A DNA stretch of 47,826 bases, taken from NCBI GenBank assembly GCA_028692545.1, contig JAQUXC010000003.1, positions 1 through 47,826 of the forward strand, read 5' to 3'. The stretch's first letter is position 1; each line of letters starts with the position of its first letter. Source of the stretch: Patescibacteria group bacterium (lineage in GTDB: Bacteria > Patescibacteriota > Patescibacteriia > UBA1558 > S5-K13). Of the stretch, positions 1 through 47,826 are shown in pieces. Position numbers and translations under genes: made by a program. The notes beneath the pieces are model-generated. The model did not search any database. It saw only the letters and a list, made by a program, of their open reading frames with translations, and was not told the DNA's origin.

Positions 1-24
1 TTCAGACGTGTGCTCTTCCGATCT
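1..24. other. Illumina TruSeq adapter remnant
   Basis: The first 24 bases match the 3' end of the Illumina TruSeq read-2 adapter, ending in the diagnostic CTCTTCCGATCT. This is library-preparation sequence, not genome. It supplies the apparent GTG start at position 8 and the first five to six residues of the reading frame that follows, so neither should be annotated as biological. Native sequence begins at base 25. Confidence 0.96.
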
Positions 25-172
25 TAATGCGTCTGGTAATTGTGTGTCATCTTGTAGTGGTACAACTCCATATTGTTCTGCAGGTTCATGTGTATCTTGT
101 CTAAGTTCAAGTGATTGTAATGCTAGTCTTTGCCAAACATGTAATGCGTCTGGTAATTGTGTGTCATCTTGT
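25..172 (+). repeat. 31-bp exact direct repeat inside the Cys-rich region
   Basis: Bases 25-55 are repeated exactly at 142-172, in frame, each encoding an NASGNCVSSC unit. Copy 1 starts at the first base after the adapter, so the assembly appears to have stopped in a repeat array of the Cys-rich gene. Confidence 0.93.
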
Positions 173-1081
173 GGTATCAATGGAAATCCCCCATACTGTT
201 CAAGTGGTACATGTTTTCAATGTATTTTTGATTATCAGTGTACAGGTGGTATGGTCTGTACAAACAATCAGTGTGTAACTCCACCATGTACTCTTGGAGG
301 CACATCCAATTTATCAGGTATAATATATGATGATATAACTTCTACCACTTTGCCTGGAGCTACAGTCACTTTATATAATTCAAGTAATATACAAGTTGCA
401 TCTACTGTCTCAGCAACCAATGGATCATATACATTTTCCGGTATATCTGGTTTGGCGTCTTGTTCTTATAAGGTTACAGCTATAAAAACAGATTATAATG
501 AATCTCAAACAGCATTTTTTGGATTTGCAGGTGGCAATGTAAGCGGAAAAAATTTATATTTAGTTCCAGAATTACCTGTTGGAAGATTTTTAATAGTATT
601 TAGGTCTGGTTCTTTTAGTCCTAGATGGCCTGATTCATATTTATCTATACCAGGCACTTTTCAAGCTTATACTCCTACAATAATAAGTCGTCAGCTCCTT
701 GGAAATCCAGATTTAAGTTCAGCACCACACGCATATCTTAAATGTGTTAATGATATTGGCCAATTATCATGTGGTGGTAACTTTGTAAGTCCAGTAGTGC
801 TTTCATTTCAGATGACTAATGCCTCAGGAAATCCTTATTACTCAAATCCTAATGCAGGAGGAGGAATTTATAAATATTATGTGAGAGATAGTAATATTAA
901 TTTGGGTCCTAACTTTTTTCATTCAATAAATGCAAATGTTTCTATATACACACATGATGGTTTATATCAAAATATTCCTGCTCCAATGGGAAGTTTTAGA
1001 TATTGGTATGTATTTAATATTAATCCTATTACAGGTGTAATCACTGTTCCAAATTCTATAACATCAAATACTGCTCCATAA
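25..1081 (+). CDS. Cys-rich secreted surface protein with carboxypeptidase-regulatory-like domain (5' partial)
   Basis: The frame is open from the adapter junction to TAA at 1079-1081, so the true start and any signal peptide are missing. Seen: about 95 residues of Cys-rich repeats (NASGNC and PYCS/GTC-type units), then a segment containing LSGIIYDD, PGATVTLY and NGSYTFSG that fits a carboxypeptidase-regulatory-like beta-sandwich fold, then about 190 residues rich in Ser, Asn, Tyr and Gly without a recognised domain. Cys-rich repeats plus such a fold are usual in large extracellular adhesin-like proteins; attachment or cell-surface function is inference. The next gene has its own promoter, so this is probably the last gene of its transcript. 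The family of the C-terminal part is not recognised. Confidence 0.75.
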
Positions 1082-1089
1082 TTTAAATT

Positions 1090-1133
1090 TTGACATAATT
1101 ATGTTATAATAAAATCACTTAATAAGTGATTTT
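1090..1133 (+). promoter_or_regulatory. Promoter with extended -10 and overlapping palindrome
   Basis: An extended -10 element TGTTATAAT lies at 1102-1110. A TTGACA at 1090-1095 is only 9 nt upstream of the TATAAT hexamer, too close for an ordinary -35. Directly after the -10 is a perfect 10-bp inverted repeat, AAAATCACTT (1111-1120) and AAGTGATTTT (1124-1133), ending at the ATG. Transcription would be expected to start inside it, so it is more plausibly a DNA operator than an RNA hairpin. No regulator is known. Confidence 0.6.
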
Positions 1134-2207
1134 ATGTTTGAAGACAAGATTTTAAATAACGTGAACAACAAATTAGTTCAGGAACCAAATATTGCAGAGG
1201 ATATGTTTGAAGATAATGATTTAATAAATCAGTCAAACGTCGTCAAATCTGGAGGTGTAGCGCCGGCAAAACCAATAAAAGATTATAATGAACTAATACA
1301 AGAAGTAGAAAAAGGATCTAGTAAAATAAATATTAAATATTTTTTTATTGGATTTTTTGTTTTAATTATTATAATTACATCTTTAGCTTATATTTTTTAT
1401 GATAAAATTTTTAAAAAAAGTAGTGATAGCGGTGAAATTATTTTGAATACCTCTACATCTACATTAAACTTGGAAAACAAAAATGAAAATAATCAAAATA
1501 CAAATTTAGATGAAATAGATGGTGTAAAAGTAAACTCTAGTGCAATATCTAATGATATAGATGGTGATGGTTTGAGTAATGAAGAAGAAAGAATTTTAGG
1601 AACAGATCCAAATAATCCAGACACAGATGGTGATGGCTTGTCTGATAGGCAAGAGGTAAAGATTTATAAAACAGATCCATTAAACTCAGATACGGATGGT
1701 GATGGATACCTAGATGGAGATGAAATAAAAAATGCTTATAATCCCAGAGGAGAAGGTAAGTTGTTTGATTTTAATTTTGATATTATAAAAAATAAGGAAA
1801 CACCAAATAGTAATGATCAGGTGTTGTACAAATACTCTGGGTCTGATTTTTCATTTGACTATTTGAATGATTGGAAAGTAGAAAAAAGTGATAATAAAAT
1901 TTATATAAAGAAGAATAATTCAGAAGATTATATACAAATAGATACAAGGGATAATAAATTAGAACTTGATTTAGTAGACTGGATAGTTACACAAGAAGAT
2001 TATCCGGATTTTACTCAAGAGCAAGTAGATTTGGAAAATAGAAGTGTTTTATTTGTCAAAAGTGCCGATCCTGAATGGAAAGCTTTTTCTTCTGTTTTTT
2101 TGTCGGATAGTAATAAGGTTTATATTTTTAATTATTTTTCAAAAGAAGGTGATAATGTAAATATATTACGTGATATTGTGATATCATTTTCTATTACAAA
2201 AAAGTAA
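1134..2207 (+). CDS. Membrane-anchored protein with thrombospondin type 3 calcium repeats and PsbP-like C-terminus
   Basis: 357 aa. An acidic cytoplasmic N-terminus (about 1-65) is followed by one transmembrane helix (about 68-90, [20 protein letters not shown]), a low-complexity Asn-rich linker, and three thrombospondin type 3 repeats around residues 143-200 with the DxDGDGLSN and DTDGDG calcium-binding pattern. The C-terminal 120 residues ([16 protein letters not shown]) resemble the PsbP-like fold of extracytoplasmic proteins. The same layout recurs in the next gene, two bases downstream, and the same C-terminal domain in the protein at 40042. Likely a surface protein held by its TM helix. 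The role is unknown. Confidence 0.75.
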
Positions 2208-2209
2208 AA

Positions 2210-3694
2210 ATGTTTCAACCAAAGTCAACGAACAATATAGAAACAAACAATAACGCCGATTTATCTATGGGTAATAAAATTTTTGTTGATAATAATTCTG
2301 CAAGTAATAATAATACAGACGATGGTTATATAAGTTCTGAATCGGATATAAATATTTCTAACAATAATCAATCAGAGCAATCTGCTGATGATTCCTCTTT
2401 AGAATTAGGTGATGAAAATATTTATTATATGCCTGATAAATTTTTGCAACCAGCTGGAACAACCAAATCTGGAAAGAATTGGTTTTTGATAATAGGTATA
2501 GTGCTTATAATTATTGTCGTTTTGGCAGTCGCTGTATTTGCATTTTATGTTTTAAATAAAAATAAAAATAATAACCCAGATGATATTTTAGATTTACCGC
2601 AAAATGTTGATTCACAGAATACAAATCAAAATCAAACATCAACTACAACAGAAAATAAGTTAGATACTCCAAAATTAAGAGATCAAAAAAGAATAAAAGA
2701 TATAACAGATATTATTAGTGGATTATCACTTTATTATAATGATAACAAAAAATACCCACCAGTCTTAGATAGACTAGATCAATATTTGAAATCTATTCCT
2801 ACAAATCCAGAACCAGGCGGAGAACCTTATTATTATCAACCACAAGATAAGAGTCAAGATTATATTATTACATTTTCTTTAGAATCAGGTGCTGAACTTG
2901 GTAATTTGATATTAAGAGAAAATAAATATAAAGCAACTGCAAAATTTGGTATAGAAATATACAAAGATACTTCTTTTGATGAAGAAGATGATAATACTAC
3001 CACTACTACCCCAATAATAAATCCACCGACTGATCAGCCAGGTCTATTGCCTATACCTCCAAAGGGTAATGACACTGATGGTGATGGACTTACAGATATA
3101 GAAGAATTAATGTATGGTACAAAAATTAATATAGCAGACTCTGATTCTGATAATTATTCTGATGGTTTTGAAATTTACTCATTATACGATCCATTAAATG
3201 CCAACTTTAGATTGGTTGATAATATAGAATTAGTAAGTTTTTATAATAATGAAAATTATGGATATTCAGTTTTATATCCAAAAAAATGGAAAGTAGATAT
3301 AAAAAATACAAACTCTAGTAATGTTACTTTTTCAAATGATTCAAATAGTGATTTTTTCCAAATTCAGGTAAATGAAAATCCACAAGAACTTACTCCAAAA
3401 AATTGGTATCTTTCTAATCCAAATAATACTGGTTCATCAAATTTAAAAAACTTTGGCAACAAAAATGTTTACGGTGTACAGACACAGGATAATATAAATG
3501 TATATATTGGAAATAAGAATAAAATTTATGTTATTTCTTATATAATAAAAAATATTAAAAGTTTGGAATATTTTAGAACCTTTGAAATGTTTTTACAGAG
3601 TTTTAAATTTATAGATATTAATGAGTCTGTTATTCAAAATATACAACCTATTCCAAAATTAATACCTTTAGGAGGAACTGGAGATGAAGGATAA
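2210..3694 (+). CDS. Membrane-anchored protein with pilin-like segment, thrombospondin type 3 repeat and PsbP-like domain
   Basis: 494 aa, paralogous in architecture to the preceding protein. An Asn/Ser-rich N-terminus (1-92) is followed by a transmembrane helix (about 94-116). Residues about 155-230 (RDQKRIKDITDIISGLSLYY, KKYPP, PYYYQP) resemble the C-terminal half of GspG/type IV pseudopilins, here without a prepilin N-terminus. A thrombospondin type 3 unit (NDTDGDGLTDIEE) and a PsbP-like domain (YGYSVLYPKKWKV) follow. The first base lies two nucleotides after the preceding stop and the 3' end overlaps ybeY by 11 bp, so these genes are probably one operon. The function is unknown; an envelope location is inferred from the TM helix and repeats. 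Confidence 0.75.
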   Translation: MFQPKSTNNIETNNNADLSMGNKIFVDNNSASNNNTDDGYISSESDINISNNNQSEQSADDSSLELGDENIYYMPDKFLQPAGTTKSGKNWFLIIGIVLIIIVVLAVAVFAFYVLNKNKNNNPDDILDLPQNVDSQNTNQNQTSTTTENKLDTPKLRDQKRIKDITDIISGLSLYYNDNKKYPPVLDRLDQYLKSIPTNPEPGGEPYYYQPQDKSQDYIITFSLESGAELGNLILRENKYKATAKFGIEIYKDTSFDEEDDNTTTTTPIINPPTDQPGLLPIPPKGNDTDGDGLTDIEELMYGTKINIADSDSDNYSDGFEIYSLYDPLNANFRLVDNIELVSFYNNENYGYSVLYPKKWKVDIKNTNSSNVTFSNDSNSDFFQIQVNENPQELTPKNWYLSNPNNTGSSNLKNFGNKNVYGVQTQDNINVYIGNKNKIYVISYIIKNIKSLEYFRTFEMFLQSFKFIDINESVIQNIQPIPKLIPLGGTGDEG

Positions 3695-4106
3695 TATAAA
3701 TATAATTATAAAAGGTTTTAGGTTTAATCGTTGGATGGAAAGTATAGTTGGTCAAATTGAAAAAAATCAAAAGATAAAAGAAGATGAATGGTCTATAGTT
3801 ATAACAAATGATAAGGAAATAAGGAAATTAAATAAAAAATATAGAAAAAAAAATAAAACTACGGATGTACTTAGCTTTGCAGAATGTGATATAAATCAAA
3901 ATTTTGTATCAGAAAAAAAATATTTAGGAGAAGTTATTATTAATTATGAACAGGCAAAAAGACAGGCAAAAAATTTGAAAAAAGAAATGTTATATTTATT
4001 GGTTCATGGTTATTTGCATTTAAAATCTTATACACATGAAAATGATAAAGATGAAATGATTATGAATAAAGAAGCGGATAAAATAATACAAAAAATAAAA
4101 TTATGA
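3684..4106 (+). CDS. ybeY: Endoribonuclease YbeY (rRNA maturation factor)
   Basis: 140 aa, the usual size. The zinc-binding signature H3xH5xH is complete: H108, H112 and H118 in HGYLHLKSYTH. KTTDVLSFAE is the conserved substrate-groove segment. YbeY is a single-strand-specific metalloendoribonuclease involved in 16S rRNA 3' processing and ribosome quality control. The start ATG lies inside the 3' end of the previous gene and follows GGAGGAACTGGAG, one of the few core genes here with an SD-like sequence, perhaps by chance of the overlap. It overlaps dgkA by 4 bp (ATGA), indicating translational coupling. Confidence 0.93.
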   Translation: MKDNINIIIKGFRFNRWMESIVGQIEKNQKIKEDEWSIVITNDKEIRKLNKKYRKKNKTTDVLSFAECDINQNFVSEKKYLGEVIINYEQAKRQAKNLKKEMLYLLVHGYLHLKSYTHENDKDEMIMNKEADKIIQKIKL

Positions 4107-4474
4107 AATTTTTTACATTAAGAAAATTTTTTAATAGTTTAAAATGTGCAGTAAGAGGGCTTAAATCTGTTTATAAAACAGAACAGAACTTTCGTTTTCA
4201 AATACTTATAGCAGTTATTGTTATATTTTTTACAATATACTTTGGAGTTACTAGAAGAGAAGCAGTTCTTGTAATACTTATGATTACTTTTGTAATTGTT
4301 ATGGAAATTATTAATTCCGTATTTGAAAAAATAGCAGATATGTTGCAACCCAGAGTTCATATTTATGCAAAGCTTATAAAAGATATTATGTCTGGTGCTG
4401 TTTTATTGTCATCCATTGTTTCTATAATTATAGGGCTTATTATCTTTTGGCCTTATTTTCAAAGATTTTTTTGA
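4103..4474 (+). CDS. dgkA: Diacylglycerol/undecaprenol kinase family membrane protein
   Basis: 123 aa with a short basic N-terminus and three hydrophobic helices, the DgkA layout. Conserved features: the FRFQ segment after the amphipathic N-terminus, EIINS(V)FE in helix 2 (equivalent of the catalytic ELLNTAIE) and KDIMSGAVLL in helix 3. Gram-positive-type members phosphorylate undecaprenol to recycle the cell-wall lipid carrier, the likelier role here, though substrate cannot be read from sequence. It is the last gene of the ybeY transcript; the ftsA promoter begins two bases after its stop. Confidence 0.9.
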   Translation: MKFFTLRKFFNSLKCAVRGLKSVYKTEQNFRFQILIAVIVIFFTIYFGVTRREAVLVILMITFVIVMEIINSVFEKIADMLQPRVHIYAKLIKDIMSGAVLLSSIVSIIIGLIIFWPYFQRFF

Positions 4475-4475
4475 T

Positions 4476-4504
4476 TTCACAATTATAGATTTTTAAGTTA
4501 TAAT
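4476..4504 (+). promoter_or_regulatory. Promoter for ftsA-ftsZ
   Basis: TTCACA (4476-4481), a 17-nt spacer and TATAAT (4499-4504). Transcription should start near 4511, leaving a leader of about 46 nt with no SD before the ftsA ATG. Confidence 0.75.
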
Positions 4505-4556
4505 AAAGGATAATGATTTCAAAATTGCAGTTTTTATTTATTTAATTTAAATATAT

Positions 4557-5801
4557 ATGCGTACCCAAATAATTACAGGACTTGATATAGGTTCCAATAA
4601 AATAAGAGTGGCTGTAGCTCAATATACACCAGAGGATAATAGTATACAAATAATAGGTGCAGCAGAAAATCCATCAAATGGAATAATAAATGGCAACATA
4701 GTTAGTGTAGAAGATGTTGTAAGTTCTATATCTGGAACTCTAGAAAAAGTAGAAAGAGTTATAGGTATGCCTATAGAAAGGGCTATTATTGGAATATCTA
4801 GTCCAAATATAAAATTTATAAATAGTCAGGGTGTTATTGCTGTTGCAAAAGCAGATGGCGAAATAAAAGAAGAAGATGTTGCAAGAGTTATAGAAGCGGC
4901 TCAGGCAGTCGCTACGCCTCCAAATTATGAAATATTACACGTTATACCCAAGACATATAAAGTAGATAATCAAGAAGATATAAAAGATCCAATAGGTATG
5001 ACAGGAGTTAGACTAGAGGTAAGTGCTCAGATTATAATGGCAAAATCAGAACAAATTAAAACTATCACAAAATGTATTTATAGAACTGGTGTGGATGTAA
5101 AAGATATGGTCTTTTCTGTTTTAGCAGATGCAGAAGCTGTTTTGAACAGAGAACAAAGGGAACTCGGTGTTGTTTTGGTGAATATAGGATCATCAACAAC
5201 TGGTGTGGCTATATTTGAAGAAGGAGATCCAATACATACTGCAATACTTCCAATAGGTTCTTCTCATATTACAAATGATTTAGCTATAGGACTTAGAACA
5301 TCTATTGGTGTTGCAGAAAAAATAAAAATACAAGAAGCATCTTGTGTTATTGATAATATCAGAAAAAGAGAAGAGATAAATTTATCTGTATTTGAAGAGG
5401 ATGAAAATACTACAAAAAGAAATATGGTTTCTAAATTGGAAATAGCAAAAATAACAAATGCAAGAGTAGAAGAAATTTTTGATTTAGTTGCTAAAGAATT
5501 AAAAAAAGTTGATAGATTTGGAATGTTACCAGCTGGTGTAGTTCTTACAGGTGGAGGTGCAAAATTAGATGGAATGGTAGAACAAGCAAAGGAACAATTA
5601 AAACTTCCTGTATTTTTGGCAAAAATGAATAAAGTAAATACAATAGTTGATAAAATAAATGATTTGACCTATAGTAATGTTTTGGGACTTATTTTATGGG
5701 GTTATAAAAATAAGAGTGTTTCAGGCTGGAATATGGGTGGACTATTAAAATCAAATATCCCATCAAAATTAAAGGGTTTTTTTAAATCTTTAATACCTTA
5801 A
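4557..5801 (+). CDS. ftsA: Cell division protein FtsA
   Basis: 414 aa, usual size. The actin-fold phosphate-1 motif is near the N-terminus (TGLDIGSNKIRVAVA), phosphate-2 near residue 205 (VLVNIGSSTTGVAIF), and the adenosine motif near 325 (VVLTGGGAKLDGM). FtsA polymerises at midcell, tethers FtsZ to the membrane and recruits late divisome proteins. The last 15 residues (SKLKGFFKSLIP) form the expected amphipathic membrane-targeting helix. ftsZ follows after 26 bp, the classical pair. Confidence 0.96.
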   Translation: MRTQIITGLDIGSNKIRVAVAQYTPEDNSIQIIGAAENPSNGIINGNIVSVEDVVSSISGTLEKVERVIGMPIERAIIGISSPNIKFINSQGVIAVAKADGEIKEEDVARVIEAAQAVATPPNYEILHVIPKTYKVDNQEDIKDPIGMTGVRLEVSAQIIMAKSEQIKTITKCIYRTGVDVKDMVFSVLADAEAVLNREQRELGVVLVNIGSSTTGVAIFEEGDPIHTAILPIGSSHITNDLAIGLRTSIGVAEKIKIQEASCVIDNIRKREEINLSVFEEDENTTKRNMVSKLEIAKITNARVEEIFDLVAKELKKVDRFGMLPAGVVLTGGGAKLDGMVEQAKEQLKLPVFLAKMNKVNTIVDKINDLTYSNVLGLILWGYKNKSVSGWNMGGLLKSNIPSKLKGFFKSLIP

Positions 5802-5827
5802 TTTAAATAATTTTATATTTTAAATAA

Positions 5828-7105
5828 ATGGCAAAAAATAGTAATTCTCAAAAAAAGACAAGAGAAATAAAACCTGAAATAGAAACTTTTGCAAAGATAA
5901 AAGTTATTGGCGTTGGTGGTTCTGGTGGTTCTGCTATCAACAGAATGGTTGATAATAAAATAAAGGGAGTAGAATTTATTGCAGTAAATACGGATGCTCA
6001 AGCTTTATCGTCTTCTCTTGCTGATCAAAAAATACAGATAGGAATAAATACTACCAAAGGTCTTGGGGCTGGTATGGATCCAGAAGCTGGAGCAAGATCA
6101 GCTGAAGAAAATTTAGAGGATATAGAAAAAGTTTTAAGTGGATCTGATATGGTTTTTATTACATGTGGTTTGGGTGGGGGAACTGGTACTGGTGCTGCTC
6201 CTATAGTTGCAGATATTGCAAGAGCAAATAATGCTCTTACAGTAGCTATAGTCACAAAGCCTTTTAATTTTGAAGGTGCTCAAAGGAAATCAATAGCAGA
6301 AAGAGGTTTAAATGAATTGGAGAACAAAGTAGATACAATAATTACAATTCCAAATGATAGAATTTTGGGAATTATAGATAGAAAAACATCTCTCATTGAT
6401 TCCTTTAAAACAGTAGATGAAATTTTGTACCAAGGTATTCAAGGAATATCAGAAATAATTACTGTTCCAGGTCTTGTAAATGTAGATTTTGCTGATGTGA
6501 AAGCTATTATGTCAGATGCAGGTTCAGCACTTATGGGTATAGGACGTGCTAGTGGAGATGATAGGTCAAAACGTGCCGCAAAAGAGGCTATTGATAGTCC
6601 GCTATTAGATGTTTCTATTTCTGGTGCAAAAGGAATATTATTTACCGTAACTGGTGGAAATGACCTTACAATGTTTGAAGTAAATGAAATAGCAGAAATA
6701 ATTACTGCTTCAGCAGATGGCAATGCAAAAATAATATTTGGTACAGTTATAGATGAAAGTTTAAAAGATGAAATAAAGGTAATGGTCATAGCTACAGGTT
6801 TTGAAAATTTTAATATACATAATGATACAAAACAAAAATCTACTAATATTCAGGCATCTTATACTCCTAATAAATATATAAATGATGTAAAAAATAAACC
6901 TAGTAAAAATGATGATTACACAGAAGATGATAATTCTTATGATGTAGATGATGATAGTTTTGATGTAGACAATGATTTCGATGATAATAATTTTCAAAAG
7001 AATAAAATTTTAGATAGACAAAATGATATGAGTCTAGATGATGATATGCCAAAACAGGAAAGTGAGTTGGATATTCCTGCTTTTTTAAGAAGAAAAATGA
7101 AATAA
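5828..7105 (+). CDS. ftsZ: Cell division GTPase FtsZ
   Basis: 425 aa. The tubulin signature GGGTGTG is at residues 116-122, with the N-terminal glycine-rich loop (GVGGSGGSAINRM) and the synergy-loop region NVDFADVKAIM. After the GTPase core (about 1-330) comes a very acidic, Asp-rich linker (about 355-400) and a recognisable C-terminal conserved peptide (LDIPAFLRRKMK) that would bind FtsA. FtsZ forms the contractile division ring. It is co-transcribed with ftsA. The linker is unusually rich in Asp, Asn and Tyr. Confidence 0.97.
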   Translation: MAKNSNSQKKTREIKPEIETFAKIKVIGVGGSGGSAINRMVDNKIKGVEFIAVNTDAQALSSSLADQKIQIGINTTKGLGAGMDPEAGARSAEENLEDIEKVLSGSDMVFITCGLGGGTGTGAAPIVADIARANNALTVAIVTKPFNFEGAQRKSIAERGLNELENKVDTIITIPNDRILGIIDRKTSLIDSFKTVDEILYQGIQGISEIITVPGLVNVDFADVKAIMSDAGSALMGIGRASGDDRSKRAAKEAIDSPLLDVSISGAKGILFTVTGGNDLTMFEVNEIAEIITASADGNAKIIFGTVIDESLKDEIKVMVIATGFENFNIHNDTKQKSTNIQASYTPNKYINDVKNKPSKNDDYTEDDNSYDVDDDSFDVDNDFDDNNFQKNKILDRQNDMSLDDDMPKQESELDIPAFLRRKMK

Positions 7106-7152
7106 TAACTTATTTTTTAAAAGTTTTTATACTCCATACTTAAATTTATATT

Positions 7153-7614
7153 ATGAGATGTCCTATTTGTAATAATGAAGCAACAAAAGTTCTAGATTCT
7201 AGAGTGGCTACAGATGGAGTCACGGTAAGAAGAAGACGAGAATGTTTAAAATGTAATTTTCGTTTTTCTACTATTGAAGAAATAGAAATTTTGGATATAA
7301 AAGTTGTGAAGAGAGATGGAAAAAAAGAATTATATAATAAAGATAAATTAAGAAATGGTATAAAAAAATCTTTAGAAAAAAGAAATAAAGATGATCAAGA
7401 AATTTCTCAATTGATTCGTGCTATAGAAGTAGACGTTCAAAAGAAAAAAAGCAATGAAATAAGTTCTGAATTAATAGGTGATATAGTAATGAAACATTTA
7501 AAAAAATTTGATAAAGTTGCTTATATACGTTATGCATCTGTTTATAGATCTTTTGAAGATTTAGAAACTTTTGAAGAAGAGTTAAAAAACCTTATACATA
7601 AAAAAAGATCATAA
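7153..7614 (+). CDS. nrdR: Transcriptional repressor NrdR
   Basis: 153 aa. N-terminal zinc ribbon with C3, C6, C31 and C34 and the DNA-binding VRRRREC patch, followed by an ATP-cone (about 47-140, VVKRDGKKELYNKDKLRNGI). NrdR senses nucleotide levels (ATP/dATP) through the cone and represses ribonucleotide reductase genes by binding paired NrdR boxes. It lies directly upstream of nrdJ, whose promoter carries two such boxes, so its target is evident. A terminator-like hairpin follows at 7634. Confidence 0.96.
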   Translation: MRCPICNNEATKVLDSRVATDGVTVRRRRECLKCNFRFSTIEEIEILDIKVVKRDGKKELYNKDKLRNGIKKSLEKRNKDDQEISQLIRAIEVDVQKKKSNEISSELIGDIVMKHLKKFDKVAYIRYASVYRSFEDLETFEEELKNLIHKKRS

Positions 7615-7633
7615 TTTTATAAAAAATTATTAT

Positions 7634-7661
7634 AATGAGTTATCCACAGCTCATTTTTTAT
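7634..7661 (+). terminator. Probable terminator of nrdR
   Basis: Stem AATGAG (7634-7639) with CTCATT (7650-7655), extendable by two pairs, followed by a T-run. The loop contains TTATCCACA, an exact DnaA-box consensus, presumably by chance. Confidence 0.65.
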
Positions 7662-7743
7662 TTTTATTAATTTTACTTTTTTTGCTTTGTATGTTCTTTT
7701 AAATTATACATTTTTTGGCTTATTTATAGAGTTTTTTTAAAAT

Positions 7744-7808
7744 TTGACATAGTTTTGTTTTTACTAAATATAGTGTTATAATTTATTTGCAAATACAACA
7801 TATTGTAT
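7744..7808 (+). promoter_or_regulatory. nrdJ promoter with two tandem NrdR boxes
   Basis: Box 1 is TTACTAAATATAGTGT (7761-7776); box 2 is ATACAACATATTGTAT (7793-7808). Both fit the known ACACWATATNTWGTGT-type NrdR box, with conserved AC..A.AT.T.GT core positions. Their centres are 32 bp apart, about three helical turns, the spacing known for NrdR sites. Box 1 overlaps an extended -10, TGTTATAAT (7774-7782), so binding would block polymerase. A TTGACA is at 7744-7749, 27 nt from that -10 and so not its ordinary -35; TATAGT (7769-7774) is an alternative -10 at 19 nt. Confidence 0.8.
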
Positions 7809-7978
7809 TTATATTAATAAAGATATTTAGTTTTTTGAATTAATATTAACTGACTTTATGTTGCAAGTTTTTTTTAAATTGTTAAGATAATTTCAAATTT
7901 ATATAAAAGTTAATTATTAATTTCTCGATTTTATTCGAGTCATCACCAGTTTAATTAATTTAAGCTGACAAGAAATAT

Positions 7979-10573
7979 ATGACCCCTAATGTTCCAAAAT
8001 TCAAACAAGTTAGAAAAAGAGATGGAAATATAGAGAATTTTGATTATGATAAATTGAAAAATTCTATTTCAAAAAGCATAGCAGATGTGAGTAATGGAGA
8101 AATTGGTATAAGCGAAAAAGTATCAAATGAAGTTGTAGAAATTTTAAATAATAAGGCAGATGATAATGATTATACACCATCTGTTTTTGATATTAGAGAA
8201 GCAATACAAATTATTCTTATGCGTCATAATGAATTCAAAGCAGCTCAGGCTTATATTACACATAAACAAGATCCAAAATTTGCTTTGAAAATTCAAAAAG
8301 GAATACAAAATGTTATAAAAAGAGATGGGTCTATATCAGATTTTGATCTTTCTAAAATTAAGAAAGCAATTTCGAGAGCAGGGGAATCAAATCAGGCATT
8401 TGGTGAAAATATAGCTGAAGATATAGCAAATAAAGTATATGAAAGATTAAATAAAATTTATGATCAAATTATTCCAAATATAGAACAAATTCAAGATGTC
8501 GTAGAAATGGAGATAATGAAAGAGGGTTATTCAGATGTTGCAAAAGCATATATATTATATCGTATAGAACACAAAAAAATTAGAGAAAAACAACTTGAAA
8601 TATTGGGTGGTATGACTACGAATTTGAAGTTTACAGATAATGCATTAAAAGTTTTGGCAAAGAGATACTTGGTTAGAAATGAAGATGGCGAAATAATAGA
8701 AACACCTGAGGAAATGTTTAGAAGAGTGGCAAGGACACTTGCAAGAGTAGAGCAAAAATATGGTAAGGATGATAGTTTTATACAAAATTTAGAAGATAAA
8801 TTCTATGAAATAATGACTAATTTTGAGTTTAGTCCTGCTGGAAGAACAATTGCTAATGCAGGTGCTCCTACAAGACTTGTTTCAAATTGTATTGTTTTAA
8901 ATATTCAAGATGATATGGGTCATATTTTTGAAACACTCAAAGATGCATCACTACTTCAACAAGCTGGATCTGGACTTGGTTTTCCATTTCATCTTTTAAG
9001 ACCCGCTGGGAGTATAGCAAAAAAAACAAGAGGAGTGGCTTCGGGGCCGGTTTCATTTTTGAAAGTTTACAATAAAGCATTCGGTGTTATAAAACAACAA
9101 AATAGACATGGGGCGAATATGGGTGTAATGAGAGTAGATCATCCGGATATATTAGAGTTTATTCACTGTAAGGAAAAAGAAGGATCAATACGAAATTTTA
9201 ATATCTCAGTTGGTCTCACAGATGATTTTATGGAAAAAGTAAAAGAAAATGATAATATTCCATGGATGTGTAGATTTAGTGGTAAAGAAATGAAGCCAAG
9301 ACGTATTATAAGAGATGAATTTGATGTAATTCAAGAAATTAGAGAAGAAACAATGACAGCAAGAGAATTGTTTCAAGAAATTATAAATGCAGCATGGCAA
9401 AATGGTGAACCAGGTTGTGTATTTTTAGATACTGTAAATAAGACTAATCCACTTCCTGGACTTGGAAATATTGAAGCATGTAATCCATGTGGAGAGCAAT
9501 TTTTACATGATGGAGATGTGTGTAATTTAGGGTCTATACATCTTGGAAAGTTTGTAAAAGATGAGGAAGTAGATTTTTCTAGATTAAGAGATGTTATAAG
9601 ACTTTCAATTAGAATGCTTGATAATGTTATAGATCTTACAGATTTCCCAGTTGAAAGAGTTAGTGTAACCTTTAAAGGAAATAGAAGAATAGGTCTTGGA
9701 ATAATGGGATTTGGGGATATGCTTTATCAATTAAAAATAGGATACAATAGTTTAGAAGGAAGAGCTATAGCTGAGAGTGTTATGTCTTTTATAAATGAAG
9801 AATCTCATCAAATGTCATCAGAATTAGCTGAGGAAAAAGGTGTTTTTCCAAATTATGAAAAGAGTATTTATTATGTGGATGGTAAAAAAATGAGAAATGC
9901 AGCACTTACTACAATAGCTCCAACAGGTACTACAAGTATGCTTTTCAATTGTAGTAGTGGCGTAGAGCCATATTTTGCGCTTGCATATCATTACAAAGGA
10001 ATACTTGGATCAAATGATATAGAACTTTATTATACAAATCCTTATCTTGAAGAAGAATTAAAAAGAAGGGGATTATATACAAAAGAAATATTAAAACAAA
10101 TAGAAGAAGATGGTTCAATACAAAATATAAATACAATTCCAGAGGATATGAAAAAAGTATTTGTTACTTCTATGGATATTTCTGCAGAGGATCATATATT
10201 AATGCAAGCAGCTTTTCAAAAATATGTAGATAATAGCATATCAAAAACAGTAAATTTTCCAAACTCTGCTACCAAGGATGATGTGATGAAGGGATATATC
10301 CTTGCATGGGAAAAGGGTTGTAAAGGATGTACTGTATACAGAGATGGTTCAAGGGATATTCAAGTATTGAATTTAAATAAAGGCAAAAATGATGAAGCTA
10401 ACGATAATTTGATAAAAGAATATATTGATTCTCAGTCTAAGTCTAGTGCATCTTCAAAAACCAAAAAAGAAGTTATAAAAGATGGAATATGTCCTGAATG
10501 TGGTTCAAAAATAGAAATAAATGAGGGTTGTTATGTTTGTAAGAATTGTGGTTTCTCTGCTTGCTCACTTTAA
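7979..10573 (+). CDS. nrdJ: Adenosylcobalamin-dependent (class II) ribonucleoside-diphosphate reductase
   Basis: 864 aa. Two N-terminal ATP-cones (about 8-95 and 108-200, each starting KRDG), then the class II barrel. Active-site pattern: C304 (SNCIVLNI) as half of the redox pair, N502-P-C504-G-E506 as the thiyl-radical loop, C515 as the second redox Cys; the 2, 2 and 11-residue spacings match characterised NrdJ enzymes. APTGTTSML is the phosphate-binding loop. The C-terminus has two CxxC pairs (CPECG, CKNCG) and ends in CSL, the usual thiol-shuttling tail. It makes deoxynucleotides for DNA synthesis without oxygen requirement but needs coenzyme B12. The adenosyltransferase gene follows at 21 bp. 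The doubled ATP-cone suggests allosteric control by ATP/dATP. Confidence 0.96.
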   Translation: MTPNVPKFKQVRKRDGNIENFDYDKLKNSISKSIADVSNGEIGISEKVSNEVVEILNNKADDNDYTPSVFDIREAIQIILMRHNEFKAAQAYITHKQDPKFALKIQKGIQNVIKRDGSISDFDLSKIKKAISRAGESNQAFGENIAEDIANKVYERLNKIYDQIIPNIEQIQDVVEMEIMKEGYSDVAKAYILYRIEHKKIREKQLEILGGMTTNLKFTDNALKVLAKRYLVRNEDGEIIETPEEMFRRVARTLARVEQKYGKDDSFIQNLEDKFYEIMTNFEFSPAGRTIANAGAPTRLVSNCIVLNIQDDMGHIFETLKDASLLQQAGSGLGFPFHLLRPAGSIAKKTRGVASGPVSFLKVYNKAFGVIKQQNRHGANMGVMRVDHPDILEFIHCKEKEGSIRNFNISVGLTDDFMEKVKENDNIPWMCRFSGKEMKPRRIIRDEFDVIQEIREETMTARELFQEIINAAWQNGEPGCVFLDTVNKTNPLPGLGNIEACNPCGEQFLHDGDVCNLGSIHLGKFVKDEEVDFSRLRDVIRLSIRMLDNVIDLTDFPVERVSVTFKGNRRIGLGIMGFGDMLYQLKIGYNSLEGRAIAESVMSFINEESHQMSSELAEEKGVFPNYEKSIYYVDGKKMRNAALTTIAPTGTTSMLFNCSSGVEPYFALAYHYKGILGSNDIELYYTNPYLEEELKRRGLYTKEILKQIEEDGSIQNINTIPEDMKKVFVTSMDISAEDHILMQAAFQKYVDNSISKTVNFPNSATKDDVMKGYILAWEKGCKGCTVYRDGSRDIQVLNLNKGKNDEANDNLIKEYIDSQSKSSASSKTKKEVIKDGICPECGSKIEINEGCYVCKNCGFSACSL

Positions 10574-10593
10574 ATAATTTTTTGATATTATGT

Positions 10594-11115
10594 ATGGATA
10601 ATTTAGGGAAAATTCATATTTATACAGGAAATGGCAAAGGTAAAACCACAAGTGCTCTTGGGTTAGCATTACGAGCTAATTCTTCAGGATTTAGGGTAAT
10701 TATTATATATTTTGATAAATCAAGAGATAATTGTACTGAATATATAGGACTTGATAAATTAGGTATAGATTATAAATTCTTTGGTATTAATAGAATTTTT
10801 GATAATAAATTTAGATTTGGGTATAATGATAGTGATATAGGTGAGATTTCAAAAGCATGGAGTTTTGTAAAAAGTATAATTTTATCATCTGAATATGATT
10901 TAATAGTTCTAGATGAAATAATAAATTGTTTAGATTATATAGATATGAAAGAATTGGAATCAGTTTTGAAGTCAAACAATAAATCAGAACTTGTACTTAC
11001 AGGTAGGAATGCACCAGATAATATTATAGAATTAGCAGATTTGGTGACGGAAAATTTAGAAATAAAACACTATTTTCAAAAAAAATACCCTGCAAGAAAA
11101 GGAATAGAGTATTAA
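10594..11115 (+). CDS. cobO: Cob(I)alamin adenosyltransferase (CobA/CobO/BtuR family)
   Basis: 173 aa from the ATG at 10594. The frame extends upstream into the end of nrdJ, but the family begins here (MDNLGKIHIYTGNGKGKTTS). The family-specific P-loop GNGKGKTTSALGLALRA is intact, as are IVLDEIINCLD (Walker-B-like) and LVLTGRNAPD. It transfers the adenosyl group of ATP to reduced corrinoid, making the coenzyme that nrdJ needs. Other cobalamin biosynthesis genes are absent from the window, so it probably serves salvage. Confidence 0.93.
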   Translation: MDNLGKIHIYTGNGKGKTTSALGLALRANSSGFRVIIIYFDKSRDNCTEYIGLDKLGIDYKFFGINRIFDNKFRFGYNDSDIGEISKAWSFVKSIILSSEYDLIVLDEIINCLDYIDMKELESVLKSNNKSELVLTGRNAPDNIIELADLVTENLEIKHYFQKKYPARKGIEY

Positions 11116-11145
11116 TTTATATTTAAATTTTTATTTAATAAAATT

Positions 11146-11601
11146 ATGAAAAAATATCTAAGAATAGTTTTGATAATCATATCTGCTTTTGCAATATTTT
11201 TACTTGGAGCATATATGAGCCAGGAATATTTTTTGACATCAATACAAAAATCAGAAATTATTCCATCTTTTGATGAGAAAAGTAATAGTATAAGTTTGAT
11301 GATAGATTTTGGTGATGGAAATATAGAAACAATACACGATATAAATGTTAAGAGATCCGATAATTTATTATTAATACTTAAAGAATTAGAAAATACTAAA
11401 GATCAAATCAGAGATATAAAAATACAAGATTATGGAGAAATGGGGGTACTTATTACATCAATAAATGATTTTACAAATGGACAAAATAATAATTATTGGC
11501 AATATTATGTAAATAACAAACAGCCAATGTTAAGTATAGATAAATACATACTTTCTAATAAGGATGTCGTAGAATTAAAATTTACAAAATCTAAGTTTTA
11601 A
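11146..11601 (+). CDS. DUF4430 (transcobalamin-like C-terminal domain) exported protein
   Basis: 151 aa. An N-terminal signal-anchor (about 5-27, IVLIIISAFAIFLLGAYM) is followed by a domain with the DUF4430 pattern: SLMIDFGDG, a central NNYWQYYVNNKQP and a C-terminal YILSNKDVVELKF. DUF4430 is related to the beta-domain of transcobalamin and intrinsic factor, which closes over bound cobalamin. Placement after cobO and before a DUF6580/ECF-S-like protein suggests an extracellular cobalamin-binding role; that is inference. No lipobox cysteine is present, so it is probably membrane-anchored by its N-terminal helix. Confidence 0.78.
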   Translation: MKKYLRIVLIIISAFAIFLLGAYMSQEYFLTSIQKSEIIPSFDEKSNSISLMIDFGDGNIETIHDINVKRSDNLLLILKELENTKDQIRDIKIQDYGEMGVLITSINDFTNGQNNNYWQYYVNNKQPMLSIDKYILSNKDVVELKFTKSKF

Positions 11602-11613
11602 AATATAAAAAAT

Positions 11614-12171
11614 ATGAAAACCAGAGACAAAATAATCTTTGCCAGTTTGTTGATTTTATTAGCTATTTTTTCAAGACTCATACCCCATTTACCAAATTTT
11701 ACTCCAATAGCTGCAATATCTATATTTATTTCAGCATATATTTCCAAAAAGTATTTTTGGTTGCCTATTTTAGCATTATTTTTGTCAGATATATTTATCG
11801 GAACTTACGATATAAAACTTATGTCAGTTGTATATATTTCATTTATTATTATTGGTTTTTTTGGTTATTTTTTGAGAGAAAAAAGGAATATTTTTAGAAT
11901 TTTAGGGGTAAGTTTTTTTGGTTCTTTATTTTTTTTCTTAACTACAAATTTTGCGGTATGGATTACAAGTTCATGGTATGAAAGGAGTTTGTTTGGACTT
12001 TTGAATTGCTATGCATTCGCAATTCCATTTTTTCGAAATATGGTAATAGGTGATATATATTATCTTGGAATTATAATAACTTTGTTTGAATTTATATCTA
12101 ATAATGGCTATGAAAAAATAAAAATTGTATTTTTAAATTTTAAAAATAAAACAATAAGAGATATAATATAG
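11614..12171 (+). CDS. DUF6580 / ECF-transporter S-component-like membrane protein
   Basis: 185 aa with about five to six hydrophobic helices. The N-terminal RLIPHLPNFTPIAAISIF and LPILALFLSDIFIG, and the later TTNFAVWITSSWY, fit the DUF6580 family of S-component-like proteins. S components bind a vitamin and need the shared EcfT and EcfA subunits, which are not in this window. Position behind nrdJ, cobO and the transcobalamin-like protein points to cobalamin or a cobalamin precursor as substrate (inference). It is separated by 12 bp from the previous gene, hence one operon. Confidence 0.72.
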   Translation: MKTRDKIIFASLLILLAIFSRLIPHLPNFTPIAAISIFISAYISKKYFWLPILALFLSDIFIGTYDIKLMSVVYISFIIIGFFGYFLREKRNIFRILGVSFFGSLFFFLTTNFAVWITSSWYERSLFGLLNCYAFAIPFFRNMVIGDIYYLGIIITLFEFISNNGYEKIKIVFLNFKNKTIRDII

Positions 12172-12173
12172 AC

Positions 12174-12455
12174 ATGGATATAGAAAATGAAAAAATACAA
12201 CAATTAGAAAGACTTCTCAAAGAAAATATTGAATTAAACAATAAGATTTTGGAAAGTTGCCTCAAAACAGAGAAGTATATGTTTAGTATAAAAGCATTTG
12301 GAATTATCAAATTTGTTGTTATAATCATTCCTATTGTTATTGGATTATTGTTTTTGGTTCCATATGTAGGTGATTTTGTACAAATGTATAAAGATTTTTT
12401 TAGTGGTACTGGAGCAGTTGATTCCATAAAAAATATGAAAGATTTGGGCTTATAA
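12174..12455 (+). CDS. Small coiled-coil membrane protein, unknown
   Basis: 93 aa. Residues 1-35 form a probable coiled coil (EKIQQLERLLKENIELNNK), followed by one transmembrane helix (about 46-67, FVVIIIPIVIGLLFLVPYV) and a short polar tail. It begins two bases after the DUF6580 stop, so is probably co-transcribed. I do not recognise the family. Confidence 0.6.
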   Translation: MDIENEKIQQLERLLKENIELNNKILESCLKTEKYMFSIKAFGIIKFVVIIIPIVIGLLFLVPYVGDFVQMYKDFFSGTGAVDSIKNMKDLGL

Positions 12456-12555
12456 TTTTTTGTATTGAAATATTCTGATTTTTACTCTTATATTTTTTAG
12501 AAGTATGTGTGAGTAATTCAGGATTTTTTATTTTTATATGTTTTAAAATAAGTTT

Positions 12556-12828
12556 ATGAATAAAAAATTTAAAACAATTATAATATTAATATTATTTTTT
12601 ATATTTATTGTTATTTTGATTTTTATCATAGACAAACCAAAACAAGTACAAACAAAACCAGGTATCATAAAATTAGAGACTTCATCAAAAATTATTAATC
12701 AAATACAAGGATCTAATAATTTGTTTCAAAACATAGAAGTAGGTGGTGGTTTTCAAGCTACAAACTCAAATTTACAAGCGATTTCTTCAGAAACAATTTT
12801 TAATAGACAAGACTTGAATATAAAGTGA
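12556..12828 (+). CDS. Small single-pass membrane protein, unknown
   Basis: 90 aa: basic start, one transmembrane helix (about 6-25, almost all Ile, Leu and Phe) and an extracytoplasmic tail rich in Gln, Asn and Ser. The ATG follows an A/T-rich leader without SD. No family is recognised. The 100 bp upstream show no clear promoter. Confidence 0.5.
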   Translation: MNKKFKTIIILILFFIFIVILIFIIDKPKQVQTKPGIIKLETSSKIINQIQGSNNLFQNIEVGGGFQATNSNLQAISSETIFNRQDLNIK

Positions 12829-12880
12829 GGTAATTGGATTTGAATAAAAATTTTTTTAACTCCCAGAAAACTTTTTTTTG

Positions 12881-12889
12881 TGGTAAAAT
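12881..12889 (+). promoter_or_regulatory. Extended -10 promoter before the membrane-Clp operon
   Basis: TGGTAAAAT (extended -10) stands 24 bp before the ATG at 12913; no -35 hexamer is evident at the proper distance. The resulting leader is very short. Confidence 0.5.
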
Positions 12890-12912
12890 TATATTAGATT
12901 ATTAATTTTACT

Positions 12913-13299
12913 TTGATGAGAAGTAGTAGCTTTTTATTAGATATATTAAAACTTATCTTTGTAGATATCATATGGAAAATAATTTATTTTCCTATTTGGT
13001 GGTATAGTAAAGGTTTTTTTGATTTACTTATAAATTTTATAGAAAAAGTCAAGAGGCAATCATATGCATTAGGAATTTTTATTGGTTTTAAATTTTTGTT
13101 TCGCCCAATGTATGCTCAAAATGATTTTTCTGGAAGAATTATAAGTTTTTTTATGAGATTGATTGTTTTAATTTTTAAGATTTTTATTTTTATTTTATTT
13201 TTAGTTGTTTTATTTTTTGGAGTTGCTATATATCTAGCATTGCCTGTGTTTGTGATATGGCAAATATATTTAAATTTTGTATATTTAAAAACAATATAA
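12913..13299 (+). CDS. Small integral membrane protein preceding the Clp-like ATPase
   Basis: 128 aa, with strongly hydrophobic stretches at about 7-30 and 75-120 separated by an amphipathic basic segment (IEKVKRQSYALG). The stop codon is immediately followed by the ATG of the Clp-like gene with no spacer, so the two are translationally coupled and probably work together, for instance as a membrane partner of the ATPase (inference). I recall similar pairs in other CPR genomes. The enzymatic function, if any, is unknown. Confidence 0.65.
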   Translation: MMRSSSFLLDILKLIFVDIIWKIIYFPIWWYSKGFFDLLINFIEKVKRQSYALGIFIGFKFLFRPMYAQNDFSGRIISFFMRLIVLIFKIFIFILFLVVLFFGVAIYLALPVFVIWQIYLNFVYLKTI

Positions 13300-15987
13300 A
13301 TGGATCTTTTAGACAAAAATAAAATACATATATGTGATAAATGTAATCTAGATGGTAGTTGTCATTTTTGTCGTGGTATGAAAAAATATATTATTTCTGG
13401 TAGTAGTGTTATCTTTTGGAATAAATTATATAATCAAAATAATATATATATTAATAAGATAAAAAGAATTATAAAAATATCTATAAATGTATTTTTTATA
13501 ATGTTTGCTATCTTTGGATTGATTTCATTTTTTTATCACATTTATATTTTGAATTTTAGTGGTTCGGATTTTTTTTATATAGAAAATTGGTTTAGTTTAT
13601 ATATGTTAGCTTTTTGGATAAGTGTATTTATAGATATGTTTTTATTTTATGAATTAAGAATAAACAGCAATAATATTGAAAAAGTTATAAATATAAAAGA
13701 AATTTCTATATCTGAAAATATTGATGTTCGAAAATTAAATAAAAAAGATATATATAATACACTTTCAAAAGATGTTAAAATCTTTCTTACAAAATCATAT
13801 GATATATCTAGAAAATATAAATCTAATTCAATAAACGCCTTGCATATATTTTATACAATACTTATAAATAAGGACATAAATATTATATTTGGAAGACTTG
13901 GTATAAATAAAGAGCTAATGAGACAAAAGGTTGAAAGACTTATAAAAATGAATAAATCACAGTTTGGAGATATTAATGATTTAGATCTTTTAATGTTTAA
14001 TAGTTATATCATAGCAAGTCGTGCCAAGAGTAAGTATATAAAAGTTTCTCATATTTTGTCAGCGCTCATACTTATAAATCAAAATATTTTAGATATATTT
14101 TTGGATGAAGGAATAGACTCAAATCAAGTCACAAATGTTATTACATGGATAAGGTTGAGAGATGAACTTGTAAATGTTTATAATAGATATAGATCAAAAT
14201 CCATATTCAAACCAAGAAATTCAATGAATAGAGCTATGACAGCTGTTGCTACTCCGTATTTAGATAGATTTAGTCAGGATTTGACTCAGCTTGCTCGTAA
14301 AGGTTATTTAGAGATTAGTGTTGCTAGAGAGTCAATTGTAGATGAAATTTATAGATCAATGGAGGTAGATAAAAAGAGTATAGTTTTATCAGGTTTACCA
14401 GGTGTTGGAAAGGATAATATTATTGAAGGAATAGCAAATAGAATGTGCGCCGAAGAAGTTCCTGAATTTTTTCAAGATAAGCGTTTAGTGAGTTTGTCTT
14501 TGTCTAGTATAATATCAGCATCTTCAAATGGATCTATAGAGCAAAATTTTATAAGAGCTATGACTGAGGTTATAAGAGCTGGTAATATAATACTTTTTAT
14601 AAATGATATACATAATTTAGTAGGAATAAGTTCAAGTGGTAGAGAAAATATAGATCTGTCAGAAATATTATCTGATATGATGAATAAATATGACATGATG
14701 ATAATAGGAACTACAAATCCGCATGATTTTACAAAATATTTAGAAAAAAATATTTTAGCAACTCAAATGTTAAAAGTAGAGATAAGAGAGCCTGATTTCA
14801 ATGAAATAGTTCAAATATTAGAATCAAAAACATTTTCTATAGAATATAAATATAGTGTTTATTTTTCCTATCAAGCAATAGAAAAAATAGTAAAACTTAC
14901 AGAAAGTTATATACATGACAGTTTTCAGCCATCAAAATCTATAAAAATTTTGGAAGAAGTCGCAATATATGTAAAAAATACAAAGGGTAAAAATAGATTA
15001 GTAACAGCTGAAGATGTAGCAAAATTAATATCTGAAAAAATTCATATGCCTCTTACAAGTATTACTCAGACAGAAAGTCAAAAATTAATGCATTTGGAGG
15101 ATTTAATGCATGAAAGAATTATTGGGCAAGATGAGGCGGTAAATATGGTTTCCTCGGCCCTTAGAAGAGCTAGGGCAGAGTTAAGGGATGAAGATAAGCC
15201 AATAACAAATTTATTATTTCTAGGACCTACTGGAGTTGGAAAAACAGAGCTTGCAAAAACTGTTGCTAAGATATTTTTTGGCACAGAAGATAGTATGATA
15301 AGACTTGATATGAGTGAATATCAAAATAAGGATAGTGTTTCCAGACTTATTGGTGTAGAAGGTTCTGAAGAAGGAGGAGTCCTTACAGAATCTGTTAGAA
15401 AAAAACCATTTTCTTTGGTTTTGCTAGATGAAATAGAAAAAGCACATCCAGATATACTCAATATATTTTTACAAGTTTTAGACGATGGACGACTTACTGA
15501 TACACTTGGAAATACAATAGATTTTTCAAATTGTATAATAATAGCTACATCAAATGCAGGATCTTTTTATATACAAGATGAACTATCAAAAGGCGTGGAA
15601 CTTGAAGTAATAAAACAATCCTTACTTGAAAAAGAACTTAGACCATATTTTAGGCCAGAATTTTTAAATCGTTTTAATGGAATAATATTATTTAAACCTT
15701 TGAATATAAAAGAGATAGAGCAAATTACAGTTTTGCTTTTACAAAAGGTAGCAAAAAAATTAGAAGTAAAAAATATAAACTTTGAAGCAACACAAGAGGC
15801 AGTAAAAGAACTTGCTCAAAAAGGATTTAGTCCTCAATTTGGAGCAAGACCACTTAAGAGAACGGTAGAGCAGAATGTAGATGATGCTTTGGCAAAGTTT
15901 TTACTCGCTGGTAAAATAGGTAGAAGAGACAAGGTAATACTTGAAAAGAATGGAAATATCAGGATAGAAAAGGCGGAAAAATTTTAA
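13300..15987 (+). CDS. Membrane-anchored ClpC/ClpB-like AAA+ ATPase with degenerate first ATPase domain
   Basis: 895 aa. N-terminal four-Cys cluster (C12, C15, C21, C24), two transmembrane helices (about 58-80 and 97-122), a Clp-N-like helical region (about 150-290), then two AAA+ modules. D2 is intact: Walker A GPTGVGKT (642-649), Walker B LVLLDEIEKAHP, and a C-terminal small domain with FGARPLKRTVEQ. D1 is degenerate: the P-loop reads GLPGVGKDN (365-373) with Asp where Thr/Ser binds Mg, Walker B reads FINDIH (N435-D436 in place of D-E), and the usual ERRF arginine-finger segment is replaced by ATQMLK. D1 may bind but probably does not hydrolyse ATP. This would be a membrane-bound unfoldase or disaggregase. 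No clpP is in the window. Confidence 0.88.
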   Translation: MDLLDKNKIHICDKCNLDGSCHFCRGMKKYIISGSSVIFWNKLYNQNNIYINKIKRIIKISINVFFIMFAIFGLISFFYHIYILNFSGSDFFYIENWFSLYMLAFWISVFIDMFLFYELRINSNNIEKVINIKEISISENIDVRKLNKKDIYNTLSKDVKIFLTKSYDISRKYKSNSINALHIFYTILINKDINIIFGRLGINKELMRQKVERLIKMNKSQFGDINDLDLLMFNSYIIASRAKSKYIKVSHILSALILINQNILDIFLDEGIDSNQVTNVITWIRLRDELVNVYNRYRSKSIFKPRNSMNRAMTAVATPYLDRFSQDLTQLARKGYLEISVARESIVDEIYRSMEVDKKSIVLSGLPGVGKDNIIEGIANRMCAEEVPEFFQDKRLVSLSLSSIISASSNGSIEQNFIRAMTEVIRAGNIILFINDIHNLVGISSSGRENIDLSEILSDMMNKYDMMIIGTTNPHDFTKYLEKNILATQMLKVEIREPDFNEIVQILESKTFSIEYKYSVYFSYQAIEKIVKLTESYIHDSFQPSKSIKILEEVAIYVKNTKGKNRLVTAEDVAKLISEKIHMPLTSITQTESQKLMHLEDLMHERIIGQDEAVNMVSSALRRARAELRDEDKPITNLLFLGPTGVGKTELAKTVAKIFFGTEDSMIRLDMSEYQNKDSVSRLIGVEGSEEGGVLTESVRKKPFSLVLLDEIEKAHPDILNIFLQVLDDGRLTDTLGNTIDFSNCIIIATSNAGSFYIQDELSKGVELEVIKQSLLEKELRPYFRPEFLNRFNGIILFKPLNIKEIEQITVLLLQKVAKKLEVKNINFEATQEAVKELAQKGFSPQFGARPLKRTVEQNVDDALAKFLLAGKIGRRDKVILEKNGNIRIEKAEKF

Positions 15988-16065
15988 TATTTCATAGTTT
16001 TTTGGCTTGTTTTTGGTATTTTTTAATGTTAATATTATCAAATAATACTTATATATAAGAAATTT

Positions 16066-17463
16066 ATGGCAAAATCAGAAATACACGAAAAAGACATGGA
16101 AAAAATCATTTCCCTTGCAAAAAGAAGGGGTTTTGTATACCCATCATCTGAAATATATGGTGGATTTGCAGCTATTTATGATTATGGTCCATATGGAGTA
16201 GAGCTTTTGAATAATATAAAAAAATATTGGTGGAAGTGGATGGTTCAATATAGAGAAGATATAGTAGGACTTGATAGTGCAATATTTATGCATCCAAAAA
16301 TTTGGGAAGCAAGTGGTCATGTATCGGGATTTTCTGATCCACTTTCTGAATGTAAAAAATGTCATCTTAGAATAAGAGTGGATACACTATTAGAGGATAT
16401 TGGAATTAGTGCTGATGAAAAAATGACTGAAGATGAAATAAATAAACTTTTTGATAATAATAAAAATAAAGTAAAATGTCCAGGTTGTGGTGCTAAAGAT
16501 TTTTCTGAAGCAAAAAAATTTAACCTTCTTGTAAAATCAAATCTTGGAAATTTTACGAATGATTGGGACAAAGAACCCTCTTATTTAAGAGGAGAAACAT
16601 GTCAGGGAATATATGTAAACTATAAAAATGTTTTGGATTCAACTCGAGTAAAAATTCCATTTGGTATAGCACAAATCGGAAAAGCTTTTAGAAATGAAAT
16701 TACTGCAAGGCAATTTATATTTAGGACAAGAGAATTTGAACAAATGGAAATGCAATATTTTACTAGTCCAGATTGTGATATGAGTGAATATGAAAAATTA
16801 AAAGAATATAGATGGAGGTTTTATATTGATATGGGATTTCAAGAGAAAAATCTTAAATGGCATAAGCATGAAAATTTGGTTTTTTATGCAAAAGAAGCAT
16901 ATGACATAGAATATAATTTTCCATTTGGTTTCAAGGAATTAGAAGGACTTCATGCAAGAGGAAACTATGATTTGTCTCAGCACTCCAAATTTTCCAAAAA
17001 AGATTTGTCTTATCAAGATCCAATAACAAATGAAAAATATATTCCTCACATAATAGAATCTTCAGTTGGTGTAAATAGAACATTTTTGGCAATTCTTACT
17101 GAGTTTTATGATGAAGATATTGCTGATGGAGAAACAAGATCAGTTTTGAGGTTAAAGCCAGAACTTGCTCCTGTGAAAGTAGCAATATTTCCACTTTTGA
17201 AAAACAAACCAGAACTTATAGAAAAAGCTAAAAGTATTTTTGATGAACTCAAAAAAGATTATATGTGCGAATTTGATACAAATGGAAATATAGGAAAAAG
17301 ATATAGACGACAGGATGAAATAGGAACGCCATATTGCATAACAATAGATTTTGAAACAATTACAAATAATGATGTAACTATAAGAGACAGAGATACTATG
17401 GAACAGACAAGAATATCTGTTCATAAATTAAGTGATTATTTAAGGAATAAAATAAAAAATTAA
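16066..17463 (+). CDS. glyQS: Glycine--tRNA ligase (dimeric alpha2, class II)
   Basis: 465 aa, normal length for the single-chain bacterial/archaeal type. GFVYPSSEIYGG is the N-terminal signature; motif 2 is around FRNEITARQFIFRTREFEQ; motif 3 includes the GVNRTFLAIL region. A Cys4 insertion (CKKC near 92 and CPGC near 144) is the expected zinc insertion of this type. The C-terminal anticodon-binding domain begins near 365 (APVKVAIFPL). It charges tRNA-Gly. It stands alone after the Clp gene, with no obvious -35/-10 pair upstream. Confidence 0.95.
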   Translation: MAKSEIHEKDMEKIISLAKRRGFVYPSSEIYGGFAAIYDYGPYGVELLNNIKKYWWKWMVQYREDIVGLDSAIFMHPKIWEASGHVSGFSDPLSECKKCHLRIRVDTLLEDIGISADEKMTEDEINKLFDNNKNKVKCPGCGAKDFSEAKKFNLLVKSNLGNFTNDWDKEPSYLRGETCQGIYVNYKNVLDSTRVKIPFGIAQIGKAFRNEITARQFIFRTREFEQMEMQYFTSPDCDMSEYEKLKEYRWRFYIDMGFQEKNLKWHKHENLVFYAKEAYDIEYNFPFGFKELEGLHARGNYDLSQHSKFSKKDLSYQDPITNEKYIPHIIESSVGVNRTFLAILTEFYDEDIADGETRSVLRLKPELAPVKVAIFPLLKNKPELIEKAKSIFDELKKDYMCEFDTNGNIGKRYRRQDEIGTPYCITIDFETITNNDVTIRDRDTMEQTRISVHKLSDYLRNKIKN

Positions 17464-17473
17464 TATAAAAAAT

Positions 17474-18814
17474 ATGAAAAAAATATTTAAAATAAAATTT
17501 ATATTGTTTATATTTTTATTGTTTTTTGTTTTTGATATAAATATATTAAATGCCCAATATGTAGATCAGCCCTGTTCAAATTTTGCTGGGGCTGAGTGTG
17601 TTTGGCAGCCAAATGTTTTTCAATATGAAATTATACAACATTCTGTATGTCCAGATACATCCCAAACATGCGTTAGAAGGCGTCCAAATTGTACAGGGGA
17701 GTGTAGACAATCTTATAATTGTCAAAACCAAATATTAGGTTTTTGTGATGGTACTATAAATACAAGTTGTTGTGGTGGTAATATGACAGCGGAACAGCAA
17801 GCTAGCGCAGAACGAATATTAGCACAACAAAGACAACCAGTTTGTCTAGAGGGTCAAATATATTTAGAAGTACCAATCCCAGGACTTGGAAAATGTGTAG
17901 ACGATTTTAGCGATTATATGATAAAATTATATGATTATCTTGTGTATCTTGCAGGAGTACTTGCCGTTGTAGTAATAATGATAGGTGGGTTTCAATGGGT
18001 TTCAGCAGGAGGAAATCAAAGTAAAATAGGTGAAGCAAAAGAAAGAATAAGTGGGGCTATAATAGGACTTGTTTTAGCAATTGGATCGTATTTAATATTA
18101 GATACTATAAATCCAAATTTATTAAGCATGAGGATGCCAAGCGTTAGAAATATATCAGCAGTTCCTATTAGATTTAGTACGGAGGAACATATGAATTCAA
18201 GAGCTGCAGCAATAGCGGATAATATAACTTGTAATAGTAATATTGAATGTTCTAGATATGACAGAATTTGTGCACCAAGAAGGTCAGATAATGTTAATCA
18301 AAAAATATGTATGAATCAGAGTTATGACAATGGTCAGTGTGATGAAGATGAAGATTGTCTCCAAGGCTTAATATGTAATATGTCTAGTTATCAATGTGCT
18401 GTTCCTGATATATTAAAATGTATTGGTCAAACAGATTTAGGAGCAAGATGTTTTCAGTCATTATATCCTTTGGTATCAGGATATTGTACGAGTGGTAATA
18501 GATGTACACTTTGCAACAACTCAGGTGCGGATTGTAGTATTGGAATACTTGGTAATGTAATATCTACAGATTTGTTTGCAGACAATGATTCAATATGTAT
18601 GGATCAGTATGAGGTTTGTGGACAAATAAATAGGTTAACTACTAGAGAAGAATTCCATAATTTGCCCCCCGTATATAAACAACAACCCGCAGGTAATTGT
18701 ATAAAAAATTGTTCATCAGGAGTGGGTGGAGTTGTTGGAGCTGCAATGACTACTCTTATTCATGTAGGATCATATGTTCCATTAATGAATATATGTACAT
18801 ATAATTGTAAGTAG
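17474..18814 (+). CDS. T4SS-pilin-like (TrbC/VirB2 type) Cys-rich exported protein
   Basis: 446 aa. Signal peptide (about 1-27, ending NAQ), a Cys-rich segment (about 30-125), then a two-helix segment (about 150-215) matching the TrbC/VirB2-type pilin domain: GVLAVVVIMIGGFQWVSAGG, a KIGEAKERISGAIIG loop and a second hydrophobic helix. The remaining 230 residues are again Cys-rich (CNSNIECSRYDRIC, CDEDEDCLQGLICN, CSIG). Such pilin domains within longer Cys-rich proteins are known from CPR genomes and are thought to sit in the envelope; no other T4SS genes are present, so a conjugation role is not supported. It begins 10 bp after glyQS. Confidence 0.75.
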   Translation: MKKIFKIKFILFIFLLFFVFDINILNAQYVDQPCSNFAGAECVWQPNVFQYEIIQHSVCPDTSQTCVRRRPNCTGECRQSYNCQNQILGFCDGTINTSCCGGNMTAEQQASAERILAQQRQPVCLEGQIYLEVPIPGLGKCVDDFSDYMIKLYDYLVYLAGVLAVVVIMIGGFQWVSAGGNQSKIGEAKERISGAIIGLVLAIGSYLILDTINPNLLSMRMPSVRNISAVPIRFSTEEHMNSRAAAIADNITCNSNIECSRYDRICAPRRSDNVNQKICMNQSYDNGQCDEDEDCLQGLICNMSSYQCAVPDILKCIGQTDLGARCFQSLYPLVSGYCTSGNRCTLCNNSGADCSIGILGNVISTDLFADNDSICMDQYEVCGQINRLTTREEFHNLPPVYKQQPAGNCIKNCSSGVGGVVGAAMTTLIHVGSYVPLMNICTYNCK

Positions 18815-18843
18815 TTATATTTTAATTTGTCGTTCGTATTTTT

Positions 18844-20085
18844 ATGAAGAATATTTTTTATAAAAAATTAAATGATACTCAGGCGGTCACAGTTTTGGTA
18901 CTTGTAAAAACTGGGTCTAGATATGAGAATGACAAAAATAGAGGAGTAGCTCATTTTATAGAGCATCTTCTTTTTAAAGGTACAAAAAAAAGACCAAACT
19001 CTCTTAGTATTACAAAAGAACTTGATGGAATAGGTGCTGAGTACAATGCCTTTACAACAAAAGACAAAACTGGCTATTATATAAAAGCATCAAAAGAAAA
19101 TTTGGAATTGGCTCTTGATATTTTGTCTGATATGTTGTTCCATTCCAAATTTGATTTAAAGGAAATAAATAGAGAAAGAGGTGTGGTTTTAGAAGAGTTC
19201 AATATGTATTTTGATAATCCTATAATGTTTTTAGATGATTTATTAGAGGCAAGTATTTTTGATAAACATAGCTTGGGAAAATTGACTCTTGGAGAAAAGG
19301 AAATAATAAAAAATATAAAAAGAGATGAGATTTTGAAATTTTACAAAAAATATTACAAACCAGAAAATATGATAATAGGAGTTGCTGGAAATTTTTCTGA
19401 TGATATAGAAAAAATTGTAAAAAAATATTTTAAAATTACAAACTTTGGTACAAAAAAAACTTTTGATTTATTCAAGTCATCTCAAGAAGAATTGAGATTG
19501 TCGTGCATGAATAAGGATACAGATCAAATTCACGTAGCTATTGGATTTCTTAGTGTTTCTTGTTTTGATAAAGATTTTTATTCATTAAAATTACTTTCAA
19601 TAATACTAGGAGCAAATATGAGTTCTAGATTGTTTGTTAGAATGAGAGAGCAATTGGGGCTTTGTTATTATATTCGTTCAAATAGTGATAATTATGAGGA
19701 TACTGGAGCTTTTTCTATAACAGCAGGACTTGATAAAAATAAGATTGAAAGTGCGATAAGTAATATATTTTTAGAAATAGAAAAAATAAAAGCTAAAAAA
19801 GTTAGCCAAGAGGAACTTAAAAGAGCAAAGGAATTTTTGAAAGGTAAATTGGTTTTGAAAATGGAGGATAGTGAAAATGTTGTAGATTGGCATTGTGAGA
19901 GACTTTTATTTTATAACAAAGATATGAGTGTTGAGGATATGATTTCTAATTTTAATAAAATAAGCTCTGATGATATACTTAAAATAGCAAACAAAATATT
20001 TAAGAAAAGTAAAATAAATATAGCTATAATAGGATCAGAAGATATAAAACATAAAATTTCAAATATAATAAAAAAATTAAAATAA
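18844..20085 (+). CDS. M16 family zinc peptidase
   Basis: 413 aa. The inverted zinc motif HFIEH is at residues 37-41, with the third ligand E117 in RERGVVLEEF at the expected 76-residue distance, so this is the catalytic half. The C-terminal M16 domain contains LSIILGANMSSRLFVRMREQLGLCYYI (split: SSRLFVRMRE and GLCYYI), the R/Y-type substrate-cleft motif. It is a mitochondrial-processing-peptidase/PqqL-like single-module enzyme that degrades or processes short peptides; no signal peptide is present, so it is probably cytoplasmic. A palindromic repeat follows the stop. Confidence 0.9.
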   Translation: MKNIFYKKLNDTQAVTVLVLVKTGSRYENDKNRGVAHFIEHLLFKGTKKRPNSLSITKELDGIGAEYNAFTTKDKTGYYIKASKENLELALDILSDMLFHSKFDLKEINRERGVVLEEFNMYFDNPIMFLDDLLEASIFDKHSLGKLTLGEKEIIKNIKRDEILKFYKKYYKPENMIIGVAGNFSDDIEKIVKKYFKITNFGTKKTFDLFKSSQEELRLSCMNKDTDQIHVAIGFLSVSCFDKDFYSLKLLSIILGANMSSRLFVRMREQLGLCYYIRSNSDNYEDTGAFSITAGLDKNKIESAISNIFLEIEKIKAKKVSQEELKRAKEFLKGKLVLKMEDSENVVDWHCERLLFYNKDMSVEDMISNFNKISSDDILKIANKIFKKSKINIAIIGSEDIKHKISNIIKKLK

Positions 20086-20119
20086 TCCCGCAAAGCGGGG
20101 CAACCTAGCAGAACGGGAT
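20085..20119. repeat. CCCGC-AAA-GCGGG palindrome with outer ATCCCG/CGGGAT arms
   Basis: CCCGC (20087-20091), loop AAA, GCGGG (20095-20099); an outer ATCCCG (20085-20090) also pairs with CGGGAT (20114-20119). It is one of four copies of a short G/C-rich palindrome in the window (also 31258, 36211, 39812). It may act as a weak terminator of the M16 gene, but no T-run follows. Confidence 0.75.
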
Positions 20120-20129
20120 AAGAAAAAAT

Positions 20130-21143
20130 ATGGAAGAAGATAAAAAAATTATTGATATTTCTACGCTTACATTTGTAAAAATAATAGTAATATTGGTAGC
20201 AATAGGATTTATTTTGATAATAAAAGAAGTAATACTTTTGATATTTTTGGCCCTTATTTTGGCATCAGCTTTCAATCCACTTATATCATGGTTGCACGAG
20301 AGAAAAATTCCTAAAACACTAAGTGTATTATTAGTTTATATTACATTTTCATCTGTAATTATTGTTACAATATTACTTACAATACCTCCTGTGACAGATC
20401 AATTTGGTCAACTTATTAAATTGTTTCCAGGGTATTATCAAAAAATGTCTCAATTCTTTATAAATTATATGTCTACAGGGACTACCCCTATTAACTCTAG
20501 TTTAAGTAGTAATGTAGGAAATAGTATAGGTGGAATTGTTGGTTCTATATTTTCGACAACATTCCAAATTTTTGGTGGTATATTTGCTTTTATTACTGTA
20601 CTTATTATGTCTTTTTATTTTGCTATAGAAGAAAATGCTATAAAGAAGTTTGTAAATAGTATAATTCCAAGCAAACATCAACCATATGTGGTAAATTTAT
20701 TTTCCAAGATACAAGAAAAGTTGGGTCAATGGTTTAGAGGACAAATAATATTATCTCTTATAATATTTGTAATTACTTTTATTGGATTGATGCTTTTAGG
20801 AGTAAGATATTATTTGATTTTGGCAATTTTGGCTGGAGTTTTTGAAATAATTCCTTATTTTGGTCCATGGATATCTGGTGGTGTAGCTGTATTTCTTGCA
20901 TTTACACAAGATCCTATGAAAGCCCTTTTTGTAGCAATTTTATATTTAGTAATTCAACAATTGGAAAATAGTATAATAGTTCCAAAGGTAATGGGAAAAT
21001 CAATAGGGCTAAATCCACTTGTAGTTATAATAGCAATACTTGTTGGTTTCAAGTTGGCAGGAGTAGTTGGTGGTTTGATTGCAGTTCCTATTGCTGCAGC
21101 TATCTCTGTTTTTGTGACAGATTTTTTAGATAAAAGAGCATAA
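20130..21143 (+). CDS. AI-2E family transporter
   Basis: 337 aa with about eight hydrophobic segments. Typical family features: an N-terminal paired helix (FVKIIVILVAIGFILIIKEV), LASAFNPLISWLHERKIPKTL, the central periplasmic helical region and the C-terminal GVFEIIPYFGPWISGG, plus QQLENSIIVPKVMG and GLNPLVVIIAILVG. The family (YdiK/TqsA/YhhQ relatives) includes autoinducer-2 exporters and Na+/H+ antiporters; substrate cannot be assigned. It is two bases upstream of rsmI, so co-transcribed. Confidence 0.9.
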   Translation: MEEDKKIIDISTLTFVKIIVILVAIGFILIIKEVILLIFLALILASAFNPLISWLHERKIPKTLSVLLVYITFSSVIIVTILLTIPPVTDQFGQLIKLFPGYYQKMSQFFINYMSTGTTPINSSLSSNVGNSIGGIVGSIFSTTFQIFGGIFAFITVLIMSFYFAIEENAIKKFVNSIIPSKHQPYVVNLFSKIQEKLGQWFRGQIILSLIIFVITFIGLMLLGVRYYLILAILAGVFEIIPYFGPWISGGVAVFLAFTQDPMKALFVAILYLVIQQLENSIIVPKVMGKSIGLNPLVVIIAILVGFKLAGVVGGLIAVPIAAAISVFVTDFLDKRA

Positions 21144-21145
21144 TT

Positions 21146-21820
21146 ATGAAATTTTATATTGTAGCAACTCCAATTGGAAATTTATCTGACATGACCTTTC
21201 GTGCTATTCTAATACTAAAATTAGTTGATATTATATATTGTGAAGATACAAGAGTTACAAAAAAATTATTAGATAATTATAATATCAAAACTCCTATTAA
21301 TTCTTATCATAAACATTCTGGAGACTTCAAGGTAAATAAAATAATTGAATTGTTAAAGCAAGATAAAAACATTGCTTATGTAAGTGATGCTGGAACTCCA
21401 GGAATAAGTGATCCAGTTTCAATGTTGGTAGAGGAAATTGTAAATAATTTTTCTGATAATATAATAGAGTCAATTCCAGGAGCATCGTCTCTTATCACAG
21501 CACTTTCTTTGTCTGGATTTAATTGTGATAATTTTGTCTTTTTTGGTTTTATTCCACACAAAAAAGGCAAAGAAACAATGTTGAAAGAAATTATAGATAA
21601 CAAAAGAACAAGTGTATTTTTTGAGTCTACTCATAGGATTATAAAAACACTTGAAAGATTAAAGTTATTAGGTATTGAAATGAATAGAAAAATAGTATTA
21701 GCTCGTGAACTTACAAAAAAATTTGAGACCGTTTACAGGGGAAATATTGAAAAAATATTAAATGATTTAAAAAGTGGGGTAAGTAAGGGAGAGTTTGTGG
21801 TAATAATTGATAAAAAATAA
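21146..21820 (+). CDS. rsmI: 16S rRNA (cytidine1402-2'-O)-methyltransferase RsmI
   Basis: 224 aa, slightly shorter than usual (about 270-285), ending after the tetrapyrrole-methylase fold without the C-terminal helical extension. Signatures: YIVATPIGNLSDMTFRAI at the N-terminus, EDTRVTKKLL, SYHKHS, YVSDAGTPGISDP, and IPGASSLITALSLSG. It 2'-O-methylates C1402 in the ribosomal P site using SAM. Confidence 0.94.
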   Translation: MKFYIVATPIGNLSDMTFRAILILKLVDIIYCEDTRVTKKLLDNYNIKTPINSYHKHSGDFKVNKIIELLKQDKNIAYVSDAGTPGISDPVSMLVEEIVNNFSDNIIESIPGASSLITALSLSGFNCDNFVFFGFIPHKKGKETMLKEIIDNKRTSVFFESTHRIIKTLERLKLLGIEMNRKIVLARELTKKFETVYRGNIEKILNDLKSGVSKGEFVVIIDKK

Positions 21821-21831
21821 TTTTTATAATA

Positions 21832-21981
21832 ATGAGAAAAGATTCAAAACAACAAATAAAAAATATTTTTAAAGATTTCAATGTGAGAGTTTTGAATGTA
21901 CAAAAACATCTTTTGGATATCAAAAAAAATATAGAAAAAAGAGAATATAAAGAAAAGTTAAAGAAGATAAAGAGTCAATAA
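21832..21981 (+). CDS. Short basic protein, unknown
   Basis: 49 codons from ATG at 21832 to TAA at 21979-21981, between rsmI and the next gene with 11-bp and 5-bp gaps. The product is Lys-rich and probably one amphipathic helix or coiled coil (HLLDIKKNIEKREYKEKLKK). The close packing into the same transcript and the absence of other content support a real small gene, but no family is recognised and chance cannot be excluded. Confidence 0.45.
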   Translation: MRKDSKQQIKNIFKDFNVRVLNVQKHLLDIKKNIEKREYKEKLKKIKSQ

Positions 21982-21986
21982 AATTT

Positions 21987-23216
21987 ATGACAAAAGAACA
22001 AGTATTACAGTATGATCAAAATAATTCAAATTTTGGTGAGTTAGACTCAGAAATAATTCCAACATCAGAGTCAGAAATGGAATATGAAAAAGAAGTGGAA
22101 CAATTAATAAATTCAGAGATTCAAGATTCTGGAGAGTTGGCACGAGAAGCAGTTGTTATGGCAGATGAAATTATAAATAATAAATTTTCTACAGAAGAAG
22201 AAATAGAAATAGCACAACAATCTAAGAATAAAATAGTGTCTCTCGGGTTCTATTTAAAGAATGGGCTGAATAATTTAATTCGTTTGGGTATAATTGGTGG
22301 GGCATTATTTATGGGTCCTATGAGTGCATCAGGTAAATTAGATGATGAGAATTCAATGCCAAAAAATGCTCCACTTAAAGAGCATATATGTATTAGTGGT
22401 CCTAATAGTGATGTAAACCCAAATTATCAGGAAGAAAAGTTCTATTTAAATATTTCTGCACCCGCATGTTGGGATGAGACAAAATTAAAAAAAATACGTA
22501 GTCTTGGGGACGAGCAAAGGAATAAGTTATTGGAAATAATTTCCAAGGAAGAATATTTTAATAAATTAATTAAGGAGTATGGCTCTGTAGAGGAAGCTAA
22601 AAAAGAACTTAATTACAGAAAGTATCTTGTAAATAACTCAGATTTTACGTTGAAAGAATTTATAGTAACTCCAGACCTTACTAATGTTAATGGTGTTTTT
22701 ATAAGGAATTTAGAGAAGAAATGTTTTGGTATATATATAGCCGATGATAAAGCTGTTCCAGAAGAGTATGTCCATTTATTTTCCGGTGGTAGGATTCCAA
22801 AAAATACAGAATCTATTTTACAAAAATCTTTTTTTTATAATAATGATTTAGATTCTAAATATTCAAAGAATTTTAGTTTAAAAAATTTAAAAGAATATTT
22901 TGGAAATACTAATGAAAGATATGCCAAGTTGCATGTTTTGAAATTAAGACTAGAAGAGTCGGGAATAAAAAAATATGAAGAAACTTTCACAAAAGAACAC
23001 TATGATAAATTAGTTGAATTAGTTAAAAATTTTAATAAAGGTGAGCAAGTTCAATTAGATATTGATTCTATTATTGTATTAGAAACAACAAAAGGGTTTG
23101 GTTCTGATGAAGGATTTAAATGGTTAAAGATCATATTTGATGAAATTGCTATGAATGGTTCAGATATTAATAATGACTCAACAAATGAATCTCAAATTAA
23201 CAAGAATATTACATAA
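21987..23216 (+). CDS. Paralogue 1 of tandem pair: putative degenerate zincin-like protein
   Basis: 409 aa, related end to end to the next gene. The N-terminal helical region (about 30-90: EQLINSEIQDS, KNKIVSLGFYLKNGLNNLIR) is followed by a hydrophobic segment (about 97-111), a variable middle, and a shared C-terminal third ending EGFKWLKIIFDEIAMN and an almost identical tail. Where paralogue 2 has H339-E-G-A-H343, this protein has H263-L-F-S-G, so the catalytic Glu and second His are lost; the downstream ERYAK matches EMYAR of paralogue 2. If the family is a metallopeptidase, this copy is inactive, perhaps a regulator or decoy. No family was recognised. Confidence 0.7.
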   Translation: MTKEQVLQYDQNNSNFGELDSEIIPTSESEMEYEKEVEQLINSEIQDSGELAREAVVMADEIINNKFSTEEEIEIAQQSKNKIVSLGFYLKNGLNNLIRLGIIGGALFMGPMSASGKLDDENSMPKNAPLKEHICISGPNSDVNPNYQEEKFYLNISAPACWDETKLKKIRSLGDEQRNKLLEIISKEEYFNKLIKEYGSVEEAKKELNYRKYLVNNSDFTLKEFIVTPDLTNVNGVFIRNLEKKCFGIYIADDKAVPEEYVHLFSGGRIPKNTESILQKSFFYNNDLDSKYSKNFSLKNLKEYFGNTNERYAKLHVLKLRLEESGIKKYEETFTKEHYDKLVELVKNFNKGEQVQLDIDSIIVLETTKGFGSDEGFKWLKIIFDEIAMNGSDINNDSTNESQINKNIT

Positions 23217-23254
23217 AATATTGAAATTTAAAATATTATGAATAAAAAACAAGA
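23163..23254 (+). repeat. 92-bp direct repeat, copy 1 (with relic of metG start)
   Basis: Identical to 24691-24782. It spans the last 18 codons of paralogue 1, the intergenic spacer and the first 17 bases of metG (ATG at 23238-23240, then four Lys/Asn/Gln codons). In this copy the metG-like frame runs only 22 codons before a stop. It marks the junction of a tandem duplication of the gene lying upstream of metG. Confidence 0.93.
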
Positions 23255-23286
23255 TAATAATATCGAAATAAAAAATATATATAAGC

Positions 23287-24744
23287 ATGAAAGAGTCCTT
23301 ATTTAAAAATGAAACATTCTCTGAATATAAAAAAGAAAAGTCAGAACAAGACACTATTTCTGAATTAATGAATTCAGAAATAGAAGATTCTATAGAAACT
23401 GCAAAAATAACAATTGATATTGCAAGAAGTATTGCGAGTGATGAGTATGCTACAGAACAAGAAAAAGAAAAAACGTCTAGATTATTGTCAAAGATTGTTT
23501 CAATTGGTTTTCTTTTAAAATCTAAATTAGATAATTTAATACGAATGGGACTGATAAGTGGAACACTACTTATGAATCCAATAATGCTTTTAGCAAAAAA
23601 TGCAGATTCAAGTGATGCTCAACTAGATAAGGTTCAGGATACGGAATTAACTATAGGAAATTATATATTAGATCCTAACAAGTGTTTTAGTGATAAAGAT
23701 AGAATACTTTTTGAAAATAATGATGTCAAGACAGCTGTTTCTATGAGAAATGCAAGAATATTGGAAGAGTGTTTGTATTTTATAAATAGTCAGTTAATGT
23801 ATCTTACTAAATATGATGATGATCCAAATATGATTAAGGATAGAAGTGATGAAATGACTAGTTTTATAAGTGATCTTAGAAATGCAAGTCAAGTGATTCT
23901 AGGTAGCGAGATGAATAATAATATATTGGATTTTTCGAATATTCCAAAAATTAAAGAAGTATTGATAGCTATTGGTCTTGAAGAAGACGCTGCGAATCTT
24001 ATCACAGAAGAACAAATTTCAGAGTTAAATCTAGGTGAATTTTATAAGGATAATGATGTAGAAAAGAAAAAATTAATAGATAATATAAATAGTTCTGTAT
24101 ATTTTGAAAGATTAAAAAAAGAAGGTTATACAGAGAGGAATGTCTTAAAGGAAAAACAAAAAAGACTTAATAATACAGTGATTGGTGATTATGATATAAA
24201 GATTTATGTAGATGATAGATGGGTTGGTGAATTTAAAAGGACTTTTTTTGATGATGAATTTGCTATATTTCTAAAGCCTGGGGTAAAATATAATTATATC
24301 CACGAAGGTGCACATCAATCAACTGTTTCAGGAATTTCAAAGAAAGTAAAAGATATATTTAAAGAATGCTTTTATTTTAATCCAAAGTTTTTTCCAAAAA
24401 GCGTTGAAGAGTTTGGAGAAAAAGTTGTAAAAGAATATGCTTGTATGCCTGAGGAAATGTATGCAAGAAAAAAAGTGCTTGATATTGAAATGGAAGATTT
24501 AGATATAAAAAAATATGATGAAGAATTTATAGAAAAACATTATAATAAATTATTAAAATATTATAAAGAAGGTAAATTATCAAAAGATGCGGAACAATTT
24601 CTTAAGATAATAAAGGGTGTTATAGATGGTTCGGAAGAAGGATTTAAATGGTTGAAAATAATATTTGATGAGATTGCAATGAATGATTTAGATATTAATA
24701 ATGACTCAACAAATGAATCTCAAATTAACAAGAATATTACATAA
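23287..24744 (+). CDS. Paralogue 2 of tandem pair: putative HExxH metallopeptidase-like protein
   Basis: 485 aa. Same N-terminal helical region as paralogue 1 (SELMNSEIEDS, SKIVSIGFLLKSKLDNLIRMG) and hydrophobic segment (about 90-108). A zincin-type HEGAH is at 339-343 (YNYIHEGAHQS), followed 47 residues later by PEEMYARK (E390 a candidate third ligand), a pattern seen in minimal zincins where an E-x-x-A-R helix follows. No signal peptide is evident; the hydrophobic segment could anchor or export the C-terminal domain. It lacks an SD, like the core genes. Function is unknown; peptidase activity is inference from the motif only. Confidence 0.7.
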   Translation: MKESLFKNETFSEYKKEKSEQDTISELMNSEIEDSIETAKITIDIARSIASDEYATEQEKEKTSRLLSKIVSIGFLLKSKLDNLIRMGLISGTLLMNPIMLLAKNADSSDAQLDKVQDTELTIGNYILDPNKCFSDKDRILFENNDVKTAVSMRNARILEECLYFINSQLMYLTKYDDDPNMIKDRSDEMTSFISDLRNASQVILGSEMNNNILDFSNIPKIKEVLIAIGLEEDAANLITEEQISELNLGEFYKDNDVEKKKLIDNINSSVYFERLKKEGYTERNVLKEKQKRLNNTVIGDYDIKIYVDDRWVGEFKRTFFDDEFAIFLKPGVKYNYIHEGAHQSTVSGISKKVKDIFKECFYFNPKFFPKSVEEFGEKVVKEYACMPEEMYARKKVLDIEMEDLDIKKYDEEFIEKHYNKLLKYYKEGKLSKDAEQFLKIIKGVIDGSEEGFKWLKIIFDEIAMNDLDINNDSTNESQINKNIT

Positions 24745-24782
24745 AATATTGAAATTTAAAATATTATGAATAAAAAACAAGA
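24691..24782 (+). repeat. 92-bp direct repeat, copy 2 (paralogue 2 end to metG start)
   Basis: Identical to 23163-23254, offset by 1528 bp. Here the repeat runs into the intact metG reading frame, so this is the parental junction. The paralogues are strongly diverged outside the repeat, so the repeat was either kept identical by gene conversion or copied later. Confidence 0.93.
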
Positions 24783-26241
24783 AAAAATCTATATAACAAC
24801 TCCAATATATTATGTGAATGATCTTCCGCATATTGGTCATGCTTATACAACAATTGTTGCAGATGTTTTGGCGCGATATTATAGAGACAAAATAGGAAAT
24901 GACAATGTATATTTTCTTACGGGTACTGATGAGCATGGCGCAAAAATTGCTGAAGCCTCAAAAGAAAAAAATATTAGTCCACAAGAGTTTACTGATATGA
25001 TAAGTCAGGAATTTGTAAATGCTTGGAAAAATTTGGATATTTCAAATAATGATTTTATTAGAACTACATCGAATAAACACAAGGAAACGGTTGTAAAAAT
25101 TTTAGAAAAATTAAAAATAGCAAAAACACCACTTGGTAATGATGTTTTGTATGAATCTGATTATGAGGGATTGTATTGTGTTGGTTGTGAAAAATTTTTA
25201 AATTCTAGTGATTTGGTAGATGGTGCATGTCCATATCACAAAAATCCACCACAATTACTCAAAGAAAAAAATTGGTTTTTTAGATTGTCGGATTTTTTGC
25301 CTATTATAAAAGAAAAAATAGAGAGTGATGAACTTGAAATTTATCCAAAAACAAGAAAAAACGAAGTTTTGGGGCTCATTGATAAACAAGATTTACCAGA
25401 TTTTTCTATTTCAAGATCTAAAAAATCTGTACCTTGGGGAATTGATTTGCCATGGGATGAAGATCAAAAATGTTATGTTTGGGTGGATGCACTTTCAAAT
25501 TATATTACAGCGCTTGGTTATCCTGATGAAGAAAATTTTAAAAAGTTTTGGCCTGCAGATATTCAGCTTATGGCTCTTGATATTTTGAAATTTCATGCAA
25601 TTTTTTGGCCAGCAATACTTTTGGCACTCGATTTACCACTTCCAAAAAAATTAGCAATTCATGGATTTTTTACTATAAACGGACAAAAAATGTCTAAGTC
25701 ACTTGGTAATGTAATAAATCCAAATGAACTAGTAGAAAAATATGGAGCAGACGCTACAAAATATTTAATTTTGTCTCAGTTTGGATTTGGATCAGAATCA
25801 GATATAAATGTCTCTGAGTTTCCTGCAAAATATAATGCTGACTTAGTAAATGGACTTGGAAATTTGGTAAATAGAACTACAAAAATGATAGAGGGTTATT
25901 TGGATGGTAAAATTGATATAGAATTTAAAAAAGAAAGTATAGTAGAAAATGTGGGAGAACAGATAGAAAAGTTAAATTTCAGAGATGCTTTATTAAAAAT
26001 TTGGCAGGTTATTCAAAAAGTTAATGGACTTATAGATATTAAAAAGCCATGGGAATTGTTTAAACAAGAAGAAAAACAAGAAGAATTAAAAATTGAATTA
26101 CAAGCAATTGTTATTAGTTTGTATAATGTTGCAGTTTCTTTGAAACCATTCATGCCGCAAAAATCTGAAGAAATTATAAAAATATTAACGGCCCAAAAAA
26201 TTGTAAAACCAGAAATTCCAATTTTTCCAAGAATGAATTAA
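24766..26241 (+). CDS. metG: Methionine--tRNA ligase
   Basis: 491 aa, the short bacterial type without a C-terminal tRNA-binding extension. Class I signatures HIGHAY (near residue 23) and KMSKS (in GQKMSKSLGN) are intact, as is FLTGTDEHG. A zinc-knuckle-like CVGC...CPYH is present around 139-157. It charges tRNA-Met for initiation and elongation. Its first 17 bases are duplicated upstream at 23238. Confidence 0.97.
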   Translation: MNKKQEKIYITTPIYYVNDLPHIGHAYTTIVADVLARYYRDKIGNDNVYFLTGTDEHGAKIAEASKEKNISPQEFTDMISQEFVNAWKNLDISNNDFIRTTSNKHKETVVKILEKLKIAKTPLGNDVLYESDYEGLYCVGCEKFLNSSDLVDGACPYHKNPPQLLKEKNWFFRLSDFLPIIKEKIESDELEIYPKTRKNEVLGLIDKQDLPDFSISRSKKSVPWGIDLPWDEDQKCYVWVDALSNYITALGYPDEENFKKFWPADIQLMALDILKFHAIFWPAILLALDLPLPKKLAIHGFFTINGQKMSKSLGNVINPNELVEKYGADATKYLILSQFGFGSESDINVSEFPAKYNADLVNGLGNLVNRTTKMIEGYLDGKIDIEFKKESIVENVGEQIEKLNFRDALLKIWQVIQKVNGLIDIKKPWELFKQEEKQEELKIELQAIVISLYNVAVSLKPFMPQKSEEIIKILTAQKIVKPEIPIFPRMN

Positions 26242-26246
26242 TAAAC

Positions 26247-26314
26247 AAGTTATAAAGTACCAAGTGAAAAGTTAAAAAAATTTTTATAACTTAGTACTTT
26301 TTGACTTTAAACTT
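26247..26314. repeat. Imperfect long inverted repeat between metG and cvpA
   Basis: The left half (AAGTACCAAGTGAAAAGTT) is roughly complementary to the right half (AACTTAGTACTTTTTGACTTT), with an A-run/T-run centre. It could be a weak bidirectional terminator or a degenerate short mobile palindrome. Confidence 0.5.
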
Positions 26315-26321
26315 AAAATAT

Positions 26322-27050
26322 ATGAATTATTTAGATATCATATTTATAGCCATAGCACTATGTTTTGTATTTAGTGGTTATAGAAAAGGACTTGTAAAAT
26401 CTGTTGGTGGAATTTTGGGACTTTTTGTTGGAGCTTATTTTGCAGGGCTTTTTTATCCAACGGTTTCATCTTTTATTCAAGGAGTAGCTAGTTTCCTAAG
26501 CCAATTTGAATCTGACATTATAAGCTTTTTATTAGTATTTATAATTACAAATAGACTTTTTGCGCTTGTTGTTGTTATAGTTGATAAAATAGTCAATATT
26601 CCTATAATAAGCTTTATAAATAGAGTTTTTGGGGCTATTTTCGGATTGTTTGGATCAGTTATATTGGTAGCTCTTGTTACCATGGTTTTGGCAAATATTG
26701 GAAGTAGTTTGGGAGACAAAAATCCAGTACTAAATTCAAAATTAATTCCCCATATAGATTATGCAATAAAAGTAGTACAACCATTTTTACCAAGTAATTT
26801 TGAAAGTGTAAAAGATATTGTATCCAACAATGCGAATAATTTGAGAAATATGGTAGATGAAAAACCAAATGTAAATGTTGATGATATGACTCTTGATGAA
26901 CTCATTGATTATTTAAATTCTGATAACAAAGTTCCTCAGAGTGTAATAGAAAAAATAAAAGAAAATGAATTCAAAAATCAAAAAAATATAACAGCTGAGA
27001 TGATAAAAGAAAAGTTTAATGAATATCTAAATAATGTAAAAGAGGAATAA
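26322..27050 (+). CDS. cvpA: CvpA family membrane protein
   Basis: 242 aa from the ATG at 26322; an upstream in-frame TTG at 26301 lies in the inverted repeat and is not preferred. Four hydrophobic helices. CvpA signatures: DIIFIAIALCFVFSGYRKGLVKS at the N-terminus (split: DIIFIAIALCF, GYRKGLVKS), LGLFVGAYFAG, and NRVFGAIFGLFGSVILV. The C-terminal 90 residues are a soluble acidic/Lys tail. Family roles include colicin V production and envelope homeostasis in other bacteria; the role here is unknown. Followed by tatD after 3 bp. Confidence 0.88.
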   Translation: MNYLDIIFIAIALCFVFSGYRKGLVKSVGGILGLFVGAYFAGLFYPTVSSFIQGVASFLSQFESDIISFLLVFIITNRLFALVVVIVDKIVNIPIISFINRVFGAIFGLFGSVILVALVTMVLANIGSSLGDKNPVLNSKLIPHIDYAIKVVQPFLPSNFESVKDIVSNNANNLRNMVDEKPNVNVDDMTLDELIDYLNSDNKVPQSVIEKIKENEFKNQKNITAEMIKEKFNEYLNNVKEE

Positions 27051-27053
27051 ATT

Positions 27054-27863
27054 ATGCTTATAGATACACATGCACATTTAAATTTTGAAGCATACAACAA
27101 GGACAGAGAAGATGTTATAAAAAGATGTTTGGATTATTCCATGGCTGTTATAAATGTAGGAGCTCAATTTGAAACTTCCAAAAAAGCAGTTGAAATTTCT
27201 AAATATGATAACTTTTATAATACTATAGGACTTCACCCTATTCATGTTTTTGATGAAAAATTTGACATAAAAGTTTATCAAAAACTTATCACAAATAGAA
27301 CTGTTGGAATAGGGGAGACAGGTTTTGATTATTTTCATTCTGATTCAAGTGGAGAAAATAATATTCCCGTAACACAAAAAATAATTGATAAACAAAGAGA
27401 GGTTTTTATAAAACATATACAACTTGCGAAAGAAAATGATTTACCGCTTATCTGTCATGGTAGAAATTCAAAAAATGATTTCAAGCTTCAAACTGTATAT
27501 TTTGATATTTTAAAAACACTTGAAAATCAAAATTATACAAGAGGAGTTGTTCATTGTTTTGGAGGATCGCTAACTGAAGCTCTTAGTATTGTTGATAGTG
27601 GAATGTATATTGGTTTTACAGGTATTATTACTTTTCCAAATGCTGATAAATTAAGAGTTATTGCAAAAGAAATTCCACTTGATAAAATACTTATTGAGAC
27701 AGATTCTCCATATTTAGCTCCTCAAAAATACAGAGGAGAAAGAAATGAGCCAATTTATGTAGAAGAAGTAGCTAGTGTAATATCTGATTTAAAGGGTGTA
27801 AGTATGGAAGATGTAATAGAAAGTACATGGCAGAATGCTAAAATATTATTTAATTTAAAATAA
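27054..27863 (+). CDS. tatD: TatD family metal-dependent hydrolase (DNase)
   Basis: 269 aa. TIM-barrel metal ligands are all present: H6 and H8 in DTHAHLNF, the Glu of GIGETGFDY, His in LICHGRN, His in VVHCFGG and Asp in ETDSPYLAP. A short insertion (about 95-110, SDSSGENNIP) is unusual. TatD enzymes are 3'-5' exonucleases or related amidohydrolases used in DNA repair and degradation. In an operon with cvpA and the following PH-domain gene. Confidence 0.93.
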   Translation: MLIDTHAHLNFEAYNKDREDVIKRCLDYSMAVINVGAQFETSKKAVEISKYDNFYNTIGLHPIHVFDEKFDIKVYQKLITNRTVGIGETGFDYFHSDSSGENNIPVTQKIIDKQREVFIKHIQLAKENDLPLICHGRNSKNDFKLQTVYFDILKTLENQNYTRGVVHCFGGSLTEALSIVDSGMYIGFTGIITFPNADKLRVIAKEIPLDKILIETDSPYLAPQKYRGERNEPIYVEEVASVISDLKGVSMEDVIESTWQNAKILFNLK

Positions 27864-27868
27864 ATTTT

Positions 27869-28330
27869 ATGTTTTATAAAAATATAATAAAAGACATGTT
27901 GTCAGTAGATGAAAGAAAGGAGCATGAATTTTCAATAGGAATTGGTTATATAAAATTTGGTTTTATTATTTTTAATACAATTTCAGTAATTTTAATTTTT
28001 TTAAATTATAAGTTATCTATTTTGAGTTTTGCTTTTACAATATTTTATTTTTTGTTTTATTTGAAAATATCTAATATTTACGTTTTTACAAATAAAAGAA
28101 TTTTAATACATAAAGGTTGGCTTTCTACAAATATGATAAGTGTTGAATATGATAAGATAACAGATGTAAGAGTTCAGGAGAATTTTATTTATAAAATTTT
28201 GACAAAAACTGGTAATCTTTTAATAAATACAGCTAGTACATCAGATACTGAAATAATTTTGTTGCATGTTGAAAATCCTTATAATTTAAAGAAAATTTTA
28301 GATAGCTTAATCCATAATAAAAAACAATAA
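27869..28330 (+). CDS. PH-domain (bPH2/DUF304-like) membrane protein
   Basis: 153 aa. Two hydrophobic helices (about 28-70) followed by a bacterial PH domain: YVFTNKRILIHKGWLSTN, SVEYDKITDVRVQENFIYKI (as separate strands), and GNLLINTAS. This layout is that of YdbS/YdbT-like proteins. Function is not known; membrane-associated. The gap to tatD is 5 bp and to rmuC 4 bp. Confidence 0.82.
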   Translation: MFYKNIIKDMLSVDERKEHEFSIGIGYIKFGFIIFNTISVILIFLNYKLSILSFAFTIFYFLFYLKISNIYVFTNKRILIHKGWLSTNMISVEYDKITDVRVQENFIYKILTKTGNLLINTASTSDTEIILLHVENPYNLKKILDSLIHNKKQ

Positions 28331-28334
28331 AAAT

Positions 28335-29372
28335 ATGTTTATAAATTATTTAATTTTAATATTACTTATTATTCTTATAGTAATGATTTATATATTACTA
28401 AAAGACAAAGATGAAAAAAAAGATGATCAATCTTTTTTAATGCTTCAAAATCAATTAAGTGAAATGAACAAAACTCTTGATATAAAGCTCAATGACTCAA
28501 ATCAGATGGTGCATTCAAAAATGACAGAAAGCTTGAATATTGTAAAAAATGTAACAGAAAGTCTCACAAAACTTGATGAGACAAATAAACAAGTAATGGG
28601 ATTTGCACAGCAACTTCAGTCACTTGAAAATATTTTGAAAAATCCAAAACAGCGTGGAATTCTCGGTGAGTATTATTTAGAGACAGTACTTAAAAATGTA
28701 CTTCCTCCAAATAGTTTTCAAATGCAATATAAATTTAATAATGGTGATATAGTAGATGCTGTCGTATTTTCAAAAGAAGGAATTATTCCAATTGATTCAA
28801 AATTTTCACTAGAAAATTATAATAAAATATTAGATGCTAGAGAAGATGGGGAAAAAGAAAATTTGGAAAAACAATTCAAACAAGACTTGAAAAATAGAAT
28901 TGATGAAACAAGTAAATATATTAGACCAAAAGAAAAAACAATGGAGTTTGCTTTTATGTTTATTCCATCTGAAGCAATTTATTATGACTTACTTGTAAAT
29001 AAAGTTGGTGCTGTGAAGGTAAATACAAGAGATTTGATTGAGTATGCATTTAGAGAAAGAAAAGTAATAATTGTATCGCCTACTACATTTTTGGCATATT
29101 TACAAACTGTAATGCAAGGACTTCGTGCCTTGAAAATAGAGGATTCAATAAAAGATATTTTAAAACATGTTTCAAACCTTCAAAATCATATAATAAGTTA
29201 TGAGGAATATCTCAAAAAATTAGGAAATAATCTTGGTACAACAGTAAATATGTATAATAGTGCTTATAAAGAATTTGCAAAAATAGATAAAGATGTTATA
29301 AAAATCACAGGCAAGGATACAAAAATAGAACCAGAACTTATTGATAAACCAAAGGCAATTGATGAAATTTAA
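28335..29372 (+). CDS. rmuC: DNA recombination protein RmuC
   Basis: 345 aa. An N-terminal transmembrane helix (about 3-22), a coiled-coil segment (about 35-90) and the RmuC nuclease-like domain: RGILGEYYLETVLKNVLPP, DAVVFSKEGIIPIDSKFSLENY (as two blocks), FMFIPSEAIYYDLL and IVSPTTFLAYLQTV. RmuC limits inversions between short inverted repeats and has a PD-(D/E)XK-like fold. It ends the cvpA-tatD transcript; a perfect palindromic terminator follows. Confidence 0.93.
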   Translation: MFINYLILILLIILIVMIYILLKDKDEKKDDQSFLMLQNQLSEMNKTLDIKLNDSNQMVHSKMTESLNIVKNVTESLTKLDETNKQVMGFAQQLQSLENILKNPKQRGILGEYYLETVLKNVLPPNSFQMQYKFNNGDIVDAVVFSKEGIIPIDSKFSLENYNKILDAREDGEKENLEKQFKQDLKNRIDETSKYIRPKEKTMEFAFMFIPSEAIYYDLLVNKVGAVKVNTRDLIEYAFRERKVIIVSPTTFLAYLQTVMQGLRALKIEDSIKDILKHVSNLQNHIISYEEYLKKLGNNLGTTVNMYNSAYKEFAKIDKDVIKITGKDTKIEPELIDKPKAIDEI

Positions 29373-29406
29373 GTTTTAGAATATATAAATATTTTAATAA
29401 AATAGG

Positions 29407-29433
29407 AAGCCGGATCATATGATCCGGCTTTTT
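29407..29433. terminator. Strong bidirectional terminator between rmuC and the orphan cassette
   Basis: A perfect 24-bp palindrome (29407-29430; half-site AAGCCGGATCAT) followed by T-residues on the plus strand, with A-residues (AATAGGAA) on the left. It can end both rmuC and the converging minus-strand cassette. Confidence 0.88.
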
Positions 29434-29446
29434 GGTTTTAAATAGA

Positions 29447-29890
29447 TTAATATTGCCTGCCTGATTTTAGGCATAGTTCACATGGTACCGCATCACCAGC
29501 GACCATTGCTGTTCCTGTATTGTTACACACAGGACACATTTCTCCGTCTTTGAGTAATTCGTAATCATCGAAGAAATTATCATTGTCGTTTGATTCAAAC
29601 TCTTCTTTGACTTCCGCTTTGTTTGACTCATGGAATAGCACTCGGAGCTCTTCTTCTGTGTATCCTTTTGGCAGGGCCATTGGTTCTCCGAATAAAACGA
29701 AGAAGTACTCTGTGATTTTTCCGTTTTCCTCAGTATCATATACAGCATTATGTTCATATGCTGCATTAATGATATCACATGTAGTCATCTCGCAGCTGTG
29801 GTTTACTACGAGGTAGTTTTTTACCATACCAACAAGATTGGCATGGCATGGAAAACGATCTGATGAGATAACAATTGGGCATTCACACAT
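29447..29890 (-). CDS. Orphan zinc-ribbon-containing protein (SD class)
   Basis: 147 aa. The N-terminal part begins MCECPIVISS and has further Cys residues; the middle is acidic (ESNDNDNFFDDYE); the C-terminus has a DnaJ-type CPVCNNTGTAMV...CELC zinc-ribbon pattern. GGAGG stands 5 nt before the ATG, unlike core genes. Base composition is visibly higher in GC (29 of 60 in the line at 29641). Probably the third gene of a minus-strand operon starting at 30702. No family recognised. Its upstream leader is a near copy of that of the neighbouring gene. Confidence 0.75.
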   Translation of the reverse strand: MCECPIVISSDRFPCHANLVGMVKNYLVVNHSCEMTTCDIINAAYEHNAVYDTEENGKITEYFFVLFGEPMALPKGYTEEELRVLFHESNKAEVKEEFESNDNDNFFDDYELLKDGEMCPVCNNTGTAMVAGDAVPCELCLKSGRQY

Positions 29891-29920
29891 AAGATCCTCC
29901 TTCGTGTGATTAAGATTTTG
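29888..29920 (-). repeat. 33-bp leader repeat, copy 1
   Basis: Matches 30180-30212 with one mismatch (32 of 33), including start codon, GGAGG and the TAATCACAC leader. Just beyond it (29914-29931) is a codon string reading FPTKS-stop, like the FPAKS-stop of the gene at 30202, a relic of a duplicated gene end. Confidence 0.9.
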
Positions 29921-29963
29921 TCGGAAATTAGGATAAGCTTTGGAGTTTTTTTAGATAAAAAAT

Positions 29964-30182
29964 CTAAAGTTCACTGTTCCATTTACTTGTTAAACTTTTT
30001 TCTGTATGAAGACTGGGATTGTTATCGTCATCCCCAAAAGCGACGAGAACTTTGCCATCTTGATTTATAGCGTTATTTTTTTCACCAAAGTTTATAATTT
30101 CTGTTGCAGAAATATCACCGTTTTCAAGAATAACATAGTTTTTAGGTTTTCCACTTGGGTATGGATTTGGTTTTGTTTTCAT
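29964..30182 (-). CDS. Small orphan protein (SD class), unknown
   Basis: 72 aa, polar and without membrane segments or Cys. It starts MKTKPNPYPSGKPKNY and includes a beta-rich segment (YVILENGDISATEI) and FGDDDNNPS. GGAGG stands 5 nt before ATG. The leader begins at the stop codon of the preceding cassette gene, with 19 bp between the genes, so these are co-transcribed. A small A/T hairpin lies just after its stop (around 29950-29970). No homologue recognised. Confidence 0.6.
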   Translation of the reverse strand: MKTKPNPYPSGKPKNYVILENGDISATEIINFGEKNNAINQDGKVLVAFGDDDNNPSLHTEKSLTSKWNSEL

Positions 30183-30212
30183 AAGATCCTCCTTTGTGTG
30201 ATTAAGATTTTG
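30180..30212 (-). repeat. 33-bp leader repeat, copy 2
   Basis: The partner of 29888-29920, spanning the stop of the 30202 gene, the SD and the ATG of the 30182 gene. In this copy the FPAKS-stop belongs to an intact gene. Confidence 0.9.
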
Positions 30213-30702
30213 CTGGAAATGTTCCTAATAAAATACATGATGTACATACATCTCCGTTTGGAAGATATCCGATATTGAAACATATTGGGCAGATCTTAAT
30301 ACCTTCTTCAGAAAGGCGATTTGTTTCAGGGCATCCATTCGGACATGGTTTTGAAGTAGTAGCATAGCGCCCTTTTAATAACTCTGTTCCAGTTCCGTTG
30401 CATAAATTACATATCCCCCCTATCTGTTTAAATGGTTTTGACTCTCGTTTTTTGTCTCTTGAAGTATCCATGAAAGCTAAATCAAAAACAAATATTATGG
30501 ACATGTTGTTGAAATTAGGATTTTTGCGAGAATCGACCTTTGCTATTTCGAATTTTTTTCCAGGAAATTGTAATAATTCTAATTTTTGACCAGCAACTTT
30601 AGGAGAAAATGATCCTTCGATTTCAATAGGTTTTCCCTCGTGATTTTGCGGAGAAAAATCCTGATTATTAATAATCATTTGTACAACTAACCATTTACTC
30701 AT
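30202..30702 (-). CDS. Orphan multi-zinc-ribbon protein (SD class)
   Basis: 166 aa. The first about 85 residues form a possible beta-domain (GKPIEIEGSF, IIFVFDLAF); the C-terminal half has three CxxC-type clusters: CNLCNGTGTE, CPNGC and CPICFNIGY...CTSC, reminiscent of DnaJ-type zinc ribbons. The strong SD GGAGG is 5 nt before the ATG, with a clear promoter upstream. It is first in a three-gene operon. No recognised family; a role in binding nucleic acid or protein is possible but unsupported. Confidence 0.72.
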   Translation of the reverse strand: MSKWLVVQMIINNQDFSPQNHEGKPIEIEGSFSPKVAGQKLELLQFPGKKFEIAKVDSRKNPNFNNMSIIFVFDLAFMDTSRDKKRESKPFKQIGGICNLCNGTGTELLKGRYATTSKPCPNGCPETNRLSEEGIKICPICFNIGYLPNGDVCTSCILLGTFPAKS

Positions 30703-30737
30703 TTCTACCTCCAGTAGATTATATAGTATTTGCTTGT

Positions 30738-30766
30738 ATATTAGTGATAATTTTTGATATTGTCAA
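30738..30766 (-). promoter_or_regulatory. Cassette promoter TTGACA-N17-TAATAT
   Basis: On the minus strand, TTGACA (30761-30766), a 17-nt spacer and TAATAT (30738-30743), with the ATG at 30702. The same element is found before two other SD-class genes (39364 and 45562). Confidence 0.82.
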
Positions 30767-30782
30767 TTCTATTTTTTAAAAC

Positions 30783-30811
30783 AAAAAACCTTAGGTGATC
30801 TAAGGTTTTTT
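30783..30811 (-). terminator. Terminator of the ATP synthase operon
   Basis: AAAAAACCTTAG (30783-30794) pairs with CTAAGGTTTTTT (30800-30811), a 12-bp stem with a 5-nt loop. It is symmetric, so can act in both directions. It is 20 bp past the atpC stop and just upstream of the cassette promoter. Confidence 0.9.
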
Positions 30812-30830
30812 ATGTAATATATTTTATATA

Positions 30831-31247
30831 TTATTTTTTGATATCACGCCATCTGTTTGCAGCTTTTACTCTGGCGAGTTCTTTTTCTATATAAGCTTGA
30901 ACCCCAGCAAAGTCTACATCATCTTTGTTTTCGATTTCTTTTTTGACTTCTTCAGCTCTTTTTTTGGCACGTTCAATATCTATTTCTTTTGCTAGTTCTG
31001 CTGTATCAGCGAGCATTATTACTTTATCTCTTTGTACTTCTATAAAACCACTTGAAACCGCAAATACCTCTATTTCTCCATTTTCTTTTTTTATCTCAGC
31101 AACTCCAGGAACAAGTATTCCAACAAGTGGTATATGACGAGGCAAGATTGTAATAATGCCTTTTTTTGTAGGTACTGTAATACTCTTTATTGTTTCTTTC
31201 AAAACAACTCTTTCTGGAGTAACTATTTCAAATTTTATTAAACTCAT
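30831..31247 (-). CDS. atpC: F1Fo ATP synthase epsilon subunit
   Basis: 138 aa. The beta-sandwich domain (FEIVTPERVV, ILPRHIPLVGIL) and a two-helix C-terminal domain (ERAKKRAEEVKKEI, KELARVKAANRWRD) are both present. The helices can inhibit ATP hydrolysis in bacterial enzymes. It is the last gene of the operon; a G/C palindrome separates it from atpD. Confidence 0.95.
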   Translation of the reverse strand: MSLIKFEIVTPERVVLKETIKSITVPTKKGIITILPRHIPLVGILVPGVAEIKKENGEIEVFAVSSGFIEVQRDKVIMLADTAELAKEIDIERAKKRAEEVKKEIENKDDVDFAGVQAYIEKELARVKAANRWRDIKK

Positions 31248-31257
31248 ATTTTTTTGT

Positions 31258-31270
31258 CCCGCTTTGCGGG
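31258..31270. repeat. CCCGC-TTT-GCGGG palindrome in the atpD-atpC junction
   Basis: CCCGC (31258-31262), TTT, GCGGG (31266-31270), in the 28-bp gap between the two genes. It is a member of the same short palindrome family as at 20087, 36211 and 39812, here inside an operon. Confidence 0.8.
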
Positions 31271-31275
31271 GTTAT

Positions 31276-32685
<1,410 letters not shown>

Positions 32686-32720
32686 TTAAATTATTATTAT
32701 TTAAAATATTTTGATATTAA

Positions 32721-33698
32721 TTATTTCAAAGCATTTGCTCCAGCACTTATTTCTGCAATTTCAGAAGTAATACTAGCTTGTCTTGCTTTGTTGTAAAACA
32801 ATGTTAATTCATTTATCAAATCATTTGCAGCAGTTGTTGCATTGTGCATTGCACTCATTCTAGCGCTATGTTCAGATGCGTTTGATTCAAGTAGTGCCTG
32901 ATATAATTGTATTTCTATAAGTCTTGGCAACATTTCATTTAGAACTTCTTCTTCGTTTGGTTCAAAAACATAGTCAAATCTCGTATTTTTTAGAAGTTGA
33001 TCTTGTGATTTTACTTCTAAATATTTATCTTCTTTTTCTTTTATAAAATCTTTGTTTGTTTTTAATCTTGTGTCATCTCCTACAATTCCCAAATACCCAT
33101 CCTGTGTATGTATATCAATAGGTATTATTTGTTTGACTCTTGGTAATTGTGTTACTGCATTTATAAAATCAGTATATGCTACAAATATTTTATCATATTT
33201 TTGATTTTTGAAATCATCTATTATCATTTTTGCGATAGATCTTACTTCTGATATTTGTGATGAGGCATCTTGTTTTTCAAATTCGGCTGTTATTTCATAT
33301 CCTAATTTGTAAACTCTAGAACCTTTTTTCCCAAGTAATATAAAGTCTACGTTTTCTGATTTTAATTCATCATAACTTTTTATTGTTTCAATTGCTTTTT
33401 TTATTATATTTGTATTCAAACTTCCACATAAACCTCTATTTGCTGTTATAAGTACTATACAAATTTTTTCTGTCTTGTTTGTATTCGTAAGAAGTGGATG
33501 TTTTATATAGTCATTATTTTTTGATCCTGCAATATTCAAAACTGTAAGCCAACTTATATTAGCATATGTTCTTGTCTTAAGAACTGCTTCAGTACATTTA
33601 CGCATTTTACTAGCAGCCACCATTTCCATAGCTTTGGTAATTTTGCCAGTATTTTTTACTGATTTAATTCTGCTTTTTATTTCTTTTGTCTTTGCCAT
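32721..33698 (-). CDS. atpG: F1Fo ATP synthase gamma subunit
   Basis: 325 aa, somewhat longer than the usual about 290. The N-terminal KEIKSRIKSVKNTGKITKAMEMVAASKM and C-terminal EHSARMSAMHNATTAANDLI helices form the rotor shaft (quoted here in blocks: IKSVKNTGKITKAMEMVAAS, MSAMHNATTAANDLI). CGSLNTNI is the conserved central element. The extra length lies in the middle, around 190-250 (DTRLKTNKDFIKEKEDKYLE). Confidence 0.96.
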   Translation of the reverse strand: MAKTKEIKSRIKSVKNTGKITKAMEMVAASKMRKCTEAVLKTRTYANISWLTVLNIAGSKNNDYIKHPLLTNTNKTEKICIVLITANRGLCGSLNTNIIKKAIETIKSYDELKSENVDFILLGKKGSRVYKLGYEITAEFEKQDASSQISEVRSIAKMIIDDFKNQKYDKIFVAYTDFINAVTQLPRVKQIIPIDIHTQDGYLGIVGDDTRLKTNKDFIKEKEDKYLEVKSQDQLLKNTRFDYVFEPNEEEVLNEMLPRLIEIQLYQALLESNASEHSARMSAMHNATTAANDLINELTLFYNKARQASITSEIAEISAGANALK

Positions 33699-33707
33699 AT
33701 ATTTAGC

Positions 33708-33735
33708 CTTCAGCTTTCAGGTTTTAGCTTTCAGG
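33708..33735. repeat. Short imperfect direct repeat between atpG and atpA
   Basis: CTTCAGCTTTCAGG and TTTTAGCTTTCAGG follow each other in the 39-bp gap. A similar TAGCTATTAGCTATCAG string occurs at 44076. Such short intergenic repeats have no known function. Confidence 0.6.
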
Positions 33736-33737
33736 GA

Positions 33738-35252
33738 TTATATTGTTTTTTTATATTCTTCTACTACTTTTTTGATTTTTTCTTGTATCGCATCACTGAA
33801 ATCCTTTGTTTCTTTTATTTCTTTTGTTAATTCTTTTGCACTAATATCTAAATATTCATAAAGTCCTTTTTCAAAACTTCTAATATTTTCTACATCTACA
33901 TCATCTAGCAATCCATTTGTAAGAGCAAAGAAGGATATAACCTGTTTTCCTACTTGAATAGGGGAGTATTGTTCTTGTTTAAATATTTCCATAAGTCTTT
34001 TACCTCTTTCAAGTTTTATTTTTGTATCTTCATCAAGATCTGAACCAAATTGAGCAAAAGCAGCTAATTCTCTAAATTGAGCTGCTTCTAATTTCAATTT
34101 ACCAGCAACCTTTTTCATAGATTTTATTTGAGCAGATGATCCTACACGAGAAACTGAAAGTCCTGAATTAATAGCCGGTCTTTGACCTTGATTAAATAAA
34201 TCTGTTTCAAGGAAAATCTGTCCATCAGTAATTGATATAACATTTGTAGGAATATAGGCAGATACATCTCCTGCTTGTGTTTCAATAATAGGAAGTGCAG
34301 TGATAGATCCACCACCATTTTCTTGACTTAATTTACAAGCTCTTTCAAGTAATCTTGAATGTAGATAAAAAACATCTCCAGGATATGCTTCTCTTCCTGG
34401 TGGTCTTCTAAGAAGTAGAGATATTTCACGATATGATACGGCATGTTTTGATAAATCATCATATATTACCAACACATCTTCACCTTTTTCTAAGAAATAT
34501 TCTGCCATAGCACAACCTGAATAAGGTGCTATATATAGAAGTGATGCAGGATCAGATGCGCTGGCTAGAACTACGGTAGTATAATCCATAGCTCCTGATT
34601 TTTCTAATTTTTCCATTATTCCTGCAATTTTTGATTCTTTTTGACCGATAGCTACATATATACATTTTACATTTTCACCTTTTTGATTGATTATAGTATC
34701 AATTGCTATAGCTGTTTTTCCTGTTTGTCTATCGCCAATTATAAGTTCTCTCTGTCCACGTCCTATTGGTATAATAGAGTCAATTGATTTTATACCCGTC
34801 TGAATTGGTTCATTTACTGATTCTCTTGCCATAACTCCAGGAGCAACTTTTTCTATTGGGTAATATTTTTCAGTTTCTATTTCTCCTTTACCATCAATAG
34901 GTTCTCCAAGTGAATTTAGAACACGGCCAATTATTTTGTCACTTACTGGTACTGATAATATTTTTCTCAAACACTTTACTTTGTCACCTTCTTTTATTGT
35001 TTTGTAATCACCAAGCACAATAATACCAACTTCTCCGTCTTCTAGATTTAGTACTACGCCATTTACTTTGACGTTTTTTTCATTTTCAAATTCTACCATT
35101 TCACTCATCATAGCATCATCAAGTCCAGATACTTTTGCAATACCATCTCCAATTTCTATTACACGTCCGACAATTTCTTCTTTTGCATTTGATTTGTGAT
35201 CAGAAATTTGTTTTTTTAATTGCTCTACAATAAAGTCTTTGTTTATTTGCAT
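33738..35252 (-). CDS. atpA: F1Fo ATP synthase alpha subunit
   Basis: 504 aa, normal size. P-loop [14 protein letters not shown], the [13 protein letters not shown] region, [13 protein letters not shown], and the conserved arginine-containing [17 protein letters not shown]. Non-catalytic nucleotide-binding subunit. 41 bp after atpH, a gap without other features. Confidence 0.98.
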
Positions 35253-35293
35253 ATATTTTATTTTTCAGTAATTATCTTTTGTGATAATACTTA

Positions 35294-35695
35294 TTATTTA
35301 CTAATATTATTTTTTAAATTATTAATTTTCGTTTTAAAACTATTGTCCAATATTCTGTCTCCATATTTTATTATTGCTCCAGATATCAAACTTTTATTTA
35401 TTTTATTTTCAAACTCTATTTTTTTTGCACCAGTTTTTTTTGCTATAAATGTCTCTATATGAGAGAGGACTTCTTTAGTAATAGGATTTGCTGTTTCCAC
35501 TTCAACATTTACTATATTATTTTCACTATTATATATACTTATAAAATTTTCTATTATTTTATTTTGGTTTTTTATTTGATTTTTTTTGATGAGTAATTTT
35601 GTAAATTTTTCTATTTCAACTTTAATATCATCAGGAGATTTGTCCTTTGTAATTTCAAATAATAATTGAGAATATTTTTTTGGGCCTACTTTCAT
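35294..35695 (-). CDS. atpH: F1Fo ATP synthase delta subunit
   Basis: 133 aa, clearly shorter than the usual about 175-180; the N-terminal six-helix domain (YSQLLFEITKDKSPDDIK) is reduced while the C-terminal part (VNVEVETANPITKEVLSHIE, AIIKYGDRILDNSFKTKINN) is recognisable. It links the b-subunit stator stalk to the top of F1. One base separates it from atpF. The call relies on position as well as sequence. Confidence 0.88.
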   Translation of the reverse strand: MKVGPKKYSQLLFEITKDKSPDDIKVEIEKFTKLLIKKNQIKNQNKIIENFISIYNSENNIVNVEVETANPITKEVLSHIETFIAKKTGAKKIEFENKINKSLISGAIIKYGDRILDNSFKTKINNLKNNISK

Positions 35696-35696
35696 A

Positions 35697-36200
35697 TTAT
35701 TTTATATCAAGAGATTTTTTTATAATTTCCATATCTTTTTTGTCATCTATTTTTTCTTCCAATATCTTTTTTAAAGATTCTGCAATAAGCTCTGCTGTCT
35801 GTGTTTTTATTTCTTTTATTGCTTTGTTTTTTTCAAGCTCTATATCTTCTTTTTCTTTTTTGACTATATCTTTTAATTCTTCTTTTGTTTTCAAAACTAT
35901 TGCTTCTCTTTTATCTTCACCAGCTTTTGTAGCACGTTCTATTATTTCTTTTGCTGATTTTTTTGCTTCTGATGTAGCACGTTCTATTATTTCTTTTTCT
36001 TCATTTTCAATGCTCAATAATTTTTGTCCAGCTTTTTCTGCATCTTCTAATCCTTTTTCAATTTTATCTTTTCTTTCATCTAAAAACTTTAGTATTGGTT
36101 TGTATGCAAATTTATACAAAACAAAAAAGAATATTGCAAAGTTTATAAATTGAGCTATGAGTATTTTTAGATCCAGTCCTAATACATTGAATAATTTCAT
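35697..36200 (-). CDS. atpF: F1Fo ATP synthase b subunit
   Basis: 167 aa. One N-terminal transmembrane helix (about 9-28, LKILIAQFINFAIFFFVLYKF) followed by a long charged coiled coil (LDERKDKIEKGLEDAEKAGQ onward). Forms the peripheral stalk. Normal size. A long hairpin lies between atpE and this gene. Confidence 0.95.
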   Translation of the reverse strand: MKLFNVLGLDLKILIAQFINFAIFFFVLYKFAYKPILKFLDERKDKIEKGLEDAEKAGQKLLSIENEEKEIIERATSEAKKSAKEIIERATKAGEDKREAIVLKTKEELKDIVKKEKEDIELEKNKAIKEIKTQTAELIAESLKKILEEKIDDKKDMEIIKKSLDIK

Positions 36201-36210
36201 ATTTTTATTT

Positions 36211-36227
36211 ATCTCGCTTAGCGGGAT
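36211..36227. repeat. ATCTCGC-TTA-GCGGGAT palindrome upstream of atpF
   Basis: A 7-bp stem with one G-T pair (36211-36217 and 36221-36227). One diverged member of the CCCGC palindrome family, 10 bp upstream of the atpF start. Confidence 0.7.
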
Positions 36228-36258
36228 TGTTTAATTTATTTATTTAAAAAACAAAGAT

Positions 36259-36290
36259 ATTCTGCTCTTTTTTACAAAGAAGAGCAGAAT
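36259..36290 (-). promoter_or_regulatory. Intra-operon hairpin between atpE and atpF
   Basis: ATTCTGCTCTT (36259-36269) pairs with AAGAGCAGAAT (36280-36290), an 11-bp perfect stem and 10-nt loop. In the transcription direction it follows atpE and is followed, 8 nt later, by a T-rich stretch. It may attenuate transcription into atpF-C or protect atpE mRNA, either of which would help make excess c subunit. Confidence 0.6.
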
Positions 36291-36302
36291 GAGCTCTGGT
36301 TT

Positions 36303-36539
<237 letters not shown>

Positions 36540-36592
36540 TTATCCTTATGCCGTATTTCAGGCTTAATTATTAAATATATAAATTATTTTTG

Positions 36593-37405
36593 TTAATTTT
36601 GTTCTGCTAACTCTTCTTCACCAGTATCTCCAGCCATTTTTATAAATATCAAAGTTAATATTGAAAATACAAATGCCTGTACAATAGCTGTGAGTAATCC
36701 TAAAAATTGCATTGGAAGTGGTGCTATGAAAGGTGCTAGAAATAGAAAAACAGCGCCCAGTACTTCACCAGCAAAAATATTTCCAAATAAACGAAAAGAC
36801 AAGGAAACTATCTTTGCTAATTCTCCTACAACGTCCATAAGTCCAAGAAATAAATCTAACAATCCTTGAGCTAATATTCCAGGTTTGAATTTTCCTTTAA
36901 ACAATTCAAGGAAGAAATTTTTTATTCCAATTACATTAATAAATTTGAAGATGTATCCAAAAGGACCAAATGCTATTATAGCTACTATTTGGGTTGTTAT
37001 TACAGATATTATTGTCATTACAAAAACTAAACTATAATCAGCTATAATTGCTCTAAACAAAGGAACCATTCCACCAGCTGTTTTTATTGTTATTGCGGAT
37101 TGTCCTGGGATAAATGTGGCCATATTTGCCATAAGTATAAAAAGAAACAAAGTAAAAACCAATGGAAATATCTTTTTTGATTTTTTTTCATTTCCCATTA
37201 CGCTTTCTACGAGTGAATAAGCTCCCTCTATAAGTATCTCAAATGCATTTTGTAATCTTCCTGGTACTTGTTTTAGAGAAAATCTTATTATAAGAGTTGT
37301 TATCATTATAAATAGAGAGAGTACAACAGCCCATAAGAATGAGTTTGTAATAGGAAGTGCTCCTATATAAAATAATATTTGTGGTGAAAGTGATATGCTT
37401 TCCAT
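36593..37405 (-). CDS. atpB: F1Fo ATP synthase a subunit
   Basis: 270 aa with about six transmembrane helices. The essential Arg is R205 in the signature SLSFRLFGNIFAGEVLG. The N-terminal KQVPGRLQNAFEILIEG and C-terminal LTAIVQAFVFSILTLIFIKM are conserved. It forms the ion half-channels next to the c-ring. 59 bp from atpE and 3 bp after atpI. Confidence 0.96.
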   Translation of the reverse strand: MESISLSPQILFYIGALPITNSFLWAVVLSLFIMITTLIIRFSLKQVPGRLQNAFEILIEGAYSLVESVMGNEKKSKKIFPLVFTLFLFILMANMATFIPGQSAITIKTAGGMVPLFRAIIADYSLVFVMTIISVITTQIVAIIAFGPFGYIFKFINVIGIKNFFLELFKGKFKPGILAQGLLDLFLGLMDVVGELAKIVSLSFRLFGNIFAGEVLGAVFLFLAPFIAPLPMQFLGLLTAIVQAFVFSILTLIFIKMAGDTGEEELAEQN

Positions 37406-37408
37406 ATA

Positions 37409-37729
37409 TTAAAGTTTATTTTCATCATTTTTTATAACTTCTTCGTCTTTTTTATTTTCTGGATTTGGATATATTGTATTAAATTCTTTTATTAATTTTT
37501 TTATTCTTCCAAACATCAAAATATTTGTTACTATAAAAGCTACAACTACGCTACTTATCATAAATAATGGTTTTGTATGAAATATTTTATCTAATATAAA
37601 CCCTATTATAAGAAAAACTATAAGTGGTCCAAGAATTGATGATGCATTATACGTAATCATTCCAAGTGCTAGTTCTTTCATGCTACTTGGTTTTTTTAAT
37701 AATCTCTCTTTTGCTAATTTATTTTTCAT
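37409..37729 (-). CDS. atpI: AtpI/AtpZ-like ATP synthase-associated membrane protein
   Basis: 106 aa from the ATG at 37727-37729. A longer frame from TTG at 37802-37804 is rejected because the promoter -10 lies inside it. A basic N-terminus (KNKLAKERLLKK), two transmembrane helices (about 28-50 and 55-78) and a charged tail (NPENKKDEEVIKND). Members assist c-ring assembly or Mg uptake in other bacteria. It is the first gene of the operon. Confidence 0.82.
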   Translation of the reverse strand: MKNKLAKERLLKKPSSMKELALGMITYNASSILGPLIVFLIIGFILDKIFHTKPLFMISSVVVAFIVTNILMFGRIKKLIKEFNTIYPNPENKKDEEVIKNDENKL

Positions 37730-37775
37730 TTTTGAAAATTGATATAAAAAAAATGTATTTCCGAAATACGCAACA

Positions 37776-37804
37776 ATTATACACTTAATTGATTCTTGGG
37801 TCAA
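37776..37804 (-). promoter_or_regulatory. ATP synthase operon promoter with downstream palindrome
   Basis: Minus strand: TTGACC (37799-37804), a 17-nt spacer and TATAAT (37776-37781). Transcription starts near 37769, where GTATTTC-C-GAAATAC (37755-37769) forms a palindrome with a one-base centre, too tight for a good RNA hairpin and therefore a candidate operator. The leader is about 40 nt. Confidence 0.85.
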
Positions 37805-37833
37805 GGGTATAAAAATTTTGATTTTTAATTAAT

Positions 37834-37862
37834 TTGCCTATTCTAGTATTTGTATATACAAT
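37834..37862 (+). promoter_or_regulatory. Promoter of the 37913 orphan gene
   Basis: TTGCCT (37834-37839), 17 nt, TACAAT (37857-37862), divergent from the ATP operon promoter. The perfect 12-bp palindrome TTGTATATACAA (37850-37861) overlaps the -10 and could be an operator. Confidence 0.65.
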
Positions 37863-37912
37863 ATACTTTTCAAACAATAAAAATTAAAAAATATATAAAA
37901 AGTGGAGGAACA

Positions 37913-38620
37913 ATGAATTCGGATTTTGGAAGAATTTTTTACACTCTTGGTTTTTGTGGAATCGAGAAACAGCATCTTTCTATTAATAAAGTTTTGGATC
38001 TCAAATATTTATTTATCCCTCATAGTGGAGATAAATGTATTATTGGAGGTGTAGAAACTATATCTTTAAAAACAATAGAAAACGCAGTTACTTGTATAGA
38101 AATAGATCTTTCTATGCATCACAATCAGGCATTTAAATGTCTGAGGTGTGTTCCTGGAGATGTTATTTCTGGTCCACCAAAATGGTCTTTGGTTATTCAT
38201 TATGATACATTAATATCTGGAAGTATTGTTTTTTTTCATAAAAATGACGCCGAAAGTATTGACATTAACATGTTTATTGATGAGCTTATTTTTGATTTTT
38301 CAAAAAGAGGTTATCATATCAATAATAATCTTATAGAGAATATTTATAGGGATAAGGATTTTATAAACAAAATAATTCAATTTCCTGTATTTTGTTTTCA
38401 TTATAAACATGCAACTATAATGAGTAGAGTCGAGAATGTACTTATATCAAAAGAGAGAAATGGTGAAGAATATTTTCTCAATATCAATTTTACTATCAGT
38501 ACAAATATGAATCTGAAGAGCATTAGAAAGTCTTTAACAACAATTTCTAGTGATTGGGAAATACTTTCTAGTCATGGCTCAGGTACAAAATTATACTCAG
38601 GAGAAATGTTTATGGACTAA
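37913..38620 (+). CDS. Orphan protein (SD class), unknown
   Basis: 235 aa from the ATG at 37913, chosen because GGAGG (37904-37908) stands 4 nt before it; the frame also opens upstream at 37850, inside the promoter. No signal peptide or TM helix. Contains scattered Cys and His (FCGIEKQH, CLRCVPG, FCFHYKH) but no recognisable motif. It has its own promoter, a wobble-stem terminator (38639-38670), and codon usage less A/T-biased than the ATP genes. No family recognised. Confidence 0.7.
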   Translation: MNSDFGRIFYTLGFCGIEKQHLSINKVLDLKYLFIPHSGDKCIIGGVETISLKTIENAVTCIEIDLSMHHNQAFKCLRCVPGDVISGPPKWSLVIHYDTLISGSIVFFHKNDAESIDINMFIDELIFDFSKRGYHINNNLIENIYRDKDFINKIIQFPVFCFHYKHATIMSRVENVLISKERNGEEYFLNINFTISTNMNLKSIRKSLTTISSDWEILSSHGSGTKLYSGEMFMD

Positions 38621-38638
38621 ATCTATAGAACAATATAT

Positions 38639-38670
38639 GAGCAGCTCTTTTTTAAGGGCTGTTCTTTTTT
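38639..38670 (+). terminator. Terminator of the 37913 gene
   Basis: GAGCAGCTC (38639-38647) pairs with GGGCTGTTC (38656-38664), with two G-U pairs, followed by six T. Confidence 0.8.
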
Positions 38671-38672
38671 AT

Positions 38673-38700
38673 AAAAAAAGGTGAGGCACCGAAGTGCCTC
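38673..38700 (-). terminator. Terminator of the NUDIX-like gene
   Basis: On the minus strand GAGGCAC-TTCG-GTGCCTC (38683-38700) followed, after ACC, by a run of T (38673-38679). A UUCG tetraloop hairpin, unusually stable for this A/T-rich sequence. Confidence 0.92.
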
Positions 38701-38719
38701 TTAAGATTGTGTTGGATTT

Positions 38720-39364
38720 TTACCCAAAGATTTCAAAGCCAATTTTAATAGCTTGAAATTCGTCGGGAAATAATGCAATATCGTTAATATTGAATATTCC
38801 ATCCTTGTCTTCTTTTGTGGAGACCCTGATATTATCATTGCTTGTGATAATCTCAAATCCAGCACTAGAAAATCCTGGAATGTGAGCACAGATCTCATCT
38901 GAGTCTAGGAGTATTCCGTAAGTTGTTACATTTTTGTCCTGATATAGGACTGTGAGACAAGATTCTTTTAGCCAGAAAATTTCATTCAGATAGTTTACTG
39001 TTTTTGTCCCAAGCTCTTCCTGGATTTCCCTTAGGAGAGCAACAAGACTAGCTTCTTCCGAATTGTTTTCTAGGCTTTTTAAAACCTCATCTATTTTAGT
39101 TAAGACATTACTGTTTCCGTTTAGTGCTGGAATAAGTTTTTCTCCCAGTTCTCTGCGAATTGTAAGTACCAAACCTTTTGTTTTTCCATCACTTTCCATG
39201 TCTATCTTGCCATGAGCCGTGACTTGACATAATCCAACGAAGGATTGCGTCTTTAGTCCGGTTTCTGGCTCATAGGTATATTTGCCCCTTCTTGTTAGGA
39301 GGCAATGCGTTGTATTTTTCCAACGGAAAAATACAAGTAATCCGACTGACTTTTTCTTTGTCAT
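38720..39364 (-). CDS. NUDIX-like hydrolase (SD class)
   Basis: 214 aa. Residues 104-119 contain E104, seven residues, then R112-E-I-Q-E-E-L-G119, the core of a Nudix box (E-x7-RE-x2-EE-x-G); the first Gly of the box is missing. An N-terminal segment (VGLLVFFRWKNTTH, LLTRRGKYTYEPETG) and VTAHGK match the Nudix beta-sheet preceding the box. A second RREL (70-73) may be a decoy or an insertion of about 35 residues before the box. Strong SD (GGAGG, 4 nt before ATG) and the TTGACA-N17-TAATAT promoter. Substrate unknown. Confidence 0.72.
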   Translation of the reverse strand: MTKKKSVGLLVFFRWKNTTHCLLTRRGKYTYEPETGLKTQSFVGLCQVTAHGKIDMESDGKTKGLVLTIRRELGEKLIPALNGNSNVLTKIDEVLKSLENNSEEASLVALLREIQEELGTKTVNYLNEIFWLKESCLTVLYQDKNVTTYGILLDSDEICAHIPGFSSAGFEIITSNDNIRVSTKEDKDGIFNINDIALFPDEFQAIKIGFEIFG

Positions 39365-39398
39365 TATTCCTCCATTATTTAGTTTGACGTAATTTTAT

Positions 39399-39427
39399 AT
39401 ATTACGATTTTTAAAGCAATATGTCAA
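39399..39427 (-). promoter_or_regulatory. Cassette promoter TTGACA-N17-TAATAT
   Basis: Minus strand TTGACA (39422-39427), 17 nt, TAATAT (39399-39404), 35 bp before the ATG at 39364. Same hexamers and spacing as at 30738-30766. Confidence 0.85.
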
Positions 39428-39497
39428 TCTCATATTTTGACTGGTAAGTTCAAAAGGGCTAAAATGAGAATGTAATATAATTGTTAGAAAAGCGATT

Positions 39498-39793
39498 ATG
39501 AAGTATAAAAAAGAATATTTTGTTTATATTATGGCAAGTGTAACTAGTGTTTTGTATGTTGGAGTTACAAATAATATTTACAGAAGGGTGCTGGATCACA
39601 AATCAGGATTTATAGATAGTTTTCAAAAAAATATAAATGTAAAAAATTGGTCTATTATGAAAGTGGAGATAATATACGTATAATGATTGATAGAGAAAAA
39701 CAAATAAAAAAATGGAGAAGGGAAAAGAAAATAAATTTGATAAATATAAATAATCCAAGTTGGAAAGATTTGAGTGAAGATTGGTATAATTAG
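39498..39793 (+). pseudogene. GIY-YIG endonuclease, frameshifted
   Basis: The first frame encodes the GIY-YIG start (YFVYIMASVTSVLYVGVTNN, YRRVLDHKSG) and stops after 61 codons. The rest of the family sequence continues without a break in another frame from about 39647: LVYYESGDN, DREKQIKKWRREKKI, NPSWKDLSEDWYN, stop at 39791-39793. The switch is at an A6 run (39641-39646); one extra A would restore a 98-residue protein. It may be a true pseudogene, a sequencing/assembly error, or programmed slippage. Family: small standalone GIY-YIG (UPF0213-like) nucleases of unknown role. Confidence 0.87.
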
Positions 39794-39794
39794 T

Positions 39795-39955
39795 GTGGTC
39801 ATTTCGACCGATCCCGCATAGCGGGAGAGCGGAGAAATCTCGTGGTTATTAAATTAAATTTCAACTTCGAGACTTCTCCACTTCGGTCGAAGTGACTGCA
39901 GAAATGCGAGACTTCTCCACTTCGTCAAGCTAAGCTTGACTTCGGTCGAAGTGAC
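39795..39955. repeat. Composite REP-like element
   Basis: GTGGTCATTTCGACCG at 39795-39810 is followed by a CCCGC-ATA-GCGGG palindrome (39812-39826), GAGAAATCTCG, and two reverse-oriented copies of CGAGACTTCTCCACTTCG (39868-39885 and 39907-39924), each ending GTCGAAGTGAC. In the second, a palindromic GTCAAGCT-A-AGCTTGAC is inserted. REP-like elements of this type are mobilised by TnpA-REP transposases elsewhere; none is present here. The rest of 39956-40041 has no feature. Confidence 0.82.
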
Positions 39956-40041
39956 ATCTAACTTTGTTTGAGGTGACTAATAAAATTGAACCATAAATAT
40001 TTTTTTAGTGTTTGTTTATTATTAATAATTTATAAAAATTT

Positions 40042-40803
40042 ATGGAAGAAGAGAGATTACAAAAAATAGAAGAACATAAAGATTATTTAAAAAACAATCA
40101 GATCATTATTATTCTTGTTCTTATTGCAATAATAATTGTTGTTAGTTTAGTTTTTATTAGACAAATTTTATATGTAAAGTCAATAAATACTGATTTACAA
40201 AATAAGAACACAGATTTAGAAAATAAAATTATGTCTCTAGATAAGCAAATTCAATCCGAAAAAGATACATATGAAAATATTTTAAAAGAGCAGACACAAA
40301 AAGATATTGATGAAAGAAACAATATAGTATCGTCCAAGATGACTGGTTGGAATACTTATTATGATGCGAAAAATAATTATACAATTAAATATCCAAATAA
40401 TTGGATTAGTATGAAAGATACAAGTGATTGGATAGTATATTTTTTGAATGAAAATGTAGGGGCCCCACTTGAAATGAGTTCAAATGGAATTTTTGTCGTT
40501 GTAAGTGCTAATGTAAATTCAGATAATTTAACTTTGTCCGATTGGATATCAAGAGAAAAAATATCTAAAGGAACAGAAATTTTAAGCTCAGAAAATATAA
40601 ATATCAATGGCATAGAAGCTATTCAAAGAATAAAAGATGCAACACAAGTTGAAGATACAAGTGGGTTATATAGCATACATACTTATTTTTTAAAGGATAA
40701 TACGATTTATTCCATTGTTGGGATGTCTTCTGATAAAGAGGGTTTGAATAAAAATATAGAAGAATATAAATATATGGTTAATAGTTTTGACTTTGTAAAA
40801 TAA
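40042..40803 (+). CDS. Membrane-anchored coiled-coil protein with PsbP-like domain
   Basis: 253 aa. N-terminal transmembrane helix (about 20-43), a coiled coil (about 48-95, NTDLQNKNTDLENKIMSLDK), then a PsbP-like domain (WNTYYDAKNNYTIKYPNNWI ... SIVGMSSDKEGLNK). The same domain ends the proteins at 1134 and 2210. Probably a secreted or envelope-facing protein of unknown role. Separated by 10 bp from the helicase gene. Confidence 0.78.
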   Translation: MEEERLQKIEEHKDYLKNNQIIIILVLIAIIIVVSLVFIRQILYVKSINTDLQNKNTDLENKIMSLDKQIQSEKDTYENILKEQTQKDIDERNNIVSSKMTGWNTYYDAKNNYTIKYPNNWISMKDTSDWIVYFLNENVGAPLEMSSNGIFVVVSANVNSDNLTLSDWISREKISKGTEILSSENININGIEAIQRIKDATQVEDTSGLYSIHTYFLKDNTIYSIVGMSSDKEGLNKNIEEYKYMVNSFDFVK

Positions 40804-40813
40804 ATTAATAATA

Positions 40814-43771
40814 ATGATAAATTCTGATATAAAATTAAATCCAGAGCAAAAAGAAGCAATAAGCTATGGTGAAGGACCACTTTTAATAGTAGCAGGAGCA
40901 GGAACTGGAAAAACAACTGTACTTACACAGCGCGTTTTTCATTTGTTAAAAAATAAAAAATTGACTCCAGATAATATTTTGGCGCTTACTTTTACAGAAA
41001 AAGCGGCAATGGAAATGGAGGAGCGAATTGATAGAGCTCTTCCTTATGGATACTCAGATTTGTATGTTATGACTTTTCATAGTTTTTGTCAGAAAATCTT
41101 GGAAGACAATGGAATTGATATTGGTATTCCTAGTAATTTCAAAGTTTTAGATGAAGTAGGAATTTGGATGCTTATTAGGAAAAATTTAGATAAATTTGAT
41201 CTTGATTATTACAAACCACTTGGAAATCCTACAAAATTTATAAAAGAATTGATAAAACATTTTTCTAGATGTAAAGATGAAATTATTAATCCTCAAGATT
41301 ATTTGGACTATTCTGAAAAGATTAGGTTAAATCAAGACAGAAGAGCAAATGAAGAGATGGAATTAGAGACAAAAAGATTAGAAGAAATTGCAAATGCATA
41401 CCACGTATATCAGCAAATACTTTTGGAAAATGAAGTACTAGATTTTGGAGATTTAATAAATTATTGTTTGAAACTTTTCAAAGAACGACCAAATATTTTG
41501 AAAAAATATAGAGATCAGTTTGAATATATATTGGTAGATGAATTTCAAGATACAAATTATGCTCAATATGAACTTATAAAATTATTATCTTACCCAAAAA
41601 ATAATATTACAGTTGTGGGAGATGATGATCAAAGTATTTATGCATTTCGTGGAAGTTCTATGAATAATATTTTGGGATTCAAAAAAGATTATCCAAATAC
41701 AAAAGAAATATTTCTTACAAAAAATTATAGATCAACTCAAAACATTTTGGATTTGTCATATTCTTTTATAAAACAAAACAATCCAAATAGACTAGAAGTA
41801 AGGCTTTCTGACGGAAAGAAAAAACTTAGTAAAAAATTAAAATCTTTGACAAATGATTTGGGGGAAATAGAGGTAATAAGAGCGCAGAGTGAAACAGATG
41901 AAGTAAGTGAGGTAATAAAAAAGATTTATGAAATTATGAAAAAGGAAAAAAATTTGACTTGGAGTGATTTTGCAATTTTGGTAAGGTCAAATTCTCAGGC
42001 AAAACCATTTACTATTGGACTTGAAGAAGCTCAAATTCCTTATGCTTTTTTGGCTTCTCGTGGACTTTATGAAAAAGAAATTGTAATGGATATTGTATCT
42101 TACTTAAAACTTTTGGATAATTATCATGAATCATCTGCAATGTGGAGAATATTGAATTTGAAGTTTTTGGATATCTCAAATTCTGACATTATAAATTTGT
42201 CTCATACTGCAAAGAAAAAAACACGATCACTTTATGAAATTGCAAAAAATTATCAAATGTATACAAGAGTTTCTCCAAATACTGAAAAATCTTTGCAAAA
42301 AATAGTTTCTTTGATAGAAAAACATAGCAAACTTTCTCTTGAGCAAAATGTTTGGAAAGTTGTTTGGGCTTTTCTAAATGATACTGGATATTTGAAGTGG
42401 CTTGAAACATTGAGCGAGGCAAAAAAACAAGAAACTTTCAATTATTTAAATCAGTTTTATAAAAAAATTCAATTGTTTGAAAAAGAATCTGATATTGCAA
42501 GAGCAAAAGACTTTTTGGAATTTTTTAATCTCGAAATAGAATCAGGTGAGAAGGGAAAACTTACAAATAATTTAGATGATGGGCCAGAATCTCTAAAAGT
42601 AATGACTGTTCATGGTGCAAAAGGACTTGAATTTCAATATGTTTTTATAGTTGGGCTTGTGGATAAAAGATTTCCAAGTACTGAAAGATCTGAGGTAATT
42701 CAAATTCCAGATGAACTTGTAAAAGAAATACTTCTTGATGGTGATATTCATCTTCAAGAAGAGAGAAGATTATTTTATGTCGCAATGACGAGAGCAAAAA
42801 AAGGATTGTATTTTACTTGGGCATTGGACTATGGTGGTTCAAGACTCAAAAAACCATCAATATTTTTGAAAGAATTAAATCTGATAAAATTAGAAGAAGA
42901 TTTTGTAAAAGAAAATCCTGATATTATAGAAAATTTGAAATCAGAAGTATATGAAGATACAAGAAAAATTAGCAAAGAAGATTTGCAGAAATTATTACCA
43001 AAACAATATTCATTTTCTCAGGTAGCGGCATATGATAGCTGTCCTAGACAATATTATTATGCACATATTTTGAAAATTCCAACTTTGGGAAAACATGTTT
43101 TTAGTTATGGAAGATCTATGCATTTGGCACTTCAAAAGTTTTTTCAACTTGTAAAATCTCGACAAGACAAAAAACAAACAAGCTTGTTTGATAAAAGCGA
43201 AGAATATGATAATAAAAAATTACCAGTAACATTAGATGAGCTTTTGAAATTGTATGAAGAAAATTGGATAGATGATTGGTATGAAAACAAGGAAGACAAA
43301 AAAAAGTATAGAGAACAAGGAAGAAAAACTCTGCAAGAAATTTACAAAGATATAGAAAACAATCCTCCAAAAGTAAAATTTTTGGAAAAAGGTTTTAATG
43401 TTAGATTTTCAGATTATAGTTTCAAGGGAAATATTGATAGAGTGGATATTGTTAGTGGTGGAGTACAATTGGTAGATTACAAAACTGGAACTTCAAAACA
43501 AAAGTTGGGCATAGAAGACAAAAAACAACTTTTGATTTACCAGATAGCTTATGAAGAAGTTTTCAAAGAAAAAGTTAAAAATTTGAAATTTCATTATTTA
43601 AATGATAATACTGAAGTAGATTTTCTTGGAACTCCCAAAGAATTAGAAAAAGTAAAAGAAAAATTGGTAGATATAATAAAAAAAATAAACACTTGTGATT
43701 TCAAAGCAGACCCAGAAGAGCATAAGTGTGGTTATTGTGATTTTAGAGGTATTTGTGCTTTTAAAAAATAA
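40814..43771 (+). CDS. UvrD/PcrA-type DNA helicase fused to Fe-S PD-(D/E)XK nuclease
   Basis: 985 aa. UvrD-like superfamily 1 motifs: GAGTGKTTVLTQR (I), VDEFQDTNYAQY (II), VGDDDQSIYAFRGS (III), MTVHGAKGLEFQYVFIVG (V) and YVAMTRAKKGLYF (VI). The C-terminal 250 residues are a nuclease domain with GNIDRVDIV and VDYKTG, plus the Fe-S pattern C743 ... C972-x2-C975-x5-C981 as in AddB/Cas4-type nucleases. Processes or unwinds DNA ends in repair, AddAB/RecBCD-like in one chain. The fusion resembles single-chain helicase-nucleases of CPR bacteria. Confidence 0.93.
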   Translation: MINSDIKLNPEQKEAISYGEGPLLIVAGAGTGKTTVLTQRVFHLLKNKKLTPDNILALTFTEKAAMEMEERIDRALPYGYSDLYVMTFHSFCQKILEDNGIDIGIPSNFKVLDEVGIWMLIRKNLDKFDLDYYKPLGNPTKFIKELIKHFSRCKDEIINPQDYLDYSEKIRLNQDRRANEEMELETKRLEEIANAYHVYQQILLENEVLDFGDLINYCLKLFKERPNILKKYRDQFEYILVDEFQDTNYAQYELIKLLSYPKNNITVVGDDDQSIYAFRGSSMNNILGFKKDYPNTKEIFLTKNYRSTQNILDLSYSFIKQNNPNRLEVRLSDGKKKLSKKLKSLTNDLGEIEVIRAQSETDEVSEVIKKIYEIMKKEKNLTWSDFAILVRSNSQAKPFTIGLEEAQIPYAFLASRGLYEKEIVMDIVSYLKLLDNYHESSAMWRILNLKFLDISNSDIINLSHTAKKKTRSLYEIAKNYQMYTRVSPNTEKSLQKIVSLIEKHSKLSLEQNVWKVVWAFLNDTGYLKWLETLSEAKKQETFNYLNQFYKKIQLFEKESDIARAKDFLEFFNLEIESGEKGKLTNNLDDGPESLKVMTVHGAKGLEFQYVFIVGLVDKRFPSTERSEVIQIPDELVKEILLDGDIHLQEERRLFYVAMTRAKKGLYFTWALDYGGSRLKKPSIFLKELNLIKLEEDFVKENPDIIENLKSEVYEDTRKISKEDLQKLLPKQYSFSQVAAYDSCPRQYYYAHILKIPTLGKHVFSYGRSMHLALQKFFQLVKSRQDKKQTSLFDKSEEYDNKKLPVTLDELLKLYEENWIDDWYENKEDKKKYREQGRKTLQEIYKDIENNPPKVKFLEKGFNVRFSDYSFKGNIDRVDIVSGGVQLVDYKTGTSKQKLGIEDKKQLLIYQIAYEEVFKEKVKNLKFHYLNDNTEVDFLGTPKELEKVKEKLVDIIKKINTCDFKADPEEHKCGYCDFRGICAFKK

Positions 43772-43778
43772 ATAATAT

Positions 43779-44075
43779 ATGTCACTTATTTCAATAAAAG
43801 ATTTATTACCACAAAGTTTATCTAGAAATAGAATCAAGCCACAAATTGAAGCTGTAAATGTTTTGGCAAAATTTAGAAGTATTATAAGGGAAGTCTGGGG
43901 TGATGAAGTTTGTGAATTTGTGGAGCCAAAATATGTAAAAGAAAGAGTTTTATATATTCATTGCAATTCTTCTTCGGCTACAAATGCGTTGTCACTTGCA
44001 AAGAAAAAAATTATAGAAGAAATAAATAAATTGTCAGAAGAATCCTTGGTGGATGATATTGTTTTTTGGCAGTGA
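43779..44075 (+). CDS. DUF721 (DciA-like) protein
   Basis: 98 aa. KFRSIIREVWGDEVCEFVEPKYV (as KFRSIIREVWGDEV and FVEPKYV) and LYIHCNSSSATNALSL match the DUF721 fold, the N-terminal domain of DciA, the replicative-helicase loader in many bacteria. DciA activity is inferred. Usual bacterial proteins are longer, so this may be a minimal form. Starts 7 bp after the helicase, so probably co-transcribed. Confidence 0.78.
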   Translation: MSLISIKDLLPQSLSRNRIKPQIEAVNVLAKFRSIIREVWGDEVCEFVEPKYVKERVLYIHCNSSSATNALSLAKKKIIEEINKLSEESLVDDIVFWQ

Positions 44076-44101
44076 GTTAGCTATTAGCTATCAGCTATTA
44101 G
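44076..44101. repeat. TTAGCTATTAGCTATCAGCTATTAG short repeat
   Basis: Tandem AGCTAT units directly after the DUF721 stop; related to the AGCTTTCAG repeat at 33708. Confidence 0.6.
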
Positions 44102-44114
44102 ATTTTAGGTTTTA

Positions 44115-44164
44115 TAAATTATGCTTTTGCATATTTTTTGTTTTGACTAAATATAAAAAAAGCG
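44115..44164. repeat. Intergenic direct repeat, copy 1
   Basis: The first 30 bases (44115-44144) are identical to 44959-44988, and both copies end in A7-GCG after about 20 diverged bases. The repeat contains a short ATGC-TTTT-GCAT hairpin followed by T6, so it may act as a weak terminator. The two copies flank the NYN gene. Confidence 0.88.
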
Positions 44165-44201
44165 TAATATGTAGATATTATTTGATATAATTTTGAAGAT
44201 T

Positions 44202-44813
44202 ATGAATAAATAGGAAATAATTCAAATTATTAATACATTAGAAGAAACAAAGGAAAGAAATATAGTAATTATTGATTTTGGTAATTTAGTGCATTGGTCA
44301 GATACGCTAAAATGGAAAATTGGAATGAAAGAGTTAAAAAGTTTAATTATGCATTTTTGTTATGGAAAAAAATATTTAAGAAGATTTTACTATGGTAGTG
44401 ATTATGGTCCTAAAGATAGTTCTCAAGTTTTGACTGATTGGTCGAGTGGAGTTATAAATACTGCAAGAATGAATAATTTTAAAATAATCACAAAAAGAGT
44501 TAAATATATAAAAGATCAAAACTATAAAGATGGATATGTAAAAAAGAGTGATTTAGATATTGAAATGGCAGTTGATTTAATAAAAGAAAGAAATAATTAT
44601 GATAAAATTATAATTTTTTCTGGAGACGGAGACTTGTCATATGTACTAAAATATTTAAAGGAAGAATTTAATAAAATTTCATATATTTTTACTGCCAGAA
44701 ATCATCTTGGAAAAGAATTACTTGAATGTTATGAAAATCATATAATAGAAAAAATATTATTTGTTGAAGATTTTGAATATAGATTAAATGAAAATAGATT
44801 TTGTAAAAGATAA
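44202..44813 (+). pseudogene. NYN-domain (LabA/DUF88-like) ribonuclease gene interrupted by an in-frame TAG
   Basis: ATG at 44202 opens a frame reading MNK-TAG-EIIQIINTLEE, then continues uninterrupted to TAA, with the NYN first motif IVIIDFGNLVHW, KKSDLDIEMAVDLI (catalytic Asp pair) and IIIFSGDGDLSYVLKYL. Without the N-terminus upstream of 44289 (a GTG), the first catalytic Asp is missing. A C-to-T change in CAG (Gln) would explain the TAG; a rare ATT start is the alternative. NYN proteins are PIN-like metal-dependent ribonucleases. Native state cannot be decided here. Confidence 0.8.
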
Positions 44814-44819
44814 ATCAAA

Positions 44820-44841
44820 AATTCGTCCGTAAGGACGAATT
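44820..44841. repeat. AATTCGTCC-GTAA-GGACGAATT hairpin
   Basis: A perfect 9-bp stem with GTAA loop just after the NYN stop, without a T-run, so a poor terminator. The remaining 44842-44958 holds a TTATCCACA string (44912-44920) and a TGCC/GGCA mini-hairpin but no gene. Confidence 0.75.
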
Positions 44842-44958
44842 CTGAACAAAATTTGGTAGACTTATAGTCCACATCAGTATTATATAAATTCGTATGATAA
44901 TTGTCAAATAATTATCCACATGCCACTCGGTAGGCAGGCGACTTTCAGTTTTTAGTAT

Positions 44959-45010
44959 TAAATTATGCTTTTGCATATTTTTTGTTTTTGATATTTTTTC
45001 AAAAAAAGCG
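44959..45010. repeat. Intergenic direct repeat, copy 2
   Basis: Partner of 44115-44164 in the same orientation; its first 30 bases are identical. Its end overlaps the terminator of the minus-strand orphan gene. Confidence 0.88.
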
Positions 45011-45032
45011 GGGCACGACTAGGTCGTACCCC
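45001..45032 (-). terminator. Terminator of the 45071-45562 gene
   Basis: On the minus strand GGGG-T-ACGAC, loop CTA, GTCGT-G-CCCC (45010-45032), then GC and seven T (45001-45007). Confidence 0.9.
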
Positions 45033-45070
45033 CAAATTTCAGCTATTCAATGTTCCATAGCAAGTCGACG

Positions 45071-45562
45071 CTACAGTAACATCGAAGCCGAGCGGGATTG
45101 CAAGCGAGGGATAAATTGGTAGCTTTTGCTACCGATAAATGCTATGTTGGTGGTGCCGCTGGTGAAGTTTAAGCCGGTAATTTCGTATGGCATCTTGAGT
45201 ACGGTCACCTCTACACTCTTTCGAATCACGTCGGGTGAAACATTCATGTTAACGGTGGCGGTGGTGAGGATTGGCGGTGATGTAGTAGCAGCATCACCCA
45301 GGTTACGAGAAGGTACCATTGGAGATTGAACCACACTTTCGTTTTCATTGCTGGTGGTTGGTGGTGGTGCGTTTATAGCATCATCAACCAAGTTCTCCGG
45401 GTAATTGCACGGCAACATTTCTTCGCTTACGTTCACGTTATTGATTGCTACGGGAGGACTTGTTGCTCTCGCCGCAGTAATCATAGGTTGAACGGAGGCG
45501 ACCAATGCAACACTGATAAAAATCAGCATGCACACAACGAGTACTAGTTTTGTCAGTCTCAT
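45071..45562 (-). CDS. Secreted orphan protein (SD class), unknown
   Basis: 163 aa. An N-terminal signal peptide (about 1-31, hydrophobic LVLVVCMLIFISVALVAS) is followed by a Ser/Thr/Pro/Asn-rich chain (ATSPPVAINNVNVSEEM, NAPPPTTSNENES) and a beta-rich C-terminal half (NMNVSPDVIRKSVEVTVLKM, TNIAFIGSKSYQFIP). GGAGG stands 4 nt before ATG; its promoter matches the other cassettes. Markedly higher GC than its neighbours (28 of 60 in the line at 45181 against 13 of 60 at 46201). No family recognised; likely surface or secreted. Confidence 0.68.
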   Translation of the reverse strand: MRLTKLVLVVCMLIFISVALVASVQPMITAARATSPPVAINNVNVSEEMLPCNYPENLVDDAINAPPPTTSNENESVVQSPMVPSRNLGDAATTSPPILTTATVNMNVSPDVIRKSVEVTVLKMPYEITGLNFTSGTTNIAFIGSKSYQFIPRLQSRSASMLL

Positions 45563-45630
45563 TGTTCCTCCTGTATAGCTTATTTCTCAAGGATTTTGTC
45601 TAAATTTATCCCTGAGATTATATTGATTTC

Positions 45631-45660
45631 ATATTAATATATTTTTATTATTTTTGTCAA
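45631..45660 (-). promoter_or_regulatory. Cassette promoter TTGACA-N18-TAATAT
   Basis: Minus strand TTGACA (45655-45660), 18 nt, TAATAT (45631-45636). Third instance of the cassette promoter. The leader to the ATG at 45562 is about 60 nt. Confidence 0.8.
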
Positions 45661-45667
45661 ATTTTTT

Positions 45668-45709
45668 ATCCACGTCCGACGTTGCCAACGTCGGACGTGG
45701 ATATTTTTT
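45668..45709. terminator. Very strong hairpin at the cassette boundary
   Basis: A perfect 16-bp inverted repeat (45668-45683 and 45687-45702, half-site ATCCACGTCCGACGTT) with a 3-nt spacer, flanked by T6 on each side in the matching orientation. It sits between the divergent cassette promoter and the 45766 gene, so it terminates neither and looks like an insulator or former cassette end. Confidence 0.85.
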
Positions 45710-45765
45710 GCTATTAATACTCTTTTTTTATATAATTAAATTATAATAATTTATTACTGTAAGAT

Positions 45766-46155
45766 ATGAATCTTAAAAGTTTTTTAGTATTTATGACTAT
45801 AGGTACTTTGCTGTCTTGGTTTGGGTGGTTTATGATTTTGTTTTTTATAGATCCTAGTGAGGCAGGTATTTTAGCGTTTTTATTATTTTATTTAACACTT
45901 TTAATATCAATACTTGGTACGGCTACGATAATTGGATTTTTTACAAGAAAAATGTTCTTAAAACAAGAATTGGCATTTGAACATGTTATAGTATCTTTTA
46001 GACAGGGTTTGTGGATTTCTATAGTTGTTACAGTTTCCTTATATTTACAATCAAAAGAATTACTCATTTGGTGGAATGCAGTTTTGCTCATATTAGCACT
46101 TGGCTTAATTGAATTTTTCTGCTTAAATTATCAAATACAACAAGAAAAAAAATAA
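45766..46155 (+). CDS. Small membrane protein upstream of pheS
   Basis: 129 aa, four hydrophobic helices (about 5-28, 35-60, 80-97, 102-120) with short loops (DPSEAG, FTRKMFLKQ). No SD. The gap to pheS is 4 bp, so they share a transcript. I recall a similar small membrane protein beside pheS in other CPR genomes. Function unknown. Confidence 0.7.
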   Translation: MNLKSFLVFMTIGTLLSWFGWFMILFFIDPSEAGILAFLLFYLTLLISILGTATIIGFFTRKMFLKQELAFEHVIVSFRQGLWISIVVTVSLYLQSKELLIWWNAVLLILALGLIEFFCLNYQIQQEKK

Positions 46156-46159
46156 TTTT

Positions 46160-47200
46160 ATGGAAAATAAATTAAAAGATATAAAAAATAAGGTATTAAG
46201 TGAAATTTCAAAAATAAAAGATTTGGAAGAATTTCAGCTTTTAGAAAAAAAATATCTTGGTAGAAAAGGTGAATTTACGAGTATTATAAAAGAAATAAAA
46301 AATTTAGCAGAAGACAAGAGGCCAATTATTGGACAATTTGCAAATGAATCAAAAATAGAGCTTGAAAATGCTTTTATAGAAGCAAAAAGTGTTTTTGAAA
46401 ATGTAATAGATAATGTAAAAGAAATTGTTTCAAATTTTGATCCAACTCTTAGAACTAAAAAAAATGATATTGGTCATTTGCACCCAAGTACAATAGTCCA
46501 AAACAAAGTTGTAGATATTTTTAATTCTATGGGATTTATGGTGCTTGATGGTCCTGAACTTGAATCAGAATATTATAATTTTGAAGCTCTAAACATTCCA
46601 AAAACACATCCAGCCCGTGATATGCAAGATACTTATTTTATAAAACAAGACAAAAAATTAAAGAACAAAGAAAAATTAGTTCTTAGAACTCACACTTCTG
46701 CAAAACAAGTAAGAGCAATAGAAGAATTTGGAGCTCCACTTCGTGCTATATTTCCTGGTAAATGTTTTAGAAATGAAGCAACAGACGCATCACATGACAA
46801 TACTTTTTATCAGCTTGAAGGTCTTATGATTGGAAAAGATATTTCTATTTCAAATTTGGTAGCTGTTATGAATAATTTATTATCAGAAGTATTTAATAGA
46901 GAGGTAAAGACTCGTCTTCGTCCAGGATATTTTCCTTTTGTTGAGCCAGGTTTTGAACTTGATATAAATTGTCTTATTTGTGGTGGCTCAGGTTGTAGTG
47001 TGTGTGGTGATGGATGGGTAGAACTTGTTCCATGTGGACTTGTACATCCAAAAGTTTTGGAAGCTGGAGGATTAGACTCAAAAGAATGGACTGGTTTTGC
47101 ATTTGGTATGGGATTTACACGTCTTGTAATGATGCTTTATGGAATAAATGATATAAGATTATTACAATCAGGAGATTTGAGATTTACCAAACAATTCTAA
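46160..47200 (+). CDS. pheS: Phenylalanine--tRNA ligase alpha subunit
   Basis: 346 aa. N-terminal coiled coil, then the class II core: HPSTIVQNKVVDIFNSMGF, GPELESEYYNFEALNIPKTHPAR (as GPELESEYYNFEALN and PKTHPARD), TSAKQVRAIE, FRNEATDASHDNTFYQLEG (motif 2) and GFAFGMGFTRLVMMLYGI (motif 3). Also a Zn-like CLICGGSGCSVCG cluster, seen in some bacterial PheS. Forms an (alpha-beta)2 enzyme with PheT encoded next. Confidence 0.97.
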   Translation: MENKLKDIKNKVLSEISKIKDLEEFQLLEKKYLGRKGEFTSIIKEIKNLAEDKRPIIGQFANESKIELENAFIEAKSVFENVIDNVKEIVSNFDPTLRTKKNDIGHLHPSTIVQNKVVDIFNSMGFMVLDGPELESEYYNFEALNIPKTHPARDMQDTYFIKQDKKLKNKEKLVLRTHTSAKQVRAIEEFGAPLRAIFPGKCFRNEATDASHDNTFYQLEGLMIGKDISISNLVAVMNNLLSEVFNREVKTRLRPGYFPFVEPGFELDINCLICGGSGCSVCGDGWVELVPCGLVHPKVLEAGGLDSKEWTGFAFGMGFTRLVMMLYGINDIRLLQSGDLRFTKQF

Positions 47201-47227
47201 TCAAAACAATTTTAAATAAATAAAAAT

Positions 47228-47826
47228 ATGTTTGTTTCTAAACAATGGTTAAAAAATTATGTAGATATTCCAGATAATTTATCTCCTCAGGAACTTGCTG
47301 ACAAAATTACAATGTCTATAGTAGAAATTGAAAATATTATTATTCAAGGTGAAAATCTCGAAAATATTGTGGTAGCTCAAGTAAAAGAAATAAATAATCA
47401 TCCAAATGCAGATAAATTAAAAATTTGTCATGTTGATGCTGGAAAAAGAGGAGTCTTTAAAATAGTTTGTGGTGGAAATAATTTGTACAAAGACATGTTT
47501 GTTCCACTTGCTCTTCCTGGTTCAAAAGTAAAATGGCATGGAGAAGGCGATTTTATAACACTTGAAAAAACAAAAATAAGAGGGGTTGAATCAGAAGGAA
47601 TGATAGCTGCAGCTGAGGAAATTGGTTTGTCTAGTAATTATATGATAGAAGGTGGGGTTGCAGATTTGAAATTAACGCAAGATGATTTGGGAATTGATTT
47701 AAGTGAAGCAATGAAACTTGATGATGTGATATTTGAAATTGATAATAAATCTCTTACAAATAGGCCTGATTTATGGGGACATTATGGAATAGCAAGAGAA
47801 CTGGCAGCGCTTTTAGATCTAAAATT
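47228..47826 (+). CDS. pheT: Phenylalanine--tRNA ligase beta subunit (3' partial)
   Basis: Starts at ATG 47228, 27 bp after pheS, and is cut by the end of the window (199 codons plus 2 bases). Present: the tRNA-binding EMAP/OB-like domain (VVAQVKEINNHPNADKLKIC, FKIVCGGNNL, TKIRGVESEGMIAAAEEIG) and the start of B3/B4 (FEIDNKSLTNRPDLWGHYGI). The missing part contains the B5 and editing domains. Confidence 0.96.
   Translation, partial: MFVSKQWLKNYVDIPDNLSPQELADKITMSIVEIENIIIQGENLENIVVAQVKEINNHPNADKLKICHVDAGKRGVFKIVCGGNNLYKDMFVPLALPGSKVKWHGEGDFITLEKTKIRGVESEGMIAAAEEIGLSSNYMIEGGVADLKLTQDDLGIDLSEAMKLDDVIFEIDNKSLTNRPDLWGHYGIARELAALLDLK

Follow-up and report, generated by a model that had tools for sequence, protein, structure and literature searches.

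A gene pair of Patescibacteria appears to encode a membrane-anchored Clp machine that has retained its motor and lost the parts that grip the substrate, the latter being the main point beyond the original prediction. The pair is read here, with a probability of roughly 55%, as a two-gene membrane remodeller in which strokes of the second AAA+ domain (D2) would move a membrane-side layer without threading and without ClpP. The window, that is the whole stretch of DNA analysed, comprises bases 1-47826 of one contig; the genome amounts to 1.07 Mb in 23 contigs and is 99.4% complete. The following features were assigned.

12916..13299, + strand: small membrane partner, 127 aa (ATG 12916) or 128 aa (TTG 12913); from profile A1, adjacency, natural fusions and model helices
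13300..15987, + strand: membrane Clp/HSP100 ATPase, 895 aa; from the open reading frame, an AF2 model of pLDDT 88.9 and a PDB fold match to ClpC/ClpB
13333..13371, + strand: Cys4 cluster CDKCNLDGSCHFC, residues 12-24, C-x2-C-x5-C-x2-C
13459..13647, + strand: two predicted transmembrane (TM) helices, residues about 54-78 and 98-116; from hydropathy and model helices
13738..14208, + strand: Clp N-domain-like region, residues about 147-303; from a weak Pfam Clp_N match at 238-281 and a model that aligns to ClpC from residue 150
14251..14997, + strand: D1 AAA+ domain, predicted pseudo-ATPase, residues 318-566; Walker A GKD, Walker B ND, without Arg finger and without KYRG pore loop
14998..15987, + strand: D2 AAA+ domain, residues 567-895; intact catalytic residues, a shortened pore loop 1 that lacks GYVG, and no ClpP loop

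The frame 13300-15987 is uninterrupted and its ATG immediately follows the TAA of a 128-aa open reading frame. A promoter and terminator scan gave a signal no higher than in shuffled sequence. By sequence, the nearest solved relatives of the ATPase are ClpC and ClpB, and the AlphaFold model (pLDDT 88.9) matches both over residues 150-894, tightly across D1 and D2. Pfam assigned AAA_2 and ClpB_D2-small in D2, and only an AAA lid above the cut-off in D1. The ATPase has Clp-type D1 and D2 domains in the order typical of the two-ring HSP100/Clp superfamily. The best matches listed for it are all Clp-type; Pex1/Pex6 have classical-AAA D1/D2 and double-psi N-domains. ClpC (S. aureus, B. subtilis; PDB 6em9, 9gi1, 7abr), which ranks first by sequence and near the top by fold, shares the order of Clp N-domain, D1 and D2, whereas the membrane Clp adds a TM hairpin and the Cys4 cluster in front, as well as a small membrane partner. 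The model places helices at residues 46-87 and 100-124, at the predicted TM stretches. The Cys4-type cluster occurs in 34 of 48 members of the window protein's class and is missing from homologues fused to the partner; from its distribution it is taken as accessory. FtsH is a membrane-anchored AAA+ protein with N-terminal TM helices as well, but it combines a single AAA+ ring with a protease of its own.

Translation of the small membrane partner more probably begins with the ATG at 12916 than with the TTG at 12913. The protein has a YFP-x-WWYS motif, followed by two long helices around the turn LF-x-PM-[YF]-x-Q-x-D-x2-GR-x-ISFFMR. In the predicted structure the helices span residues 3-53 and 72-116, on either side of the conserved PM-x-x-Q-x-D turn, positions taken from a joint model of partner and ATPase across the stop codon, in whose alignment the last partner helix is partly misplaced. 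A sequence profile search of the PDB gave no relative of the partner at E up to 1, and Pfam returned weak scattered matches only. A partner homologue lies directly upstream of the ATPase in nearly every locus, often with an overlap of 4 or about 13 bases, and the partner domain shares one frame with the ATPase in about 30 genomes. The partner is N-terminal in all 20 fused loci checked and the genes lie side by side in all 19 unfused ones; the tree implies that fusion or fission took place no fewer than three to five times. Among 287 sampled Patescibacteria, the partner profile A1 (built from 50 homologues) was detected in 174 genomes and the ATPase profile (threshold E 1e-160) in 172, with both in 169, the partner only in 5, the ATPase only in 3 and neither in 110 (Fisher p 7e-69, relatedness of the genomes uncorrected). 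The pair is thereby present in about 60% of this phylum-wide sample. Part of the disagreement is a threshold effect, because one of the five partner-only genomes (G247) shows a fused-length frame. In seven Verrucomicrobiota-group genomes the partner profile was empty, as expected, which is a weak negative control. A chance neighbour was rejected on adjacency, fusions and co-occurrence. Gene fusion plus synteny constitute strong evidence, at the level of sequence, that partner and ATPase act together.

The condition of the two AAA+ domains was compared in an alignment of 95 full-length Patescibacterial homologues (48 in the window protein's class, 20 fused and 27 split outside it) and, as controls, 20 canonical Clp ATPases that 18 of these genomes also encode. 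D1 of the window protein has the Walker A GLPGVGKD, the Walker B ILFINDIH and, at the Arg-finger site, TQM, the corresponding residues in the ClpC of the same genome being RRF. The D2 motifs are GPTGVGKTE, LLDEIE, FRPEFLNRF and GARPL. Every D1 and D2 motif is present in 20/20 canonical controls. All 95 homologues retain in D2 the Walker A Lys and Thr, the Walker B Asp and Glu, the Arg finger, the sensor-1 Asn and the sensor-2 Arg, and none of them has a complete D1 motif set. Within the class, D1 Walker A and B are both intact in 0/48; the Walker B Glu is kept in 1, the Walker A Thr/Ser in 19, the Lys in 43 and the second Arg in none. Outside it, 11/20 fused and 5/27 split homologues keep D1 Walker A and B without the Arg finger, and six split homologues have an Arg at the D1 finger position with Walker motifs that are not intact. 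In a FastTree tree with local supports, from which the trait columns were excluded, the membrane Clp family forms one clade apart from canonical Clp with support 100, and the window protein's class one clade with support 98. A recent D1 mutation or an assembly error was rejected, as the decay is common to the whole class. Because Walker A and B of D1 often persist in distant fused homologues, D1 is seen to have decayed progressively within an old family, and the one-motor state is therefore not family-wide.

The original prediction had described a D1 that reads GKD and ND and lacks an Arg finger, an intact D2, an N-terminal Cys4 cluster with two TM helices, membrane association and coupling to the 128-aa membrane protein. 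All of these were recovered, the membrane association as a prediction and the coupling from synteny, co-occurrence and gene fusions. A single working ring was supported for the class. The refuting case named there, an intact D1 in homologues of related genomes, did not arise within the class (0/48), and D1 is nowhere complete in the family (0/95), but 11/20 distant fused proteins keep Walker A and B. The free drift of D1 motifs inside the class would also be expected of a decaying relict without specific function, but this reading is highly improbable given the invariance of D2 in 95/95, the mostly intact frames, the conserved partner and the fact that the two genes occur together so consistently, in about 60% of the phylum sample.

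When aligned to S. aureus ClpC, the window protein lacks the D1 KYRG and has a 4-residue deletion over the D2 GYVG. The canonical controls all have GY[VI]G in D2 and [KMI][YF]RG in D1. Of the 95 homologues, 89 have no aromatic residue in pore loop 1 of D2 and 93 have lost the D1 pore Tyr, in both cases with the window protein included; a Tyr/Phe remains in the D2 loop of 6/95 (about 6%; L029, L071, L072 and L101 among them) and an aromatic in the D1 loop of 2/95. The window protein does not have the aromatic pore loop 1 in its active ring that is characteristic of threading AAA+ proteins. Classical threading by the membrane Clp is unlikely, because the gripping tyrosines are gone from both loops, and the term "unfoldase" in the original prediction was not supported by the comparison, with the pore tyrosines of D1 and D2 missing in the window protein and in more than 90% of homologues. 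Threading may be ancestral in the family, since about 6% of its members retain the D2 loop aromatic, and a non-aromatic D2 loop might be able to grip all the same. In three fused homologues (L101, L104 and L087) Walker A of D1 is preserved and Walker B nearly so, with SYF at the Arg-finger site; they have PPGYPGY or PPGQ[VA]GY as D2 pore loop, apparently a halfway stage in the loss of that loop.

A membrane-embedded threading unfoldase or extractor, in which D2 would pull membrane proteins via non-aromatic loops and D1 would serve as a passive funnel, has a precedent in Pex1/Pex6, which have an inactive D1 and an active D2 and thread by D2 alone (PMC9265785). The likeness extends to two rings and a membrane partner (PMC9265785), and the complete D2 catalytic set and the GY-like loops kept in a few homologues are in line with it. 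Yet the Pex1/Pex6 D2 loops are aromatic (PMC9265785), whereas none is found in 89/95 homologues here, the window protein included, which makes this reading rather unlikely. Pex1/Pex6 further differ in belonging to the classical AAA family, in forming a heterohexamer and in being eukaryotic.

The ClpP-docking [ILV]G[FL] loop in D2 was found in 0/99 membrane Clp sequences, compared with clear docking loops in 14/20 canonical Clp proteins from the same genomes. The genome of the window encodes one ClpP, an FtsH and a ClpC of canonical type whose docking loop has IGF (SIGF); clpC and clpP sit on another contig than the membrane Clp gene pair. No M-domain was found in the ATPase, whose D1-D2 linker of 62 residues is too short for the coiled-coil, as compared with 122 residues in the ClpC of the same genome and 183-184 in the longer canonical controls. 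ClpC and ClpA have two catalytically complete rings, whereas D1 is incomplete in all 95 homologues. Compared with ClpC, the membrane Clp has a D1 that appears dead and lacks pore-loop tyrosines, ClpP loop and M-domain. ClpB/Hsp104 likewise have no ClpP loop, and the D2 aligns to that of ClpB with 47-50% identity and an rmsd of 1.4-2 Å, but the membrane Clp differs from them by its missing coiled-coil M-domain, its membrane anchor, its inactive D1 and its lost pore loops. By its sequence features the membrane Clp is built neither as a ClpP partner nor as a ClpB disaggregase. The original prediction, which had argued against a ClpC-ClpP partner and proposed a search for docking loops and clpP, agrees with this: clpP is in the genome, and the docking loop is in none of the 99 membrane Clp sequences. 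The presence of ClpC and ClpP, together with the relatedness of the D2 domains, could suggest that the membrane Clp recruits the ClpCP protease to the membrane or acts as a regulator in mixed rings with the cell's own ClpC. This is improbable in view of the missing ClpP loop, the separate clade of the membrane Clp and its own partner and gene pair on a contig other than that of clpC and clpP.

In the preferred reading of a membrane remodeller driven by D2, six copies of the ATPase would form a ring on the cytosolic membrane face and ATP would be hydrolysed by D2, while D1 would be a passive ring coupling D2 to the N-domains, the TM helices and the small partner. The power strokes of D2 would then rearrange the layer of N-domains, TM helices and partner along with the cargo held there, a membrane protein or lipid; no chain would be threaded through the pore and ClpP would not be involved. 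Two ways of working are described for AAA+ machines, the pulling of chains by pore loops and the movement of N-terminal domains (PMC9265785), and the latter is favoured here because the pore-loop route has apparently been given up. The nearest precedent is Torsin, which is related to Clp but lacks the pore-loop motifs, works together with membrane proteins and is probably not a threading machine (PMC6646356). TorsinA with LAP1/LULL1 resembles the membrane Clp in being a Clp relative without pore-loop consensus that pairs with a membrane protein (PMC6646356), but differs by its single AAA+ domain, its location in the ER lumen and its need for an external activator, the D2 of the membrane Clp having its own Arg finger. 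The likeness is limited to the working principle, the membrane Clp being bacterial and having two AAA+ domains. More tentatively, the family may represent a Clp machine that has wholly abandoned threading, a membrane-anchored single-motor HSP100 that, together with its own hairpin partner, would remodel membrane proteins or the membrane itself by a Torsin-like principle and be a core component in many CPR lineages.

Genomes of Patescibacteria are about 1 Mb in size and contain few dispensable genes. The pair is widespread in this small-genome phylum, yet its partner has no Pfam or PDB match; related sequences come from Komeilibacteria, Falkowbacteria, Uhrbacteria and others, which places the family in Patescibacteria. 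No description of a membrane Clp in Patescibacteria, or of this pair, was found in the open-access literature. If threading is indeed absent, the family would be a natural test of an HSP100 motor without pore loops, a question mainly tied to Torsin so far. It is also a warning that Patescibacterial proteins matching ClpC or ClpB models may be neither ClpP partners nor disaggregases. In a pattern scan of species genomes, the only matches beyond Patescibacteria and records titled only "bacterium" were Verrucomicrobiota-group frames matching D2. These 311-315-aa frames (L056-L062) match D2 alone, with 36-40% identity, and are possibly single-ring Clp proteins. In three genomes a second protein was detected with the membrane-Clp profile at E 1e-160 (G191:C9, G236:C1 and G342:C10), possibly a paralogue.

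Downstream of the Clp gene, at 16066-21143, lie genes for GlyRS, an M16 peptidase and an AI-2E family transporter, in an order shared by several related loci. The gene at 17474-18814 encodes a Cys-rich protein of 446 aa that looks secreted and carries a T4SS_pilin domain; its conservation is weak in the closest relatives. Upstream, at 7979-12171, a gene for a ribonucleotide reductase with ATP cones precedes genes for a corrinoid adenosyltransferase (CobA/BtuR), a protein with DUF4430 and a membrane protein with DUF6580; the set looks like a B12-dependent ribonucleotide reductase with a cobalamin salvage or uptake cassette.
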